DNA from: Candidatus Staskawiczbacteria bacterium
Lineage (GTDB): Bacteria > Patescibacteriota > Minisyncoccia > Minisyncoccales > Staskawiczbacteraceae
DNA length: 49,164 nucleotides
Assembly: GCA_023245145.1 (NCBI GenBank)
Contig: JAHFKW010000003.1
Span: forward strand, 49,659 to 98,822
Direction of reading: 5' to 3'
Under the pieces are notes generated by a model. The model was not told the DNA's origin, did no database searches, and saw only the letters and a program-made list of their open reading frames with translations. Both the position numbers and the translations under genes were made by a program. Positions within the stretch are counted from its first letter, which is position 1; each line of letters opens with the position of its first letter. Shown piece after piece: positions 1-49,164 of the stretch.

Positions 1-38
1 TGGTATAAGTATAAGTAACATAATTAAAATAAAAAACC

Positions 39-821
39 ATGGAAACAGAAACTAGGCACATTATAGACTTGTCTAATAAAATGTATAAATTGCCGATTGC
101 GATGATGAGCGTGGTGGCAATTTTGGGATTAGGATTTTTGGTGTATGCGTTTAGCGCGTTGCCACAAAATGCTCCTCATGAAATTCAAGTTAGTGGCAAT
201 GGAAAAGCGTATGTAAAGCCCGACATTGCCATGATTAGTTTTGGCATGCACACACAAGCACCCAAAAGTCAAGACGCGGTTAATCAAAATAATACGGTGA
301 TGAATGCGGTAATTTCGGCTATTAAAGGCCTTGGCGTGACTGATAAAGATATTCAGACCACCTTGTATCAGGTTCAGCCGGTGTATAGCTATCAGGCCGT
401 GCCGATGATGTATCCGGCTCCGGTTAGGAATCAAGTGGTGACGGGCTATTCTTTAGACCAGCAAATTCAGGTGAAAATCAGGAATTTTGACAATATTAAT
501 GCTATTTTGGACGCGGCTACAAAAAATGGCGCTAATACCATCGGCAGTTTACAATTTACAGTGGACGACATGGAAAAAGTTCGTTCTGAAGCTCGTGCCA
601 ACGCCATTATGGAGGCCAAGGAAAAAGCAATGAGTATGTTTAATTCCGCTGGTTTACACGGCGCCAAAATTGTAAATATTTCCGAGGGATATAATTATGC
701 AGAGCCGATGTATGCTACGGGCGTGGCCATGAAAGATTCAGCAGTAAATGTAGCGCCTTCTATTCAAACCGGCCAAGAAGAGGTGAGTGTAACAGTGACT
801 TTAACGTATAGAGTCAAATAA
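39..821 (+). CDS. SIMPL (DUF541) domain protein, membrane-anchored
   Basis: The 260-residue protein has one N-terminal membrane segment (about residues 17-40), followed by a SIMPL/DUF541 domain that fills the rest. Family signs are the 'VSGNGKAYVKPDIAMISFG' start and the closing 'VSVTVTLTYRVK' strand. The domain should face outside the membrane. Its biochemical role is unsettled in the family; E. coli YggE is linked to oxidative stress. The ATG at 39 follows an A-rich stretch without a clear Shine-Dalgarno. The stop shares one base with the next ATG (TAATG), so it is probably translationally coupled to the HIT gene. Family call is firm; function is not known. Confidence 0.85.
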   Translation: METETRHIIDLSNKMYKLPIAMMSVVAILGLGFLVYAFSALPQNAPHEIQVSGNGKAYVKPDIAMISFGMHTQAPKSQDAVNQNNTVMNAVISAIKGLGVTDKDIQTTLYQVQPVYSYQAVPMMYPAPVRNQVVTGYSLDQQIQVKIRNFDNINAILDAATKNGANTIGSLQFTVDDMEKVRSEARANAIMEAKEKAMSMFNSAGLHGAKIVNISEGYNYAEPMYATGVAMKDSAVNVAPSIQTGQEEVSVTVTLTYRVK

Positions 822-1237
822 TGGAAGATTGTATTTTTTGCAAAATCCTAGCGGGAGAAATTCCATGCGCCAAGATATATGAAGATGAAGATGTTTTGGC
901 GTTTTTGGATTTATTCCCGCTCACGAAAGGTCACGCACTGGTGATTTCGAAGCAACATTTTGTGGATGTATTTGATGTTTCTGAAGATGCGTTGCAAAAA
1001 ATTGCGATTGCTGCGAAAAATATTTCCACAAAATTAAAAATGGTACTATCTGCCGATGGAATTCGCCTTTCTCAATCTAATGGCAAGCATGCTGGCCAAG
1101 CTGTTTTTCATTTTCATTTGCATATCATTCCACGATACGAAAACGATGGCGTAGGCATGACCGAAACAACTACTGCACATCCGCCAAAGGCCGATTTTGA
1201 AGAACTCAAAAAACTGGCGGAAAGACTGAAGATGTGA
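821..1237 (+). CDS. HIT family nucleotide hydrolase/transferase
   Basis: This 138-residue cytoplasmic protein has the histidine triad 'HFHLHIIPR' (His97, His99, His101), which forms the nucleotide-phosphate active site. The N-terminal 'CIFCKI' pair (Cys4, Cys7) is the zinc-binding variant typical of bacterial HIT/Hint-like proteins. Substrates in the family are purine nucleotide phosphoramidates and related compounds; the exact substrate cannot be read from sequence. Length is normal for the family. The gene overlaps the SIMPL stop by one base and is followed after 14 nt by dnaG. Confidence 0.93.
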   Translation: MEDCIFCKILAGEIPCAKIYEDEDVLAFLDLFPLTKGHALVISKQHFVDVFDVSEDALQKIAIAAKNISTKLKMVLSADGIRLSQSNGKHAGQAVFHFHLHIIPRYENDGVGMTETTTAHPPKADFEELKKLAERLKM

Positions 1238-1251
1238 TAAGATAGTGGCAC

Positions 1252-2853
1252 ATGGACTCCCAAATTGAAGAAATCAAAAATAAGCTGAATGTATTGGATG
1301 TGGTGGGAAGCTATATGAAGCTTACGAAAACAGGAATCAACTATCGGGGAGTTTGTCCATTTCATCAAGAAAAATCACCTTCTTTTTTTGTTTCGCCTGG
1401 ACGGCAAATGTGGCATTGTTTTGGGTGCGGTAAAGGAGGCTCCATTTATGACTTTGTGATGGGTATTGAGGGCGTGGAATTTGGCGATGCCCTACGGATT
1501 TTGGCGGCCAAGGCGGGCGTGCAATTAAAACGAGAAAATGCAGAGCTAAGAACCGAAAGACAGAGGTTGTATGAAATTTGTAATTGGGCTTGTTCGTTTT
1601 TTGAAAAGCAATTGGAGGCCAGCGAAGTTGGAAAAGAAGTTAAGGAATATTTATTAAAACGGGGCATTACTGACGAAAGTATTAAAAAATGGCGAGTTGG
1701 ATATTCACCGGATTTATGGAACAGCCTGACAGATTTTTTAATCGGCAAAGGATATCAGAGGGAAGAGGTGGTGAAAGTGGGCTTGGCGATTCATAAGGAA
1801 AATTCACAAGATTCGTACGATAGATTTCGCGGCCGGATTATGTTTCCGGTGTTTGATTTAAATGGGCAAGTGGTGGGGTTTGGTGGCCGGGTTTTTAAGC
1901 AACAAAACGAAACGGCTAAATACATTAATACGCCCCAAACGCTTTTGTATGATAAATCCGGAATTTTGTATGGATTAAATAATGCTAAATTAGCGGTTCG
2001 AAAAAAAGCGGAATGTGTGGTGGTGGAGGGTTACACCGATGTAATTATGGCGCACCAGGCTGGCTATGAAAATACGGTGGCGGCCAGCGGAACGGCTTTG
2101 ACCAGCCAGCATTTGGTGATGTTAAAAAGGTATTCGGAAAATTTGGTTCTGGCCTTTGATATGGATGTAGCCGGTGACAGCGCCACCAAACGGGGTATCA
2201 ACAACGCACAAGAACTGGGTTTTAACATAAAAATTATCGGCAGTTATGGCCCCGCCGCCGCACAAGGCTCTGGCGGGCAAGGGATGGTCTACGAAAAGTC
2301 CGACCCAGCGGAGATTATTTTAAAAGATGCCAAGATTTGGGAAAACGCAGTGACCGGGGCCAAAAGTATTATGGATTATTATATGGACTTTTCCTTTGGC
2401 CACTTTGATGCCAAAACTCCGGAAGGGAAGAAAGAAATTAGTAAAATCGTATTGCCGGCCATAAAAAGATTAGTTAATGGAATTGAACAATCTCACTGGA
2501 TTCAAGTGTTAGCCGAGAAACTGGGAGTTAGCCAAGAAGTGATAAAAGAAGAATTAGGAAAAGTAAAGGAAGAAAAGTCGCGTCAAGAAGAGCCGGTGGC
2601 AGTGCCATCGCTTAATGGGCAAGAGCAACGCAAGCTTTTGTTGGAACAAAGAATTATGTCGCTGGAAGGAAGTGAAAATGAAGAAGATAAAAAAGAATTA
2701 CAGCTTTGCATTGATGAGCTGGAAAAGTTAGAATCAAAAAACCGTCAGCAGGCTTTAATGCAACAAATTTCAGGCGAGCCCGACGAGTCAAAAAAGCAAG
2801 ATTTAATTCGTCAATTGGACACGGAAACCAAAAAATTTCATTCAATTACCTAA
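1252..2853 (+). CDS. dnaG: DNA primase DnaG
   Basis: DnaG synthesises RNA primers for replication. The N-terminal CHC2 zinc domain is intact (Cys35, His38, Cys56, Cys59 in '[12 protein letters not shown]' and '[10 protein letters not shown]'). The catalytic core has 'GFGGRVF' and a TOPRIM fold with 'VVVEGYTDV' (about residue 258) and 'DMDVAGD' (about 302). At 533 residues it is somewhat shorter than common DnaG, and the C-terminal helicase-interaction region is small and weakly conserved. A GC-rich palindromic stretch in the loop near residues 334-343 encodes '[11 protein letters not shown]' and looks inserted (see repeat at 2251). It lies 2 nt upstream of the sigma factor gene, the usual dnaG-rpoD pairing. 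Confidence 0.97.
2251..2280 (+). repeat. GC-rich palindromic element inside dnaG
   Basis: A hairpin with arms CCCGCC / GGCGGG and an inner GCC / GGC pair sits in an otherwise AT-rich gene. The 16 bases 'gcacaaggctctggcg' (2260-2275) recur exactly in the ABC exporter at 10553-10568, and a related version is in tgt at 40815. All three are read in the same frame and give a Gly-Ser-Gly peptide in a loop. It looks like a mobile in-frame palindrome. Confidence 0.7.
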
Positions 2854-2855
2854 GT

Positions 2856-4046
2856 ATGTCAAAAAATAAAATCAAGGTAAAAAAGGCGCGCAAGGTTTTG
2901 GGGGTTAAGAGACCTGCCAAAAAAACCAAGGGCGCAAAAAAGCATACCAAGCCCGTGAGATTGCGTGGTAAGGCGGCGAAAATTTCACAAGAGCAGATTG
3001 ATATGCTTTTAAGAAAGGGCAGTGAACGGGGATTTATTACGTCCTCGGAGATTTTGCATGCTATTCCAAATTTGGAATACGACATTGAAGGTTTGGAAAA
3101 TATCTACGATTTGTTAAAAGAGCGGGGGGTTGAATTGAAAGAAGCTCGAGAATTCTTGGAAGTAAAAAGTGGCAAAAAAGAAAAAAAGGCCAAAAAGTTG
3201 TTGGTGGGGAAAATTGACCCGATTCAAATGTATTTAAAAGAAATTGGGCGGAGCAGTTTTTTATCGGCCAAGGAAGAAAAAGAATTGGCCAAACGCATTG
3301 AGCATGGCGACGAAGATGCTAAAAATAAATTGGCGTTGGCCAATTTAAGGCTGGTGGTTTCCATCGCCAAAAAGTATGTGGGACGCTCGCCTAATTTGAC
3401 GATGCTGGATTTAATTCAGGAAGGAAATTTGGGTCTATTTAAAGCGGTCAAAAAGTTTGATTGGCGAAAAGGATATAAGTTTTCAACTTATGCGACTTGG
3501 TGGATTCGTCAGAGTATTACCCGCGCGTTGGCTGACCAAGCTCGAACCATTCGAATTCCGGTGCACATGATTGAAACTATTTCCAAATACACTAAAGTAC
3601 GCCGAAGTTTGTTGCAAGAATTGGGTCGCGAACCGTTGGCTGAAGAAATTGCCGCGGAGATGGGGCTGGAAGTGGACAAAGTGCATCACATTCGAAAAAT
3701 TGCCCAAAAAGCGGTGTCTTTGGAGACTCCGATTGGGGAAGACAAAGACAAACAAGACAGTGTGTTGGCCGAATTTATAAAAGACGATAAAAGTATTGCG
3801 CCCAACACCGAAGCATCGCGTAATTTGTTAAAAGAACGGTTGAGTCAAATTTCCAGCGAATTAACTGTCCGTGAATTAAAAATTTTGGGGATGCGATTTG
3901 GACTTGAAGACGGCGTCATGCACACGTTGGAAGAAACGGGGGAGGAGTTTGGTGTTACGCGCGAAAGAATTAGGCAAATTCAGGCCAAAGCGCTGGAAAA
4001 ATTACGCCGGCACGCGGATTTAAAGAAAGTGAAAGATTATTACTAG
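2856..4046 (+). CDS. rpoD: RNA polymerase primary sigma factor (sigma-70, RpoD/SigA)
   Basis: The 396-residue protein has a Lys-rich N-terminus with a short region 1.1-like segment. Region 1.2 starts near '[12 protein letters not shown]'. Region 2 contains '[19 protein letters not shown]' and '[17 protein letters not shown]', which bind core polymerase and the -10 element. Region 4 ends with '[20 protein letters not shown]', the -35 binding helix-turn-helix. This is the full set expected of a housekeeping sigma. It agrees with the TTGACA/TATAAT promoters seen elsewhere in the window. The gene follows dnaG by 2 nt. Confidence 0.97.
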
Positions 4047-4047
4047 A

Positions 4048-4518
4048 ATGAAACTTTCTATTGGCGATAAGGCGCCGGAATTTAATTTATTAGACCAACA
4101 TGGAAAAAGCCATTCGCTGGCGGAATATGAAGGCGGGTGGTTTTTGCTGTATTTTTATCCAAAAGATAATACGGAGGGATGCATAAAGGAAGCCTGTGCG
4201 CTAAGGGATGACTTTCTAGGTTTTAAAAAGTTAAAAGTAAAAATTGTGGGAGTGAGCGCGGATTCGGCTTTAAGCCATAAAAAGTTTGCCGATGAATATA
4301 AACTGCCGTTTACTTTACTATCAGATGAAAAAAAAGAAGTTTTGAATTTGTATGGCGTGTGGGGTGAAAAAAGTATGTATGGCAAAAAGTATATGGGCAC
4401 ATTGCGCACGTCATTTTTGATTAATCCGGAAGGAAAAGTTGAAAAAATATACGAGAAAGTAAAACCGGCGGAACATAGCCAAGAGGTATTGGAGGATATA
4501 AAAGCATTAAAAATATGA
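4048..4518 (+). CDS. bcp: Peroxiredoxin, Bcp/PrxQ type
   Basis: A thioredoxin-fold peroxidase of 156 residues that reduces hydrogen peroxide and organic hydroperoxides. The motif 'FYPKDNTEGCIKEAC' gives the peroxidatic Cys45 and, five residues later, the resolving Cys50, as in atypical two-Cys PrxQ. The usual Thr after the active Cys is Ile here. The conserved Arg lies in 'GTLRTSFLINPEG'. It is cytoplasmic, with no signal peptide. It starts one base after the rpoD stop and overlaps the following HAD gene by 4 nt (ATGA), so it belongs to the same transcription unit. Confidence 0.93.
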   Translation: MKLSIGDKAPEFNLLDQHGKSHSLAEYEGGWFLLYFYPKDNTEGCIKEACALRDDFLGFKKLKVKIVGVSADSALSHKKFADEYKLPFTLLSDEKKEVLNLYGVWGEKSMYGKKYMGTLRTSFLINPEGKVEKIYEKVKPAEHSQEVLEDIKALKI

Positions 4519-5150
4519 TACGTGCGGTAATTTTTGATATGGACGGGCTAATGATTGACAGCGAAAGGCTACATTATCAAGCCTACCAAGAAGTACTGAA
4601 AACATGCGGCATTGATTTTACGTTAGAGCAATATCTTGATTTTTGGGGATCGGACAAAGATATTTGCAGGCGGATTGTTGAAAAGTTAAAGCCGAATTTA
4701 TCGGAACAGACTCTGTTGGAAGAAAAAAATAAACTATTCAGGGACGTGTATATTCATGAGGTGACGCCCCAACCAGGGCTATTTAAACTTTTGGAGTTTT
4801 TAAAAAGTAAAAACTATCCAATGGCCGTGGCGTCCAGTTCTCAAATGCATGAAATAAAAATCGTGCTTGAAACCATTGGAGTTATTAATTACTTTAAAGA
4901 AATTGTGTCGGCTGAATCGGTGGAACACGGCAAACCGGCGCCGGATTGTTATTTACTGGCCGCAAAAAAAATCGGCGTTGAGCCGGAGCATTGCTTAGTG
5001 CTGGAGGATGCCCCCAAAGGAGTGAAAGCGGCCAAAGCGGCGGGGATGATGTGTTTTGCAGTACCCGGGATGGGGTTTGCCCTTGAACAATTTTCAATCG
5101 CAGACAAAGTTTTGGGAAGAGGCTTGGATGAAGTGAAGAAATATCTTTAA
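4515..5150 (+). CDS. HAD-superfamily hydrolase, beta-phosphoglucomutase-like subfamily
   Basis: This 211-residue protein has the HAD motif I 'FDMDGLMIDSE' (nucleophile Asp8, acid Asp10), motif II Ser in 'AVASSSQ', motif III Lys in 'HGKPAPD', and motif IV 'LEDAPKGVKAAKAAGM'. An alpha-helical cap of the C1 type lies between motifs I and II. Members dephosphorylate sugar phosphates and similar small metabolites or act as phosphoglucomutases; substrate cannot be assigned. It overlaps bcp by 4 nt at its start. Its 3' end overlaps the end of the convergent gene at 5147 by 4 nt. Confidence 0.9.
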   Translation: MIRAVIFDMDGLMIDSERLHYQAYQEVLKTCGIDFTLEQYLDFWGSDKDICRRIVEKLKPNLSEQTLLEEKNKLFRDVYIHEVTPQPGLFKLLEFLKSKNYPMAVASSSQMHEIKIVLETIGVINYFKEIVSAESVEHGKPAPDCYLLAAKKIGVEPEHCLVLEDAPKGVKAAKAAGMMCFAVPGMGFALEQFSIADKVLGRGLDEVKKYL

Positions 5151-5446
5151 TCAATGTGCCAAAATTTCACCGAACCCTTTTCCTTACCGTCAGCTCCATA
5201 AAACTTTAAATTCGCAAAATCTTTTAAGTCGCTGATAAAGTGACCCAAGCCAAAAGAAAACAGACAAAAACCAATGTAGCTTTGCCACATCCAGGCGCCA
5301 ATAATCATTAAGATTAGGCCGTAAATCCAGTGGTCGGGTAGCCAAGCTGGATCCCCAATCCAAAAATTGACATAGTTGTCACCAATTCTTCCCACTACAA
5401 AACCGACAAATCCTACAGCAAAGAAAATAATAAGACCAGTAAGCAT
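5147..5446 (-). CDS. Small integral membrane protein, unknown
   Basis: A 99-residue protein with an N-terminal hydrophobic segment (about residues 2-22) and one or two more around residues 40-70 ('WIYGLILMIIGAWMW' and 'SYIGFCLFSFGLGHF'). The C-terminus is charged and probably cytoplasmic. I do not recognise a family. On the minus strand TATAAT (5456-5461) lies 9 nt before the ATG, giving at most a few-nucleotide leader. A possible -35 (TTGACC) 18 nt further up falls inside the 47-bp repeat at 5463-5509. Confidence 0.75.
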   Translation of the reverse strand: MLTGLIIFFAVGFVGFVVGRIGDNYVNFWIGDPAWLPDHWIYGLILMIIGAWMWQSYIGFCLFSFGLGHFISDLKDFANLKFYGADGKEKGSVKFWHID

Positions 5447-5462
5447 AATAAGTGTATTATAC

Positions 5463-5509
5463 TAAATATCAAAAGCCTCGGTCAAGACCGCAGGTTAAAA
5501 AACATTGCT
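5463..5509. repeat. 47-bp direct repeat, copy 1 (att-like)
   Basis: Identical to 6770-6816. With one mismatch the match extends four bases further (to 5514), into sequence equivalent to the acceptor end of tRNA-Asn. The core 'ggtcaagacc' is palindromic. The minus strand of this copy carries a possible -35 for the gene at 5147-5446. The two copies bracket a 1.26-kb two-gene segment. Confidence 0.85.
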
Positions 5510-5586
5510 ACCCCTTGGGTAAAAAGTCCGAATGTGCTTTGTAGGAGTTTAATTACGTCTTTCTAGGATTATTGAGTTGAATAGAC

Positions 5587-6027
5587 TTAGAAAGTTATTT
5601 CAAACGTTTCATCGGGTTGCTTGGTCATATCTAGAATCCGAATCCAAACCGGCTTAACTAAAAAGTATCTTTGGTCTTGTTTGTGTACGAATTTTTTAGA
5701 GCGTGGATTTTTAGCGACCAAAATAGATGAATATTGCAAAGACTCTTGTTGAGACAATTCTTGTGCAATGCCTTCATACTGAACTGTACCTTTTTCACTA
5801 TCCCAGCCAATTACAAAAGAAACGTGCTGATTATTTTGTAGGTTCTTATATTTTCTTGTAGTATTTTTTGTTCCAAAGATAATTTCAAAACTCTCATTTT
5901 CAGCAAAAGCAATTACAGCACTTTCTGGCTTCTTTCCATCAATGTCAACAGTTGAAATAACAGTCAACATATTCTCCTTCATAAAATCCATTATTCTCTT
6001 TTTAGCTTCCTCAATATTCATATTCAC
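5587..6027 (-). CDS. Pyridoxamine 5'-phosphate oxidase-fold (FMN-binding) protein
   Basis: The 146-residue protein looks like a stand-alone split-barrel flavin domain. Typical strands are 'LTVISTVDIDGKKPESAVIAF', 'FEIIFGTKNTTRKYKNLQNN' and 'VSFVIGWDSEKGTVQYEGIA'. Members bind FMN, F420 or heme and reduce small molecules; the substrate is unknown. I see no evidence that it is a true PdxH. It lies 8 nt downstream of the peptidase E-like gene, so the two form a pair. Both sit between the direct repeats at 5463 and 6770 and may have arrived together. The ATG could be at the first or second Met (MNMN). Confidence 0.8.
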   Translation of the reverse strand: MNMNIEEAKKRIMDFMKENMLTVISTVDIDGKKPESAVIAFAENESFEIIFGTKNTTRKYKNLQNNQHVSFVIGWDSEKGTVQYEGIAQELSQQESLQYSSILVAKNPRSKKFVHKQDQRYFLVKPVWIRILDMTKQPDETFEITF

Positions 6028-6035
6028 TAAAAAGA

Positions 6036-6689
6036 TTAATTAAATCGCTTCCACTTTCCTTCTGAAACAACTTCTGTATCTCCATCTACTACTTTTACTG
6101 CTGTCTGGTCATCTATAGCGTACAATGGAATTTCAATATCTTTAGCCACTTCATCAATCAGTTCCGAGGCTCTAGGAAAATACGGTGAATTCATATGTGG
6201 CACCACAAGAAAATCCACAAAACCCAACCCCTCGTTAGTATCATCATCAATAATAGGCTCTTCATATAATCGTTGCATTTCTTTTTCTTTCAGTTTTGGA
6301 GCTACCACCATACTTCCAGCGCTAATCCCTACATACACCCGAGACTTTAATAAATCAGACAAAACTTTCACCAAACCAGATTTTTTAATTTGTCCCATCA
6401 AGTAAGATGTATTTCCTCCGCCAACCATAAGCACATCTGCATTTCTCAGTCGTGGTTCCCATATATCTTGTGAAACAGCTGCGATGTCTACAATATCTAC
6501 TTCTTTGAAACCAAGTTCTTTACATTTAGCTAAATCACCAATAAGCCACCATTTATCTCCTTTTTCAACATTTGCGGCAGTAGGTATAAAAACAAGATTG
6601 GCATCCTTAAAATCTTTGCCTACTAAATCTCGTAAAGCATCAATCATTGTTTTGTTTTCGAGACCTCCTGATGTGAGTAATAGTTTCAT
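6036..6689 (-). CDS. Peptidase E-like (family S51 / class I glutamine amidotransferase-like) protein
   Basis: The track ORF begins further upstream, but I place the start at the ATG at 6689, giving 217 residues beginning 'MKLLLTSGGL', which fits the family N-terminus. The 30 extra track residues are encoded by a micro-repeat. The nucleophile elbow 'YVGISAGSMV' supplies the Ser. 'DVLMVGGGNTSYLM' and 'LGFVDFLVVPHMNS' match the S51 fold. Members hydrolyse Asp-X dipeptides or act on cyanophycin fragments. It is cytoplasmic. It is the first gene of a two-gene unit with the PPOX-like gene, 8 nt away. Confidence 0.82.
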   Translation of the reverse strand: MKLLLTSGGLENKTMIDALRDLVGKDFKDANLVFIPTAANVEKGDKWWLIGDLAKCKELGFKEVDIVDIAAVSQDIWEPRLRNADVLMVGGGNTSYLMGQIKKSGLVKVLSDLLKSRVYVGISAGSMVVAPKLKEKEMQRLYEEPIIDDDTNEGLGFVDFLVVPHMNSPYFPRASELIDEVAKDIEIPLYAIDDQTAVKVVDGDTEVVSEGKWKRFN

Positions 6690-6722
6690 GGTTTTAAAGA
6701 AAGATAAAGAATAAAGGATAAT

Positions 6723-6756
6723 GATAAAGGGGTCGTGATAAAGGATAAAGGGGTCG
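6723..6756. repeat. AT-rich micro-repeat upstream of the peptidase E-like gene
   Basis: The 13-mer 'gataaaggggtcg' occurs at 6723-6735 and 6744-6756, a 21-nt offset, inside a longer run of 'gataaagg'-type units. No gene is supported here on either strand. Confidence 0.7.
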
Positions 6757-6769
6757 GGTACCTTTATTT

Positions 6770-6816
6770 TAAATATCAAAAGCCTCGGTCAAGACCGCAG
6801 GTTAAAAAACATTGCT
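6770..6816. repeat. 47-bp direct repeat, copy 2, abutting tRNA-Asn
   Basis: Identical to 5463-5509. Its last two bases are the 3' end of the tRNA-Asn gene. On the minus strand, T6 follows the tRNA by a few nucleotides and the palindromic core then ends in cTTTT, so it may also act as the tRNA terminator. Confidence 0.85.
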
Positions 6817-6886
6817 CCCCCGGTAGGATTCGAACCTACGACCCTCTCGTTAACAGCGAGACGCTCTACCGCTGAGCTACAGGGGA
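6815..6886 (-). tRNA. tRNA-Asn (anticodon GTT)
   Basis: A 72-nt cloverleaf read on the minus strand. The acceptor stem is TCCCCTG / CGGGGGA with one T-G pair and discriminator G. The D arm is GCTC-AGCGGTA-GAGC. The anticodon stem is TCTCG / CGAGA with loop CTGTTAA, giving anticodon GTT. The T arm is GTAGG-TTCGAAT-CCTAC. The 3' CCA is not encoded, so it must be added after transcription. Confidence 0.97.
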
Positions 6887-6973
6887 ATGTGACTCAGATT
6901 TATCATACTAGATTTTAGATTTTTTTCAACCCTTCGGCTCCACTCAGGTCAGGGATTTTTATAAAATAGTAAT

Positions 6974-7002
6974 AAAAAAGGCGGTCCGTTGGATAGACCG
7001 CC
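6974..7002 (-). terminator. Intrinsic terminator of the P-loop kinase-like gene
   Basis: On the minus strand, GGCGGTC pairs with GACCGCC (7 bp) and is followed by six T. It begins 8 nt after the stop codon. Confidence 0.9.
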
Positions 7003-7010
7003 CGAGTGGT

Positions 7011-7604
7011 TTATGCAGCCATGTATTTATTGCAGAAGGCCAGAACCTTGTCCTTGAATTCTTTTGGCGTTCCATTGTTTTCGATAATCTCGTCGGCCCC
7101 TAATCCGATTTTTAGAGTCATCGCAACCGTTGGAAGCTTTTCGTTTTTGTTGAATCTTCTGCGCGACATGCCGTGCTCTCCATGTCGTTGTCTGGCTTGC
7201 AGTCTTTCGAATCTTTTATCTGGCGAGGCAGTAATATAAAGACTCACTACTCGTAACTTTTTGTTACGGCGAAGTCTCACCACCATTTTTTCGTCATCAA
7301 GCGTGCGCATGCAGTCGAAGACGACGAATTTGGTGGATGCTTCCAGAATCTTGGCCTCAATCGCCCTTGCCAAGAATCCCTTGCCAAATGTCTTTGCCAG
7401 CGTCATTACCAGTTTGTCGCAATAATGGCGCTCTAGTGGCAGGTTGAGAATGCCGAGAATCTCTCGGATGATGTCTCCAGTGCAAAGGTGGGTGATGTTT
7501 TTCTTACCCACCCGAGCCGCCAGTCTGCTGTAAGTATATCCCTTACCAGCAAGTGGTTCTCCGACAAGGACGATGAGAGTTTTTATTCCTTTTTTCAATC
7601 GCAT
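7011..7604 (-). CDS. P-loop nucleoside/nucleotide kinase-like protein
   Basis: This 197-residue protein has a Walker A 'GEPLAGKGYTYSRLA' near residue 16, then 'HLCTGDIIREIL', which matches the substrate-binding segment of adenylate kinase-type enzymes. 'FVVFDCMRTLDDEKMV' resembles the second conserved strand of NMP and dephospho-CoA kinases. The substrate is unknown. The gene is isolated and has its own promoter (TTGACA-17-TAGTAT), an RBS (GAGGAG about 9 nt before ATG) and a terminator. Its coding sequence is visibly richer in GC than the neighbours, as are the genes at 12481 and 43171, which suggests a separate origin. Confidence 0.75.
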   Translation of the reverse strand: MRLKKGIKTLIVLVGEPLAGKGYTYSRLAARVGKKNITHLCTGDIIREILGILNLPLERHYCDKLVMTLAKTFGKGFLARAIEAKILEASTKFVVFDCMRTLDDEKMVVRLRRNKKLRVVSLYITASPDKRFERLQARQRHGEHGMSRRRFNKNEKLPTVAMTLKIGLGADEIIENNGTPKEFKDKVLAFCNKYMAA

Positions 7605-7669
7605 CTTCGCATCTCCTCAAATAGGGGAATGGGGTAAATGGTTGATTGAACGAACAACTAACAAAAATA

Positions 7670-7698
7670 ATACTACCAGTTAGCGGGCCCGATGTCAA
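7670..7698 (-). promoter_or_regulatory. Sigma-70 promoter of the P-loop kinase-like gene
   Basis: On the minus strand TTGACA (7693-7698) is followed after 17 nt by TAGTAT (7670-7675), with TGG directly before the -10 giving an extended form. The same nine bases TGGTAGTAT form the -10 of the isolated gene at 12481-12972. Confidence 0.82.
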
Positions 7699-7762
7699 TA
7701 TATGGCCACAAATGGTTTTTATGGTAAAATATGATAAATAAGAATTATTAAATATAAAAAAT

Positions 7763-8446
7763 ATGTCAGAACAAAATTCGGCAATTATTAAATGGTTTTC
7801 CGTTGCGGTTATTGTGGTGGCTGTGGTCGCCAGTGGCGTTGTTATTTATCTTAACAAAGACAATACCCAAAACAACCCCTCCGGGCAAAATCAAGTTGAT
7901 ATTGCTAAGGTAAATACAGAAGGAGCAGCTTTTCTTGGCAATAACAATGCGCCGTTGGTGATGGCCTATTGGTCGGATTATCAATGTCCATATTGCAAAA
8001 GAAATGAAGCCGAGGTTATGAGTCAAGTAGTTCGTGACTACGTTGACACGGGAAAAATAAAAATGATGTATAAAGATTTTGTTTTCTTGGGAGCGGATTC
8101 TGTGACAGCCGGATTGGTGGCTAAAGCAGTTTGGGAAATTGCACCTGAAAAGTTCTCGACTTGGCATGACGCGATGTATCAAAAACAAGATGACGAAAAT
8201 AAGGGTTGGGGCAATAAGGCGGACGTTTTGACCTTAACTCAATCCTTGGGAATTGATTCTGTTAAAGTTGGTCAGTTAATGGATAGTAAAACCACTCAAT
8301 ATCAAGCTGATTTGGATGCGGACAAAGCGGAGGCGGGCAGGTTTGGTATTACCGGAACACCAACGTTTATTATCGGAAAACAGTTAATTATAGGAGCAGT
8401 TTCCTATGATCAGATTAAAGCGGCCATTGAAAAGGCCATCCACTAA
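7763..8446 (+). CDS. DsbA-family thiol oxidoreductase, membrane-anchored
   Basis: The 227-residue protein has an N-terminal membrane anchor (about residues 9-28), a low-complexity linker, then a DsbA-like thioredoxin fold. The active site is 'DYQCPYCKRNEA' (Cys75-Pro-Tyr-Cys78). The cis-Pro loop is 'FGITGTPTFIIG' near the C-terminus. Such proteins introduce disulfides into exported proteins and are reoxidised by DsbB, which is encoded at 16631. The spacing to the previous gene contains TAAAAT about 35 nt before the ATG, a candidate -10. The 3' end overlaps pyruvate kinase on the opposite strand by 4 nt. Confidence 0.92.
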   Translation: MSEQNSAIIKWFSVAVIVVAVVASGVVIYLNKDNTQNNPSGQNQVDIAKVNTEGAAFLGNNNAPLVMAYWSDYQCPYCKRNEAEVMSQVVRDYVDTGKIKMMYKDFVFLGADSVTAGLVAKAVWEIAPEKFSTWHDAMYQKQDDENKGWGNKADVLTLTQSLGIDSVKVGQLMDSKTTQYQADLDADKAEAGRFGITGTPTFIIGKQLIIGAVSYDQIKAAIEKAIH

Positions 8447-9462
8447 TTCCAATAATTCATTTTATTGAAATAGGCATCAGCTCGGTCAATGATTTTTTTC
8501 ATAGTGGCTACACATTCCACTGGATATTTACCTACCGCAGTTTCATCGGAAAGCATTAAAGTGTCGGCTCCATCAAAAACGGCATTGGCGACGTCAGTTA
8601 CCTCGGCGTAGGTTGGGTGACTCTTTTCCACCATACTCATCATCATTTGAGTGGCTACCATAGCGTGTTTTTTGTGCCAATGAGCATGCCTGATTAATTC
8701 TTTTTGTAAAATGGGCAACTCTTCCAAAGGCATTTCAATACCCAAATCTCCGCGGGCAATCATAATGCCATCAGACTCGCGAATGATTTTATCAATGGCC
8801 GGCATGGCGGTTCCCCGTTCAATTTTGGCAATAATTGGAATATTCGGCCCGATAATTTTTCGTAATTTGATAATATCTTCTTCGCTTTGCACAAATGATA
8901 GTCCCATATAGTCCACGCCAACTGAAGCACCAAAAGCCGCATCAATTTCGTCTTTGGCAGTCAATCCACCGCCGGATAAATTAGTTTTCGGTAAATTAAT
9001 TCCCTTTTTACTGCTTACAACTCCGCCTCTTTCCACGGTGCAGTAGATTTTTCCGCCTTCAATTTTGGTGATAATCAATTCAATGGCGCCGTTAACCAAA
9101 TAAAACGGATGGCCAACTTCCAAATCGTTAATTAAATCCTTGCTGTCAATGGGGATGCAGGTTTTGTCATTTGGATCGCACTTGTCAAAAGAAAAAGAAT
9201 ATTCCTCTCCCTCTTTCATATGAATCTCTTCGGGTAAAATACCAACACGGATTCTGGGTCCGCATAAATCTTGGAATACTTTTACGTGAATACCAGTTTC
9301 TTCTTTAACTTTTGCTAAATTGGCCTTTAACTCTATTAATTGGTCATTGGAAGCGTGCGCAAAATTAAGCCGGCAGGTGTCCATACCAGCCAACGCCATT
9401 TTTTTCAAAATTTCATAGTCACCCGACCTTCGCCCTACATTTGCTACAATTTTTGGATTCAT
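8443..9462 (-). CDS. pyk: Pyruvate kinase, short form lacking the C-terminal domain
   Basis: It converts phosphoenolpyruvate and ADP to pyruvate and ATP. The 339-residue protein retains the catalytic barrel: 'CRLNFAHAS', 'DLCGPRIRVG', 'IIAKIERGTA' and 'MIARGDLGIEMP', followed by 'ATQMMMSM' and the substrate/cation loop. Usual enzymes have about 470 residues; the allosteric C-terminal domain is absent, and the lid (B) domain is present ('KDLINDLEVGHPFYLV'). The stop is embedded in the dsbA-like 3' end, so there is no space for a lost domain. The start ATG at 9462 lacks a strong Shine-Dalgarno. Confidence 0.93.
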   Translation of the reverse strand: MNPKIVANVGRRSGDYEILKKMALAGMDTCRLNFAHASNDQLIELKANLAKVKEETGIHVKVFQDLCGPRIRVGILPEEIHMKEGEEYSFSFDKCDPNDKTCIPIDSKDLINDLEVGHPFYLVNGAIELIITKIEGGKIYCTVERGGVVSSKKGINLPKTNLSGGGLTAKDEIDAAFGASVGVDYMGLSFVQSEEDIIKLRKIIGPNIPIIAKIERGTAMPAIDKIIRESDGIMIARGDLGIEMPLEELPILQKELIRHAHWHKKHAMVATQMMMSMVEKSHPTYAEVTDVANAVFDGADTLMLSDETAVGKYPVECVATMKKIIDRADAYFNKMNYWN

Positions 9463-9571
9463 ATATTTAGTTTTTAATTTTTAAAAATACAATATTAACC
9501 ATATCACAAATTCTATGAATATACAATACTGTTGATTTGCAATTTAAAGTTAAAACGGGCAGAATGAAGAT

Positions 9572-11329
9572 ATGTTAAATGTTATTATTCCGCATATTAA
9601 AAAACATAAGAAAATTATTTTACTGGCATTTGTGACGGTGTTTTTTCAGCAGATTTTTTCACTACTTGACCCCCAAGTTTTTCGGTTAATGGTGGACAAT
9701 TACATTACTAAATTTAAGGTGTTGCCAGCGTATGATTTTTGGTGGGGCGCGATGTTGCTATTGCTACTTTCCATGGCTATCGCGCTGGCGGCCAGAATTT
9801 CCAAGCATTTACAAAATTATTATGTTAGTGCCGTAAGTCAGCGTTTGGGTGCCGGAGTGTATGCCGATTCTATAAAAAGTGTGTTGAGTTTACCCTATGA
9901 AATATTTGAAGACGAACGTAGTGGAGATTTACTGGAAAAACTGCAAAAAGCTCGGACAGACTTACAATCTTTTACCGGAATTTTAATTAACATGGCCTTT
10001 TCATTGTTGATTGGCGTTATTTTTGTGGTGGCCTATGGTTTTTATGTACACTTTGCCATTGGAATTTCATATTTATTATTGATTCCGGTTTTGACAGTAG
10101 TTAGTTTTTACATGAGCCGGAGAATTAAAAAAGCCCAAAAACAAATTGTGGCTCAAACGGGAAATTTAGCCGGACAAACCACTGAAACCTTGCGCAACAT
10201 TGAATTGGTAAAAAGTTTGGGGCTGGAACAACGTGAAATTGAAAGGCTGAATGTGACGAATGAAACCATCTTGGAACTGGAATTAAAAAAAGTAAAAACC
10301 ATTCGCTATTTGGGATTCATTCAAGATACGATTTTAAACACGCTACGCAGTGCCATTTTGGTGATTTTATTTTGGCTTGTGTGGCGGGGGACGGTTTCGG
10401 TGGGAAACTTTTTTACCTTGTATATTTATTCGTTTTTCATTTTTAATCCGCTCAGCGAAATTGGCACGGTGGCAGCCAGTTTTCAAGAAGCCAAGGCGGG
10501 GTTGGAGATTGTCCAGAAGACGGTGGATAAAAAGCCAGTTGACGCCACCTTTGCACAAGGCTCTGGCGAACCAAAGAAAAAAGTTGAAAGCGTGGATTCC
10601 ATTGAATTTAAGAACGTGGATTTTGCTTATCGGGAATCAAGCACCAATGTGTTAAGTCAGGTAAGTTTTATGGCTCGCAAAGGCCAGACATTGGCATTTG
10701 TGGGGGCAACGGGCAGTGGTAAAACGACTATTTTAAAATTACTGCTGGGACTGTATAAAACTAAAAAGGGTCACATAACCATTAATGGCTTTGATGCCGA
10801 AGCGATTGATTATGATTTTTTGCGAAGGCGTATTGGCTATGTTTCACAAGACACACAACTTTTTACGGGTACAGTGCGGGAAAATTTACAGTTTGTAAAA
10901 GCGGATGCTTCCGACCAAGAATGTATGGAGGCGCTGGGACTGGCTTCTGTCTTAGGAATTGTTCAAAAGAGTAATAAAGGCTTGGATACGCGTATCGGGG
11001 AAGGGGGATTAAAACTTTCGGGTGGGGAAAAACAGCGATTGGCCATTGCTCGGGCGTTACTACGAAAACCGAATATTTTGATTTTTGACGAAGCCACCAG
11101 TAATTTGGATTTAATTACGGAAAAAGCGCTAAACGACACCATTAAAAATATTGTGTCTAAAAAATCGGATTTAATTACCATTATTGTGGCGCATCGGTTG
11201 AGCACCGTGGTGGCGGCTGACACCATTTTTGTATTAGAAAAAAGCCGGATTATTGAAGAGGGCAGTCATGCCAAGCTGCTGGAAAATAAGGGATTATATT
11301 ATGCCCTGTGGAGAGAGCAAGGTTTGTAG
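9572..11329 (+). CDS. ABC exporter, fused permease and ATPase (half-transporter)
   Basis: A 585-residue half-transporter in the inner membrane. The N-terminal type IV exporter membrane domain has six segments (about residues 15-300). The ATPase domain has Walker A 'GATGSGKTT' (near residue 378), the signature 'LSGGEKQR' (near 482), Walker B 'NILIFDEATSNLD', and an H-loop 'VAHRLST'. It should work as a homodimer; the substrate is not predictable and may be a lipid or peptide. The linker between domains carries 'ATFAQGSGEP', encoded by the same palindromic element as in dnaG. Three small genes follow on the same strand. Confidence 0.93.
   Translation: MLNVIIPHIKKHKKIILLAFVTVFFQQIFSLLDPQVFRLMVDNYITKFKVLPAYDFWWGAMLLLLLSMAIALAARISKHLQNYYVSAVSQRLGAGVYADSIKSVLSLPYEIFEDERSGDLLEKLQKARTDLQSFTGILINMAFSLLIGVIFVVAYGFYVHFAIGISYLLLIPVLTVVSFYMSRRIKKAQKQIVAQTGNLAGQTTETLRNIELVKSLGLEQREIERLNVTNETILELELKKVKTIRYLGFIQDTILNTLRSAILVILFWLVWRGTVSVGNFFTLYIYSFFIFNPLSEIGTVAASFQEAKAGLEIVQKTVDKKPVDATFAQGSGEPKKKVESVDSIEFKNVDFAYRESSTNVLSQVSFMARKGQTLAFVGATGSGKTTILKLLLGLYKTKKGHITINGFDAEAIDYDFLRRRIGYVSQDTQLFTGTVRENLQFVKADASDQECMEALGLASVLGIVQKSNKGLDTRIGEGGLKLSGGEKQRLAIARALLRKPNILIFDEATSNLDLITEKALNDTIKNIVSKKSDLITIIVAHRLSTVVAADTIFVLEKSRIIEEGSHAKLLENKGLYYALWREQGL
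10543..10568 (+). repeat. Palindromic element inside the ABC exporter gene
   Basis: CGCC / GGCG arms flank a core whose last 16 bases, 'gcacaaggctctggcg' (10553-10568), are identical to dnaG 2260-2275. It is read in the same frame (AQGSG) and sits in the linker between membrane and ATPase domains. Confidence 0.68.
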
Positions 11330-11345
11330 TATTTTTATTTTTTGT

Positions 11346-11360
11346 TATAATCAAAGCATG
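11346..11360 (+). promoter_or_regulatory. Leaderless-type promoter: TATAAT 6 nt before ATG
   Basis: TATAAT at 11346-11351 is followed by six bases and then the ATG at 11358. Transcription would begin at or next to the start codon. The same spacing recurs at 15251, 19607, 22717, 41376 and 43775, and as TATACT at 29841. Confidence 0.7.
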
Positions 11361-11615
11361 ACAATATTAGAAACTTCGCAAATCGTGTTTAACGTGGTGG
11401 CGTCGTTGACCATTTTGGTGGTGGGTTTGTTGTTGGGTGTAATCGCTTGGGAAGTGATTATGGTCATTAAGCGGACCAAAAGAATTGCCAATGATATTAA
11501 GGCCGAATCGGTAGAGCTGTATAAAAAATTAGACAGTTTTTTGTTGGCGGTCGGCTCGCTGTCGTTTGTTTCAAAATTATTTAATAAAAAGTCTAAAAAG
11601 AACCATGAAAAGTAA
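11358..11615 (+). CDS. Small single-TM protein, unknown
   Basis: The track starts this ORF inside the ABC gene. I choose the ATG at 11358 (85 residues, 'MTILETSQIVFN') because it follows TATAAT by 6 nt. There is one membrane segment (about residues 9-32), then a basic cytoplasmic helix 'KRTKRIANDIKAESVELYKK'. It resembles DUF948/YtxH-type envelope proteins in layout, but I cannot assign a family. It overlaps the next gene by 11 nt, so the two are likely translated together. Confidence 0.72.
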   Translation: MTILETSQIVFNVVASLTILVVGLLLGVIAWEVIMVIKRTKRIANDIKAESVELYKKLDSFLLAVGSLSFVSKLFNKKSKKNHEK

Positions 11616-11910
11616 ATTAAAGTTTATTGAAGGGGCGCTGGCGGGGTTGGCTTTGGGAGTGGCGGCGGCAATATTTTTAAATTCCAAAAAGGGCAAGGAA
11701 TTGCAAAAAGATGCTAAGCATGCGGTGGGGGATTTTTATAAATCCGTGGCTCCCAAAATCAAGAAAATGAAAAAAATGGGGCAGGATGAGTATAAAGCTT
11801 TCATGAAAGACGCCGCCGAAAAATTTGGTAAAGCCAAAAAAATGTCAGCCGAAAAGGTAAAGGATTTGGTGGCCGACGCGCAAAAATCGTGGAATCATTT
11901 GACCAAATAA
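11605..11910 (+). CDS. YtxH-like small membrane-associated protein
   Basis: I start at the ATG at 11605 (101 residues), dropping 13 track residues that lie in the previous gene. It has a Gly/Ala-rich membrane segment 'GALAGLALGVAAAIFLNSKKGKEL' followed by a long Lys/Ala-rich amphipathic helix. The GxxAGLxxG...L..PxxGxxx pattern is close to YtxH/gas-vesicle-like envelope stress proteins. The function is unknown. It forms a pair with the previous small membrane protein. Confidence 0.72.
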   Translation: MKSKLKFIEGALAGLALGVAAAIFLNSKKGKELQKDAKHAVGDFYKSVAPKIKKMKKMGQDEYKAFMKDAAEKFGKAKKMSAEKVKDLVADAQKSWNHLTK

Positions 11911-11939
11911 TCAAAAATTATTATTAAAAGTTTACAATC

Positions 11940-12383
11940 ATGATCAAGCAAATTGTCGGGGTTTCAATGGTGGCTTCTTTATTATTAGTGGGAGCAGCTG
12001 CTTTTGCCGAGACAGATAGCATGACCAGTGGTGCGGTGAGAGTTCCATCAACTGCTTTGCCTTGTGTGGCAGCGGCGGTGGCAACAAGGGAAGCGGCTTT
12101 GGCAACTGCGGTAACAACCCACGCCAGTGCTATTAGTGCAGCATATTCGGCTCGCGCAACGGCTTTGGCTGGCGCTTACGCCAAGGGCACTAATGCAGAG
12201 GTGCGGGCATCGGTAAAAGTTTCTTGGTCTGATTTTAGAAAAGCAGTTGAGGCGGCTAATAAAACTTTCAAAACTTCTAAAAATGCAGCTTGGGCCACAT
12301 TTAAAACGGCAGCCAAGGCTTGCAAGGCGCCATCCAGCGTTACGGATTCACTAAATGCTTCTTTGGAAGTTTCAGTGCAGTAG
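11940..12383 (+). CDS. Exported Ala-rich protein, unknown
   Basis: This 147-residue protein has a clear signal peptide (about residues 1-23, ending 'GAAAFA'). The mature part is an Ala/Thr/Ser-rich helical protein with repeating 'ATREAALATAV' and 'SARATALAGAYAKG' segments, and two Cys (one near the start of the mature part, one in 'AAKACKAP') that could form a disulfide. No family is recognised. It lies outside the membrane by prediction. A strong terminator follows 14 nt after the stop. Confidence 0.72.
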   Translation: MIKQIVGVSMVASLLLVGAAAFAETDSMTSGAVRVPSTALPCVAAAVATREAALATAVTTHASAISAAYSARATALAGAYAKGTNAEVRASVKVSWSDFRKAVEAANKTFKTSKNAAWATFKTAAKACKAPSSVTDSLNASLEVSVQ

Positions 12384-12397
12384 TTTTAGAAAATAGA

Positions 12398-12435
12398 ACA
12401 CAAAAAATCGCCCAAATTTGGGCGATTTTTTGTGT
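12398..12435. terminator. Bidirectional terminator
   Basis: A 16-bp perfect stem (ACACAAAAAATCGCCC / GGGCGATTTTTTGTGT) with an AAATTT centre, A-rich on one side and T-rich on the other. It ends the exported-protein gene on the plus strand. Confidence 0.92.
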
Positions 12436-12464
12436 AAAAAAAGGCGAACGGGGCGAGCGTTCGC
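12436..12464 (-). terminator. Terminator of the orphan gene at 12481
   Basis: On the minus strand GCGAAC pairs with GTTCGC and is followed by c and a run of seven T. It begins 16 nt after the stop codon. Confidence 0.85.
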
Positions 12465-12480
12465 TTGAATTGGGCCGGTG

Positions 12481-12972
12481 CTACCAGCCGAATTTTTTGA
12501 AGTATTTGTCGAACCACTTGTTGTGGCTGATTTCCGCGACTTTGTATGCCCGAGCTTCGTCCATGAGTCTGGCATTGACGCCTGCTATCGCGTTAATCAG
12601 TTCATCGCATTCCCAGGGTGCTCCCGAGCACGATAAGATGAGTCCCGATAGCGTCGTGATTGCGCCCGGGTACATCTTTTGGTCGAGGTCAGGGTCGTCG
12701 TTAAAGTCTGCGCTTTGGTAGCCGCTCACATCGAATTTGTGCTGGGCCTGGCGAGTTACTTTTTCTTTCATAAAGCCTGTGAATCGTGTTGCCCTTTCCG
12801 CCGGTAAATCCCCGACCAGAAGATGAACGAGGCGAATGTCGGGAGATAGCGTATGAGCAATCCCGAACATCACACCTTTTCTGTCTTTGGGAAAGTCGTC
12901 GAACGTCAGCAAGTTTTTGATGGTTCGTTCGATATTCGCCGCGAAGTTGAAATTGAGACCTTGCAGATTCAT
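12481..12972 (-). CDS. Orphan protein, unknown (isolated, higher-GC cassette)
   Basis: A 163-residue protein that I do not recognise. It is soluble, with no signal peptide or membrane segment. It has short conserved-looking patches 'GIAHTLSPDIRLVHLLVGDL' and 'ALTTLSGLI'-like helices, and two Cys in 'LILSCSGAPWECDEL'. It is encoded alone on the minus strand between convergent and divergent neighbours, with its own promoter (TTGCAA-16-TAGTAT), RBS (AAGGA) and terminator. GC content is visibly higher than neighbours. The arrangement matches the genes at 7011 and 43171. Confidence 0.65.
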   Translation of the reverse strand: MNLQGLNFNFAANIERTIKNLLTFDDFPKDRKGVMFGIAHTLSPDIRLVHLLVGDLPAERATRFTGFMKEKVTRQAQHKFDVSGYQSADFNDDPDLDQKMYPGAITTLSGLILSCSGAPWECDELINAIAGVNARLMDEARAYKVAEISHNKWFDKYFKKFGW

Positions 12973-13015
12973 GGCTTGTCCTTTTTGTAAGAGCTCTTAT
13001 TGCGAAACCAAATAA

Positions 13016-13043
13016 ATACTACCACAGTATTCTACTTTTGCAA
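13016..13043 (-). promoter_or_regulatory. Promoter of the orphan gene at 12481
   Basis: On the minus strand TTGCAA (13038-13043) is followed after 16 nt by TAGTAT (13016-13021), again preceded by TGG. The extended -10 TGGTAGTAT is the same nine bases as at 7670. Confidence 0.75.
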
Positions 13044-13081
13044 TAGTGGTAAATTTTTCTGACGAGCGTACAATAAAATAT

Positions 13082-13771
13082 ATGCAAAAAAACAAAGTGG
13101 CGATATTTGACATTGACGGCACCATATTTCGATCCAGCCTTTTGATTGAAGTGGTGGAGGCGTTGGTGGAAGCAAAATTATTTCCTCAAAAAACGGCGTA
13201 TGGGTATAAAAAATCGCATGAGGATTGGCTTAACCGACGCGGTTTGTACGAAGATTATATTATGGATGTGGTACGGGTGTTTGAAGAAAATATAAAAAAT
13301 GTTCGGCACGCGGATTTTATGCGGATTTCCAAACAGGTAATTGCTTTGCATAAATATCACACGTATGTGTACACGCGTGATTTAATCAAAAGTTTAAAAA
13401 AACAAGGCTATTTTATTTTGGCCATTTCGCATTCTCCCAAAGAGATATTGGATGAGTTTTGTGCGGAATACGGATTTGATAAAGTCTATGGCCGAGTATA
13501 TGAAGTGGGGTCGGATGGAAAGTTTACGGGCAAGACTTTATATTTGGAGGAAATTTCGGATAAGGCCAAGATTTTAAGACGGTTTATTGCCAAGGAGGGA
13601 TTAAGCTTGGCAGATTCGGTGGGGGTGGGGGATTCGGAAAGTGACATTAAGTTTTTAACATTCGTTGAACAGCCGATTTGCTTTAATCCCAATAAAAATT
13701 TATATGAACATGCCAAAAAACATGGTTGGAAAGTGGTGGTTGAGCGCAAAGATGTGATATATAATTTCTAA
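13082..13771 (+). CDS. HAD-IB family phosphatase (SerB-like)
   Basis: I take the ATG at 13082 (229 residues, 'MQKNKVAIFDIDGTIF'); the track start at 13046 adds 12 residues with no homology and lies upstream of TACAAT (13069-13074), which is 7 nt before the chosen ATG. HAD motifs are 'FDIDGTIFRSS', 'ILAISHSP', and 'VGVGDSESDIKFL'. The helical cap between motifs I and II fits HAD-IB phosphatases (phosphoserine phosphatase group). The substrate is uncertain. The stop codon lies within the 9-mer repeat array that leads into the SDR gene. Confidence 0.88.
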   Translation: MQKNKVAIFDIDGTIFRSSLLIEVVEALVEAKLFPQKTAYGYKKSHEDWLNRRGLYEDYIMDVVRVFEENIKNVRHADFMRISKQVIALHKYHTYVYTRDLIKSLKKQGYFILAISHSPKEILDEFCAEYGFDKVYGRVYEVGSDGKFTGKTLYLEEISDKAKILRRFIAKEGLSLADSVGVGDSESDIKFLTFVEQPICFNPNKNLYEHAKKHGWKVVVERKDVIYNF

Positions 13772-13800
13772 TTAACCTAATTATTCTAATTGACCTAATT
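13765..13800. repeat. Period-9 micro-repeat (NNNctaatt) x4
   Basis: Four 9-mers, 'tttctaatt', 'aacctaatt', 'attctaatt' and 'gacctaatt', fill the gap from the HAD stop codon to 2 nt before the SDR start. The same unit type recurs before atpD at 37851. Confidence 0.85.
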
Positions 13801-13802
13801 TT

Positions 13803-14507
13803 ATGGAATTAAAAAATAAAACAATTATTATTACGGGGGCAGCGCGGATTGGGCAAAAAGTAGCGGAAGAATTGAAAAACCGGGGAGCCAATTTGGTCAT
13901 TACGTACTTTAAAGATGCATTGGAAGCAGGTTCTTTTGCGGATTTGGCGGTGCAGGCGGATGTATCAAAAAAAGAAGATGTGGAGCGTGTTATAGCTACT
14001 GCCAAAGAAAAGTTTGGCAGTATAGATATCTTAATTCACATGGCGGCGACTTATGAAAAATCACCATGGGAAGCTTTGAGTGAAAAAGATTGGGATAAGA
14101 ATATGAACGTGATTGCCAAAAGCGCGTTTTTGTTTGGCAAAATGGCGGGAGATGAGATGCTTAAAAGTGGCGGTGGCAAAATGATATTTTTTTCAGATTG
14201 GTCGGTGTTAACAAGGCCATATACGGAATATTTGGCATATAACGCAGCTAAATCAGCGGTGGTTGGTTTAACCAAATCATTGGCCAAAGAATTAGCGCCG
14301 AGTATTTTGGTTAATGCCATTGCGCCGGGCCCTATGTTACGGCCAGCCGATTTAACTGATGAAGAAAATGAAGAAGTTTTAAGCCACACGCCCTTAAAAC
14401 GTTGGGGCGGGGCCGATGAAATCGCCAAAGGGGTTTTGTACTTGCTGGACGCCGATTTTGTCACTGGACAGGTGCTAACTATTGACGGGGGAAGAGAGAT
14501 ATGCTAA
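13803..14507 (+). CDS. Short-chain dehydrogenase/reductase (FabG-like)
   Basis: A classical SDR of 234 residues. The cofactor loop at the N-terminus is 'IITGAARIGQKVAEEL', shorter than the usual TGxxxGxG. 'LIHMAATYEKSP' is the NAG-like segment. The catalytic Ser is in 'FFSDWSVL' and the YxxxK is 'YLAYNAAKSAV'. The C-terminal 'DFVTGQVLTIDGG' is characteristic. It catalyses NAD(P)-dependent oxidation or reduction of an unknown alcohol or carbonyl; pteridine reductase-like members share the short cofactor loop. It begins 2 nt after a micro-repeat array. Confidence 0.9.
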   Translation: MELKNKTIIITGAARIGQKVAEELKNRGANLVITYFKDALEAGSFADLAVQADVSKKEDVERVIATAKEKFGSIDILIHMAATYEKSPWEALSEKDWDKNMNVIAKSAFLFGKMAGDEMLKSGGGKMIFFSDWSVLTRPYTEYLAYNAAKSAVVGLTKSLAKELAPSILVNAIAPGPMLRPADLTDEENEEVLSHTPLKRWGGADEIAKGVLYLLDADFVTGQVLTIDGGREIC

Positions 14508-14528
14508 GATGACCGTACTTGATATTGG

Positions 14529-14552
14529 CCCGTTAGGGCTAGTGGAAACGGG
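14529..14552 (+). promoter_or_regulatory. Hairpin in the cold-shock gene leader
   Basis: CCCGTT (14529-14534) pairs with AACGGG (14547-14552) around a 12-nt loop, in the leader between a possible -10 (TAAGAT, overlapping the SDR stop) and the csp ATG at 14592. It is not followed by a T-run, so it is not a terminator. A structured leader is common for cold-shock mRNAs; a thermosensor role is inference. Confidence 0.45.
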
Positions 14553-14591
14553 TCGGGTTTCTAAAATAGCAAGATAAATAATAAAAATCAA

Positions 14592-14792
14592 ATGACAGGT
14601 ACAATCAAAACTTTGGTTGCTGGAAAAAACTTTGGTTTCATCTCACGAGAAGGTGAAGCAAAAGATCTTTTCTTTCATGCCAACGATTTGCAAGGAGCAA
14701 CTTTCGAAGAAATGAAAGTTGGAGATGTTGTTAACTTTGATGTAGAAGAAGGCCAAAAAGGCCCTGCTGCAAAGAATGTAACAAGAGCTTAA
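14592..14792 (+). CDS. Cold-shock domain protein (CspA family)
   Basis: A 66-residue single OB-fold protein. RNP1 is 'KNFGFISRE' and RNP2 is 'DLFFHAND'; both carry the aromatic residues that bind single-stranded RNA or DNA. It begins 'MTGTIKTLV', as is typical, and ends 'GPAAKNVTRA'. It should act as an RNA chaperone in the cytoplasm. The gene has its own structured leader of about 70 nt and a terminator 14 nt downstream, so it is monocistronic. Confidence 0.95.
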   Translation: MTGTIKTLVAGKNFGFISREGEAKDLFFHANDLQGATFEEMKVGDVVNFDVEEGQKGPAAKNVTRA

Positions 14793-14806
14793 TTCTTGCG
14801 TAATCC

Positions 14807-14836
14807 AAAAAACCGTTACTTCTGTAGCGGTTTTTT
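14807..14836 (+). terminator. Terminator after the cold-shock gene
   Basis: A 13-bp stem AAAAAACCGTTAC / GTAGCGGTTTTTT with one G-T pair and a short loop, ending in six T. It could work on both strands. Confidence 0.92.
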
Positions 14837-14888
14837 GTTGTAGCTAACTATGTTATAATAATTAAATCAAAGGCCGAGATATTTAAAT

Positions 14889-14962
14889 AGTTATCAAGTT
14901 GCAAGTTATAAAGTTATCAAGTTTGACTTTATAACTTTATGAACTTTATAACTTTAAACTTC
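14889..14962. repeat. Inverted micro-repeat leader
   Basis: The left half repeats 'agttatcaag/agttataaag' units; the right half repeats their complement ('ctttataactttat', 'ctttataacttta'). The two halves could pair into a long AT-rich hairpin directly before the ATG at 14964. A TATAAT at about 14854 is a possible promoter, so the repeat would be transcribed as leader. Confidence 0.75.
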
Positions 14963-14963
14963 G

Positions 14964-15188
14964 ATGGACAACATGCAAAACATGGGAATGGGCTTAAGCA
15001 AAAATGTGTGCAAATGTCACCACCATAAAGCAATGCCTATTTTGGTAATTGTATTTGGCTTGCTTTTTGTAGCTGGTAATATGACTTGGGTGAGCTGGGA
15101 GTTTGTAAACATGGTTTGGCCGATTTTAGTGGTTATTGCTGGAATTAAAAAGTTAGTCATGGGTATGGGAATGTGCAAGTGTTGCTAA
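14964..15188 (+). CDS. Two-TM protein with Cys/His-rich ends, unknown
   Basis: A 74-residue protein with two hydrophobic segments ('MPILVIVFGLLFVAGNMTWV' and 'MVWPILVVIAGIKKLVMG') in the LiaI/LiaF-like layout. The N-terminus carries 'VCKCHHHK' and the C-terminus ends 'CKCC', so both ends on the same membrane side could bind metal or form disulfides. No function is known to me. The gene stands alone between two terminators. Confidence 0.7.
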   Translation: MDNMQNMGMGLSKNVCKCHHHKAMPILVIVFGLLFVAGNMTWVSWEFVNMVWPILVVIAGIKKLVMGMGMCKCC

Positions 15189-15195
15189 TTACGTA

Positions 15196-15231
15196 GCAAC
15201 GAAAAATCCCGCCAGCGGGATTTTTCGTTGC
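15196..15231. terminator. Bidirectional terminator
   Basis: A 17-bp stem (GCAACGAAAAATCCCGC / GCGGGATTTTTCGTTGC) with a 2-nt centre, seven bases after the stop of the two-TM protein. Confidence 0.9.
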
Positions 15232-15250
15232 AATAAAAAAGTATTTCATT

Positions 15251-15265
15251 TATAATGACCCTATG
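15251..15265 (+). promoter_or_regulatory. Leaderless-type promoter of dcd
   Basis: TATAAT at 15251-15256, six bases, then ATG at 15263. The sequence between the terminator and this -10 is only about 20 nt. Confidence 0.7.
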
Positions 15266-15868
15266 ATTTTATCCGACAAAGATATTAAAAAAGCACTCAA
15301 AGAAGGCAAAATTGGCGTAACTCCTTTATTTCCTAATTCGATTCAGCCGGCCAGTGTGGATGTGCACTTGGGAGCCGATTTTTTGGTATTTAAGAATACC
15401 GATAATGTGTGCATTGACCCTAAGGAACCGATTGATGACATGATGGAAGCAACTTTTATTGATGAACATAAGCATTTCATTTTACATCCGGGGGAATTTG
15501 CTTTAGGCATGACTTATGAAACCATTGCGGTTCCCAACGATATGGTAGTGCAATTAAATGGTAAATCTTCTTTGGGCAGAATCGGACTGATTGTCCATGC
15601 TACGGCCGGATATGTTGATCCGGGAAACACCCTAAAAATTACTCTGGAATTGCATAACTTGGCTAATTTGCCCATTAAACTTTATTACAAAATGCCGATT
15701 GCCCAAGTGGCATTTGTAACATTGTCCAGCGAAGTGGAAGTGCCATATGGTAAGAACAGCTTGAACAGTAAATATTTTGGCAGTGTTAAGCCTATCGCCA
15801 GTCAATACCATAAAAATTTCACCAAAAATAACGAATGGCTTACGTTCGATGCAAAAAAGAAGAAGTAA
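15263..15868 (+). CDS. dcd: dCTP deaminase (possibly bifunctional dCTP deaminase/dUTPase)
   Basis: This trimeric dUTPase-fold enzyme converts dCTP to dUTP for dTTP synthesis. The 201-residue protein has 'SIQPASVDVHLG', 'GKSSLGRIGLIVHATAGYVD' (the nucleotide-binding Ser/Arg loop) and 'ITLELHN' carrying the catalytic Glu. The length agrees with the family. Whether it also hydrolyses dUTP, as some archaeal and mycobacterial members do, is not clear from sequence. Transcription is predicted to be leaderless (TATAAT-6-ATG). Its 3' end overlaps the nuclease-like gene by 20 nt. Confidence 0.93.
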   Translation: MILSDKDIKKALKEGKIGVTPLFPNSIQPASVDVHLGADFLVFKNTDNVCIDPKEPIDDMMEATFIDEHKHFILHPGEFALGMTYETIAVPNDMVVQLNGKSSLGRIGLIVHATAGYVDPGNTLKITLELHNLANLPIKLYYKMPIAQVAFVTLSSEVEVPYGKNSLNSKYFGSVKPIASQYHKNFTKNNEWLTFDAKKKK

Positions 15869-16619
15869 CTTGTATAATTTAACTTCCGGCGTTCCTTTTA
15901 ATGTCAGCAGATCAAAAATTGCACTTTTTTTAGAATGTCCCCAATGTTTTTACTTGGATAGAAAATTGGGAATTGCCAGGCCCGATATGCCCGGTTGGTC
16001 GTTAAATAGCGCGGTGGACAGTTTATTGAAAAATGAATTTGATCTTTTGCGTGAACAAAAAAAGCCACATCGACTCATGCAGTCTTATCATTTAGATGCT
16101 GTGCCGTTTAGCCATCCCAGTTTTCATATCTGGCGCGATGATCAGGATATGAAAGTGGGTGCATCGGTGTTACATAAGGCAACGAATTTGAATATTTGCG
16201 GAATTATTGACGATATTTGGATTAACAATACAACGCAAGAACTGCATATTGTTGATTATAAATCCACCAGCACCGATTATCCTATTTCTTTAAACAGTAG
16301 ATGGAAAGAGGGCTATAAAAGGCAAATAGAGGTGTATCAGTGGATTTTTAAGAGACTTGGGTTTGATGTGTCACAAACAGGATACTTTTTATTTGCCAAT
16401 GCCACTCGTCATCGTCCCGGGTTTGATGGTAAATTGGAATTTGAAAATACGATTATTTCCTATGAAGGTCAAACGGACTGGATTGAGCCGTTGATATATG
16501 ACATTAAAAAATGCTTGGATGCAGGCCAAGCACCGGCTTCGGGTAAAGAGTGCCAGTACTGTGCATACCGTAATCTTATTAATAATGAGACGTTAAAAAA
16601 TCAATTGAGTTTAATATAA
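15849..16619 (+). CDS. PD-(D/E)XK nuclease family protein (RecB/Cas4-like, probable Fe-S)
   Basis: I use the ATG at 15849 (256 residues, 'MQKRRSNLYNLTSG') rather than the track start inside dcd. The motif 'SRSKIALFLECPQCFYLDRKLG' begins the fold. The catalytic strand is 'QELHIVDYKSTSTD' with Asp and Lys of D-(D/E)XK, and 'KRQIEVYQWIF' is the Q-x(n)-Y motif seen in RecB nucleases. 'CPQC' near the N-terminus and 'CQYCAYR' near the C-terminus could ligate a 4Fe-4S cluster. There are no cas genes nearby, so I read it as a stand-alone DNA repair nuclease. Confidence 0.85.
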   Translation: MQKRRSNLYNLTSGVPFNVSRSKIALFLECPQCFYLDRKLGIARPDMPGWSLNSAVDSLLKNEFDLLREQKKPHRLMQSYHLDAVPFSHPSFHIWRDDQDMKVGASVLHKATNLNICGIIDDIWINNTTQELHIVDYKSTSTDYPISLNSRWKEGYKRQIEVYQWIFKRLGFDVSQTGYFLFANATRHRPGFDGKLEFENTIISYEGQTDWIEPLIYDIKKCLDAGQAPASGKECQYCAYRNLINNETLKNQLSLI

Positions 16620-16630
16620 TCAATAAACCT

Positions 16631-17197
16631 ATGAACCTTATAGATTTTGTCAACAAAAAACTTGCCATAGAAACTGTCATTGCTCAGTTTTTAGTTCTAG
16701 CTTCATTGGGATACCTTTTGTTTTTTAAGAAAAAGTACCCCGCTGTCGGTTTATGGCTTTCCAAGCAAGCCGTTTTGTTGGCTTTTCTGGTAGCTTTGGG
16801 CGCAACGGTTAGTAGCCTTTTTTATTCAAACATAGCCGGGTTTGAGCCTTGTGAACTATGTTGGTTTCAGAGAATATTTATGTATCCGCTAGTGGTTTTA
16901 TTGGGTTTGGCTTTGATAAAGAAAGAACGAATTATTATTGACTACGCTTTGTCTATTTCAGTTATTGGATTCTTTATTTCTTTGTATCATAACTACGTGT
17001 ACTACCAAAATGGTGGACTTAGTGCTATTTGTCAGGTGGGAGGTGTGGGCGTTTCATGCGTCAAGCGCTATGTTTTTGAATTGGGATATATTACTATTCC
17101 AATCATGGCCTTGACCGCGTTTGTATTGATTATTACTTTTTTGGTTTTTGCCAGTTTTAATGTTAAAAATCATGTTAGTAAATTAACGGATGTATGA
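16631..17197 (+). CDS. dsbB: DsbB family disulfide bond formation protein
   Basis: An integral membrane quinone reductase that reoxidises DsbA. The 188-residue protein has an extra N-terminal membrane segment (about residues 15-33) and then the four-helix DsbB core. The first pair is 'EPCELCWFQRIFMYP' (CxxC) and the second is the 'CQVGGVGVSC' pair. Both essential pairs are therefore present. Its partner is probably the DsbA-like protein at 7763. It overlaps the alpha/beta hydrolase start by 4 nt (ATGA), so it may be co-transcribed with the acyl-processing genes. Confidence 0.92.
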   Translation: MNLIDFVNKKLAIETVIAQFLVLASLGYLLFFKKKYPAVGLWLSKQAVLLAFLVALGATVSSLFYSNIAGFEPCELCWFQRIFMYPLVVLLGLALIKKERIIIDYALSISVIGFFISLYHNYVYYQNGGLSAICQVGGVGVSCVKRYVFELGYITIPIMALTAFVLIITFLVFASFNVKNHVSKLTDV

Positions 17198-17961
17198 TGA
17201 AGGGAGCAGAGCCTATTTTTATAAATAACCACGGAGATGTTGGTATACTCATGCTACACGGTTTTACCAGTACCCCGGATGAGTTTCGCGAGTTAAGTGT
17301 ATATTTATCGGAACAGGGATTTAACCTTTACGCTCCCTTAATTGCCGGTCATGGAACTTCCCCCGAAGATTTAATGAAAACCAGACCAGAAGATTGGATG
17401 TTGTCGGCAAAACAGGCCTATGTCAGAATAAAAGCAACATCTCAAAAGGTGTTTATTATTGGTAATTCTTTTGGGTCAAACTTGGGCTTTTGGCTTATCA
17501 AAGAGTTTAAAAATGAACCAGCTGGTATCATAACTTTGGACGCACCTATAATTTTAAGAAATCATTTTTTTGCCATACTTAGACTTTATACGTACGGTCT
17601 TTTTAAGAAATATTACGTTAAGTCAAAAAAAGTATACGAAACTGATTACATTGATGGCGCAGATGATATTACGTATCGATTAATTCCGCTCAAAAGTTTA
17701 CGGGAGTTTTTAAAGTTTATAAAATATGAAAGCATCCCTCATTTGTCAGAAGTGAAAATCCCAATTTTAATTGCTCACTCCAAAGATGATCCTATTATTC
17801 ACCCCAAATCCGCGCCGTATATTCATAGTCACATAGGTTCTTCTTCAAAAAAAATATATTGGGTGGAAAGCCGTTACCATGGATTTACCATTGAGGGTCG
17901 GCGTAAAGAGGTATTTCATATGATTTCAAAGTTTATCCAAGAAATCTTGAGTTATGAATAA
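17194..17961 (+). CDS. Alpha/beta hydrolase, esterase/monoacylglycerol lipase-like
   Basis: A 255-residue protein of the carboxylesterase/thioesterase type. The oxyanion region is 'LMLHGFTSTPDEFREL'. The nucleophile elbow is 'IGNSFGSNLG' (GxSxG). The acid is in 'IAHSKDDPIIHP' and the His in 'ESRYHGFTIEG'. The closest known type is the Est30/YvaK carboxylesterase group, which cleaves short acyl esters. Its position directly before an acyl-activating enzyme suggests work on acyl esters or thioesters. It overlaps both neighbours (4 and 8 nt). Confidence 0.9.
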   Translation: MMKGAEPIFINNHGDVGILMLHGFTSTPDEFRELSVYLSEQGFNLYAPLIAGHGTSPEDLMKTRPEDWMLSAKQAYVRIKATSQKVFIIGNSFGSNLGFWLIKEFKNEPAGIITLDAPIILRNHFFAILRLYTYGLFKKYYVKSKKVYETDYIDGADDITYRLIPLKSLREFLKFIKYESIPHLSEVKIPILIAHSKDDPIIHPKSAPYIHSHIGSSSKKIYWVESRYHGFTIEGRRKEVFHMISKFIQEILSYE

Positions 17962-19600
17962 AACTATTCCGGAATTATTCTTCGAAGTAGCCAAAAATTT
18001 CTCACAAGATAGTGCTCTGTCCTATAAGCATAATGGGATCTATACTCCGATTTCATACTATCAACTTTCCTTGAGAGTGCAAAAAATGGCCAGTATATTG
18101 AAAGCTTACGGACTTAATAAGGGTGATGCTGTCGCACTCTTATCCGAAAATCGGCCCGAGTGGTTGATAGCTGATTTAGCAATTATGTCGCTGGGAGCTA
18201 TCACAGTTCCACTGCACACAACTTTAGTGCCTAGAGCCATGTCTGAAATTTTGCGTCACTGTGAAGCTAAAATATGTATTGTCTCAAATCATACCTTCTC
18301 AACCAAGTTATTAGATTTTAAAGGGCAAGTTTTAGATTGGAATGCATTGGCGCAAGAAAGTAATACTGAATTTTTTGATAATACGATAATAATGGCGGAT
18401 CCCGATGATATTTGTACGATTATGTATACTTCTGGAACCACGGGGGAGCCAAAAGGCGTTGCCTTAACCCATAAAAATATATTGAGCAATGTGGTGGCGG
18501 TCAATGCCGTGGTTCCCGTAAAACCCGGTGATGTGTTTTTATCTTTTTTGCCATTGAGTCATATTTTGGAAAGAACGGTCGGACATTATATCCCCCTATT
18601 CTTTGGAGCGACTATTGCCTATGCAGAAAGCGCAAAACAATTAGCTCATAATTTACAGGAAGTAAAACCTACGGTATTGATAGCGGTTCCCAGAGTCTTT
18701 GAAAAGTTCCATGATTCTATATGGGATGGCGTCAAAACTTCTTGGTTTAAAAAGAAATTATTTATTTGGGCGCTACGACAGGTAAAAAATACTGTCTGGT
18801 ATTCCTTGGCCAACGTATTAGTTTTTCAAAAAATCAGAAATGTGTTTGGCGGAAAATTACGCTTGGCGATTTGTGGTGGAGCTGCTTTACACGAAAATTT
18901 ACCTAAGTTCTTTTCTAACATCGGTATTACTATCCTTGAGGGTTATGGATTAACTGAAACCTCGCCCGTGATTAGTACTAATACACAAAGTTTTTTAAAA
19001 TTTAGAACGGTCGGTCAGCCTTTACAGAGTGTTATGGTTAAAGTTAATGCAGATAAAGAAATTTTGGTTAAAGGTGACAGCGTCTTTAAGGGTTATTATA
19101 GAGATGCGATCGCAACCCAAAAAGCTTTTGATGCAGATGGATGGTTTTTGACTGGAGATTTAGGGTTTATTGATGTGCAGGGTTTTTTAACTATTATTGG
19201 GAGAAAAAAAGATATGTTTGTTTTGTCCGGAGGTAAAAATATCTGGCCGGAAAATATAGAAAACGTGTTAAATAACGATAAATTTATTACACAGTCTATT
19301 GTGGTTGGTCGAAATCAAAAGTTTGTTTCGGCATTAATTTTTCCCGATTGGCCGGAGGTGGAGCGCGCGGGCTTGGCCCGCGCGCCAAAAAGTAAAGAAC
19401 TTCTGGCGCTTTTTCAAAAAAGATTTGAAGAAAAAATTAATCCCACACTTTCCAAAGTGGAACAGATTAAGAAGTTTACTCTATTGGGTACATCGTTTTC
19501 ACAGGAAAAAGAAGAATTAACTCCCACCTTAAAACTGCGTCGACACGTTATTGAAAGGCGATATGAAGAGGAGATAAATAACATGTATTATAATTACTAA
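17954..19600 (+). CDS. AMP-dependent acyl-CoA synthetase / acyl-adenylating ligase
   Basis: A 548-residue ANL-superfamily enzyme resembling long-chain fatty acyl-CoA ligases (FadD15/AAE type). Core motifs are 'IMYTSGTTGEPKGVALTH' (ATP loop), 'EGYGLTETSPV' (A5), 'GWFLTGDLGFID' (A7/A8) and 'GRKKDMFVLSGGKNIWPENIE'. It activates a fatty acid as acyl-AMP and then acyl-CoA, or passes it to another acceptor. Near residues 470-478 the peptide 'ERAGLARAP' is encoded by a perfect GC-rich palindrome, probably inserted in the C-terminal subdomain. The gene sits next to an acyltransferase and a methyltransferase, so it may supply their acyl donor. Confidence 0.93.
   Translation: MNKTIPELFFEVAKNFSQDSALSYKHNGIYTPISYYQLSLRVQKMASILKAYGLNKGDAVALLSENRPEWLIADLAIMSLGAITVPLHTTLVPRAMSEILRHCEAKICIVSNHTFSTKLLDFKGQVLDWNALAQESNTEFFDNTIIMADPDDICTIMYTSGTTGEPKGVALTHKNILSNVVAVNAVVPVKPGDVFLSFLPLSHILERTVGHYIPLFFGATIAYAESAKQLAHNLQEVKPTVLIAVPRVFEKFHDSIWDGVKTSWFKKKLFIWALRQVKNTVWYSLANVLVFQKIRNVFGGKLRLAICGGAALHENLPKFFSNIGITILEGYGLTETSPVISTNTQSFLKFRTVGQPLQSVMVKVNADKEILVKGDSVFKGYYRDAIATQKAFDADGWFLTGDLGFIDVQGFLTIIGRKKDMFVLSGGKNIWPENIENVLNNDKFITQSIVVGRNQKFVSALIFPDWPEVERAGLARAPKSKELLALFQKRFEEKINPTLSKVEQIKKFTLLGTSFSQEKEELTPTLKLRRHVIERRYEEEINNMYYNY
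19363..19385 (+). repeat. Perfect 10-bp palindrome inside the acyl-CoA ligase gene
   Basis: Left arm GCGCGCGGGC and right arm GCCCGCGCGC flank TTG. All twenty arm bases are G or C within an AT-rich gene. It is in frame and adds a short Ala/Arg-rich peptide. Confidence 0.75.
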
Positions 19601-19606
19601 AAATGG

Positions 19607-19621
19607 TATAATAATTAAATG
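19607..19621 (+). promoter_or_regulatory. Leaderless-type promoter of the methyltransferase gene
   Basis: TATAAT at 19607-19612, six bases, then ATG at 19619. It would give an internal start for the last three genes of the cluster. Confidence 0.65.
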
Positions 19622-20326
19622 TTAAATGAAACATTTTGGAGGAACTATTTTAGGGTATATGACAGTTTAAACCAAATATTGCCTTATCGGCAGTTGCTAT
19701 TGGATATCAAAAAAGCACTGGAATTAAAATATACTGATGTAGTGCTTGACCTTGGAAGTGGAACAGGTAATTTAATGATGGAATTAAAGGGTGAATGTAA
19801 AGAAATTATTGGCATTGATTTTTCGCGTGAAGGAATCAATATTCATAGAAAAAAAGATCCCTTGGCTAAGCTTATCATAGCAGATATTACTAAGCCCCTG
19901 CCCTTTGGAAATAATTATTTTTCCAAGGTGGTTTCCAATAATGTAATTTACACGCTTAATAAGCAGCAGCAAGTGGCACTTTTATTGGAGGCATGGCGTA
20001 TATTAATCCCCGGCGGAAAATTAGTGATTTCAAATGTTAAAAAAGATTTTTCTCCAGGTATTATTTATAAAAATCATCTTTTAAAAAGCGTAAAGAGTAA
20101 GGGATTTTTTAATACACTTACTACCGACTTTACTTTGGCGTTAGCAAATATAAAAATTTTATATTTTAATAAAAAAATAAAGGAAAACGGCGGGCAAGAT
20201 AATTATCACTTTCTTTCAGAGTTAGATCAAGCAGATTTACTGAAATTGACAGGATTCATTGATATTTCTCTGGGTAAAGATGTGTATGCGGGGCAAGCTA
20301 TAATGCATAGTGCTTATAAAATATGA
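19619..20326 (+). CDS. SAM-dependent methyltransferase, class I
   Basis: A 235-residue Rossmann-fold methyltransferase. Motif I is 'VVLDLGSGTGNLMMEL' (near residue 43). The acidic residue binding the ribose is in 'IIGIDFS'. 'LIIADITKPLPF' and 'YFSKVVSNNVIYTLN' correspond to motifs II and III. The general shape is that of UbiE/COQ5-like or phospholipid methylases. The substrate is unknown. It overlaps the acyltransferase gene by 4 nt and is likely to act on the same product. Confidence 0.88.
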   Translation: MLNETFWRNYFRVYDSLNQILPYRQLLLDIKKALELKYTDVVLDLGSGTGNLMMELKGECKEIIGIDFSREGINIHRKKDPLAKLIIADITKPLPFGNNYFSKVVSNNVIYTLNKQQQVALLLEAWRILIPGGKLVISNVKKDFSPGIIYKNHLLKSVKSKGFFNTLTTDFTLALANIKILYFNKKIKENGGQDNYHFLSELDQADLLKLTGFIDISLGKDVYAGQAIMHSAYKI

Positions 20327-21069
20327 ATGTAATAAGCGAGCTTTCACTACCAATCCTGGGTATGTCAAAAACCATCTATTTTGGAATACCCAACACGCCC
20401 GTCGAATTAGAAGAAATGTTTAAGTTAAGATACAACATTTACAATACATTGCATTATTTTAATCAAGATGTGGTTAGACCCCCACTAGATAAAGATCAGT
20501 ATGATTTGAACGGTAAATGTCAGTATTTTATTGCTAAAATTGATGAAAAAATAATTGGTACGATGAGATTAATTCAAGATGAATTTTTACCAACCGAAAA
20601 AGATTGTTTTGCCTTTGAAGAACCGCTTAGTATGAAAGAAATTGCTCGCCAAAATCGGGGCGAACTAGGAAGGTTAATTGTTGTTTCCCATGATAAGAAT
20701 ACTTATTTGCCAAGAAATATTGTGATGCTATTTTTGATGTATTCGGTAATGGTGTTTTCGGAGAACAAACATATATTGGGCGGTTATTCATTTATTACTC
20801 AAAAGCTATATGGCAAATTGCAAAAATTAAAATTTCCTTTTCATTTGATTGAACATTATAAAAATATTTATCCTCGCGATGGCCTACTTGGCCCCTATTT
20901 TTACGAGCATGGCGAAGTGTTGCCTATTTATTTTTTTGTCAAAGAGGCAAAAATATATTTAGAAACACTGTTAGATAATAAAAATATGTTTAGAAAAGAG
21001 AGCGGAAGAAAATACATCTTAAGACCCACTATTTATAATACATTTTTAAAGATACTCAAGATATTATGA
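20323..21069 (+). CDS. LuxI/FeeM-like acyltransferase (N-acyl amino acid or acyl-signal synthase type)
   Basis: A 248-residue GNAT-fold acyltransferase. 'EEMFKLRYNIYN' has the Arg and aromatic residues conserved at the start of autoinducer synthases. 'DKDQYDLNGKCQYFIAK' matches the D-x-D-x-x-D block. 'IGTMRLIQD' matches the G-x-x-R-L strand. 'ELGRLIVV' matches the conserved E-x-x-R. These place it with N-acyl amino acid synthases (FeeM), exosortase-associated acyltransferases and, more distantly, LuxI. The acyl donor and acceptor are unknown. It overlaps the methyltransferase and the histidine kinase by 4 nt each. No LuxR-type regulator is present. Confidence 0.75.
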   Translation: MNVISELSLPILGMSKTIYFGIPNTPVELEEMFKLRYNIYNTLHYFNQDVVRPPLDKDQYDLNGKCQYFIAKIDEKIIGTMRLIQDEFLPTEKDCFAFEEPLSMKEIARQNRGELGRLIVVSHDKNTYLPRNIVMLFLMYSVMVFSENKHILGGYSFITQKLYGKLQKLKFPFHLIEHYKNIYPRDGLLGPYFYEHGEVLPIYFFVKEAKIYLETLLDNKNMFRKESGRKYILRPTIYNTFLKILKIL

Positions 21070-22673
21070 TATCTATCATTAGCCCTATTTTAGCCATAGT
21101 TATTTTACTTAATTTCATATTGGGTATTATTATTCTGTCTCGCGGTTTACGTAATAAAATTAATGTATTATTCGGACTAATGTCATTGTCAGTAGCACTT
21201 TGGAGTGTGGGAATTTTGGGTTTCTATCAAATTGCTTTTCCTACATTACCTTCGGGTTGGATTATTGTTACCCATACGTCAGCATTATTTATTTCTCTAA
21301 TTTTTCTTTATTTTACATTGTATTTCCCGGAGTCGATTATTGAAAATAAGATAATTGTAATGCTACTCTCTTTACCCTTTATCATTATTATGTATTACTT
21401 GCTATTTACGAAAGAAATAATTGGTATGGTAGTAGCTCCTATGTATCAAATTAATTTTGGCTACGTTTTTTACACTCTTTGTATATTAGTGTATTTTTTC
21501 TTAAGTTATGTAGCTCTTTTCATACAATATAAAAAAACTATCGACACCATTCAAAAAGCCCAGATTAAATACATTGCGATCGGCTCAATTGTTTCATATA
21601 TGTTGGCAAATATTATGGATTTAATACTGCCATTTTTCGGAGTGTTTAATTTTACTTGGCTGGGGCCGGTGTGTACGTTGCTTTTGGTGGGTTCTATTGC
21701 TTATGCCATTTTAAGGCACCATTTGTTTAATATTAAGGTTATTACCACTGAGTTACTTATTTTTTCTGTGTGGGTGTTTTTACTGTTAAAGCTGATTGTA
21801 TCGCAAGGGTTACAAGACTGGATTATTAACGGGGGATTATTGTTGGCGGTGGTAGTAGTAGGTATTTTGCTCATTCGTAGTGTGCTAAAAGAAGTAAAAC
21901 AGAGAGAGCAAATTGAAAAATTAGCCAAAGATGTACAGCGATCTTTAGAGGTTGAGAAAAAGGCTAATGAGGAATTAGAGAGGTTGGATAAGTTTAAGGA
22001 TCAGTTCTTAATGACCACTCAGCATAATTTGCGGACGCCGTTGACGAGTTTAATGGGATATTCGGATTTGTTACTGAATGGTACTTTTGGCAAACAGAAT
22101 AAAAAAACCAAAGAAGTAATAATAAAGTTTCAGGGGTTGACCAATGGCATGATAAAAATGGTCAACGACTTTTTAGACATGGCACAGTTTCAGTTGGGTA
22201 AGGATATTGTGGCTTTAAAACCCGGGGTGGAGCTTGGGCCGATCTTGGACGAAATTATTAACGAACTGAAATTTAAATCTGATTCAAAAGGTATTTTACT
22301 TGAATTAAAAAAGCCGGATAATTTACCAAACTTAAATGCCGATCGCGAAAAATTAAAGGCTGCGTTGTTTAATGTGATTGATAATTCTATAAAATATACT
22401 CCCAAAGGAAGCGTGACGATTAATGTTGGTCACAATGGGATGCTTAATATTGTGGTGACAGACACGGGTATTGGCATCACCAAAGACAGAATAGAAAACT
22501 TATTTAACAGTATGTTTGAGAGGGGAGAGGCGGCTAAGAAAGCGTCTACCGTGGGCAGTGGCATTGGATTATATTTGGCGTATCAAATTATTAAATCTCA
22601 CAAGGGTACGATTCGCGTTCAGTCGGAAGGCGAGGGTAAGGGCTCTACTTTTTACATTGAATTGCCACTGTAA
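21066..22673 (+). CDS. Membrane sensor histidine kinase with multi-TM input domain
   Basis: A 535-residue kinase. The N-terminal ~270 residues contain about seven to eight membrane segments, resembling the 7TM histidine-kinase input domain. A coiled coil ('VEKKANEELERLDKFKDQF') leads to the H-box 'TTQHNLRTPLTSLMGYSD' (phospho-His near 319). The ATPase domain has the N-box 'NVIDNSIKYTPKG', G1 'VTDTGIGITKD' and G2 'GSGIGLYLAYQII'. No receiver is fused; single-domain response regulators at 32374 and 47606 are candidate partners. It overlaps the acyltransferase by 4 nt, so signal synthesis and sensing may be co-expressed. A ligand is not identifiable. Confidence 0.92.
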   Translation: MISIISPILAIVILLNFILGIIILSRGLRNKINVLFGLMSLSVALWSVGILGFYQIAFPTLPSGWIIVTHTSALFISLIFLYFTLYFPESIIENKIIVMLLSLPFIIIMYYLLFTKEIIGMVVAPMYQINFGYVFYTLCILVYFFLSYVALFIQYKKTIDTIQKAQIKYIAIGSIVSYMLANIMDLILPFFGVFNFTWLGPVCTLLLVGSIAYAILRHHLFNIKVITTELLIFSVWVFLLLKLIVSQGLQDWIINGGLLLAVVVVGILLIRSVLKEVKQREQIEKLAKDVQRSLEVEKKANEELERLDKFKDQFLMTTQHNLRTPLTSLMGYSDLLLNGTFGKQNKKTKEVIIKFQGLTNGMIKMVNDFLDMAQFQLGKDIVALKPGVELGPILDEIINELKFKSDSKGILLELKKPDNLPNLNADREKLKAALFNVIDNSIKYTPKGSVTINVGHNGMLNIVVTDTGIGITKDRIENLFNSMFERGEAAKKASTVGSGIGLYLAYQIIKSHKGTIRVQSEGEGKGSTFYIELPL

Positions 22674-22716
22674 CTTAAACTAAATTATACACAGCCACCT
22701 TGACTTGTTTTTGTAG

Positions 22717-22731
22717 TATAATTAAGCTATG
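22717..22731 (+). promoter_or_regulatory. Leaderless-type promoter of the pilus operon
   Basis: TATAAT at 22717-22722, six bases, then the pilB ATG at 22729. It marks the start of a transcription unit separate from the histidine kinase. Confidence 0.7.
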
Positions 22732-24483
22732 AATGTCGAGCCTCAACGCCTTAAAAAATTCCTCGTAGATGCGGAATTAATTAGCGAAAAAGACTTTGAT
22801 AAGGCTTTGAAAATAAGCCAAGAAAAAAGCCAAAAAATTGGCGATGTTTTGGTTAAATTAAAATATATCGATCAAGCTAAATTAGCCAAGTTTGAAGCTT
22901 ACCTGTTGGGAATCCCCTTTGTTAATATTGAAAAAGAACAAATTAATCCGGATGTGCTAACCATTATTCCCGAGCAAATTGCCCGTGCCCACAACATTAT
23001 TGCTTTTCGCCGGAATGAAAATAATTTAGAAGTGGCCATGTTGGACCCGGAAGACTTGATTACCATTGAATTTATCAAGAAAACCAATCCGTTGCTTAAA
23101 ATCCTGCCCCGCTTTACCACGCCCGATGGTATTAAAAACGCATTGCGCCAATATCAAAAAACCTTGGATCTTGAATTTGGTGATATTTTAAAATCAGACA
23201 CCGCCAATATCAGCCATGTTAGCGATGAACAAAATGATAACCAAAAGTCTGAAGAACTGATAAAAGTGGCTCAAGAGTTACCTATCATTAAGGTGGTAGA
23301 CACGTTGCTTAAGCATTCCATTTTGCAACGGGCTTCGGATGTGCACATTGAACCGCTGGAAAATCAGGTGGTGGTGCGTTTTAGAATTGACGGCATTTTA
23401 CATGATGTAATGTCTCTGCCGTTGGCGACGGCGCAAGGTATTGTGGCCAGAATTAAAGTGTTGAGTAATTTAAAATTGGATGAACATCGTTTACCGCAAG
23501 ATGGCCGATTCAAAATTGAAACTGATGATTACAAATATTCGGTGCGTGTTTCGGTTCTGCCCGTGTTTACCGGCGAAAAAATTGTGATGAGGCTGTTGGC
23601 TGAAAATGTGAGAGTGTTAAGTCTTGAAGACTTGGGGTTTTCAGGCAAAGCTTTGGAACGCATTAAAGTTAACATGAAAAAACCGACGGGTATGATTTTA
23701 ATTACGGGGCCGACGGGGTCGGGAAAAACTACGACGCTCTACGCCATGATGCAAATTTTAAATACACCCAGCGTCAACATTTCCACCGTGGAGGACCCCA
23801 TTGAATACCGCATGCCCCGCATTAATCAAACTCAAGTTAATTCCAACATTGGGCTGACATTTGCGGCCGGCCTGCGCTCGTTAGTTCGCCAAGACCCCAA
23901 CATTATTATGGTTGGGGAAATTCGTGATAACGAAACCGCTTCACTAGCCATCAATGCGGCACTGACCGGTCACTTGGTGTTAAGTACGCTTCACACCACG
24001 GACGCGGCGGGCGCCATTCCAAGGTTAATTGACATGCAATGCGAGCCGTTTTTGATTGCCTCCACCACCAATGTGGTGATTGCCCAAAGACTGGTCAGAA
24101 AATTTCAGGGCGAAAAAGAAAAATATTCCGTTAAACCCGAGGATTTAGAGAATCTGGAAAAGTATTGCAATTTGGAAAAAATCTTAGAAATTTTAAAAGC
24201 GGAAAAACTGATAAAGCCCAAAGGGACATTAAAAGACATTGAATTGTTTAGACCCAAGCCTTCCAAAGATTCCATAGATGGTTACAAAGGGCGAATGGGG
24301 CTTTACGAAGTTTTACCGGTGACCGACACAATTAAAGAATTAATCATCAAAAAAGCCTCTACGCGCGAAATTAAAGAGCAGGCGATTTTGGAAGGTATGC
24401 GCACCATGTTTGAAGATGGATTTGTAAAGGCGGTGATGGGGCTGACTTCCATTGAAGAAGTTTTGAGAGTTATTATAGATTAA
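22729..24483 (+). CDS. pilB: Type IV pilus assembly ATPase PilB / GspE family
   Basis: The hexameric cytoplasmic ATPase that drives pilus extension, 584 residues. The N-terminal MshEN domain covers about 1-150. The core has 'RASDVHIEPLE', Walker A 'GPTGSGKTTTLYAMM' (near 327), the Asp box 'VEDPIEYRMPRINQTQVN', Walker B 'NIIMVGEIRDNETA' and the His box 'HLVLSTLHTTDAAGAI'. The CxxC zinc pairs usually found after 'RLVRK' are absent; a Lys/Glu-rich stretch stands there. It is followed 5 nt later by pilC. No PilT retraction ATPase or prepilin peptidase is in the window. Confidence 0.96.
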   Translation: MNVEPQRLKKFLVDAELISEKDFDKALKISQEKSQKIGDVLVKLKYIDQAKLAKFEAYLLGIPFVNIEKEQINPDVLTIIPEQIARAHNIIAFRRNENNLEVAMLDPEDLITIEFIKKTNPLLKILPRFTTPDGIKNALRQYQKTLDLEFGDILKSDTANISHVSDEQNDNQKSEELIKVAQELPIIKVVDTLLKHSILQRASDVHIEPLENQVVVRFRIDGILHDVMSLPLATAQGIVARIKVLSNLKLDEHRLPQDGRFKIETDDYKYSVRVSVLPVFTGEKIVMRLLAENVRVLSLEDLGFSGKALERIKVNMKKPTGMILITGPTGSGKTTTLYAMMQILNTPSVNISTVEDPIEYRMPRINQTQVNSNIGLTFAAGLRSLVRQDPNIIMVGEIRDNETASLAINAALTGHLVLSTLHTTDAAGAIPRLIDMQCEPFLIASTTNVVIAQRLVRKFQGEKEKYSVKPEDLENLEKYCNLEKILEILKAEKLIKPKGTLKDIELFRPKPSKDSIDGYKGRMGLYEVLPVTDTIKELIIKKASTREIKEQAILEGMRTMFEDGFVKAVMGLTSIEEVLRVIID

Positions 24484-24488
24484 ATAGT

Positions 24489-25709
24489 ATGCCTAATTAT
24501 TTTTACACTGCTAAATCGTTTGACGGAACGGCTGAAACCGGTGTTTTGCCTGCGCAAGATGAGCGTGAGTTGGCACAGATTTTGAAAGGCAAGGGGATGA
24601 TGTTGATTCGCGGAGTTTTAAGCGACCAGCAAAAAAAGTCTTTTTCGAAAATGAGCATTTCTTTGTTTGGGGTTTCGGCCACGGAAAAAATTATGATGAC
24701 GCGAAACTTGGGGGTAATGTTTTCCACCGGTTTGTCGCTGACAAAAATGTTTGATATTTTGTCGGTGCAAACTAAAAATAAAACCCTCAAAGACGCCCTG
24801 CTAGATGTTAAAGAAAAAATCAATAAGGGCGAAAACCTTTCAGAAGCCCTTAGTCGCTACCCTAAGATTTTTTCTGAGCTGTTTGTGAACATGATTAAAG
24901 TGGGGGAGGAGTCGGGAACTCTAGAAGACATTTTTGCCATTTTAGCACTACAACTTGGCAAAGAACACGAATTAAAGTCCAAAATTGTCAATGCCATGAT
25001 TTATCCATCTATTATTTTGGTGGTGATGGTGTTGATTGGCGGAGTCATTATCACTATTGTGTTGCCGGCTCTGGATACTTTTTTTACGTCGCTCAATGTG
25101 GATATTCCGTTTTACACTCGTGCCTTGCTTTGGATGGGACGGTTTATGTCTGAACGTTGGTATGTGGTGCTAGCGGGTTTAATTGCCTTGGCCGGCGCTT
25201 TATTTGGAGCCTTAAAAACTAAACCGGGAAAATGGCTACTGGACACAATACTGCTTAAACTGCCTTTTGTTTCGCCCATTGTCAAAAAAAGTAATTCCGC
25301 GGCGTTGGTCAGATCATTGAGTTCTTTAATTACCGCGGGGGTCTCTTTAAATCGGGCCTTGGAAATTTCTTCTAAAACATTGGGGAATCACTATTTTAAA
25401 AATGCTGTCATGGAAACTGAAAAACAAATTAAAAAAGGAGAAAAATTGTCCAATGCCTTAAAACCCTATCAAAACTTATTTCCTTTTGGTGTTATTGAAA
25501 TGGTGGAAGTAGGTGAGGAAACAGGAAAAACCGCACCGATTTTAAAAAAGTTAGCTGATTTTTATGAACAAGAAGCCATTAATGCTGTGGAAAAATTGAC
25601 CATTATTATTGAGCCGTTGTTGATTGTGTTTCTGGGACTTTCCGTCGGATTTTTTGCCTTTTCCATTATTCAGCCAATGTATTCTTCGCTTAAAAGTATT
25701 GGAGCATAA
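24489..25709 (+). CDS. pilC: Type IV pilus inner-membrane platform protein PilC / GspF family
   Basis: A 406-residue polytopic membrane protein with the internal duplication typical of PilC: 'TRNLGVMFSTGLSLTKMFDI' in the first half and 'RSLSSLITAGVSLNRALEI' in the second, each followed by 'VGEESGTLEDIF' and 'VGEETGKTAPIL'. Three membrane segments lie near residues 170-195, 218-240 and 375-400. It couples PilB to the growing pilus. It starts 5 nt after pilB and is followed 3 nt later by the first prepilin-like gene. Confidence 0.95.
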   Translation: MPNYFYTAKSFDGTAETGVLPAQDERELAQILKGKGMMLIRGVLSDQQKKSFSKMSISLFGVSATEKIMMTRNLGVMFSTGLSLTKMFDILSVQTKNKTLKDALLDVKEKINKGENLSEALSRYPKIFSELFVNMIKVGEESGTLEDIFAILALQLGKEHELKSKIVNAMIYPSIILVVMVLIGGVIITIVLPALDTFFTSLNVDIPFYTRALLWMGRFMSERWYVVLAGLIALAGALFGALKTKPGKWLLDTILLKLPFVSPIVKKSNSAALVRSLSSLITAGVSLNRALEISSKTLGNHYFKNAVMETEKQIKKGEKLSNALKPYQNLFPFGVIEMVEVGEETGKTAPILKKLADFYEQEAINAVEKLTIIIEPLLIVFLGLSVGFFAFSIIQPMYSSLKSIGA

Positions 25710-25712
25710 GGC

Positions 25713-27470
25713 ATGAATCATAAAACACATAGCATACATCAAAAAGGCTTTACGGTGATTGAGGTGGCAGTCAGTGCCGGAATTTTTGTGGTTTTGGCAG
25801 TAATTGTGGCCCAGGTTTATTTTCTTATTATTAATCAGGTGGTGGCGTATCGGGAACAAATCGCCGTTTCTTCTCTGGCTGATCAATATTTGGAAATTGT
25901 CAGAAACTTGCCATATTCAGCCATTGGCACGGTGAGTGGAAATCCGCATGGCAATTTGGCGGACTCGGTTAACCCGATTAATGCCACAGTTAACGGCGGA
26001 TCCTATCAATTGTATTACGAAGTAACTTATCTTGATGATCCGGCGGATGGAACTATTTTGGCCGGTACCGATTTTGCTTCCGATGACTATAAGCAAATCA
26101 AACTGAACGTAAAAAATATGCAGACTCAAGCCAGCAATAACTTTTTTTCTACCATTGCGCCCAAGGGGCTCGAGGGTTTAGCCAGTGGCGGAGCTTTGAG
26201 TATTCAGGTCTTTGACGCGGTGGGTCAGCCGGTTTTTGGTGCCAGTGTTCATATTCAAAACAGTGCGCTTAATCCCAGTATTGATTTAACTCGAACTTCT
26301 GACGCTGGCGGTAATTGGGTGGAAGTGGGTTTGCCTAATAGTGTTAATTCATATCGCATTACGGTGACAAAAAATGGTTATTCGACGGATCAGACCTATC
26401 CAAATTCGGTGGGAAATCCCAATCCTGTTAAGCCTGATGCCACGGTTTCTAATGGCCAGGTGACGCAAATCAGTTTTTCCATTGATAAAACCAGTACACT
26501 CACTTTTAATGTCCAAGACCAAATTTGCAGTCCTACGGCTTCGATTGATTTGGCAGTGCAAGGTGCTAAATTAATCGGTACGCCCAGTGTTTTAAAGTTT
26601 AATAATAATTACACCTCTAATGGAAGTGGACAAGTTGTTTTAAATAATATTGAGTGGGATACGTACACCCCCGCATTAAGTTCTTTAAATTACATGGTTT
26701 ATGGAACCTCGCCCATTTTGCAAGTCAGCGTTTTGCCAAACACTACCCAGACATTCACGTTGATTGTTGGACCTAAAACTAGCCATGCTTTTTTGGTGAT
26801 TGTAAAAGATTCGGCTAATGGCAATGCGATTGAAGGTGCCACGGTACGTCTGCAGTCCAATAATCCATCGGTGGACAGCAGTAAATATACGGCAGGTTCT
26901 ATTTGGAATCAGCAGGATTGGGCCAGTGGAACTCATGATGGAAATTTAGATATTGATAATATTCCTTCGGGTTTGAGATTACTTTATTTTAATAATCAGT
27001 ATGTTTCTTCCGGTGTTTTTACGTCTTCCATATTTGATACGGGTACAGAGGCTACGGCTTATACGACTTTGGAATGGCAACCGCCAAGCCAAAACCCGGC
27101 CACGGCGCTCAAATTTCAATTGGCCACCAATAATGACAATCTGACCTGGAATTATTTTGGCCCCGATGGAACAGCTAATTCTTATTACACGGTTTCCGGT
27201 ACTACCATTAACGCTATTCATAATAACACTCGCTATATTCGCTACAAAGCTTTTCTTTCAACCACGAATTCAACCCAAACTCCTGTATTAACCAGCATTA
27301 ATATTAATTACGTTTCGGGGTGTTTTACGCCGGGACAAGCTATGTTTGACAGTCTGACTTCCGGAAATAATTATAGCGTCGCCGTCAATGCTACGGGCTA
27401 TCAGACACAAACGATTGATAATATTAATATTTCAGGATACAACGTATTAACTGTTTTAATGACACCTTAG
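25713..27470 (+). CDS. Large prepilin-like protein with type IV pilin N-terminus
   Basis: The 585-residue protein begins with a short basic leader and 'HQKGFTVIEVAVSAGIFVVL', the prepilin cleavage site (after Gly) with Glu5 and the hydrophobic helix. The rest is far larger than a pilin. A carboxypeptidase-regulatory-like beta domain lies near residues 165-240 ('LSIQVFDAVGQPVFGASVHI'), with a similar segment near 350-385 ('HAFLVIVKDSANGNAIEGAT'). A jelly-roll-like region follows. I read it as a tip or minor pilin with adhesive domains. A small hairpin lies directly after the stop. Confidence 0.85.
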   Translation: MNHKTHSIHQKGFTVIEVAVSAGIFVVLAVIVAQVYFLIINQVVAYREQIAVSSLADQYLEIVRNLPYSAIGTVSGNPHGNLADSVNPINATVNGGSYQLYYEVTYLDDPADGTILAGTDFASDDYKQIKLNVKNMQTQASNNFFSTIAPKGLEGLASGGALSIQVFDAVGQPVFGASVHIQNSALNPSIDLTRTSDAGGNWVEVGLPNSVNSYRITVTKNGYSTDQTYPNSVGNPNPVKPDATVSNGQVTQISFSIDKTSTLTFNVQDQICSPTASIDLAVQGAKLIGTPSVLKFNNNYTSNGSGQVVLNNIEWDTYTPALSSLNYMVYGTSPILQVSVLPNTTQTFTLIVGPKTSHAFLVIVKDSANGNAIEGATVRLQSNNPSVDSSKYTAGSIWNQQDWASGTHDGNLDIDNIPSGLRLLYFNNQYVSSGVFTSSIFDTGTEATAYTTLEWQPPSQNPATALKFQLATNNDNLTWNYFGPDGTANSYYTVSGTTINAIHNNTRYIRYKAFLSTTNSTQTPVLTSININYVSGCFTPGQAMFDSLTSGNNYSVAVNATGYQTQTIDNINISGYNVLTVLMTP

Positions 27471-27485
27471 CCCCGCTAAGCGGGG
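27471..27485 (+). terminator. Weak terminator-like hairpin
   Basis: CCCCGC-TAA-GCGGGG forms a 6-bp GC stem immediately after the stop of the large prepilin, followed by AT-rich sequence without a clean T-run. It may only attenuate readthrough to the next pilin gene. Confidence 0.45.
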
Positions 27486-27518
27486 AATTTCAAATTTTTA
27501 ATTTTAAATTTTAAATAA

Positions 27519-27556
27519 TTGACTTCAAATTTTAAATTTCAAACTTCAAATTCACA
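27519..27556. repeat. 38-bp AT-rich micro-repeat cassette, copy 1 (in frame)
   Basis: It matches 33572-33609 at 35 of 38 positions. It is built from 'ttcaaattt/aacttcaaa' units. Here it is read as coding sequence and supplies the TTG start and leader of the prepilin gene. Confidence 0.85.
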
Positions 27557-28157
27557 GAAAGGCTTCACTATTTTAGAATTACTAGTGGCCGTATCTATTT
27601 TTGGTGGTTTGGCTATTTTAGTGGCACTGCTATTTTCTGATGTGTTTTCCGGTTCAAAACAGCAATTGTTGGCGGTTGACAATGTTGAGCAGTCTCGTTT
27701 GGTTGCCTCTCAATTTTTAAATGAAATGCGCAATGCCACCACGGGTGTGAGCGGTGAATATTCTTTGGGGCAAGCAGGTGACCAGCAGATTATTTTTTAT
27801 TCCAAAACTACGGGTACGTCCACTGTTAACCGAATTCGTTATTATGTTTCCGGAACAAAATTATACAAAGGAGTGGTGATTCCTACGGGCAATCCGCTGA
27901 CGTATAATTTGGGATCTGAAGTTGTAAAAGTGGCACAAAATGATTTGACCAATGGCACGGGGCAAGTATTTACATATTATGGCGATACTTACAGTGGCTC
28001 AGAAAATTCTTTGACTCAGCCCATTAACTTAACTGCAGTAAAATTTGTTAAAATTAATTTGACGGTGCTCACCCAAGCTAAAAATAATAGTAATACCACT
28101 TACTCCATCAGCGAAGGAGTCACGATACGGAATTTAAAAACCAATTTAGGAAATTAA
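27519..28157 (+). CDS. Prepilin-like protein, GspJ/minor pilin type, TTG start
   Basis: A 212-residue protein with the prepilin site 'QKGFTILELLVAVSIFGGL' (cleavage after Gly, Glu5 present). The leader 'MTSNFKFQTSNSQ' is encoded entirely by the micro-repeat cassette. The TTG at 27519 is the only plausible start I see in frame, since no ATG or GTG lies between the upstream stop and the cleavage site. The C-terminal part is a beta-rich minor-pilin domain ('RIRYYVSGTKLYKGVVIPTG'). It is probably cleaved by a prepilin peptidase encoded elsewhere. It abuts the next gene. Confidence 0.82.
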   Translation: MTSNFKFQTSNSQKGFTILELLVAVSIFGGLAILVALLFSDVFSGSKQQLLAVDNVEQSRLVASQFLNEMRNATTGVSGEYSLGQAGDQQIIFYSKTTGTSTVNRIRYYVSGTKLYKGVVIPTGNPLTYNLGSEVVKVAQNDLTNGTGQVFTYYGDTYSGSENSLTQPINLTAVKFVKINLTVLTQAKNNSNTTYSISEGVTIRNLKTNLGN

Positions 28158-29545
28158 TGATGCATACCAATAATCATCAAAAGGGCGTAATGCTGATATA
28201 TTTGATTATCACTATTTCTTTGTTTTCCATTATTATGTTGCCGGTGCTGGATATTGTTTCAAAAAAAATGATTATTCTGCGTTCTGCGGTTGGCAAAGAG
28301 CAGGCTCTTCAAATCGCTGAAGCAGGTATTAATTATTATCAATGGCATTTGGCACATTATCCAACTGATTATAAGGACGGCACTGGCCAAAATGGACCGT
28401 ATGTTCACGATTATAAAGATTTTGACACCCAGCAGACGGTGGGTAAATTTAGTTTAGTTGTTACTGCTCCGCCCACAGGTTCCACGATTGTGACTATTCA
28501 ATCAACTGGCTGGATGAATAATGCACCTTCGGTCACACGCACTATTACCACGCGCTTTGGTATCCCATCCATGGCTAAATACGCTTTTTTAAGTAACGAT
28601 ATTATTTGGATCGGTGATACGGAATCCATCAGTGGACAGTTGCTGAGTAATAATGGTATTCGCTTTGATGGCGTCGGAAATGCTCCCATTCAATCCGCTA
28701 AACAAACCTACACTTGTCCGTCTAGTCAAGGTTCTCCTTGTCCTGCTACAAAGAACGGAGTATGGGGGAGTGCTTCTCAAGCTGTGCAAAATTTCTGGCA
28801 ATTTCCAGTTCCGGCGGTGGATTTTTCATCGCTGACCTCCAATTTAGCCAGTATGAAAACATCCGCCCAAAGCGGAGGAATTTATTTACCACCTTCCAAT
28901 GCGCAGGGGTATTCTTTGGTTTTTAATATCGATGGCACTGTTACGGTATACAAAGTGACGAGTCTGTTATCTAACCCAACAGGTTGGGATACTAGCTGGG
29001 TGGCTCATAATGAATATACCGATTATAATGCCAGAACTCTCCAATTCACTCAAAATATTCCGGCCAACGGTATTATTTATGTGGAAGATAAAACTTGGGT
29101 GGAAGGAACGGTTAAGGGTCGAGCTACGGTAGCGGCGGCAAAATTACCATATAATGCTTCAACTGCACCTACACTTTATATTCCTAAGAATATTGTATAT
29201 CAAGCAAAGGACGGGTCTAATGTTTTGGGATTAATTGCTCAAAAAGATGTGGTGGTGACTAATCACGCATCCAACACATTGGAAATTGACGGTGCTTTAA
29301 TTTCTCAAAACGGGGCGGCTCAGTTTTTTTACTACCCCAATAATGTAAAAACTAGCATCACCATTTACGGAGCAATTATGACATATAAACAGTGGACTTG
29401 GAGCTGGGTCAATGGTTCCAATCAAACTACTTCCGGTTATCCCAATACTTTTTCCAATTACGACAGTAATTTGCTTTACGGACCTCCGCCCAGTTTCCCA
29501 TTTTCTTCGTCTGACTATCAAATGCTAAGTTGGACAAGTAATTAA
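28157..29545 (+). CDS. PilX/GspK-like pilus protein with large C-terminal domain
   Basis: A 462-residue protein. The N-terminus 'HQKGVMLIYLIITISLFSII' resembles a pilin helix, with Met-Leu-Ile replacing the usual FTLIE so that Glu5 is absent. That is seen in PilX/GspK-like minor pilins. 'ALQIAEAGINYYQW' is the typical next segment. The large C-terminal region is beta-rich and carries a polymer-like pattern ('ISGQLLSNNGIRFDG', 'VLGLIAQKDVVVTNH'). It is probably assembled at the pilus tip. It shares one base with the preceding stop. Confidence 0.78.
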   Translation: MMHTNNHQKGVMLIYLIITISLFSIIMLPVLDIVSKKMIILRSAVGKEQALQIAEAGINYYQWHLAHYPTDYKDGTGQNGPYVHDYKDFDTQQTVGKFSLVVTAPPTGSTIVTIQSTGWMNNAPSVTRTITTRFGIPSMAKYAFLSNDIIWIGDTESISGQLLSNNGIRFDGVGNAPIQSAKQTYTCPSSQGSPCPATKNGVWGSASQAVQNFWQFPVPAVDFSSLTSNLASMKTSAQSGGIYLPPSNAQGYSLVFNIDGTVTVYKVTSLLSNPTGWDTSWVAHNEYTDYNARTLQFTQNIPANGIIYVEDKTWVEGTVKGRATVAAAKLPYNASTAPTLYIPKNIVYQAKDGSNVLGLIAQKDVVVTNHASNTLEIDGALISQNGAAQFFYYPNNVKTSITIYGAIMTYKQWTWSWVNGSNQTTSGYPNTFSNYDSNLLYGPPPSFPFSSSDYQMLSWTSN

Positions 29546-29559
29546 ATAATCTTATTATC

Positions 29560-29850
29560 ATGAAAAGAGCTGATTTCCCCAACGCTTCGCCATTGCAACC
29601 CCTTCCGCCGGGCGTAGTTTCAAATATTTCTCATAATATCAACTCTCAAAGTCAGGCAAATTACGTTGGGCCGTCTTCGGCTGGCACGGTTGAAATACTC
29701 AATCCTTCTGTGTTAAATATGCCCCAAACTCCCACTCAACCCAAAAATAATTATTATCTCTGGGCGGGTGGCGTAATGCTGGTGATATTTTTACTATTGG
29801 TGCTTGGCTGGGTTTGGTTTAATCGGATAAAGAAAAATGATATACTATAA
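29560..29850 (+). CDS. Small single-TM protein of the pilus operon, unknown
   Basis: A 96-residue protein. The N-terminal 65 residues are Pro/Ser/Asn-rich and probably disordered; a single membrane segment near residues 67-88 ('LWAGGVMLVIFLLLVLGWVW') precedes a short basic tail. I recognise no family. It lies between the prepilin genes and pilM, so it probably takes part in pilus assembly. The following pilM has its own TATACT-6-ATG promoter overlapping this gene's 3' end. Confidence 0.65.
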   Translation: MKRADFPNASPLQPLPPGVVSNISHNINSQSQANYVGPSSAGTVEILNPSVLNMPQTPTQPKNNYYLWAGGVMLVIFLLLVLGWVWFNRIKKNDIL

Positions 29851-29852
29851 GT

Positions 29853-30980
29853 ATGTTTAAGTTTTTAAACTTACAACCGGAAATATTCGGGGTAGATGTT
29901 AATGATTTATCGCTACGGATAGTGAAGCTTAAAAAAAAGCGTAAGGGTTTTGTGGTGGTTTCTTGTAGTGAAGTATTAGTTCCGCCCGATGTTATTAAAG
30001 AAGGGGTTGTTCAAAATCAAGACGCATTAGTGGAGATTATTAAAAAAGCTCTGGCAGGCTCGAAGGGGAAAAAGTTGGGTACACGCTATGCTATTATTTC
30101 ATTGCCCGAAGAAAAGTCTTTTTCACAGGTTATCCAAATGCCTCGTATGACGCATCAAGAATTAGTTTCTGCCGTTCCCCTTGAAGCAGAAAACTATATT
30201 CCTTTGCCTATTGATAAAGTCTATTTGGATTTTCAAATTATTGATAGTCATCAGGGTAATGATAAAAATACGTTAAACCACGTTGATTTGCTGATTAATG
30301 TGATTCCCAAAACTATTGCCGACACCTATGTAGCCTGTTTTAAAAAAGCCGGTCTTATCCCATGTATCTTAGAAGTGGAGTCTCAGGCTATTGCCAGAGC
30401 TTTGATGAAGGAGGGCACCAGTACTTCACCAATTATTTTTATAGACTTGGGCAATGCGAATACTAGTTTTATTATTTTCTCGGGTAACTCTATTCGTTTT
30501 ACGTCTTCCATTCCGATTTCTTCCAATCAACTAACTTTGGCAATTGCTCAAAAAACAAAGGTTAGTTTTGATAAAGCTGAAGAACTTAAATTAAAATTTG
30601 GGTTAACAACGAAAAAAGGAGAAAAAAATTACGACATTGTCAGTGCCATGGATCCATTACTGTCTGATTTGGCCCAACAAATTAAAAAATATATTGAATT
30701 CTATCGTGATCATGTATCTCATGAGTATTTTCCCTTGGAGGGAAACATAGAAAAAATTGTTCTGTGTGGCGGTGGCGCAAATTTAAAAGAACTAACAGAT
30801 TTTTTATTCAAAAAGTTAGCAATTCCGGTTGTCATTGGTGATCCTTGTATTAATTTACTGCCATTAAAGAAAGGGAAAAACTTTTTAATTCCAACTGCTA
30901 AAGCTCAATCCTTTGCTACGGCACTTGGACTGGCACTGCGAGGTGCTAGCCAGGGTTTACTAAACGAATATCATGATTAA
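29853..30980 (+). CDS. pilM: Type IV pilus assembly protein PilM
   Basis: An actin-like cytoplasmic ATPase of 375 residues that docks to the N-terminus of PilN. The first phosphate loop is 'FGVDVNDLSLRIVKLKK'. 'VPLEAENYIPLPIDKVYLD' is the characteristic PilM helix. 'PIIFIDLGNANTSFIIF' is phosphate loop 2 and 'IEKIVLCGGGANLKELTD' the adenosine loop. TATACT (29841-29846) is exactly 6 nt before the ATG, so a leaderless internal transcript is likely. It overlaps pilN by 8 nt. Confidence 0.95.
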   Translation: MFKFLNLQPEIFGVDVNDLSLRIVKLKKKRKGFVVVSCSEVLVPPDVIKEGVVQNQDALVEIIKKALAGSKGKKLGTRYAIISLPEEKSFSQVIQMPRMTHQELVSAVPLEAENYIPLPIDKVYLDFQIIDSHQGNDKNTLNHVDLLINVIPKTIADTYVACFKKAGLIPCILEVESQAIARALMKEGTSTSPIIFIDLGNANTSFIIFSGNSIRFTSSIPISSNQLTLAIAQKTKVSFDKAEELKLKFGLTTKKGEKNYDIVSAMDPLLSDLAQQIKKYIEFYRDHVSHEYFPLEGNIEKIVLCGGGANLKELTDFLFKKLAIPVVIGDPCINLLPLKKGKNFLIPTAKAQSFATALGLALRGASQGLLNEYHD

Positions 30981-31518
30981 TCTTCTTCCTCCACAAGAAA
31001 AAGGAGCATTACGATTTGAACAGCAAAAAAAGCTGGTTATAGTTTTAGGTAATATGGTGATTATCTGTTTATTGTTTTTGATTCTCATGTTACTTTCAGT
31101 TAAATTTTATATCTTGGAAGATGTTAGATACCGCCAAGGCATTTTAGACGAGATTGCCAAAACCAATCAAGGTTCTGACTTAAATGGGTTTAAAAATATC
31201 ATTCAAGATTATAATGCTCGCATGAACACCGCGAATGATTTTTATAAAAATACAAATTCTGTTTCGGTGGCTATTAATAAAATACTTTCCTTACCACGGC
31301 CAGCGGGACTAAAGATAACTCGTATTTTTGTTGAAAATAACATTGGGCCGGTCAAAATATCTTTGGCAGGTTTGGCTGATACCAGGGATAGTCTGCAGGT
31401 GTTTAAAAAAAGTATAGAAACCGACAAAGGAATACAAAATGTTTATTTCCCACCCGAAAGTTGGGTAAAACCGGTCAATATTAATTTTTATATCACCTTG
31501 GAAGTTGATTATGAATAA
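30973..31518 (+). CDS. pilN: Type IV pilus assembly protein PilN
   Basis: The 181-residue protein begins 'MINLLPPQEK', the conserved motif by which PilN binds PilM. One membrane segment follows (about residues 22-45), then a periplasmic-type coiled coil and a ferredoxin-like domain ('ITRIFVENNIGPVKISLAG'). It forms the alignment subcomplex with PilM and PilO. It overlaps both pilM and pilO (by 8 nt each), supporting coupled translation. Confidence 0.92.
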   Translation: MINLLPPQEKGALRFEQQKKLVIVLGNMVIICLLFLILMLLSVKFYILEDVRYRQGILDEIAKTNQGSDLNGFKNIIQDYNARMNTANDFYKNTNSVSVAINKILSLPRPAGLKITRIFVENNIGPVKISLAGLADTRDSLQVFKKSIETDKGIQNVYFPPESWVKPVNINFYITLEVDYE

Positions 31519-32053
31519 TAAGCAAACCATTTACCTTATCTTGGCAATTTTTATAACCACAGCCTTATTATTGGTATTGTTTTTAATATATCCTATTTTT
31601 TCAGACATTAGACTTAGTTCAAAGCGCATTTTGCATCAGCGAGCTCAAATGCAAAATATGGAACTTGAAGACCGCCAACTAACTATTTTTAAAGAAAAAT
31701 ATAAAGAATACCAAAGCAACCTCTTAAAAATCGATAAGTTACTGGTGGATGCCAATAACCCGATTGACTTTATTACTTTTTTAGAATCTGTTGCGCGAGA
31801 TATAAATATCTTAACCGAAATCAAGTTACTGGCTACTCAAGCAAAAAATGTTCCGAAGTGGCCAACGCTCACTTTTCAAATTTTGGCTAATGGGAGTTTT
31901 TCAAATATCATGGCTTTTTCTCAAAAGTTAGAAACGGGTCCATATTTAATAAAGGTCCAGCGTTTGTCAATTACCAAAGAAGAGATATTAGCTGGTAAAG
32001 AAAAAACAGTAGGCATGCAAGCTGATATGATAATACAAGTAGTCATCAAATGA
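31511..32053 (+). CDS. pilO: Type IV pilus assembly protein PilO-like
   Basis: I prefer the ATG at 31511 (180 residues) to the track's TTG at 31505. The layout is PilO: a cytoplasmic stub, one membrane segment ('TIYLILAIFITTALLLVLFL'), a coiled coil (about residues 40-75) and a small alpha/beta domain ('TLTFQILANGSFSNIMAFSQKLE'). Sequence identity to known PilO cannot be judged here; order after pilN supports it. It overlaps the next gene by 4 nt. Confidence 0.82.
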   Translation: MNNKQTIYLILAIFITTALLLVLFLIYPIFSDIRLSSKRILHQRAQMQNMELEDRQLTIFKEKYKEYQSNLLKIDKLLVDANNPIDFITFLESVARDINILTEIKLLATQAKNVPKWPTLTFQILANGSFSNIMAFSQKLETGPYLIKVQRLSITKEEILAGKEKTVGMQADMIIQVVIK

Positions 32054-32358
32054 AAAAAATACCCCTACATATTAATATGGGATTTGTAAAAAAGTATGCC
32101 CATGCCATTAAGCTACTTCCATGGGTATTGGGTATTCATGCTTTTTTGTGTATTATTATTTTTATGGTCATAGTCGCAGGAGTTGGCGAGTTGTTATTCT
32201 ATCAATATGTTACTTTGGTACGCACTAGCACTTTGCAGGGTCAAGTTTCTCCTACGGAGTTTCAGGAAAATACCTATCGAGCTATTATACAACAATGGCA
32301 GGACCGTGAAGAAACTTTTAAGAATACCTCTGTGAAGGATTTTAAAAACCCTTTTTAA
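32050..32358 (+). CDS. Small single-TM protein in the PilP position, unknown
   Basis: A 102-residue protein with one strong membrane segment (about residues 24-52) and a short C-terminal helix ending 'SVKDFKNPF'. It lies where pilP would be in Gram-negative operons, but it has no lipobox and no PilP beta domain, as expected if there is no outer-membrane secretin. I do not recognise a family. It overlaps pilO by 4 nt. Confidence 0.65.
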   Translation: MKKIPLHINMGFVKKYAHAIKLLPWVLGIHAFLCIIIFMVIVAGVGELLFYQYVTLVRTSTLQGQVSPTEFQENTYRAIIQQWQDREETFKNTSVKDFKNPF

Positions 32359-32373
32359 ATAATTAATAAAAAT

Positions 32374-32757
32374 ATGAGTAAAAAAATATATTTAATTGAA
32401 GATGACCCCGCTATTATTGATATTTATGCCACCATGATAAAGCGAGCTCATTTTGAAGTGGAAGTCTTAAGTTTGGGTCAGCAGGTGTTGGCGAAAGTCA
32501 AAGCCATTGTGGCAGGGGAAGAATCAAAACCGGATTTAGTCCTGCTAGATTTAATCTTACCTGATATGAATGGGATGGAAATTTTAGCAGAAATGAAAAA
32601 AAATGAGGCTACAAAAAGTATTACAGTGTTTATTTTGTCCAACCAGGCGGATGCAGAGAGTTCGCAGGCAAGTTCGGTCAAACCTGATAAGTTCATTGTC
32701 AAAGCCAATATTACGCCAACACAACTTTTGGAAATTATCCAAAAACAGTTGAAATAA
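32374..32757 (+). CDS. Single-domain response regulator (CheY-like)
   Basis: A 127-residue receiver. The acidic pair is in 'YLIEDDPAI', the phospho-acceptor Asp in 'LVLLDLILPDMNGMEIL', the Thr/Ser position in 'FILSNQA', and the Lys in 'DKFIVKANITP'. There is no DNA-binding output domain, so it must act by protein contact. It closes the pilus operon and comes 3 nt before atpB. It is a candidate partner for the histidine kinase at 21066; that pairing is inference. Confidence 0.93.
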   Translation: MSKKIYLIEDDPAIIDIYATMIKRAHFEVEVLSLGQQVLAKVKAIVAGEESKPDLVLLDLILPDMNGMEILAEMKKNEATKSITVFILSNQADAESSQASSVKPDKFIVKANITPTQLLEIIQKQLK

Positions 32758-32760
32758 AAC

Positions 32761-33492
32761 ATGGAAGAAATTTCTTTAAAAGCTCAGGAACTGTTTAATA
32801 TCGGGAGTTTTGGCGTAACGAATAGCCTTTTGCATGCATTGATAGTTTCATTGACATTAATGATATTGGCCATTCTTTTCTCTGGAAAAATAAGAATAGT
32901 TCCGGGCAATGTGCAAAGTGCCATAGAAATGGGGGCAGAATGGTTGTTAGAATTAATGGAATCAATGCTCGGTTCAATGAAAAAAGCCGAACAATACTTT
33001 CCATTAGTTGCTACGATTTTTGTGTTCATCGCCTTTTCAAATCTCTCCGGTATTTTGCCCGGCGTGGGGTCGCTGTTTATAAAACATGGTCACCAAGAAA
33101 TTTCCTTGTTCCGTTCTCCCGCCGCAGATTTGAATTTTACATTGGCCTTTGCGGTAATCTCTGTTATGGTAACTAATATTATAGGAATGATGGCGGTGGG
33201 AGTATTCCCTCACATTGGTAAGTTTCTGAACTTTAAAAGCCCCATTATGTTTTTTATCGGTTTACTGGAATTCGTTTCGGAATTGGCAAAAATTATTTCT
33301 CTGTCATTCAGGTTGTTTGGAAATGTGTTCGCTGGCGAAGTGTTGTTGACCATTATTTTCTTTTTGACCCCCTATATTATCCCGTTACCGTTTTTATTCC
33401 TAGAAATCTTCGTTGGGTTGATTCAGGCGTTCGTTTTTGCTATGCTTACCCTGGTTTCTATATCACTGCATACCGCAGTGCATGAACATTAG
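32761..33492 (+). CDS. atpB: ATP synthase F0 subunit a
   Basis: A 243-residue polytopic membrane protein that forms the proton half-channels. The essential Arg is in 'IISLSFRLFGNVFAGE' near the fourth helix. 'PLPFLFLEIFVGLIQAFVFAMLTLVSI' is the conserved last helix pair. 'LSGILPGVGSL' lies in the second helix region. Length is typical. It heads the ATP synthase operon 3 nt after the response regulator. It is separated from atpE by a 120-nt micro-repeat gap. Confidence 0.96.
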   Translation: MEEISLKAQELFNIGSFGVTNSLLHALIVSLTLMILAILFSGKIRIVPGNVQSAIEMGAEWLLELMESMLGSMKKAEQYFPLVATIFVFIAFSNLSGILPGVGSLFIKHGHQEISLFRSPAADLNFTLAFAVISVMVTNIIGMMAVGVFPHIGKFLNFKSPIMFFIGLLEFVSELAKIISLSFRLFGNVFAGEVLLTIIFFLTPYIIPLPFLFLEIFVGLIQAFVFAMLTLVSISLHTAVHEH

Positions 33493-33568
33493 TCAATTAT
33501 ATAAATATAATTAATTTTCAATTTGTAATTTGAATTCAATTTGAAATATTCTAATATTTAATTTTTAA

Positions 33569-33844
<276 letters not shown>

Positions 33845-33852
33845 ATATATCT

Positions 33853-34365
33853 ATGGAGGCAGGAGGAAGTTTATTTGAACAATTAGGTATCAATTGGAAG
33901 CTTTTTTTAAGTCAAGCTGTCAATTTTTTTATCCTGTTCATTATTCTTAGGGCTTTTGTATATAAGCCCCTTTTGGCTGTTATAAAAAAAAGGAAAGAAA
34001 AGATTCAGGAGGGTTTAACTAAAGCCAGAGAGGCTGACATTAGGTTAAAAGAAATTGATGTTATTGCAAAAGACCATTTAAAAAAGGCTGATCAGGAATC
34101 CATTGCTGTTATTAAAAATGCTGAAGACCGGGCTAAAAAACTTGAGGAATCCTTAGTCAAAAAAGCTGAAGAAAAACAAAAGCAGTTATTGGCTCAAGCG
34201 CAAATTCAGTATGAAAAACAACAAGAGGAATCGCGTAAAGAAGTTTTGGCTCAAGCCGCCAGTTTAGTAAAAAGACTCATTGTTAAAACAGTGGAGTTGA
34301 AACCGGAAGCAGTAGATGAAGCACTCATAGAAAAAGCAGTTAATTTTGTAAAACATGAAACGTAG
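33853..34365 (+). CDS. atpF: ATP synthase F0 subunit b
   Basis: A 170-residue peripheral stalk subunit. One N-terminal membrane segment ('FLSQAVNFFILFIILRAFVY') is followed by 'KPLLAVIKKRKEKIQEGL' and a long Lys/Glu/Gln/Ala-rich helix that dimerises. Length is typical. It starts 8 nt after atpE and overlaps atpH by 11 nt. Confidence 0.95.
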   Translation: MEAGGSLFEQLGINWKLFLSQAVNFFILFIILRAFVYKPLLAVIKKRKEKIQEGLTKAREADIRLKEIDVIAKDHLKKADQESIAVIKNAEDRAKKLEESLVKKAEEKQKQLLAQAQIQYEKQQEESRKEVLAQAASLVKRLIVKTVELKPEAVDEALIEKAVNFVKHET

Positions 34366-34681
34366 CACCAAAGAGTATGTAAAGGCTATTGAAAAAGCCC
34401 AAAAGTTTAACTTGCAGAATTTTTTACGATTGTTAGAAAAAAATAATGACACCAAAAAACTGAAAGGAATTGTAGCTTTGGTTGAAAAAGCAGGGTATCG
34501 AAACATAGTTATTGAAACGGCCAGAAAGTTAAAAAAAGTTTGGCGGTTCAAAAAAAACGATAAGATTAAAGAAGAAGTAAATCCAAAATTAATAGCAGGC
34601 GTCAGGATTACTATTGATAGCAAAAGACAGTTAGATTTATCATTCAAAAATTTACTAGAAAAAGTATTCCATGAACAATAA
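34355..34681 (+). CDS. atpH: ATP synthase F1 delta subunit, shortened
   Basis: Only 108 residues, against about 175 in most bacteria. The C-terminal segment '[30 protein letters not shown]' fits the family's conserved end. The N-terminal helical domain that binds the alpha crown is largely missing; a short basic helical region replaces it. It overlaps atpF by 11 nt and atpA by 11 nt, so no coding sequence has been lost to a frameshift at either border. Confidence 0.8.
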
Positions 34682-36194
34682 CGTCATAGAAAAATTAAAA
34701 CAAGCCATTGAAGGTTACGAGAATAACCCGCAATGGGAAGAAATCGGCACCATTATTGAAGTAGGTGATGGGATTATTAAAATTTCCGGCCTTTCAAATG
34801 TGGAAAGCCAAGAAGTATTGGTGGTAGAAACCGGTAAAGAAAAAATTAAGGCGGTGGCGTTAAACCTTGAAGAAGATGCGGTTGGAGCTTTATTGTTGGG
34901 TGATGCAACAGCAGTCAAAGCAGGACAAACCGTCAAAAGAACTAACACGTTACTTTCCATTAATGTTGGAGAACAGCTTTTGGGCAGAGTGGTGGATCCT
35001 TTAGGCAGAGCCATGGATGGCAAGGGGCCGATTTTTTCAGAAAAAGACAAGCCACAGACAAACCCTTTGGAAAATAATGCTCCGGATGTTTTGGCCCGCC
35101 AATCAGTTAAACAGCCATTACACACCGGAATTAAGGCCATTGATGCCATGATTCCCATTGGCAAAGGTCAGCGAGAATTGATTATCGGAGATAGGGGAAC
35201 CGGAAAAACCGCTATTGCTCTGGATATGATAATTAATCAGGGCCGTGAGGGGGGAAAGCCGGCCATTTGCATTTATGTGGCCGTTGGGCAAAAAGAATCA
35301 AAAATTGCCAAAATTGTTGAAACCCTAAAAAATAACAATGCCCTAGAGTACACGATTGTGGTGGTGGCTGGCGCCTCAAGTCCGGCTGCTTGGTGGTATC
35401 TGGCTCCTTTTGCCGGATGCGCTATTGGTGAATACTTCCGCGATAAAGGCCAAGATGCGTTGATTATCTATGATGACTTATCAAAACACGCTTGGGCGTA
35501 TAGGCAGATTTCTTTATTATTGCGAAGACCGCCGGGCAGAGAAGCTTACCCGGGAGACGTGTTTTATTTGCATTCAAGACTCTTGGAAAGGGCCGCCAAG
35601 CTTTCAAAAGAAAATGGGGGAGGCTCACTTACTGCCATTCCTATTATTGAAACTCAACTTGGTGATGGTACTGCCTATATTCCTACCAACGTAATTTCTA
35701 TTACCGATGGGCAAATTTATTTGGAATCTGATTTATTTTATCAGGGTACTCGCCCGGCGGTAAACGTTGGGTTATCAGTTTCGCGCGTGGGAGGTGCTGC
35801 TCAAACCAAGGCCATGAAAAAGGTAGCTGGAAGATTGAGGCTGGAGTTAGCGCAATTTAGAGAACTGCAAACCTTCGTTCAGTTTGCCTCGGATGTGGAC
35901 GAGGCGACCAAGCAGAAAATCAAAAAAGGAAGAATTATGACCGAAGTCTTAAAACAGCCAGATTTGAGGCCATTGCCATTTGAACAGCAGGTATTAGTTT
36001 TGTATACGGCGTTGAATGGATACTTTGATAAGTTTGAACCCGAGCAAATTCAGGCCATAGAAACCAAGTTTTTAGAATATGTAAGTAGCTTACATAATAA
36101 TTTGCTTGAATCACTAAGGGAGGAGAAGCAAATTACTGATGAAATTGAAGCGGATATGAAAAAAGTTATTACCAAATTCATAAGTGAACAATAG
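34671..36194 (+). CDS. atpA: ATP synthase F1 subunit alpha
   Basis: A 507-residue non-catalytic nucleotide-binding subunit. The P-loop is '[17 protein letters not shown]'. The conserved '[20 protein letters not shown]' and '[17 protein letters not shown]' segments (with the Arg finger) are present. Length is normal. It overlaps atpH by 11 nt. Three bases after its stop a truncated copy of the atpG start begins, and the real atpG lies nearly 700 nt further on. Confidence 0.97.
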
Positions 36195-36195
36195 T

Positions 36196-36225
36196 ATATG
36201 GAATCGGTTCAAAACTTAAAAAAAC
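36196..36225. repeat. Duplicated 5' end of atpG, upstream copy
   Basis: Thirty bases match 36888-36917 with two differences, both synonymous in the MESVQNLKK reading. The two copies bracket the NYN gene. Confidence 0.92.
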
Positions 36226-36243
36226 ACCAAAACATACAAGCTA

Positions 36244-36271
36244 TTGACATGGGGGCCGGTTTTGCTATAAT
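36244..36271 (+). promoter_or_regulatory. Internal sigma-70 promoter in the ATP synthase operon
   Basis: TTGACA (36244-36249), 16 nt, then TATAAT (36266-36271) with TG one base upstream (extended -10). It is close to consensus and lies between the atpG remnant and the NYN gene. Confidence 0.85.
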
Positions 36272-36287
36272 CAAATTGATTAAACAC

Positions 36288-36327
36288 ACTGCCTTCCTTT
36301 GCGCAAGCAAACGACGGCAGTTTTTTT
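36288..36327 (+). terminator. Terminator-like hairpin before the NYN gene
   Basis: ACTGCC pairs with GGCAGT, with an inner TTTGC-GCAA-GCAAA stem-loop, followed by a T-run that ends at the NYN ATG. It sits between a near-consensus promoter and the coding sequence, so it could act as an attenuator. Confidence 0.8.
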
Positions 36328-36888
36328 ATGGAAAGTAAAAGAATAATGATTTTTATTGATGGCGGGAATTTCTATTTTAAATTGAAAGAAATGTCCCAAA
36401 AGCTTAATAAAAGATACAGTCTTCTTAGTTTTAGGTTTAGAGATTTTTGTGAGTGGTTGGTCGGAGAAAATAAGTTATTGGAAATAAAATATTATCTTGG
36501 TGCAATAACCAGGGAATTAAATAACGAAAAAAGCGAAAAAATGTACACCAACCAGCAAAGGTTGTTTAGGAAGCTGCAAGCTCAAAATATCACCATTGTC
36601 TTGGGACAGCTCATCCGTCATCCCGATAAAACATATCACGAAAAAGGAGTTGATGTAAGAATGGCCGTGGAAATGATTAGATTTGCCAGAGAAGATAAGT
36701 ATGATGTAGCATACTTGTTAAGTTCGGATACCGATTTGGTGCCGGCGGTGGAAGAGGTTCGGGCTTTTGGTAAAAAAGTTACCTACGTTGGTTTTCCAAA
36801 GGGTCAGTCGTTTGGATTATCTAAAACTGCCAACGATGTTATTTTATTGAGGACGGAAGAGGTAGAAAAATTCTTAAAACTAGCTTAA
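36328..36888 (+). CDS. NYN domain (PIN-like, LabA/DUF88) protein
   Basis: A 186-residue single-domain protein. The first acidic residue is in 'IMIFIDGGNFYFKL'. 'KGVDVRMAVEMIRFA' and 'YDVAYLLSSDTDLVPAVEEV' carry the other conserved acidic residues of the metal site. NYN domains are related to PIN nucleases and act on RNA; LabA-like members have other roles. The gene has its own promoter and attenuator-like hairpin and is bounded by a duplicated atpG start, so it appears to be an insertion. No antitoxin partner is adjacent. Confidence 0.88.
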   Translation: MESKRIMIFIDGGNFYFKLKEMSQKLNKRYSLLSFRFRDFCEWLVGENKLLEIKYYLGAITRELNNEKSEKMYTNQQRLFRKLQAQNITIVLGQLIRHPDKTYHEKGVDVRMAVEMIRFAREDKYDVAYLLSSDTDLVPAVEEVRAFGKKVTYVGFPKGQSFGLSKTANDVILLRTEEVEKFLKLA

Positions 36889-36917
36889 TATGGAATCGGT
36901 TCAGAATTTAAAAAAAC
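36888..36917. repeat. Duplicated 5' end of atpG, downstream (functional) copy
   Basis: The start of the intact atpG gene; 28 of 30 bases match 36196-36225. Confidence 0.92.
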
Positions 36918-37846
36918 GACTCAAATCAGTCGCCAATATCAAAAAAATCACCAAGGCCATGGAGTTGGTGGCGGCTACGAAAATGAGGAGGTCTCAGGAG
37001 ATTGCTTTAAGTTCCAGACCGTATGCCCTTGTTGCATTGGATTTATTGGCAAATTTGACATTGATAGAAAAAAGAAGGGGATTAAAAATGCCGGAGTTAC
37101 TTGAGCAAAGAAAAATCAAGAAAGTACTATTTGTGCTGGTGGCGTCAGATAAGGGGTTGGCAGGAGCATTTAATAGTTCGTTATTCAAAAAATTCGAAAA
37201 GTATATTGCAGAGAATAAGCAACACTACGAAAAAGAAGAAAAGATTTTTGCCGCGGTGGGTGAAAAATCTTTCCAATATTTATCAAAAAAGCATTGGAAT
37301 ATAGTCAAAAAGTTTGTTAATGTAGGGGATTACACCGCCATGGGGCAAGTACAACCCATCACCGATTTTATTATTACGGGGTATTTGGAAAAACAATGGG
37401 ATAGGGTAGTGGTATTTTCAACCCACTTTAAATCAGCTTTAAAACAGGAAGCAATGGTGAGGAGAGTCTTACCGGTTGATTTTGACCATGTGAAAGAAAC
37501 GGTTGGCGACATTATTCCGCAAACAGGAAAGTTTGCTGAACTCATGAAAAAACAAAATCTGGTATTTACGGGAAGCGAAAAAAGTGAAAAAGAGTACGTA
37601 ATAGAACCGACACCAGAGTTGGTATTGGAGCAATTGGCAAAACACTTACTTTTTATGCAGATTTACCACGTAATTTTAGAGGCCAATGCTTCCGAACATT
37701 CGGCTCGAAGAATGGCCATGAAAACCGCTTCTGATAATGCTAGTGATTTAGGTCAAACATTGAATTTACAGTATAATAAAGTCCGACAAGCAAGCATCAC
37801 TAATCAAATCATTGAAATTAGCGCGGGAGCGGAGGCGCAGACATAA
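36890..37846 (+). CDS. atpG: ATP synthase F1 subunit gamma
   Basis: A 318-residue rotor shaft, longer than the usual 285-295. The N-terminal coiled coil is 'LKKRLKSVANIKKITKAMEL' followed by 'VAATKMRRSQ'. The C-terminal coiled coil is 'EHSARRMAMKTASDNASDLG' through 'QASITNQIIEISAGAEA'. The extra length lies in the central Rossmann-like part. The gene starts 1 nt after the NYN stop. It ends directly before a period-9 micro-repeat array that runs into atpD. Confidence 0.96.
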   Translation: MESVQNLKKRLKSVANIKKITKAMELVAATKMRRSQEIALSSRPYALVALDLLANLTLIEKRRGLKMPELLEQRKIKKVLFVLVASDKGLAGAFNSSLFKKFEKYIAENKQHYEKEEKIFAAVGEKSFQYLSKKHWNIVKKFVNVGDYTAMGQVQPITDFIITGYLEKQWDRVVVFSTHFKSALKQEAMVRRVLPVDFDHVKETVGDIIPQTGKFAELMKKQNLVFTGSEKSEKEYVIEPTPELVLEQLAKHLLFMQIYHVILEANASEHSARRMAMKTASDNASDLGQTLNLQYNKVRQASITNQIIEISAGAEAQT

Positions 37847-39273
<1,427 letters not shown>

Positions 39274-39284
39274 AATTTATAATA

Positions 39285-39524
39285 ATGAAGCTTTCGATAT
39301 TTTCTTTAAAGAAAATTTTATTTCAGGGCGAGGCTCTGTCTTTAAACTGCAAAACGCTTATGGGCGAGATTACCGTTTTAGATAATCACGAAACATTGAT
39401 TGGGGTATTAGCTTCGGGCATTGCCAAAGTTATTGATAATGGTAACCAAGAGCATTTTTTCGAAGTGGCATCAGGGTTTTTAGAAGTCAAAGAGAGTAAT
39501 GAGGTTAGGTGTCTTGTGGATTAA
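39285..39524 (+). CDS. atpC: ATP synthase F1 epsilon subunit, N-terminal domain only
   Basis: A 79-residue protein, against about 130 in most bacteria. The beta-sandwich is present ('GEALSLNCKTLMGEITVLDNHE' region and 'FFEVASGFLEVKESNEVRCLVD'). The C-terminal helix pair, which inhibits ATP hydrolysis in many species, is missing. The stop is followed by a new promoter, so the shortening appears real. It is the last gene of the ATP synthase operon. Confidence 0.88.
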   Translation: MKLSIFSLKKILFQGEALSLNCKTLMGEITVLDNHETLIGVLASGIAKVIDNGNQEHFFEVASGFLEVKESNEVRCLVD

Positions 39525-39528
39525 ATAC

Positions 39529-39559
39529 TTGACATTGTTTTTCTCTTTCGTGGTATAAT
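39529..39559 (+). promoter_or_regulatory. Promoter of the DUF378-like gene
   Basis: TTGACA (39529-39534) and TATAAT (39554-39559) are 19 nt apart, with TG one base before the -10 (extended -10). A leader of about 50 nt follows. Confidence 0.75.
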
Positions 39560-39615
39560 TAGAGAAACGTAAAGGTCGCATTAATTAAAAAATTATTTAT
39601 AGTTTATTTAAAAAA

Positions 39616-39825
39616 ATGCAAAATATGAAATGGTTAGATATGGTTGCCCTTCTTTTATTAGTAGTTGGTGGCTTAAACTGGGGCATTATGGGACTAACAG
39701 GAGACACTAATGTTGTGTGGATGATTTTTGGCACTTGGCCAATGCTTGTTAGTCTAATTTATGTTTTAGTGGGATTGTCAGCAGTATACGTGGGCTGGAT
39801 GGCTATGATGAAAAAGGGAGCCTAG
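39616..39825 (+). CDS. DUF378 family two-TM membrane protein
   Basis: A 69-residue protein with 'LDMVALLLLVVGGLNWGIMGL', the diagnostic DUF378 first helix, and a second helix 'WPMLVSLIYVLVGLSAVYVGW'. Its function is unknown in the family. It has its own promoter and a 17-bp bidirectional terminator directly downstream, so it is monocistronic. The start may be the ATG at 39616 or the Met three codons later. Confidence 0.88.
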   Translation: MQNMKWLDMVALLLLVVGGLNWGIMGLTGDTNVVWMIFGTWPMLVSLIYVLVGLSAVYVGWMAMMKKGA

Positions 39826-39837
39826 TTCTTAAAATAC

Positions 39838-39882
39838 AAACAAAAAATCGTCCTTCAACAAGCTTAGGACGATTTTTTGTTT
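39838..39882. terminator. Bidirectional terminator
   Basis: A 17-bp perfect stem (AAACAAAAAATCGTCCT and complement) with an 11-nt loop. It serves the DUF378 gene on plus and the zinc-ribbon gene on minus. Confidence 0.93.
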
Positions 39883-39892
39883 GAGATACTAT

Positions 39893-40072
39893 TTAGTATC
39901 TTTTGGGTGGCCTGTTTTTTTTCCAGCAATCTAGGCAGTAAATCGGCCTGTCTGGGGCTGGTTCAAAAGGAAGCTCGGTGATTTCTTTTGCGCAGTCGGA
40001 GCACTTCCAATTTCCCTGTACTTTTGGGCGTGGGGCGAAACTTCCACCTCCGCCATTATTGTTATTGAACAT
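39893..40072 (-). CDS. Small zinc-ribbon protein, CxxC-x(17-18)-CxxC type
   Basis: The ORF track omits this 59-residue gene because it is just below its length cutoff. The N-terminus is low-complexity ('MFNNNNGGGGSFAPRP'). Then come 'WKCSDCAKE' and 'RPIYCLDCWKK', two CxxC pairs with 18 residues between, which should bind one zinc. It matches the layout of short zinc-ribbon proteins common in candidate phyla. The promoter at 40145-40173 and a hairpin in the leader precede it, and it converges on the shared terminator. Confidence 0.82.
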   Translation of the reverse strand: MFNNNNGGGGSFAPRPKVQGNWKCSDCAKEITELPFEPAPDRPIYCLDCWKKNRPPKRY

Positions 40073-40094
40073 TCTTTTTTAATTTATGATGATT

Positions 40095-40124
40095 AAAACG
40101 ACCTTGGTGACTCAAGGTCGTTTT
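40095..40124. terminator. Terminator-like hairpin in the zinc-ribbon gene leader
   Basis: AAAACGACCTTG pairs with CAAGGTCGTTTT around a 6-nt loop. On the minus strand it lies between the promoter at 40145 and the ATG at 40072, so it may attenuate that gene. Confidence 0.7.
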
Positions 40125-40144
40125 GCAACCCTTTGTCTAAGTTA

Positions 40145-40173
40145 ATGATACGCTTTGCAGAGTAGCGTGTCAA
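40145..40173 (-). promoter_or_regulatory. Promoter of the zinc-ribbon gene
   Basis: On the minus strand TTGACA (40168-40173), 17 nt, TATCAT (40145-40150). Confidence 0.78.
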
Positions 40174-40213
40174 CATTTACAGCTAAGATTAATTTGTTTA
40201 TTATGGAAATGAC

Positions 40214-41371
40214 ATGAAATTTCATATCTCTAAAAAATCAAAAATCAGCAATGCTCGGCTTGGCTTTATTGAAACAGAACATGGGGTGGTTGAAACTCCG
40301 TGTTTGGTGACTGTGGCAACCCAGGCCACGGTAAAGACCCTAACCAGTGAAGAAGTGCAAAAAGCTGGTTCACAAATTTTAATTGCCAACACATTTCATT
40401 TACACATTAAGCCCGGCGAACAGTTTTTAAAAAAGGCCGGTGGGATTCATCAATTTATGAATTGGAAGCGGCCGCTTATGACCGATTCCGGAGGGTTTCA
40501 AGTTTTTTCTTTGGGATTTGGGCGGGATCATGGTGTGGGTAAAATTTTAAAGGGGCAGAAGGATTTACAAATTGAATATGGGCATCAGCCAAAAAATATT
40601 AAAATCACGCAAGATGGAGTGTATTTTAATTCTCCAGTGGACGGTAGGCGACTTTTTATCGGACCAAAAGAGTCTATAAAAATTCAAGAATCCATCGGGG
40701 CCGATATTATTTTTGCTTTTGATGAATGTACCTCACCGGTAGCGAACCATGAATACACTAAAAAGTCTTTAGAAAAAACACACAAATGGGCTCAAGTTTG
40801 TTTAAAGGTGCATGCCGCCTCCGCCAAAGGCTCCGGCGGGCCGAGGCAAGCATTATTTGGCATCGTGCAAGGCGGAAAATTTAAAGACTTACGTATTGAG
40901 TCAGCTAAATTTATTGGTAGTTTGCCATTTGATGGGTTTGGCATTGGAGGGGAATTTGGCGATGACAAAACAAAAATGCCGAAAATGTTGGATTGGGTTA
41001 TTCAAGAATTGCCCGAAAAAAAACCCAGGCACTTATTGGGGATTGGCCATTTAGACGACATGGAAAAAATTATTAAGGCGGGCGTGGATACTTTTGACTG
41101 CACAGCTCCTACACATTATGCCAGACGCGGAGTAGCATTTACATCAGAGGGCAGGCTGAATATGCGCCAGCAAAAGTTTTTAAAAAAACGCGAGCCGTTG
41201 GATAAAAATTGTGTCTGCGAAGTTTGTTTAAATTATAAAAAAGATTACATTTGCCATTTACTGCGGGCAGGGGAGATTACGGCACTGCGATTAATTACCT
41301 TTCATAATCTACACTATTTTAACCAATACGTTGCCAATATAAGGGGAAAGATTAGAAAAGGGGAGATATAA
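40214..41371 (+). CDS. tgt: Queuine tRNA-ribosyltransferase
   Basis: A 385-residue TIM-barrel enzyme that exchanges guanine 34 of tRNAs (Asp, Asn, His, Tyr) for a queuine precursor. '[14 protein letters not shown]' carries a catalytic Asp, '[15 protein letters not shown]' and '[12 protein letters not shown]' line the base pocket, and '[15 protein letters not shown]' carries the nucleophile Asp. The zinc site is 'CVCEVCLNY' with a later His. A Gly-Ser-Gly peptide, '[13 protein letters not shown]', just before 'ALFGIVQGG' is encoded by a palindromic element. I see no other queuosine genes, so the base is probably salvaged. Confidence 0.96.
40814..40840 (+). repeat. GC-rich palindromic element inside tgt
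   Basis: Arms CCGCC (40815-40819) and GGCGG (40835-40839) with an inner GCC-AAA-GGC. It is related to the elements at 2251 and 10543 ('aaggct-c-ggcg' core) and read in the same frame (AKGSG). Confidence 0.7.
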
Positions 41372-41375
41372 GTGG

Positions 41376-41390
41376 TATAATTATTTTATG
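41376..41390 (+). promoter_or_regulatory. Leaderless-type promoter of the superoxide dismutase gene
   Basis: TATAAT at 41376-41381, six bases, then ATG at 41388. Confidence 0.7.
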
Positions 41391-42005
41391 GATAAAAAAA
41401 TACACACCTTGCCCGAGTTGCCCTATGCCTACGATGCGCTCGCGCCTTTTATTTCCAAAGAAATTATGGAATTGCATCATAGCAAGCATCATGCGGCTTA
41501 TATTAAAAATTTAAATGATGCGTTAGGTAAACATCCCGAACTATTTGAGAAAACAGTTGAAGATTTATTGAAGGATTTAGATGTTGTGCCAGAAGATATT
41601 CGCATGGCAGTTAAAAATAATGGTGGCGGGCATGTCAATCACAGTATGTTTTGGGAAACAATGTCACCAAAAGGTGGTGGAGAACTGACAGGAGTATTGG
41701 CAGAAGAAATTACAAAGACATTCGGTAGCTTTGAAGATTTTAAAGCCAAATTTAATGATGCCGGCGCTAAACGTTTTGGCAGTGGTTGGGTTTGGCTAGT
41801 TAGGACAAAAGAGGGAAAGCTGAATGTCCTATCAACGGCTAATCAAGATAATCCCATGTCGGAAGGACATTTTCCAATTATGGGTAACGACGTCTGGGAG
41901 CATGCCTATTATCTGCAGTACAAAAATGTCCGAGCCGATTATTTGAAAGCTTGGTGGAACGTAGTCAATTGGCAGGCAGTAGAAAAAAGATTTAATAATA
42001 TTTAA
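41388..42005 (+). CDS. sodA: Superoxide dismutase, Fe/Mn type
   Basis: A 205-residue enzyme that converts superoxide to oxygen and hydrogen peroxide. Metal ligands are the His in '[13 protein letters not shown]', the His in '[14 protein letters not shown]', and the Asp and His in '[19 protein letters not shown]'. Length is standard. Fe versus Mn preference cannot be decided; the symbol is nominal. With the peroxiredoxin at 4048 it gives an oxygen-defence pair. It is predicted to be leaderless (TATAAT-6-ATG) and precedes the HD gene by 4 nt. Confidence 0.95.
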
Positions 42006-42009
42006 ACTT

Positions 42010-42672
42010 ATGATAACTTTAGAAGACGTCAAAAAAAATGCGCAAATTTTGGAGTTCATTAATCAAACCGAAGAGGCTATGGAGGCTTTGCGTTATACTA
42101 ACCACGGCCGGCGTCATTCGGATGTGGTGGCCGAGCGTTGTATGCATATTGCTAAAGAGATGGGATTAAGTGATCGTGAAGCTGAATTGGCAGCGATTGC
42201 CGGCTTTTGCCACGACATGGGTAATTTTTTGACCCGAACTTATCATCATTTTTTTGGAGCCCAGCTTTTTTCACAAGTTTTTATTGGTAAATCTGATCCA
42301 AAAGAGTTGGCTATGATTATGCAAGCGATTAGCAACCACGACAAAGATGAAATGAATTTTGTGCATACCGTTTCCGCACTTTTGGTGCTGGCGGATAAAT
42401 CCGATGTCCACCGCAATCGGGTTTCAAAACAAAGCATGGAAGAAACCAAAGCCGATATTCATGACCGAGTGAATTGGGCTACCACGGAAAGCGGTCTGAA
42501 TGTGGATAACAAAACTAAAAAAATTGTGTTGAGCCTGAAAATTGACACTACTTTTTGTCCGATTATGGAATACTTTGAGATTTTTACGGAAAGAATGGAG
42601 TTTTGCAGGAAAGCCGCGCAGTTTTTAGGGTATAATTTCGGACTGCAAATCAATGACGTGGAATTACTGTAA
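42010..42672 (+). CDS. HD-domain metal-dependent phosphohydrolase
   Basis: A 220-residue protein with the HD signature 'HGRRHSDVVAERCMHIA' followed by 'AAIAGFCHDMGNFLTRT' (H...HD...). A later conserved 'ISNHDKDEMNF' and 'LLVLADKSDVHRNRV' (D) complete the site. HD proteins hydrolyse nucleotides or cyclic dinucleotides; the substrate is unknown. It follows sod by 4 nt and shares one base with the next start (TAATG). Confidence 0.88.
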   Translation: MITLEDVKKNAQILEFINQTEEAMEALRYTNHGRRHSDVVAERCMHIAKEMGLSDREAELAAIAGFCHDMGNFLTRTYHHFFGAQLFSQVFIGKSDPKELAMIMQAISNHDKDEMNFVHTVSALLVLADKSDVHRNRVSKQSMEETKADIHDRVNWATTESGLNVDNKTKKIVLSLKIDTTFCPIMEYFEIFTERMEFCRKAAQFLGYNFGLQINDVELL

Positions 42673-43127
42673 TGAAAGCTAAAGATTTTTTTGTGGTTTG
42701 TGATAATATTCGCAGTTTGGAAAATATCGGTTCTATTTTTAGGACGGCCGATGCACTGGGGGTAACTAAAATATATTTATGTGGAATTTCAGGCAAGCCA
42801 CCACATCAAAAAATCAGCAAAACAGCTTTGGGAGCAGAAAAAACCATTCCATGGGAATACTGCAAACAAACCTGGCGCTTAATCGAAAAATTACAACAGC
42901 AAAAAATACAAATCATTTCACTTGAACAAAGTAAAAACAGCGTTTTATATACAAAACTTAAACCGAAGTTTCCGCTGGCGTTGGTGATTGGCAACGAAGT
43001 GAAGGGAGTTTCCCAAAAAGCGCTTCAGCTTTCCAATAAAATAATACATTTGCCCATGCAAGGTAAGAAAGAATCGTTAAATGTTTCGGTGGCTTTTGGC
43101 GTGGCAGGATATCAAATAATGAAATAA
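42672..43127 (+). CDS. TrmH/SpoU family RNA 2'-O-methyltransferase
   Basis: A 151-residue knotted methyltransferase. Motif 1 is 'SLENIGSIFRTADALGV', motif 2 'LALVIGNEVKGVSQ', and motif 3 'IIHLPMQGKKESLNVSVAFG', which bind SAM through the trefoil knot. It methylates ribose 2'-OH in tRNA or rRNA. There is no extra RNA-binding domain, so it resembles the short TrmL-like type. It is followed by the terminator of the convergent gene at 43171. Confidence 0.92.
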   Translation: MKAKDFFVVCDNIRSLENIGSIFRTADALGVTKIYLCGISGKPPHQKISKTALGAEKTIPWEYCKQTWRLIEKLQQQKIQIISLEQSKNSVLYTKLKPKFPLALVIGNEVKGVSQKALQLSNKIIHLPMQGKKESLNVSVAFGVAGYQIMK

Positions 43128-43158
43128 AAAAAAGCCACCCAGCGCATGCGCAAGGTGG
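43126..43158 (-). terminator. Terminator of the GNAT-like gene
   Basis: On the minus strand CCACC and GGTGG flank a nested GCGCATGCGC palindrome, followed by c and eight T. Confidence 0.85.
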
Positions 43159-43170
43159 TTTGTTGACGGG

Positions 43171-43677
43171 TTAGGTTGAACAGCGTCGAATGCATTCTTC
43201 CGCCGAAACCCTTTGTCCGACCTCTACAGATTTTATATCTTGCATGACTAGCAAAGATTTTTTTCTGATAAAGGCGGTGGCTTTAAATCGCAAAACTCTG
43301 TTTTTTCTAAAGAAATCCTGTACGGGGGTGTTTTCCGCTTTAACCACTATCGTAACGGCACCACCTGGACTCTTCCTGGAATCTGTGACTTGTTTTAGCA
43401 GTAATTCATATGGTTTATATGAAACCGAGATACGACTTGATTCTGCAATGAATTCTGCTATCGACGGGTAGTGGCAAACAAGGCCACCGATAATTTCGTC
43501 GTCATGAAGAAGTACGAACGCCTCCCATGCTTCATGGTAATAACGGGTTTTATACAGACATTGCTTTAGGCGATCTGGTTCTAACCCGAGATTACTATCT
43601 CTCGCTATCCTCTTGATTGTCGGTAAATCCCGTAAAATCATTTCTCTAATTCTCCAATTAGGTTCCTTTGATATCAC
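43171..43677 (-). CDS. GNAT-like N-acyltransferase, GTG start (isolated, higher-GC cassette)
   Basis: The 168-residue protein begins at a GTG preceded by a strong RBS (GGAGGTG, 5 nt spacing). 'WRIREMILRDLPTIKRIARDS' is a typical GNAT first helix, and 'EAFVLLHDDEIIGGLVCHYP' the central strand. The later acyl-CoA loop is degenerate, so activity is uncertain. The gene stands alone on the minus strand with its own terminator and has higher GC than neighbours. The arrangement matches 7011 and 12481. A weak promoter (TATAAC with an upstream TTGAGT) is possible. Confidence 0.7.
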   Translation of the reverse strand: MISKEPNWRIREMILRDLPTIKRIARDSNLGLEPDRLKQCLYKTRYYHEAWEAFVLLHDDEIIGGLVCHYPSIAEFIAESSRISVSYKPYELLLKQVTDSRKSPGGAVTIVVKAENTPVQDFFRKNRVLRFKATAFIRKKSLLVMQDIKSVEVGQRVSAEECIRRCST

Positions 43678-43774
43678 GAAGCACCTCCGTCCGTTGGGTT
43701 ATAACAAAGAGCGACAATCGACACTCAACTAATGCTAAGCCCTGCCAATATGGAAGTCAAGACCTTGTCCATGC

Positions 43775-43789
43775 TATAATAACCACATG
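43775..43789 (+). promoter_or_regulatory. Leaderless-type promoter of the thioredoxin-like gene
   Basis: TATAAT at 43775-43780, six bases, then ATG at 43787. Confidence 0.7.
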
Positions 43790-44212
43790 ATAAAGTTTCC
43801 CAAAAAAGTAATCTATGTTACGGCGGGGGCGGGTGTGGCATTGGCGGTACTAATTATTTTGTTTTTCGGAAATATTGGGATTATTAGTGTATTGTCTTTT
43901 TTTGAAAAGCCAGATCCCTATATTGGTAAGATAGTGCTTTTTTACGGCAATGGCTGTGAGCAGTGTCAAAAGGTGGATGATTTTATTAAGACTAATAAAG
44001 TAAAGACTAAAGTTTCATTTGAAGAGGTTGAAGTGTTTGATAATAGGGATAATGCCAAGATACTGATTCATAAGGCTAAATTTTGCGGTTTGAGCGAGAA
44101 AGATTTGGGGGTACCTTTTTTGTGGGATGATCAATTTGGAAAATGCGTATATGGCTATGCTGATGTCATTAAATTTTTTCAGGAAAAGCTCAAAAAAGTC
44201 TTGAAACCTTGA
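43787..44212 (+). CDS. Membrane-anchored thioredoxin-like protein
   Basis: A 141-residue protein with an N-terminal membrane segment (about residues 8-32), then a small thioredoxin/glutaredoxin fold. The active-site pair is 'FYGNGCEQCQKVDDFI' (CEQC). The cis-Pro lies in 'DLGVPFLWDD'. It should be outside the membrane, perhaps reducing disulfides or passing electrons with the DsbA/DsbB pair. The specific role is unknown. It is probably leaderless (TATAAT-6-ATG). Confidence 0.82.
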   Translation: MIKFPKKVIYVTAGAGVALAVLIILFFGNIGIISVLSFFEKPDPYIGKIVLFYGNGCEQCQKVDDFIKTNKVKTKVSFEEVEVFDNRDNAKILIHKAKFCGLSEKDLGVPFLWDDQFGKCVYGYADVIKFFQEKLKKVLKP

Positions 44213-44297
44213 CATGACAGTTGACATTCGGGGTATATAGGCTAAAATGACCTAAAGTGTAGATAAATTCAAAATGAGTACAAGGTCGAAACAAATT

Positions 44298-44377
44298 AGA
44301 AGCTAGTATCTAGAAGCTAGAATCTAGAGTACGGCAAATAAATAATTCTAGATTCTAAATACTAGATTCTAGATTCT
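44298..44377. repeat. Inverted micro-repeat before the DUF5679 gene
   Basis: Left part: 'agaagctagtatct' then 'agaagctagaatct'. Right part (44346-44377) repeats the complement type 'ctagattct'. The halves could form a hairpin ending 6 nt before the ATG at 44384. The rest of the 44213-44383 gap shows no gene. Confidence 0.8.
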
Positions 44378-44383
44378 CAAAAA

Positions 44384-44548
44384 ATGGCAACAGAAGCATA
44401 TTGTGTAAAGTGCAAGGCAAAACGAATGATGAAAGACGCCAAAGAGGTTTCCATGAAGGGGAAGGGTGGAAAAACCAGAGCGGCTATGACGGGGACCTGT
44501 GAAAAATGCGGCACAAAAATGTTTAGGATTATGGGAGTCAAGAAATAA
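44384..44548 (+). CDS. DUF5679 zinc-ribbon protein
   Basis: A 54-residue gene too short for the ORF track. It begins 'MATEAYCVKCKAKRMM' and ends near 'TGTCEKCGTKMFRIMG', giving two CxxC pairs that should bind one zinc. The start, spacing and 'MKDAKEV' strand fit DUF5679, a small family of unknown function. It follows an inverted micro-repeat and lies 23 nt before the SWIB gene, so the two may be co-transcribed. Confidence 0.85.
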   Translation: MATEAYCVKCKAKRMMKDAKEVSMKGKGGKTRAAMTGTCEKCGTKMFRIMGVKK

Positions 44549-44571
44549 TATTATTAAAATAAATTAAAAAC

Positions 44572-44829
44572 ATGCCAAGAAAAGCAAATCCAGCGTTGCT
44601 CAAGCCCTACAATCTTTCTGCTGATTTGGAAGCAGTAGTGGGCAAAGGGCCAATGAGCCGAGGACAGGTAGTAAAAAAGATTTGGGAATACATTAAAAAG
44701 GGTAATATGCAAAATCCGGCCAATAAAAGAAATATTATTGCCGATGCAAAATTAAAAGTTATTTTTGGGGGCAAGGGTGAAGTAACCATGTTTGAAATGA
44801 CAAAATTGGTTTCCAAGCACCTTACTTAA
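44572..44829 (+). CDS. SWIB/MDM2 domain protein
   Basis: An 85-residue single SWIB domain: 'LLKPYNLSADLEAVVGKGPM', 'RGQVVKKIWEYIKKGNMQNP', 'KRNIIADAKLKVIFGG' and 'MFEMTKLVSKHL' match in order. In eukaryotes the domain is part of chromatin remodelers; stand-alone bacterial versions occur in chlamydiae and candidate phyla and their role is unclear, perhaps DNA-binding. A strong terminator follows. Confidence 0.92.
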   Translation: MPRKANPALLKPYNLSADLEAVVGKGPMSRGQVVKKIWEYIKKGNMQNPANKRNIIADAKLKVIFGGKGEVTMFEMTKLVSKHLT

Positions 44830-44834
44830 TAGTC

Positions 44835-44870
44835 ATCAAAAAACACTGGCCAAGGTCGGTGTTTTTTGAT
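44835..44870. terminator. Bidirectional terminator
   Basis: ATCAAAAAACAC pairs with GTGTTTTTTGAT around a short loop, 5 nt after the SWIB stop. Its right end overlaps the -10 (TACAAT) of ndk. Confidence 0.92.
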
Positions 44871-44880
44871 ACAATAATCA

Positions 44881-45489
44881 ATGATGAAAAATAATAAAAC
44901 AAAAGAATTACTGGGTGAGCGAACCGTTATGCTCATCAAGCCCGACGGAGTTAAGCGCGGATTGATTGGCGAATGTATCCGGAGAGTTGAACAGCGTGGC
45001 TTAAAAATCATTGCCATCAAAATGATGGTGGTGGATAAAGAACACGCTCGCAAACATTATCCCGGCACAGAAGATTGGCTTCGTGGCATGGGAGTAAAAA
45101 CTTTGGATACCTATGCCAAATACAATAAAGATCCAATCAAAGAATTAGGAACGGCTGATTCTCTTAAAATTGGTAATATGATATATGATTGGAATGTAGA
45201 TTTATTTACATCGGGTCCGGTAGTTGCGATGTTAATTTCCGGCATTCATGCCATTGATATGGTTCGTAAAATTGTTGGAAAAACAGTACCGGCTTTAGCC
45301 GACATGGGGACAATTCGCGGAGATTATTCGGTAGATTCTCCGGTTTTGGCCAATCAGGCCAAGCGTGCCATGCGTAATGTTGTTCATGCTTCGGGGGATT
45401 TTGTTGAGGCAGACCACGAAGTTACGCATTGGTTTTTGCCTTCAGAAATTCATGACTACATCCGATCCGAAGAAGAGGTCATGTTTTAG
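44881..45489 (+). CDS. ndk: Nucleoside diphosphate kinase, long form
   Basis: It transfers phosphate between nucleoside tri- and diphosphates through a His intermediate. 'VMLIKPDGVKRGLIGE' is the N-terminal strand, 'GTIRGDYSVDSP' the nucleotide site, and 'RNVVHASGDFVEADHEV' carries the active His. At 202 residues it is about 50 longer than usual; the extra part lies after 'HARKHYPG' and before 'FTSGPVVAMLISG'. TACAAT ends 5 nt before the ATG, so it is probably leaderless. Either of the two first Met codons may be used. Confidence 0.93.
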   Translation: MMKNNKTKELLGERTVMLIKPDGVKRGLIGECIRRVEQRGLKIIAIKMMVVDKEHARKHYPGTEDWLRGMGVKTLDTYAKYNKDPIKELGTADSLKIGNMIYDWNVDLFTSGPVVAMLISGIHAIDMVRKIVGKTVPALADMGTIRGDYSVDSPVLANQAKRAMRNVVHASGDFVEADHEVTHWFLPSEIHDYIRSEEEVMF

Positions 45490-45505
45490 TGAATAAGTTT
45501 TCCAC

Positions 45506-45534
45506 TGGACAGACTTTTTTTAAAGGATTACAAT
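45506..45534 (+). promoter_or_regulatory. Promoter of the 6S-like RNA
   Basis: TGGACA (45506-45511), 17 nt, TACAAT (45529-45534). The predicted start is about 45541, at the base of the closing stem. Confidence 0.78.
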
Positions 45535-45540
45535 AATAGT

Positions 45541-45666
45541 AGCTCTGAAGTTTCACAAGAATTCTATATTACCTTATTTTAAGGGAGTTCAATATTTGTT
45601 CTGGCCTTGGCCTGAACGTGAGAACACCCACTTAGATTTTCATAGAATCTAAAAGGGCTCCAGAGC
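45541..45666 (+). ncRNA. ssrS: Structured small RNA, probable 6S RNA
   Basis: About 126 nt between a good promoter and a strong terminator, with no ORF of its own. The ends pair: GCTCTG (45542-45547) with CAGAGC (45661-45666). The interior holds a 'gttctggccttggcctgaac' hairpin and, on the 3' side, a TTAGATT / GAATCTAA hairpin flanked by 'acaccca' and 'aaggg', similar in layout to the 3' bubble of E. coli 6S RNA. 6S RNA binds sigma-70 polymerase by mimicking an open promoter. I am confident of an RNA gene and less so of the 6S label. Confidence 0.62.
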
Positions 45667-45707
45667 AACAAAAAACCACCGTAAGGCGGTTTTTTGTTGC
45701 TTTTTTT
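45665..45707 (+). terminator. Terminator of the 6S-like RNA
   Basis: GCAACAAAAAACC(A)CC pairs with GGCGGTTTTTTGTTGC and is followed by seven T. Confidence 0.93.
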
Positions 45708-45774
45708 ATCCACACTATCGCACGTTGTTGATATTTTATTCGCGTGTTAAAATGTATCAATAAGCAATTAAAAA

Positions 45775-47526
45775 GTGCCTTACAAATTTTTATTATTGTT
45801 TTTATTTTTAATTCTATTACCCGTGGAAACGGTTTTAGCATCCACTACTGACGGAACTGTCACCGGGTATGCTTGGTCTCCACAAATCGGTTGGATAAAT
45901 TTTGGAAATACGGCGGGCAATATCCACATTACTGATTCACTATTAACTGGATACGCCTGGAATGAAAATACCGGCTGGGTAAATTTAGGGGCAACCGGCA
46001 GTGGAGTAACCAACAATGCCGAAGGTACTTTGAGTGGAAAAGCTTGGTCACAAGGCACCGGCTGGATAGATTTTTCCGGAGTCACTATAAGTTCTTCGGG
46101 GGTTTTTTCTGGTACTGCCAGTGGCGACAATAGCATTACTTTAGTTTTTGGTTGTACTCAATGTAATATTGTTACTGATTGGAGGCCAGCCAGCGCGCGA
46201 TCTAGTCAAAGTGGCGGTGGTCAAGGAGGTAGCGGTGGTGGCGTGGGCGGTGGATCAACTGGAGGTGGCCCATCTCCGACTCCCACGCCAACTCCTACGC
46301 CACCACCGTTATCCAATCCTGATCCTACCCCCAATCCAACGCCTTCACCTAATCCAAATCCTCTGCCCAATCCCAATCCGCCACCACCTTCATCGCCCAA
46401 TGCCAACCCTCAAGAGTCTAGTGGCAACAATACTCTTAATTCCGAGGTCGTAATTAATGCTGTTAATCAAGCTACCGAGGTCGTAAAAGACAAAGCAACA
46501 GAAGCTGTTGGTGTGACTTTGGAGAAAGTAAAAGAGTATTCTCGCGAAGTAAAAAAAATTATTCAAACACCGGAGGGTTCAGTTATTACCAAGATTATTT
46601 CAACCACCGGAGTAGGAATTGGCGTAGCTACCGCTACTTCAGTTTTTGTTTTTTCCTCATCATCCGTATTTGAATTATTATTGATTCCTTTTAGATTATT
46701 GGCGCTACTCTTAGCCTTTGTGGGACTTAAAAAACGGAAATTGCCATGGGGCGTGGTTTATGATTCAATCACAAAACAGCCATTAGACCCGGCCTATATT
46801 AGTTTAAAAAATATTTTTGGTAAAGAGGTTTCTTCGGCCATTAGTGATCTTGATGGACGATACGGATTTTTTACAGAACCGGGTATTTATCGTATTGTTG
46901 CCAACAAAACTAATTACGTTTTTCCTTCTGTAAAAATGGCGGGTAAAACTAACGATGAGCTGTACACTAATCTGTATTTTGGTGAAGATATAGGAATTAA
47001 GAATCTGGGCGATGTAATTATAAAAAATATCCCTATGGATCCTATAACATTTGATTGGAACGAATTTGCTAAGAAAAATAAAAAAATTATGAAGTTTTAT
47101 TCTCAATGGGACAGGTTATTCTACGGTTTTTCAAATGCATTTTTCATTATTGGAATGGGCGTGGCCATAGTAGCTTTTTTTGCCGCTCCGTATCCCTACA
47201 ACACTATTATTGCCGTGGTGTATGCGATATTATTGCTTCTAAGAGTTTTGGGTTTCAAGCCAAGGGCATACGGTTTCGTGATTGAAAAATCCACCGGCGC
47301 ACCGTTATCATTTGCAATTTTAAGAATTATGGATCCGGCATCAGGTCGAGAAGTTACCCACAAAGTGACAGATGCTTATGGAAGATATTATTGTCTGATA
47401 CCATCGGGAATATATTATGTGAAAATAGAGAAAAAAAATATGGATGAGTCTTATTCTGTTATATATACTTCCAATACTATCAATGTATCCAAGAAAGGTA
47501 TCATCAAAGAAAAGTTTAGCGTATAA
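45775..47526 (+). CDS. Repeat-bearing surface protein with carboxypeptidase-regulatory-like domains, GTG start
   Basis: A 583-residue protein with a signal peptide (about 1-22). Three repeats follow, 'GYAWSPQIGWINFG', 'GYAWNENTGWVNLG' and 'GKAWSQGTGWIDFS', then a Gly-rich and Pro-Asn-rich spacer (about 145-215). A helix, a membrane segment (about 275-320), a carboxypeptidase-regulatory-like beta domain ('WGVVYDSITKQPLDPAYISL'), two more membrane segments and a second such domain ('YGFVIEKSTGAPLSFAILRI') complete it. GTG at 45775 is the start; TTGTTG-17-TAAAAT lies upstream. Function is unknown; the Trp-rich repeats suggest a cell-surface role. Confidence 0.82.
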   Translation: MPYKFLLLFLFLILLPVETVLASTTDGTVTGYAWSPQIGWINFGNTAGNIHITDSLLTGYAWNENTGWVNLGATGSGVTNNAEGTLSGKAWSQGTGWIDFSGVTISSSGVFSGTASGDNSITLVFGCTQCNIVTDWRPASARSSQSGGGQGGSGGGVGGGSTGGGPSPTPTPTPTPPPLSNPDPTPNPTPSPNPNPLPNPNPPPPSSPNANPQESSGNNTLNSEVVINAVNQATEVVKDKATEAVGVTLEKVKEYSREVKKIIQTPEGSVITKIISTTGVGIGVATATSVFVFSSSSVFELLLIPFRLLALLLAFVGLKKRKLPWGVVYDSITKQPLDPAYISLKNIFGKEVSSAISDLDGRYGFFTEPGIYRIVANKTNYVFPSVKMAGKTNDELYTNLYFGEDIGIKNLGDVIIKNIPMDPITFDWNEFAKKNKKIMKFYSQWDRLFYGFSNAFFIIGMGVAIVAFFAAPYPYNTIIAVVYAILLLLRVLGFKPRAYGFVIEKSTGAPLSFAILRIMDPASGREVTHKVTDAYGRYYCLIPSGIYYVKIEKKNMDESYSVIYTSNTINVSKKGIIKEKFSV

Positions 47527-47566
47527 AAAATAACATTAAAAATTATAAATTTCAAATCACATATTA

Positions 47567-47591
47567 TTTGTAATTTGTTGTTTGTAATTTG
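47567..47591. repeat. AT-rich micro-repeat before the response regulator
   Basis: 'tttgtaatttg' occurs at 47567-47577 and 47581-47591. It is part of a 79-nt AT-rich gap of similar units. Confidence 0.65.
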
Positions 47592-47605
47592 GAATTAAAA
47601 ATCTT

Positions 47606-47980
47606 ATGTCTCAAAATATTTTAGTGGTGGAAGACGACGAATTTTTACGAGGATTGATTGGCCACAAATTGTTATCTGAAGGATTTAGTTTTTTCGTTGC
47701 TAAGGACGGCAGGGAGGGGTTGGATAAAATCAAAGAGACTAAGCCAGATTTAATATTACTTGATATGCTTTTGCCCGTCATGGATGGTTTTGAGGTTTTA
47801 GAAGAAATAAAAAAAGATCCAGAAATCGCTTCCATTCCGGTGATAGCGCTTTCAAATTTAAGTTCCAAAGAAGATATTGATCGCGCATTGCAGGCAGGAG
47901 CTATTCAGTACCTCATAAAATCACAGTCCAACCCCGGCGTTATTATTGATACGATTAGAGAAGTTTTAAAGAAAAAATAA
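47606..47980 (+). CDS. Single-domain response regulator (CheY-like)
   Basis: A 124-residue receiver. The acidic pocket is 'LVVEDDEFLRG', the phospho-Asp is in 'LILLDMLLPVMDGFEVL', the Ser in 'VIALSNLSSK', and the Lys in 'QYLIKSQSNPG'. It has no output domain. It lies between two surface-protein genes and has no adjacent kinase. It is similar in build to the receiver at 32374, and both could receive phosphate from the kinase at 21066. Confidence 0.93.
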   Translation: MSQNILVVEDDEFLRGLIGHKLLSEGFSFFVAKDGREGLDKIKETKPDLILLDMLLPVMDGFEVLEEIKKDPEIASIPVIALSNLSSKEDIDRALQAGAIQYLIKSQSNPGVIIDTIREVLKKK

Positions 47981-48049
47981 GAAAGTTATACACATACTCG
48001 ACACTTAGTGAATGTGTTAAAATAAATCTGGATTTTTATGTTCTAATTC

Positions 48050-49164
48050 ATGCTTGAATTCATACGGCAATGTATTAAATTAGTAAAAGGATTTATCGCT
48101 GACAGTACAATCAAACTGTTTAGTTTTTTTCGTGTCAGTTTTTTTTCATCTTTACTTTTAGGTGTAGTGGCGGCTGGATTATTCTCGGCCACATTGTATG
48201 TTTTTGCCACACCCCCCACTAGTCCGTATGCGCCCGGCGAAACCACTAATCCAAGCTGTGGTCCGAGTGATACTAATTGTACTGTGGTCGCTTCAGTTCC
48301 ATATACGGGGGCCACTGCAGCTTTGAATTTGGGTAGTCAGAATTTTACCACTTCTGGTACAGTGACTTTTTCGGGTTTGACGAGCAATGGATTTTTAAAA
48401 ACATCAGGAAGTAATGGCACGTTATCGGTTGACACCAACACATACACCTCAACCACTGACAAACTTAGTGTCTTTTCTGCCACCACTTCTGCCGAATTAG
48501 CTGGTGTTATCAGTAATGAAACAGGTTCGGGCCTCTTAGTCTTTTCCACCTCGCCCACCCTTGTCACCCCGGTCTTGGGAGCCGCCACCGCCACCAGCAT
48601 TAATGGACTGACTATTACCTCCACCGCCGGTACTCTTACCATCCCCAACAACTCTTCGGCGGCTTTAATTTTGAGTGGTAACTTTTCCACCACCCTAACT
48701 TCCACCGCCACCACCAACGTCACCTTACCAACCAGTGGAACTCTTTACGGCACCGCCACCGGTTCTATCACTTCCTCCGCCCTAGCTACCTCCTTATCTG
48801 ATGAAACGGGGAGTGGAGCCTCTGTCTTTGCCACCAGCCCCACCTTTGTCACTCCTATTTTAGGCACTCCTACCTCGGGTACACTGACCAACGCCACCGG
48901 ATTACCGATTTCCACCGGAGTCAGTGGATTAGGAACGGGAGTTGCCACTTTTTTAGCCACTCCATCCAGTGCTAACCTAGCTTCGGCAGTGACGGACGAA
49001 ACTGGCTCGGGTCTTTTGGTCTTTGCCACTAGCCCCACTTTCACCACCCCCGTTCTTGGAGCCGCCACCGCCACCAGCATTAATGGACTGACTGTTACTT
49101 CAAGTACTGGTACTTTAACGATTGCCAATAGTAAAACCTTAACTGCTTCCAATACTCTCACTTT
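48050..49164 (+). CDS. Giant beta-repeat surface protein, partial (runs off the window)
   Basis: The frame is open from ATG 48050 to the window end (371 codons), so the track missed it. A short cytoplasmic part and a membrane segment or signal ('FFSSLLLGVVAAGLFSATLYV') come first. Then Thr/Ser-rich repeats follow: 'SNETGSGLLVFSTSPTLVTP', 'SDETGSGASVFATSPTFVTP' and 'TDETGSGLLVFATSPTFTTP', with 'VLGAATATSINGL'. These are the repeats of phage tail-fibre-like and CPR surface proteins. A DNA repeat with 480-nt spacing shows recent duplication. The C-terminus is not visible. Confidence 0.85.
   Translation, partial: MLEFIRQCIKLVKGFIADSTIKLFSFFRVSFFSSLLLGVVAAGLFSATLYVFATPPTSPYAPGETTNPSCGPSDTNCTVVASVPYTGATAALNLGSQNFTTSGTVTFSGLTSNGFLKTSGSNGTLSVDTNTYTSTTDKLSVFSATTSAELAGVISNETGSGLLVFSTSPTLVTPVLGAATATSINGLTITSTAGTLTIPNNSSAALILSGNFSTTLTSTATTNVTLPTSGTLYGTATGSITSSALATSLSDETGSGASVFATSPTFVTPILGTPTSGTLTNATGLPISTGVSGLGTGVATFLATPSSANLASAVTDETGSGLLVFATSPTFTTPVLGAATATSINGLTVTSSTGTLTIANSKTLTASNTLT
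48578..48613 (+). repeat. 36-bp direct repeat in the surface protein gene, copy 1
   Basis: Identical to 49058-49093. The spacing of 480 nt equals 160 codons, a whole structural repeat. Confidence 0.9.
49058..49093 (+). repeat. 36-bp direct repeat in the surface protein gene, copy 2
   Basis: Identical to 48578-48613. The bases on both sides also remain similar (TSPTFxTP and TxTS flanks). Confidence 0.9.

Follow-up and report, generated by a model that had tools for sequence, protein, structure and literature searches.

Does a short repeat that lies across the beginning of a prepilin gene supply the gene's start codon and leader peptide? The question arises in a stretch of 49,164 nucleotides from a Candidatus Staskawiczbacteria (Patescibacteria) genome (the window, below, means this whole stretch), where a 38-bp sequence had been predicted to precede both a prepilin gene and atpE, to be translated at the first and to stay outside the second. 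We found that the match is real: positions 27519-27556 (TTGACTTCAAATTTTAAATTTCAAACTTCAAATTCACA) and 33572-33609 (TTGATTTCAAATTTTAAACTTCAAATTTCAAATTCACA) are identical at 35 of 38 positions, the best 38-mer match in 40 dinucleotide shuffles of the window being 26, and window sites other than the two arrays score at most 25 against the 38-mer. The similarity spans 61 bp at 85% identity and takes in an A+T-rich centre ahead of the array. Both copies are tandem arrays of period 7 with the unit [CT]TT[CT]AAA, and they extend by TRF over 27486-27552 (9.6 copies) at the prepilin gene and 33575-33605 (4.4 copies) at atpE. The features of the two loci are:

27471-27485, + strand: short G+C-rich hairpin, CCCCGCTAAGCGGGG, between the stop of an upstream prepilin gene and the array; folds as a stem
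27486-27552, + strand: degenerate period-7 array, its 5' half untranslated and its 3' half predicted to be translated; 21-nt period score 78 (TRF)
27516-27518, + strand: in-frame TAA, immediately 5' of the TTG
27519-28157, + strand: type IV prepilin-like gene, 212 aa; PF07963 E 3.7e-5, TIGR02532 above cut-off
27519-27563, + strand: repeat-derived TTG, the putative start, and prepilin leader MTSNFKFQTSNSQKG; predicted cleavage after Gly
33493-33613, + strand: atpB-atpE spacer, which folds as a long imperfect hairpin with the heptamer array on its 3' side as one arm; MFE -20.0 kcal/mol, z -3.2
33572-33609, + strand: the repeat's second copy; 4 nt separate its end from the ATG of atpE
33614-33844, + strand: atpE, with conserved ATG; PF00137 and homologues

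Heptamer arrays in the window and the genus

The original prediction saw in the two copies a specific cassette shared by two operons. Instead, there are many heptamer arrays in the genome and the genus. TRF reports about seven period-7 arrays of various units in the 49-kb window, among them:

39253-39283, + strand: period-7 array (AATTTCT) that overlaps the 3' end of atpD and encodes its last residues, ISNF
44297-44377, + strand: inverted pair of heptamer arrays (CTAGAAT / ATTCTAG), a strong hairpin (-29.8 kcal/mol for 44280-44400)
47566-47596, + strand: period-7 array (ATTTGTA) ending 9 nt before the ATG (47606) of a response-regulator gene

Among intergenic tandem repeats in loci of this genome and its relatives, fetched regardless of repeats, period 7 accounts for 32 of 92 rows and the next period, 8, for 18. 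Autocorrelation peaks at 7, 14 and 21 in intergenic sequence and has no such peaks in coding sequence. The units are many and inverted pairs are frequent; in the genus, arrays often lie directly upstream of start codons and often form one arm of an intergenic hairpin. Genome-wide counts come from pattern searches and fetched stretches. For the exact TTTCAAA 21-mer, they list 51 places, spread over 18 of 287 genomes from the phylum (a mirrored control gave 1 match). When at most one mismatch is allowed, a 22-mer occurs in 24 of the family's 36 genomes, with 3 merged sites in the window's own genome and more at two mismatches. The search for further copies that had been proposed as a check thus returns many more than two, and the 38-bp match is a local likeness of two arrays out of a class that runs through the whole genome and the genus.

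The window holds other repeats as well. Nonamer tandem arrays (TCTAATTAA/AATTAATCT) occupy spacers at 13766-13800 and 37846-37888, one of them just before atpD, and a 58-bp repeat with the core AGCCTCGGTCAAGACCGCAGG occurs at 5457-5514 and 6764-6821, 1.3 kb apart and 95% identical. A 30-bp direct repeat (93%; 36196-36225 and 36888-36917) contains the atpG start and flanks an open reading frame at 36328-36888, which suggests that this frame was inserted with duplication of the atpG start.

The start and leader of the prepilin

The prepilin gene clusters with PilB-, PilC- and PilM-like genes. It had been labelled GspJ-like, but the GspJ model TIGR01711 gives 18.0 bits against a cut-off of 64.85, ComGF falls far under its own, and only the general prepilin models PF07963 and TIGR02532 pass. 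By these models the processing site, QKG/FTILELLVAVSIFGGLAILVA, has Gly-1, a hydrophobic tract and Glu5, and the N_methyl match (PF07963) begins at residue 11. Because an in-frame TAA occupies 27516-27518, no start further upstream is possible, and TTG 27519 is the sole ATG, GTG or TTG between that stop and the GFTILEL motif. The repeat contributes this TTG and about 13 of the 15 leader residues. Thus, the sequence bears out both the proposal that start and leader are built of the repeat and the claim that there is no alternative in-frame start. TTG is an unusual start, it has no Shine-Dalgarno sequence, and it lies in a weakly folding region.

With TTG as the start, the 15-residue leader fits the class III rule (6-26 aa, mostly hydrophilic, neutral). 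The earlier term 'export leader' is inexact: leaders of class III are removed and remain on the cytoplasmic side, and it is the hydrophobic helix behind them that enters the membrane (PMC4471445). Initiation at the TTG and cleavage of the leader are what we infer from the sequence. The G+C-rich hairpin that abuts the array (27471-27485), of the form CCCGCT[AC]AGCGGG, also occurs in frame within a heptamer-derived loop of Pth in the same genome (L265).

The orthologue in a congener, G011, has the same layout as the window's gene (G000), with a TTG and four heptamers at the same place; what appeared to be a frameshift in it is a run of N in the assembly. The G011 and G000 prepilins are 61% identical, with differences of 0.31, 0.19 and 0.55 at the three codon positions. 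Third positions diverge most, 0.55 compared to 0.19 at second positions, and the gene is therefore under purifying selection. The G004 prepilin has a short ATG leader without repeat, MQEK/GFT, and is 79% identical to that of G011, each of the two being about 60% identical to that of G000. As G011 and G000 carry a repeat leader and G004 does not, there were either two gains, or one gain followed by loss in G004. The usual leader in the family is short, begins with ATG and lies close behind the upstream gene. The comparison of relatives, named beforehand as a possible refutation, thus cuts two ways: G004 and most of the family do have a short ATG leader without repeat, while another start here is not indicated. 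It shows the repeat leader to be a derived, labile state.

We surveyed 73 prepilins from 13 genomes of the genus Candidatus Staskawiczbacteria, counting an array wherever matches at lag 7 reached 17 or more out of 21 in the 100 nt ahead of Gly-1. Arrays precede 20 of the 73, about a quarter. Scores at lag 7 are bimodal, 17-21 and then 14 or less, and no prepilin among the 73 reaches the threshold at lags 4-6 or 8-12. In other genes an array was found in 4 of 165 (Fisher p 2.6e-8), a modest baseline whose spacer lengths are unmatched. A start codon lies inside the array or at its edge in all 20 cases. No start lies 3' of the array in 15, and one lies downstream in the other 5; another start is present upstream in 8. 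The array start is the sole start in 8, one of which, in G002, is a weak A-rich case. These genomes are metagenome-assembled, one per species, starts are inferred, and open reading frames in fetched loci were called mechanically.

The heptamers of these leaders vary. TTTCAAA leaders occur in G000, G003, G008 and G011, a CAAAAAT leader in G011 (MQKSKIKNQKSK/GFT), ATGTTCC leaders in G010 and G012 (MFYVPCSMKKR/GFT), and GTCAAAT-type leaders in G001, G003 and G007 (MSNVNCQMSIVNCRQR/GFT). GTTAGAT is also among the heptamers of prepilin arrays, and in some congeners the array is a perfect four-unit one.

In the family outside the genus, 1 of 61 prepilins has an array. A scan of 85,462 species genomes for an array together with the prepilin motif gave 11 sites with TTTCAAA leaders, for example MKISNFKFQISTS/GFTLLELL and MNKISNFKFQISNKEK/GFTLVEL. 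Ten belong by title to Patescibacteria (Blackburnbacteria, Gottesmanbacteria, Levybacteria/Levyibacteriota, Staskawiczbacteria, Microgenomates, Parcubacteria). The eleventh coincides with the site in G177, a genome of that phylum. Five viral contigs contain the 28-mer, and none of the five has array and prepilin motif together. In sets chosen by the array, there are 9 cases where the array is the N-terminus of a protein; Pfam identifies 5 of them as prepilins, and another 2 look pilin-like on inspection.

Two further observations concern this machinery. In Levybacteria loci L126 and L129, the prepilin-leader array is interrupted by a further translated repeat-like stretch, which reads TTCGACAAGCTCAGGACAAG in L126 and has a similar sequence in L129, and in L148 (G020) an in-frame TTTCAAA array lies within the prepilin peptidase gene itself.

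Collectively, these data favour an explanation that we consider quite probable from the comparison of sequences. Heptamer arrays of the long-simple-sequence-repeat (LSSR) type, lying near start codons, would have been absorbed into open reading frames; here, an array with a TTG at its 5' edge would have displaced the ancestral short ATG leader of the prepilin. The ribosome would initiate at the TTG and read the repeat as a 15-residue leader, which prepilin peptidase would remove after Gly-1, and the same capture would have occurred many times with different heptamers. The explanation builds on what is directly observed, namely the sequence, its periodicity, its recurrence and the absence of another start. 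Read on this strand, a TTTCAAA array meets no stop in any of the three frames, and its product is always the cyclic heptapeptide ISNFKFQ; the opposite strand has TGA in every frame. Because a stop-free heptamer array has Lys, Ser, Asn and Gln, its product satisfies the class III leader rules, and because such a leader need only be short, hydrophilic or neutral and Gly-ended, the repeat leader is probably tolerated and not selected for its sequence. The repeat as such probably has no function.

Arrays at atpE and in other genes, and what else they might mean

At atpE the repeat lies outside the gene, as had been predicted: homologues in relatives begin with MD or ME at ATG 33614. TTG 33572 is in frame with atpE, so an open reading frame finder extends the gene. 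Starts can thus be miscalled both ways, with atpE called too long and prepilins missed or called too short. The atpB-atpE spacer is one long hairpin in most congeners (z -2.3 to -13.5) and not in G002; its heptamers differ per species, and its 3' arm sits beside the ATG. The hairpin may plausibly have a role in expression. An ATG likewise follows an array at S8, L2, L27, YebC, RRF, Pyk and HolA, as at AtpE, in genes with conserved N-termini, and since the ATG is 3' of the array, the array is not part of the known protein.

Elsewhere, arrays lie within genes. Of 81 arrays in sets for which the array was the only criterion, about 30 fall within genes supported by Pfam. In the window's own genome these genes are MurC, TatD and PolX, and in other genomes Pth, GatA, RNase HII, LeuRS, ArgRS, KsgA, RsmH, PGK, UvrB and others. 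The arrays are in frame and occupy variable segments of conserved genes (MurC, Pth, GatA), and orthologues reuse the same site in MurC, Pth, GatA and PolX. The variable loop of Pth (peptidyl-tRNA hydrolase) has 11-19 residues and is 18 aa long in many species, with heptamers that differ by species (TTTCAAA, TTTCAAG, GCTTCAA, CTACAAG, ATGTCAA, ATTCGAA and others); L268, L284, L285 and L276, among the family's Pth loci L258-L287, are examples. Ten of 26 Pth loops pass the lag-7 test and none passes at other lags. Telomere-like CCTAAAC heptamers are present in the Pth loop of L272 (G029) and in the atpE spacer hairpin of L064 (G012).

Simple insertion of an element fails as a general rule, with array-bearing segments (14-19 aa in Pth, 15 and 20 in MurC) within or near the array-free range. 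We tentatively raise the idea of a process that rewrites heptamer arrays at fixed positions, keeping place and approximate length while the 7-mer changes between species, even within a conserved gene; this is a possibility to which we give a minority of the weight. Were it true, it would have produced the Pth loop, the hairpin of the atpB-atpE spacer and the prepilin leaders alike.

Of the other explanations for the prepilin locus, one gives the array a function as a 5' leader or hairpin that serves translation or the stability of the mRNA, with its overlap of the prepilin start accidental. Consistent with this, arrays lie directly ahead of the ATG of rpsH, rplB, rpmA, yebC, frr, pyk and atpE, the atpB-atpE spacer keeps its hairpin in most congeners while the heptamers differ, and in Beggiatoaceae, start codons that lack a Shine-Dalgarno sequence have similar TAACTGA heptamers ahead of them (PMC4679880). 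However, the prepilin has no separate downstream start and folds weakly there, and for this gene we regard the idea as possible but doubtful. At the other genes it may hold in addition to the translated-leader explanation of the prepilin.

Transposition of a mobile cassette, MITE or REP-like, into both operons is an unlikely origin of the two copies. In its favour, the 61-bp similarity takes in the A+T-rich centre that leads into the array, and G000 C8:109437 is a third site of similar architecture, ahead of an ATG; against this, we saw no terminal repeats or target duplications, the heptamer at one site (atpE spacer, Pth loop) differs by species, which local turnover fits better, and the genome and family search yielded many arrays with varying units. 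Phase variation would turn the pilin off and on by frameshifts, each caused by gain or loss of a 7-nt unit between the start and the body of the pilin. In its favour, the array separates the sole start from the coding body, its unit length of 7 is not divisible by 3, some congeners have perfect four-unit arrays, and a Haemophilus influenzae adhesin is switched by 7-bp promoter tracts (PMC8262952). Yet the array here is degenerate, so slippage should be lower; G000 and G011 keep the same unit number despite 61% identity; and heptamers that bear an ATG give a start in every frame, which buffers slippage. We hold it to be improbable at this gene, though if unit number varies within a species, pilus phase variation would be directly testable in these bacteria. 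That the prepilin is a pseudogene with a lost start and an untranslated repeat is very improbable, for although the original ATG is missing and the TTG lacks a Shine-Dalgarno sequence, the 212-codon frame is open, the prepilin motif is intact, third-position bias relative to orthologues is strong, and G011, its apparent break only a run of N, is in the same state.

Heptamer repeats and known systems

Captured arrays would mean that heptamer repeats become protein, providing starts and leaders for about a quarter of the genus's prepilins and loops of conserved enzymes, and would offer a countable natural system for the entry of repeat DNA into coding sequence. Heptamers are reported to be the commonest long simple repeats in many bacterial genomes and their placement just before starts is known (PMC4692102; PMC4679880), although the detailed literature on them is described as scant; Rickettsia provides known examples of housekeeping genes that carry repeats in frame (PMC3767692). 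In the open-access literature we found heptamer arrays described neither as leaders of prepilins nor within genes of Patescibacteria, and no paper on the peptide ISNFKFQ or on repeats in CPR genomes.

The closest likeness is to the heptanucleotide LSSR of cyanobacteria and Xanthomonas, which have a 7-nt unit, usually about four of them, in intergenic positions and sometimes in inverted pairs, with sequence and length varying between relatives (PMC4692102). The arrays described here share the 7-nt tandem periodicity, by TRF and at lag 7, at many loci per genome, but are A+T-rich where LSSR are G4-forming, and many are translated within conserved genes or as prepilin leaders. The TAACTGA direct repeats of marine Beggiatoaceae also lie just upstream of starts, mostly without Shine-Dalgarno (PMC4679880); however, TAACTGA has stops in all forward frames and is unabsorbable into an open reading frame, whereas TTTCAAA is open in all three.

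The palindromic elements (RPE) in protein-coding genes of Rickettsia and Wolbachia are likewise repeat DNA kept in frame where a housekeeping protein tolerates it, and orthologues share the site (PMC3767692). They are palindromic insertions of 100-150 bp, whereas the arrays here, which also reside in frame in genes, are heptamers over 28-50 bp of which only some are hairpin-paired, and the length of the Pth segment is nearly conserved while its heptamer changes. Tandem repeats of Borg elements have also turned into protein sequence; they belong to archaeal extrachromosomal elements and form new disordered regions (PMC9879509). Finally, the prepilin leader resembles class III signal peptides in being hydrophilic, within 6-26 residues and Gly-ended, followed by a hydrophobic tract with Glu5 (PMC4471445), and it differs from them in that it would be a translated tandem repeat with a TTG start.
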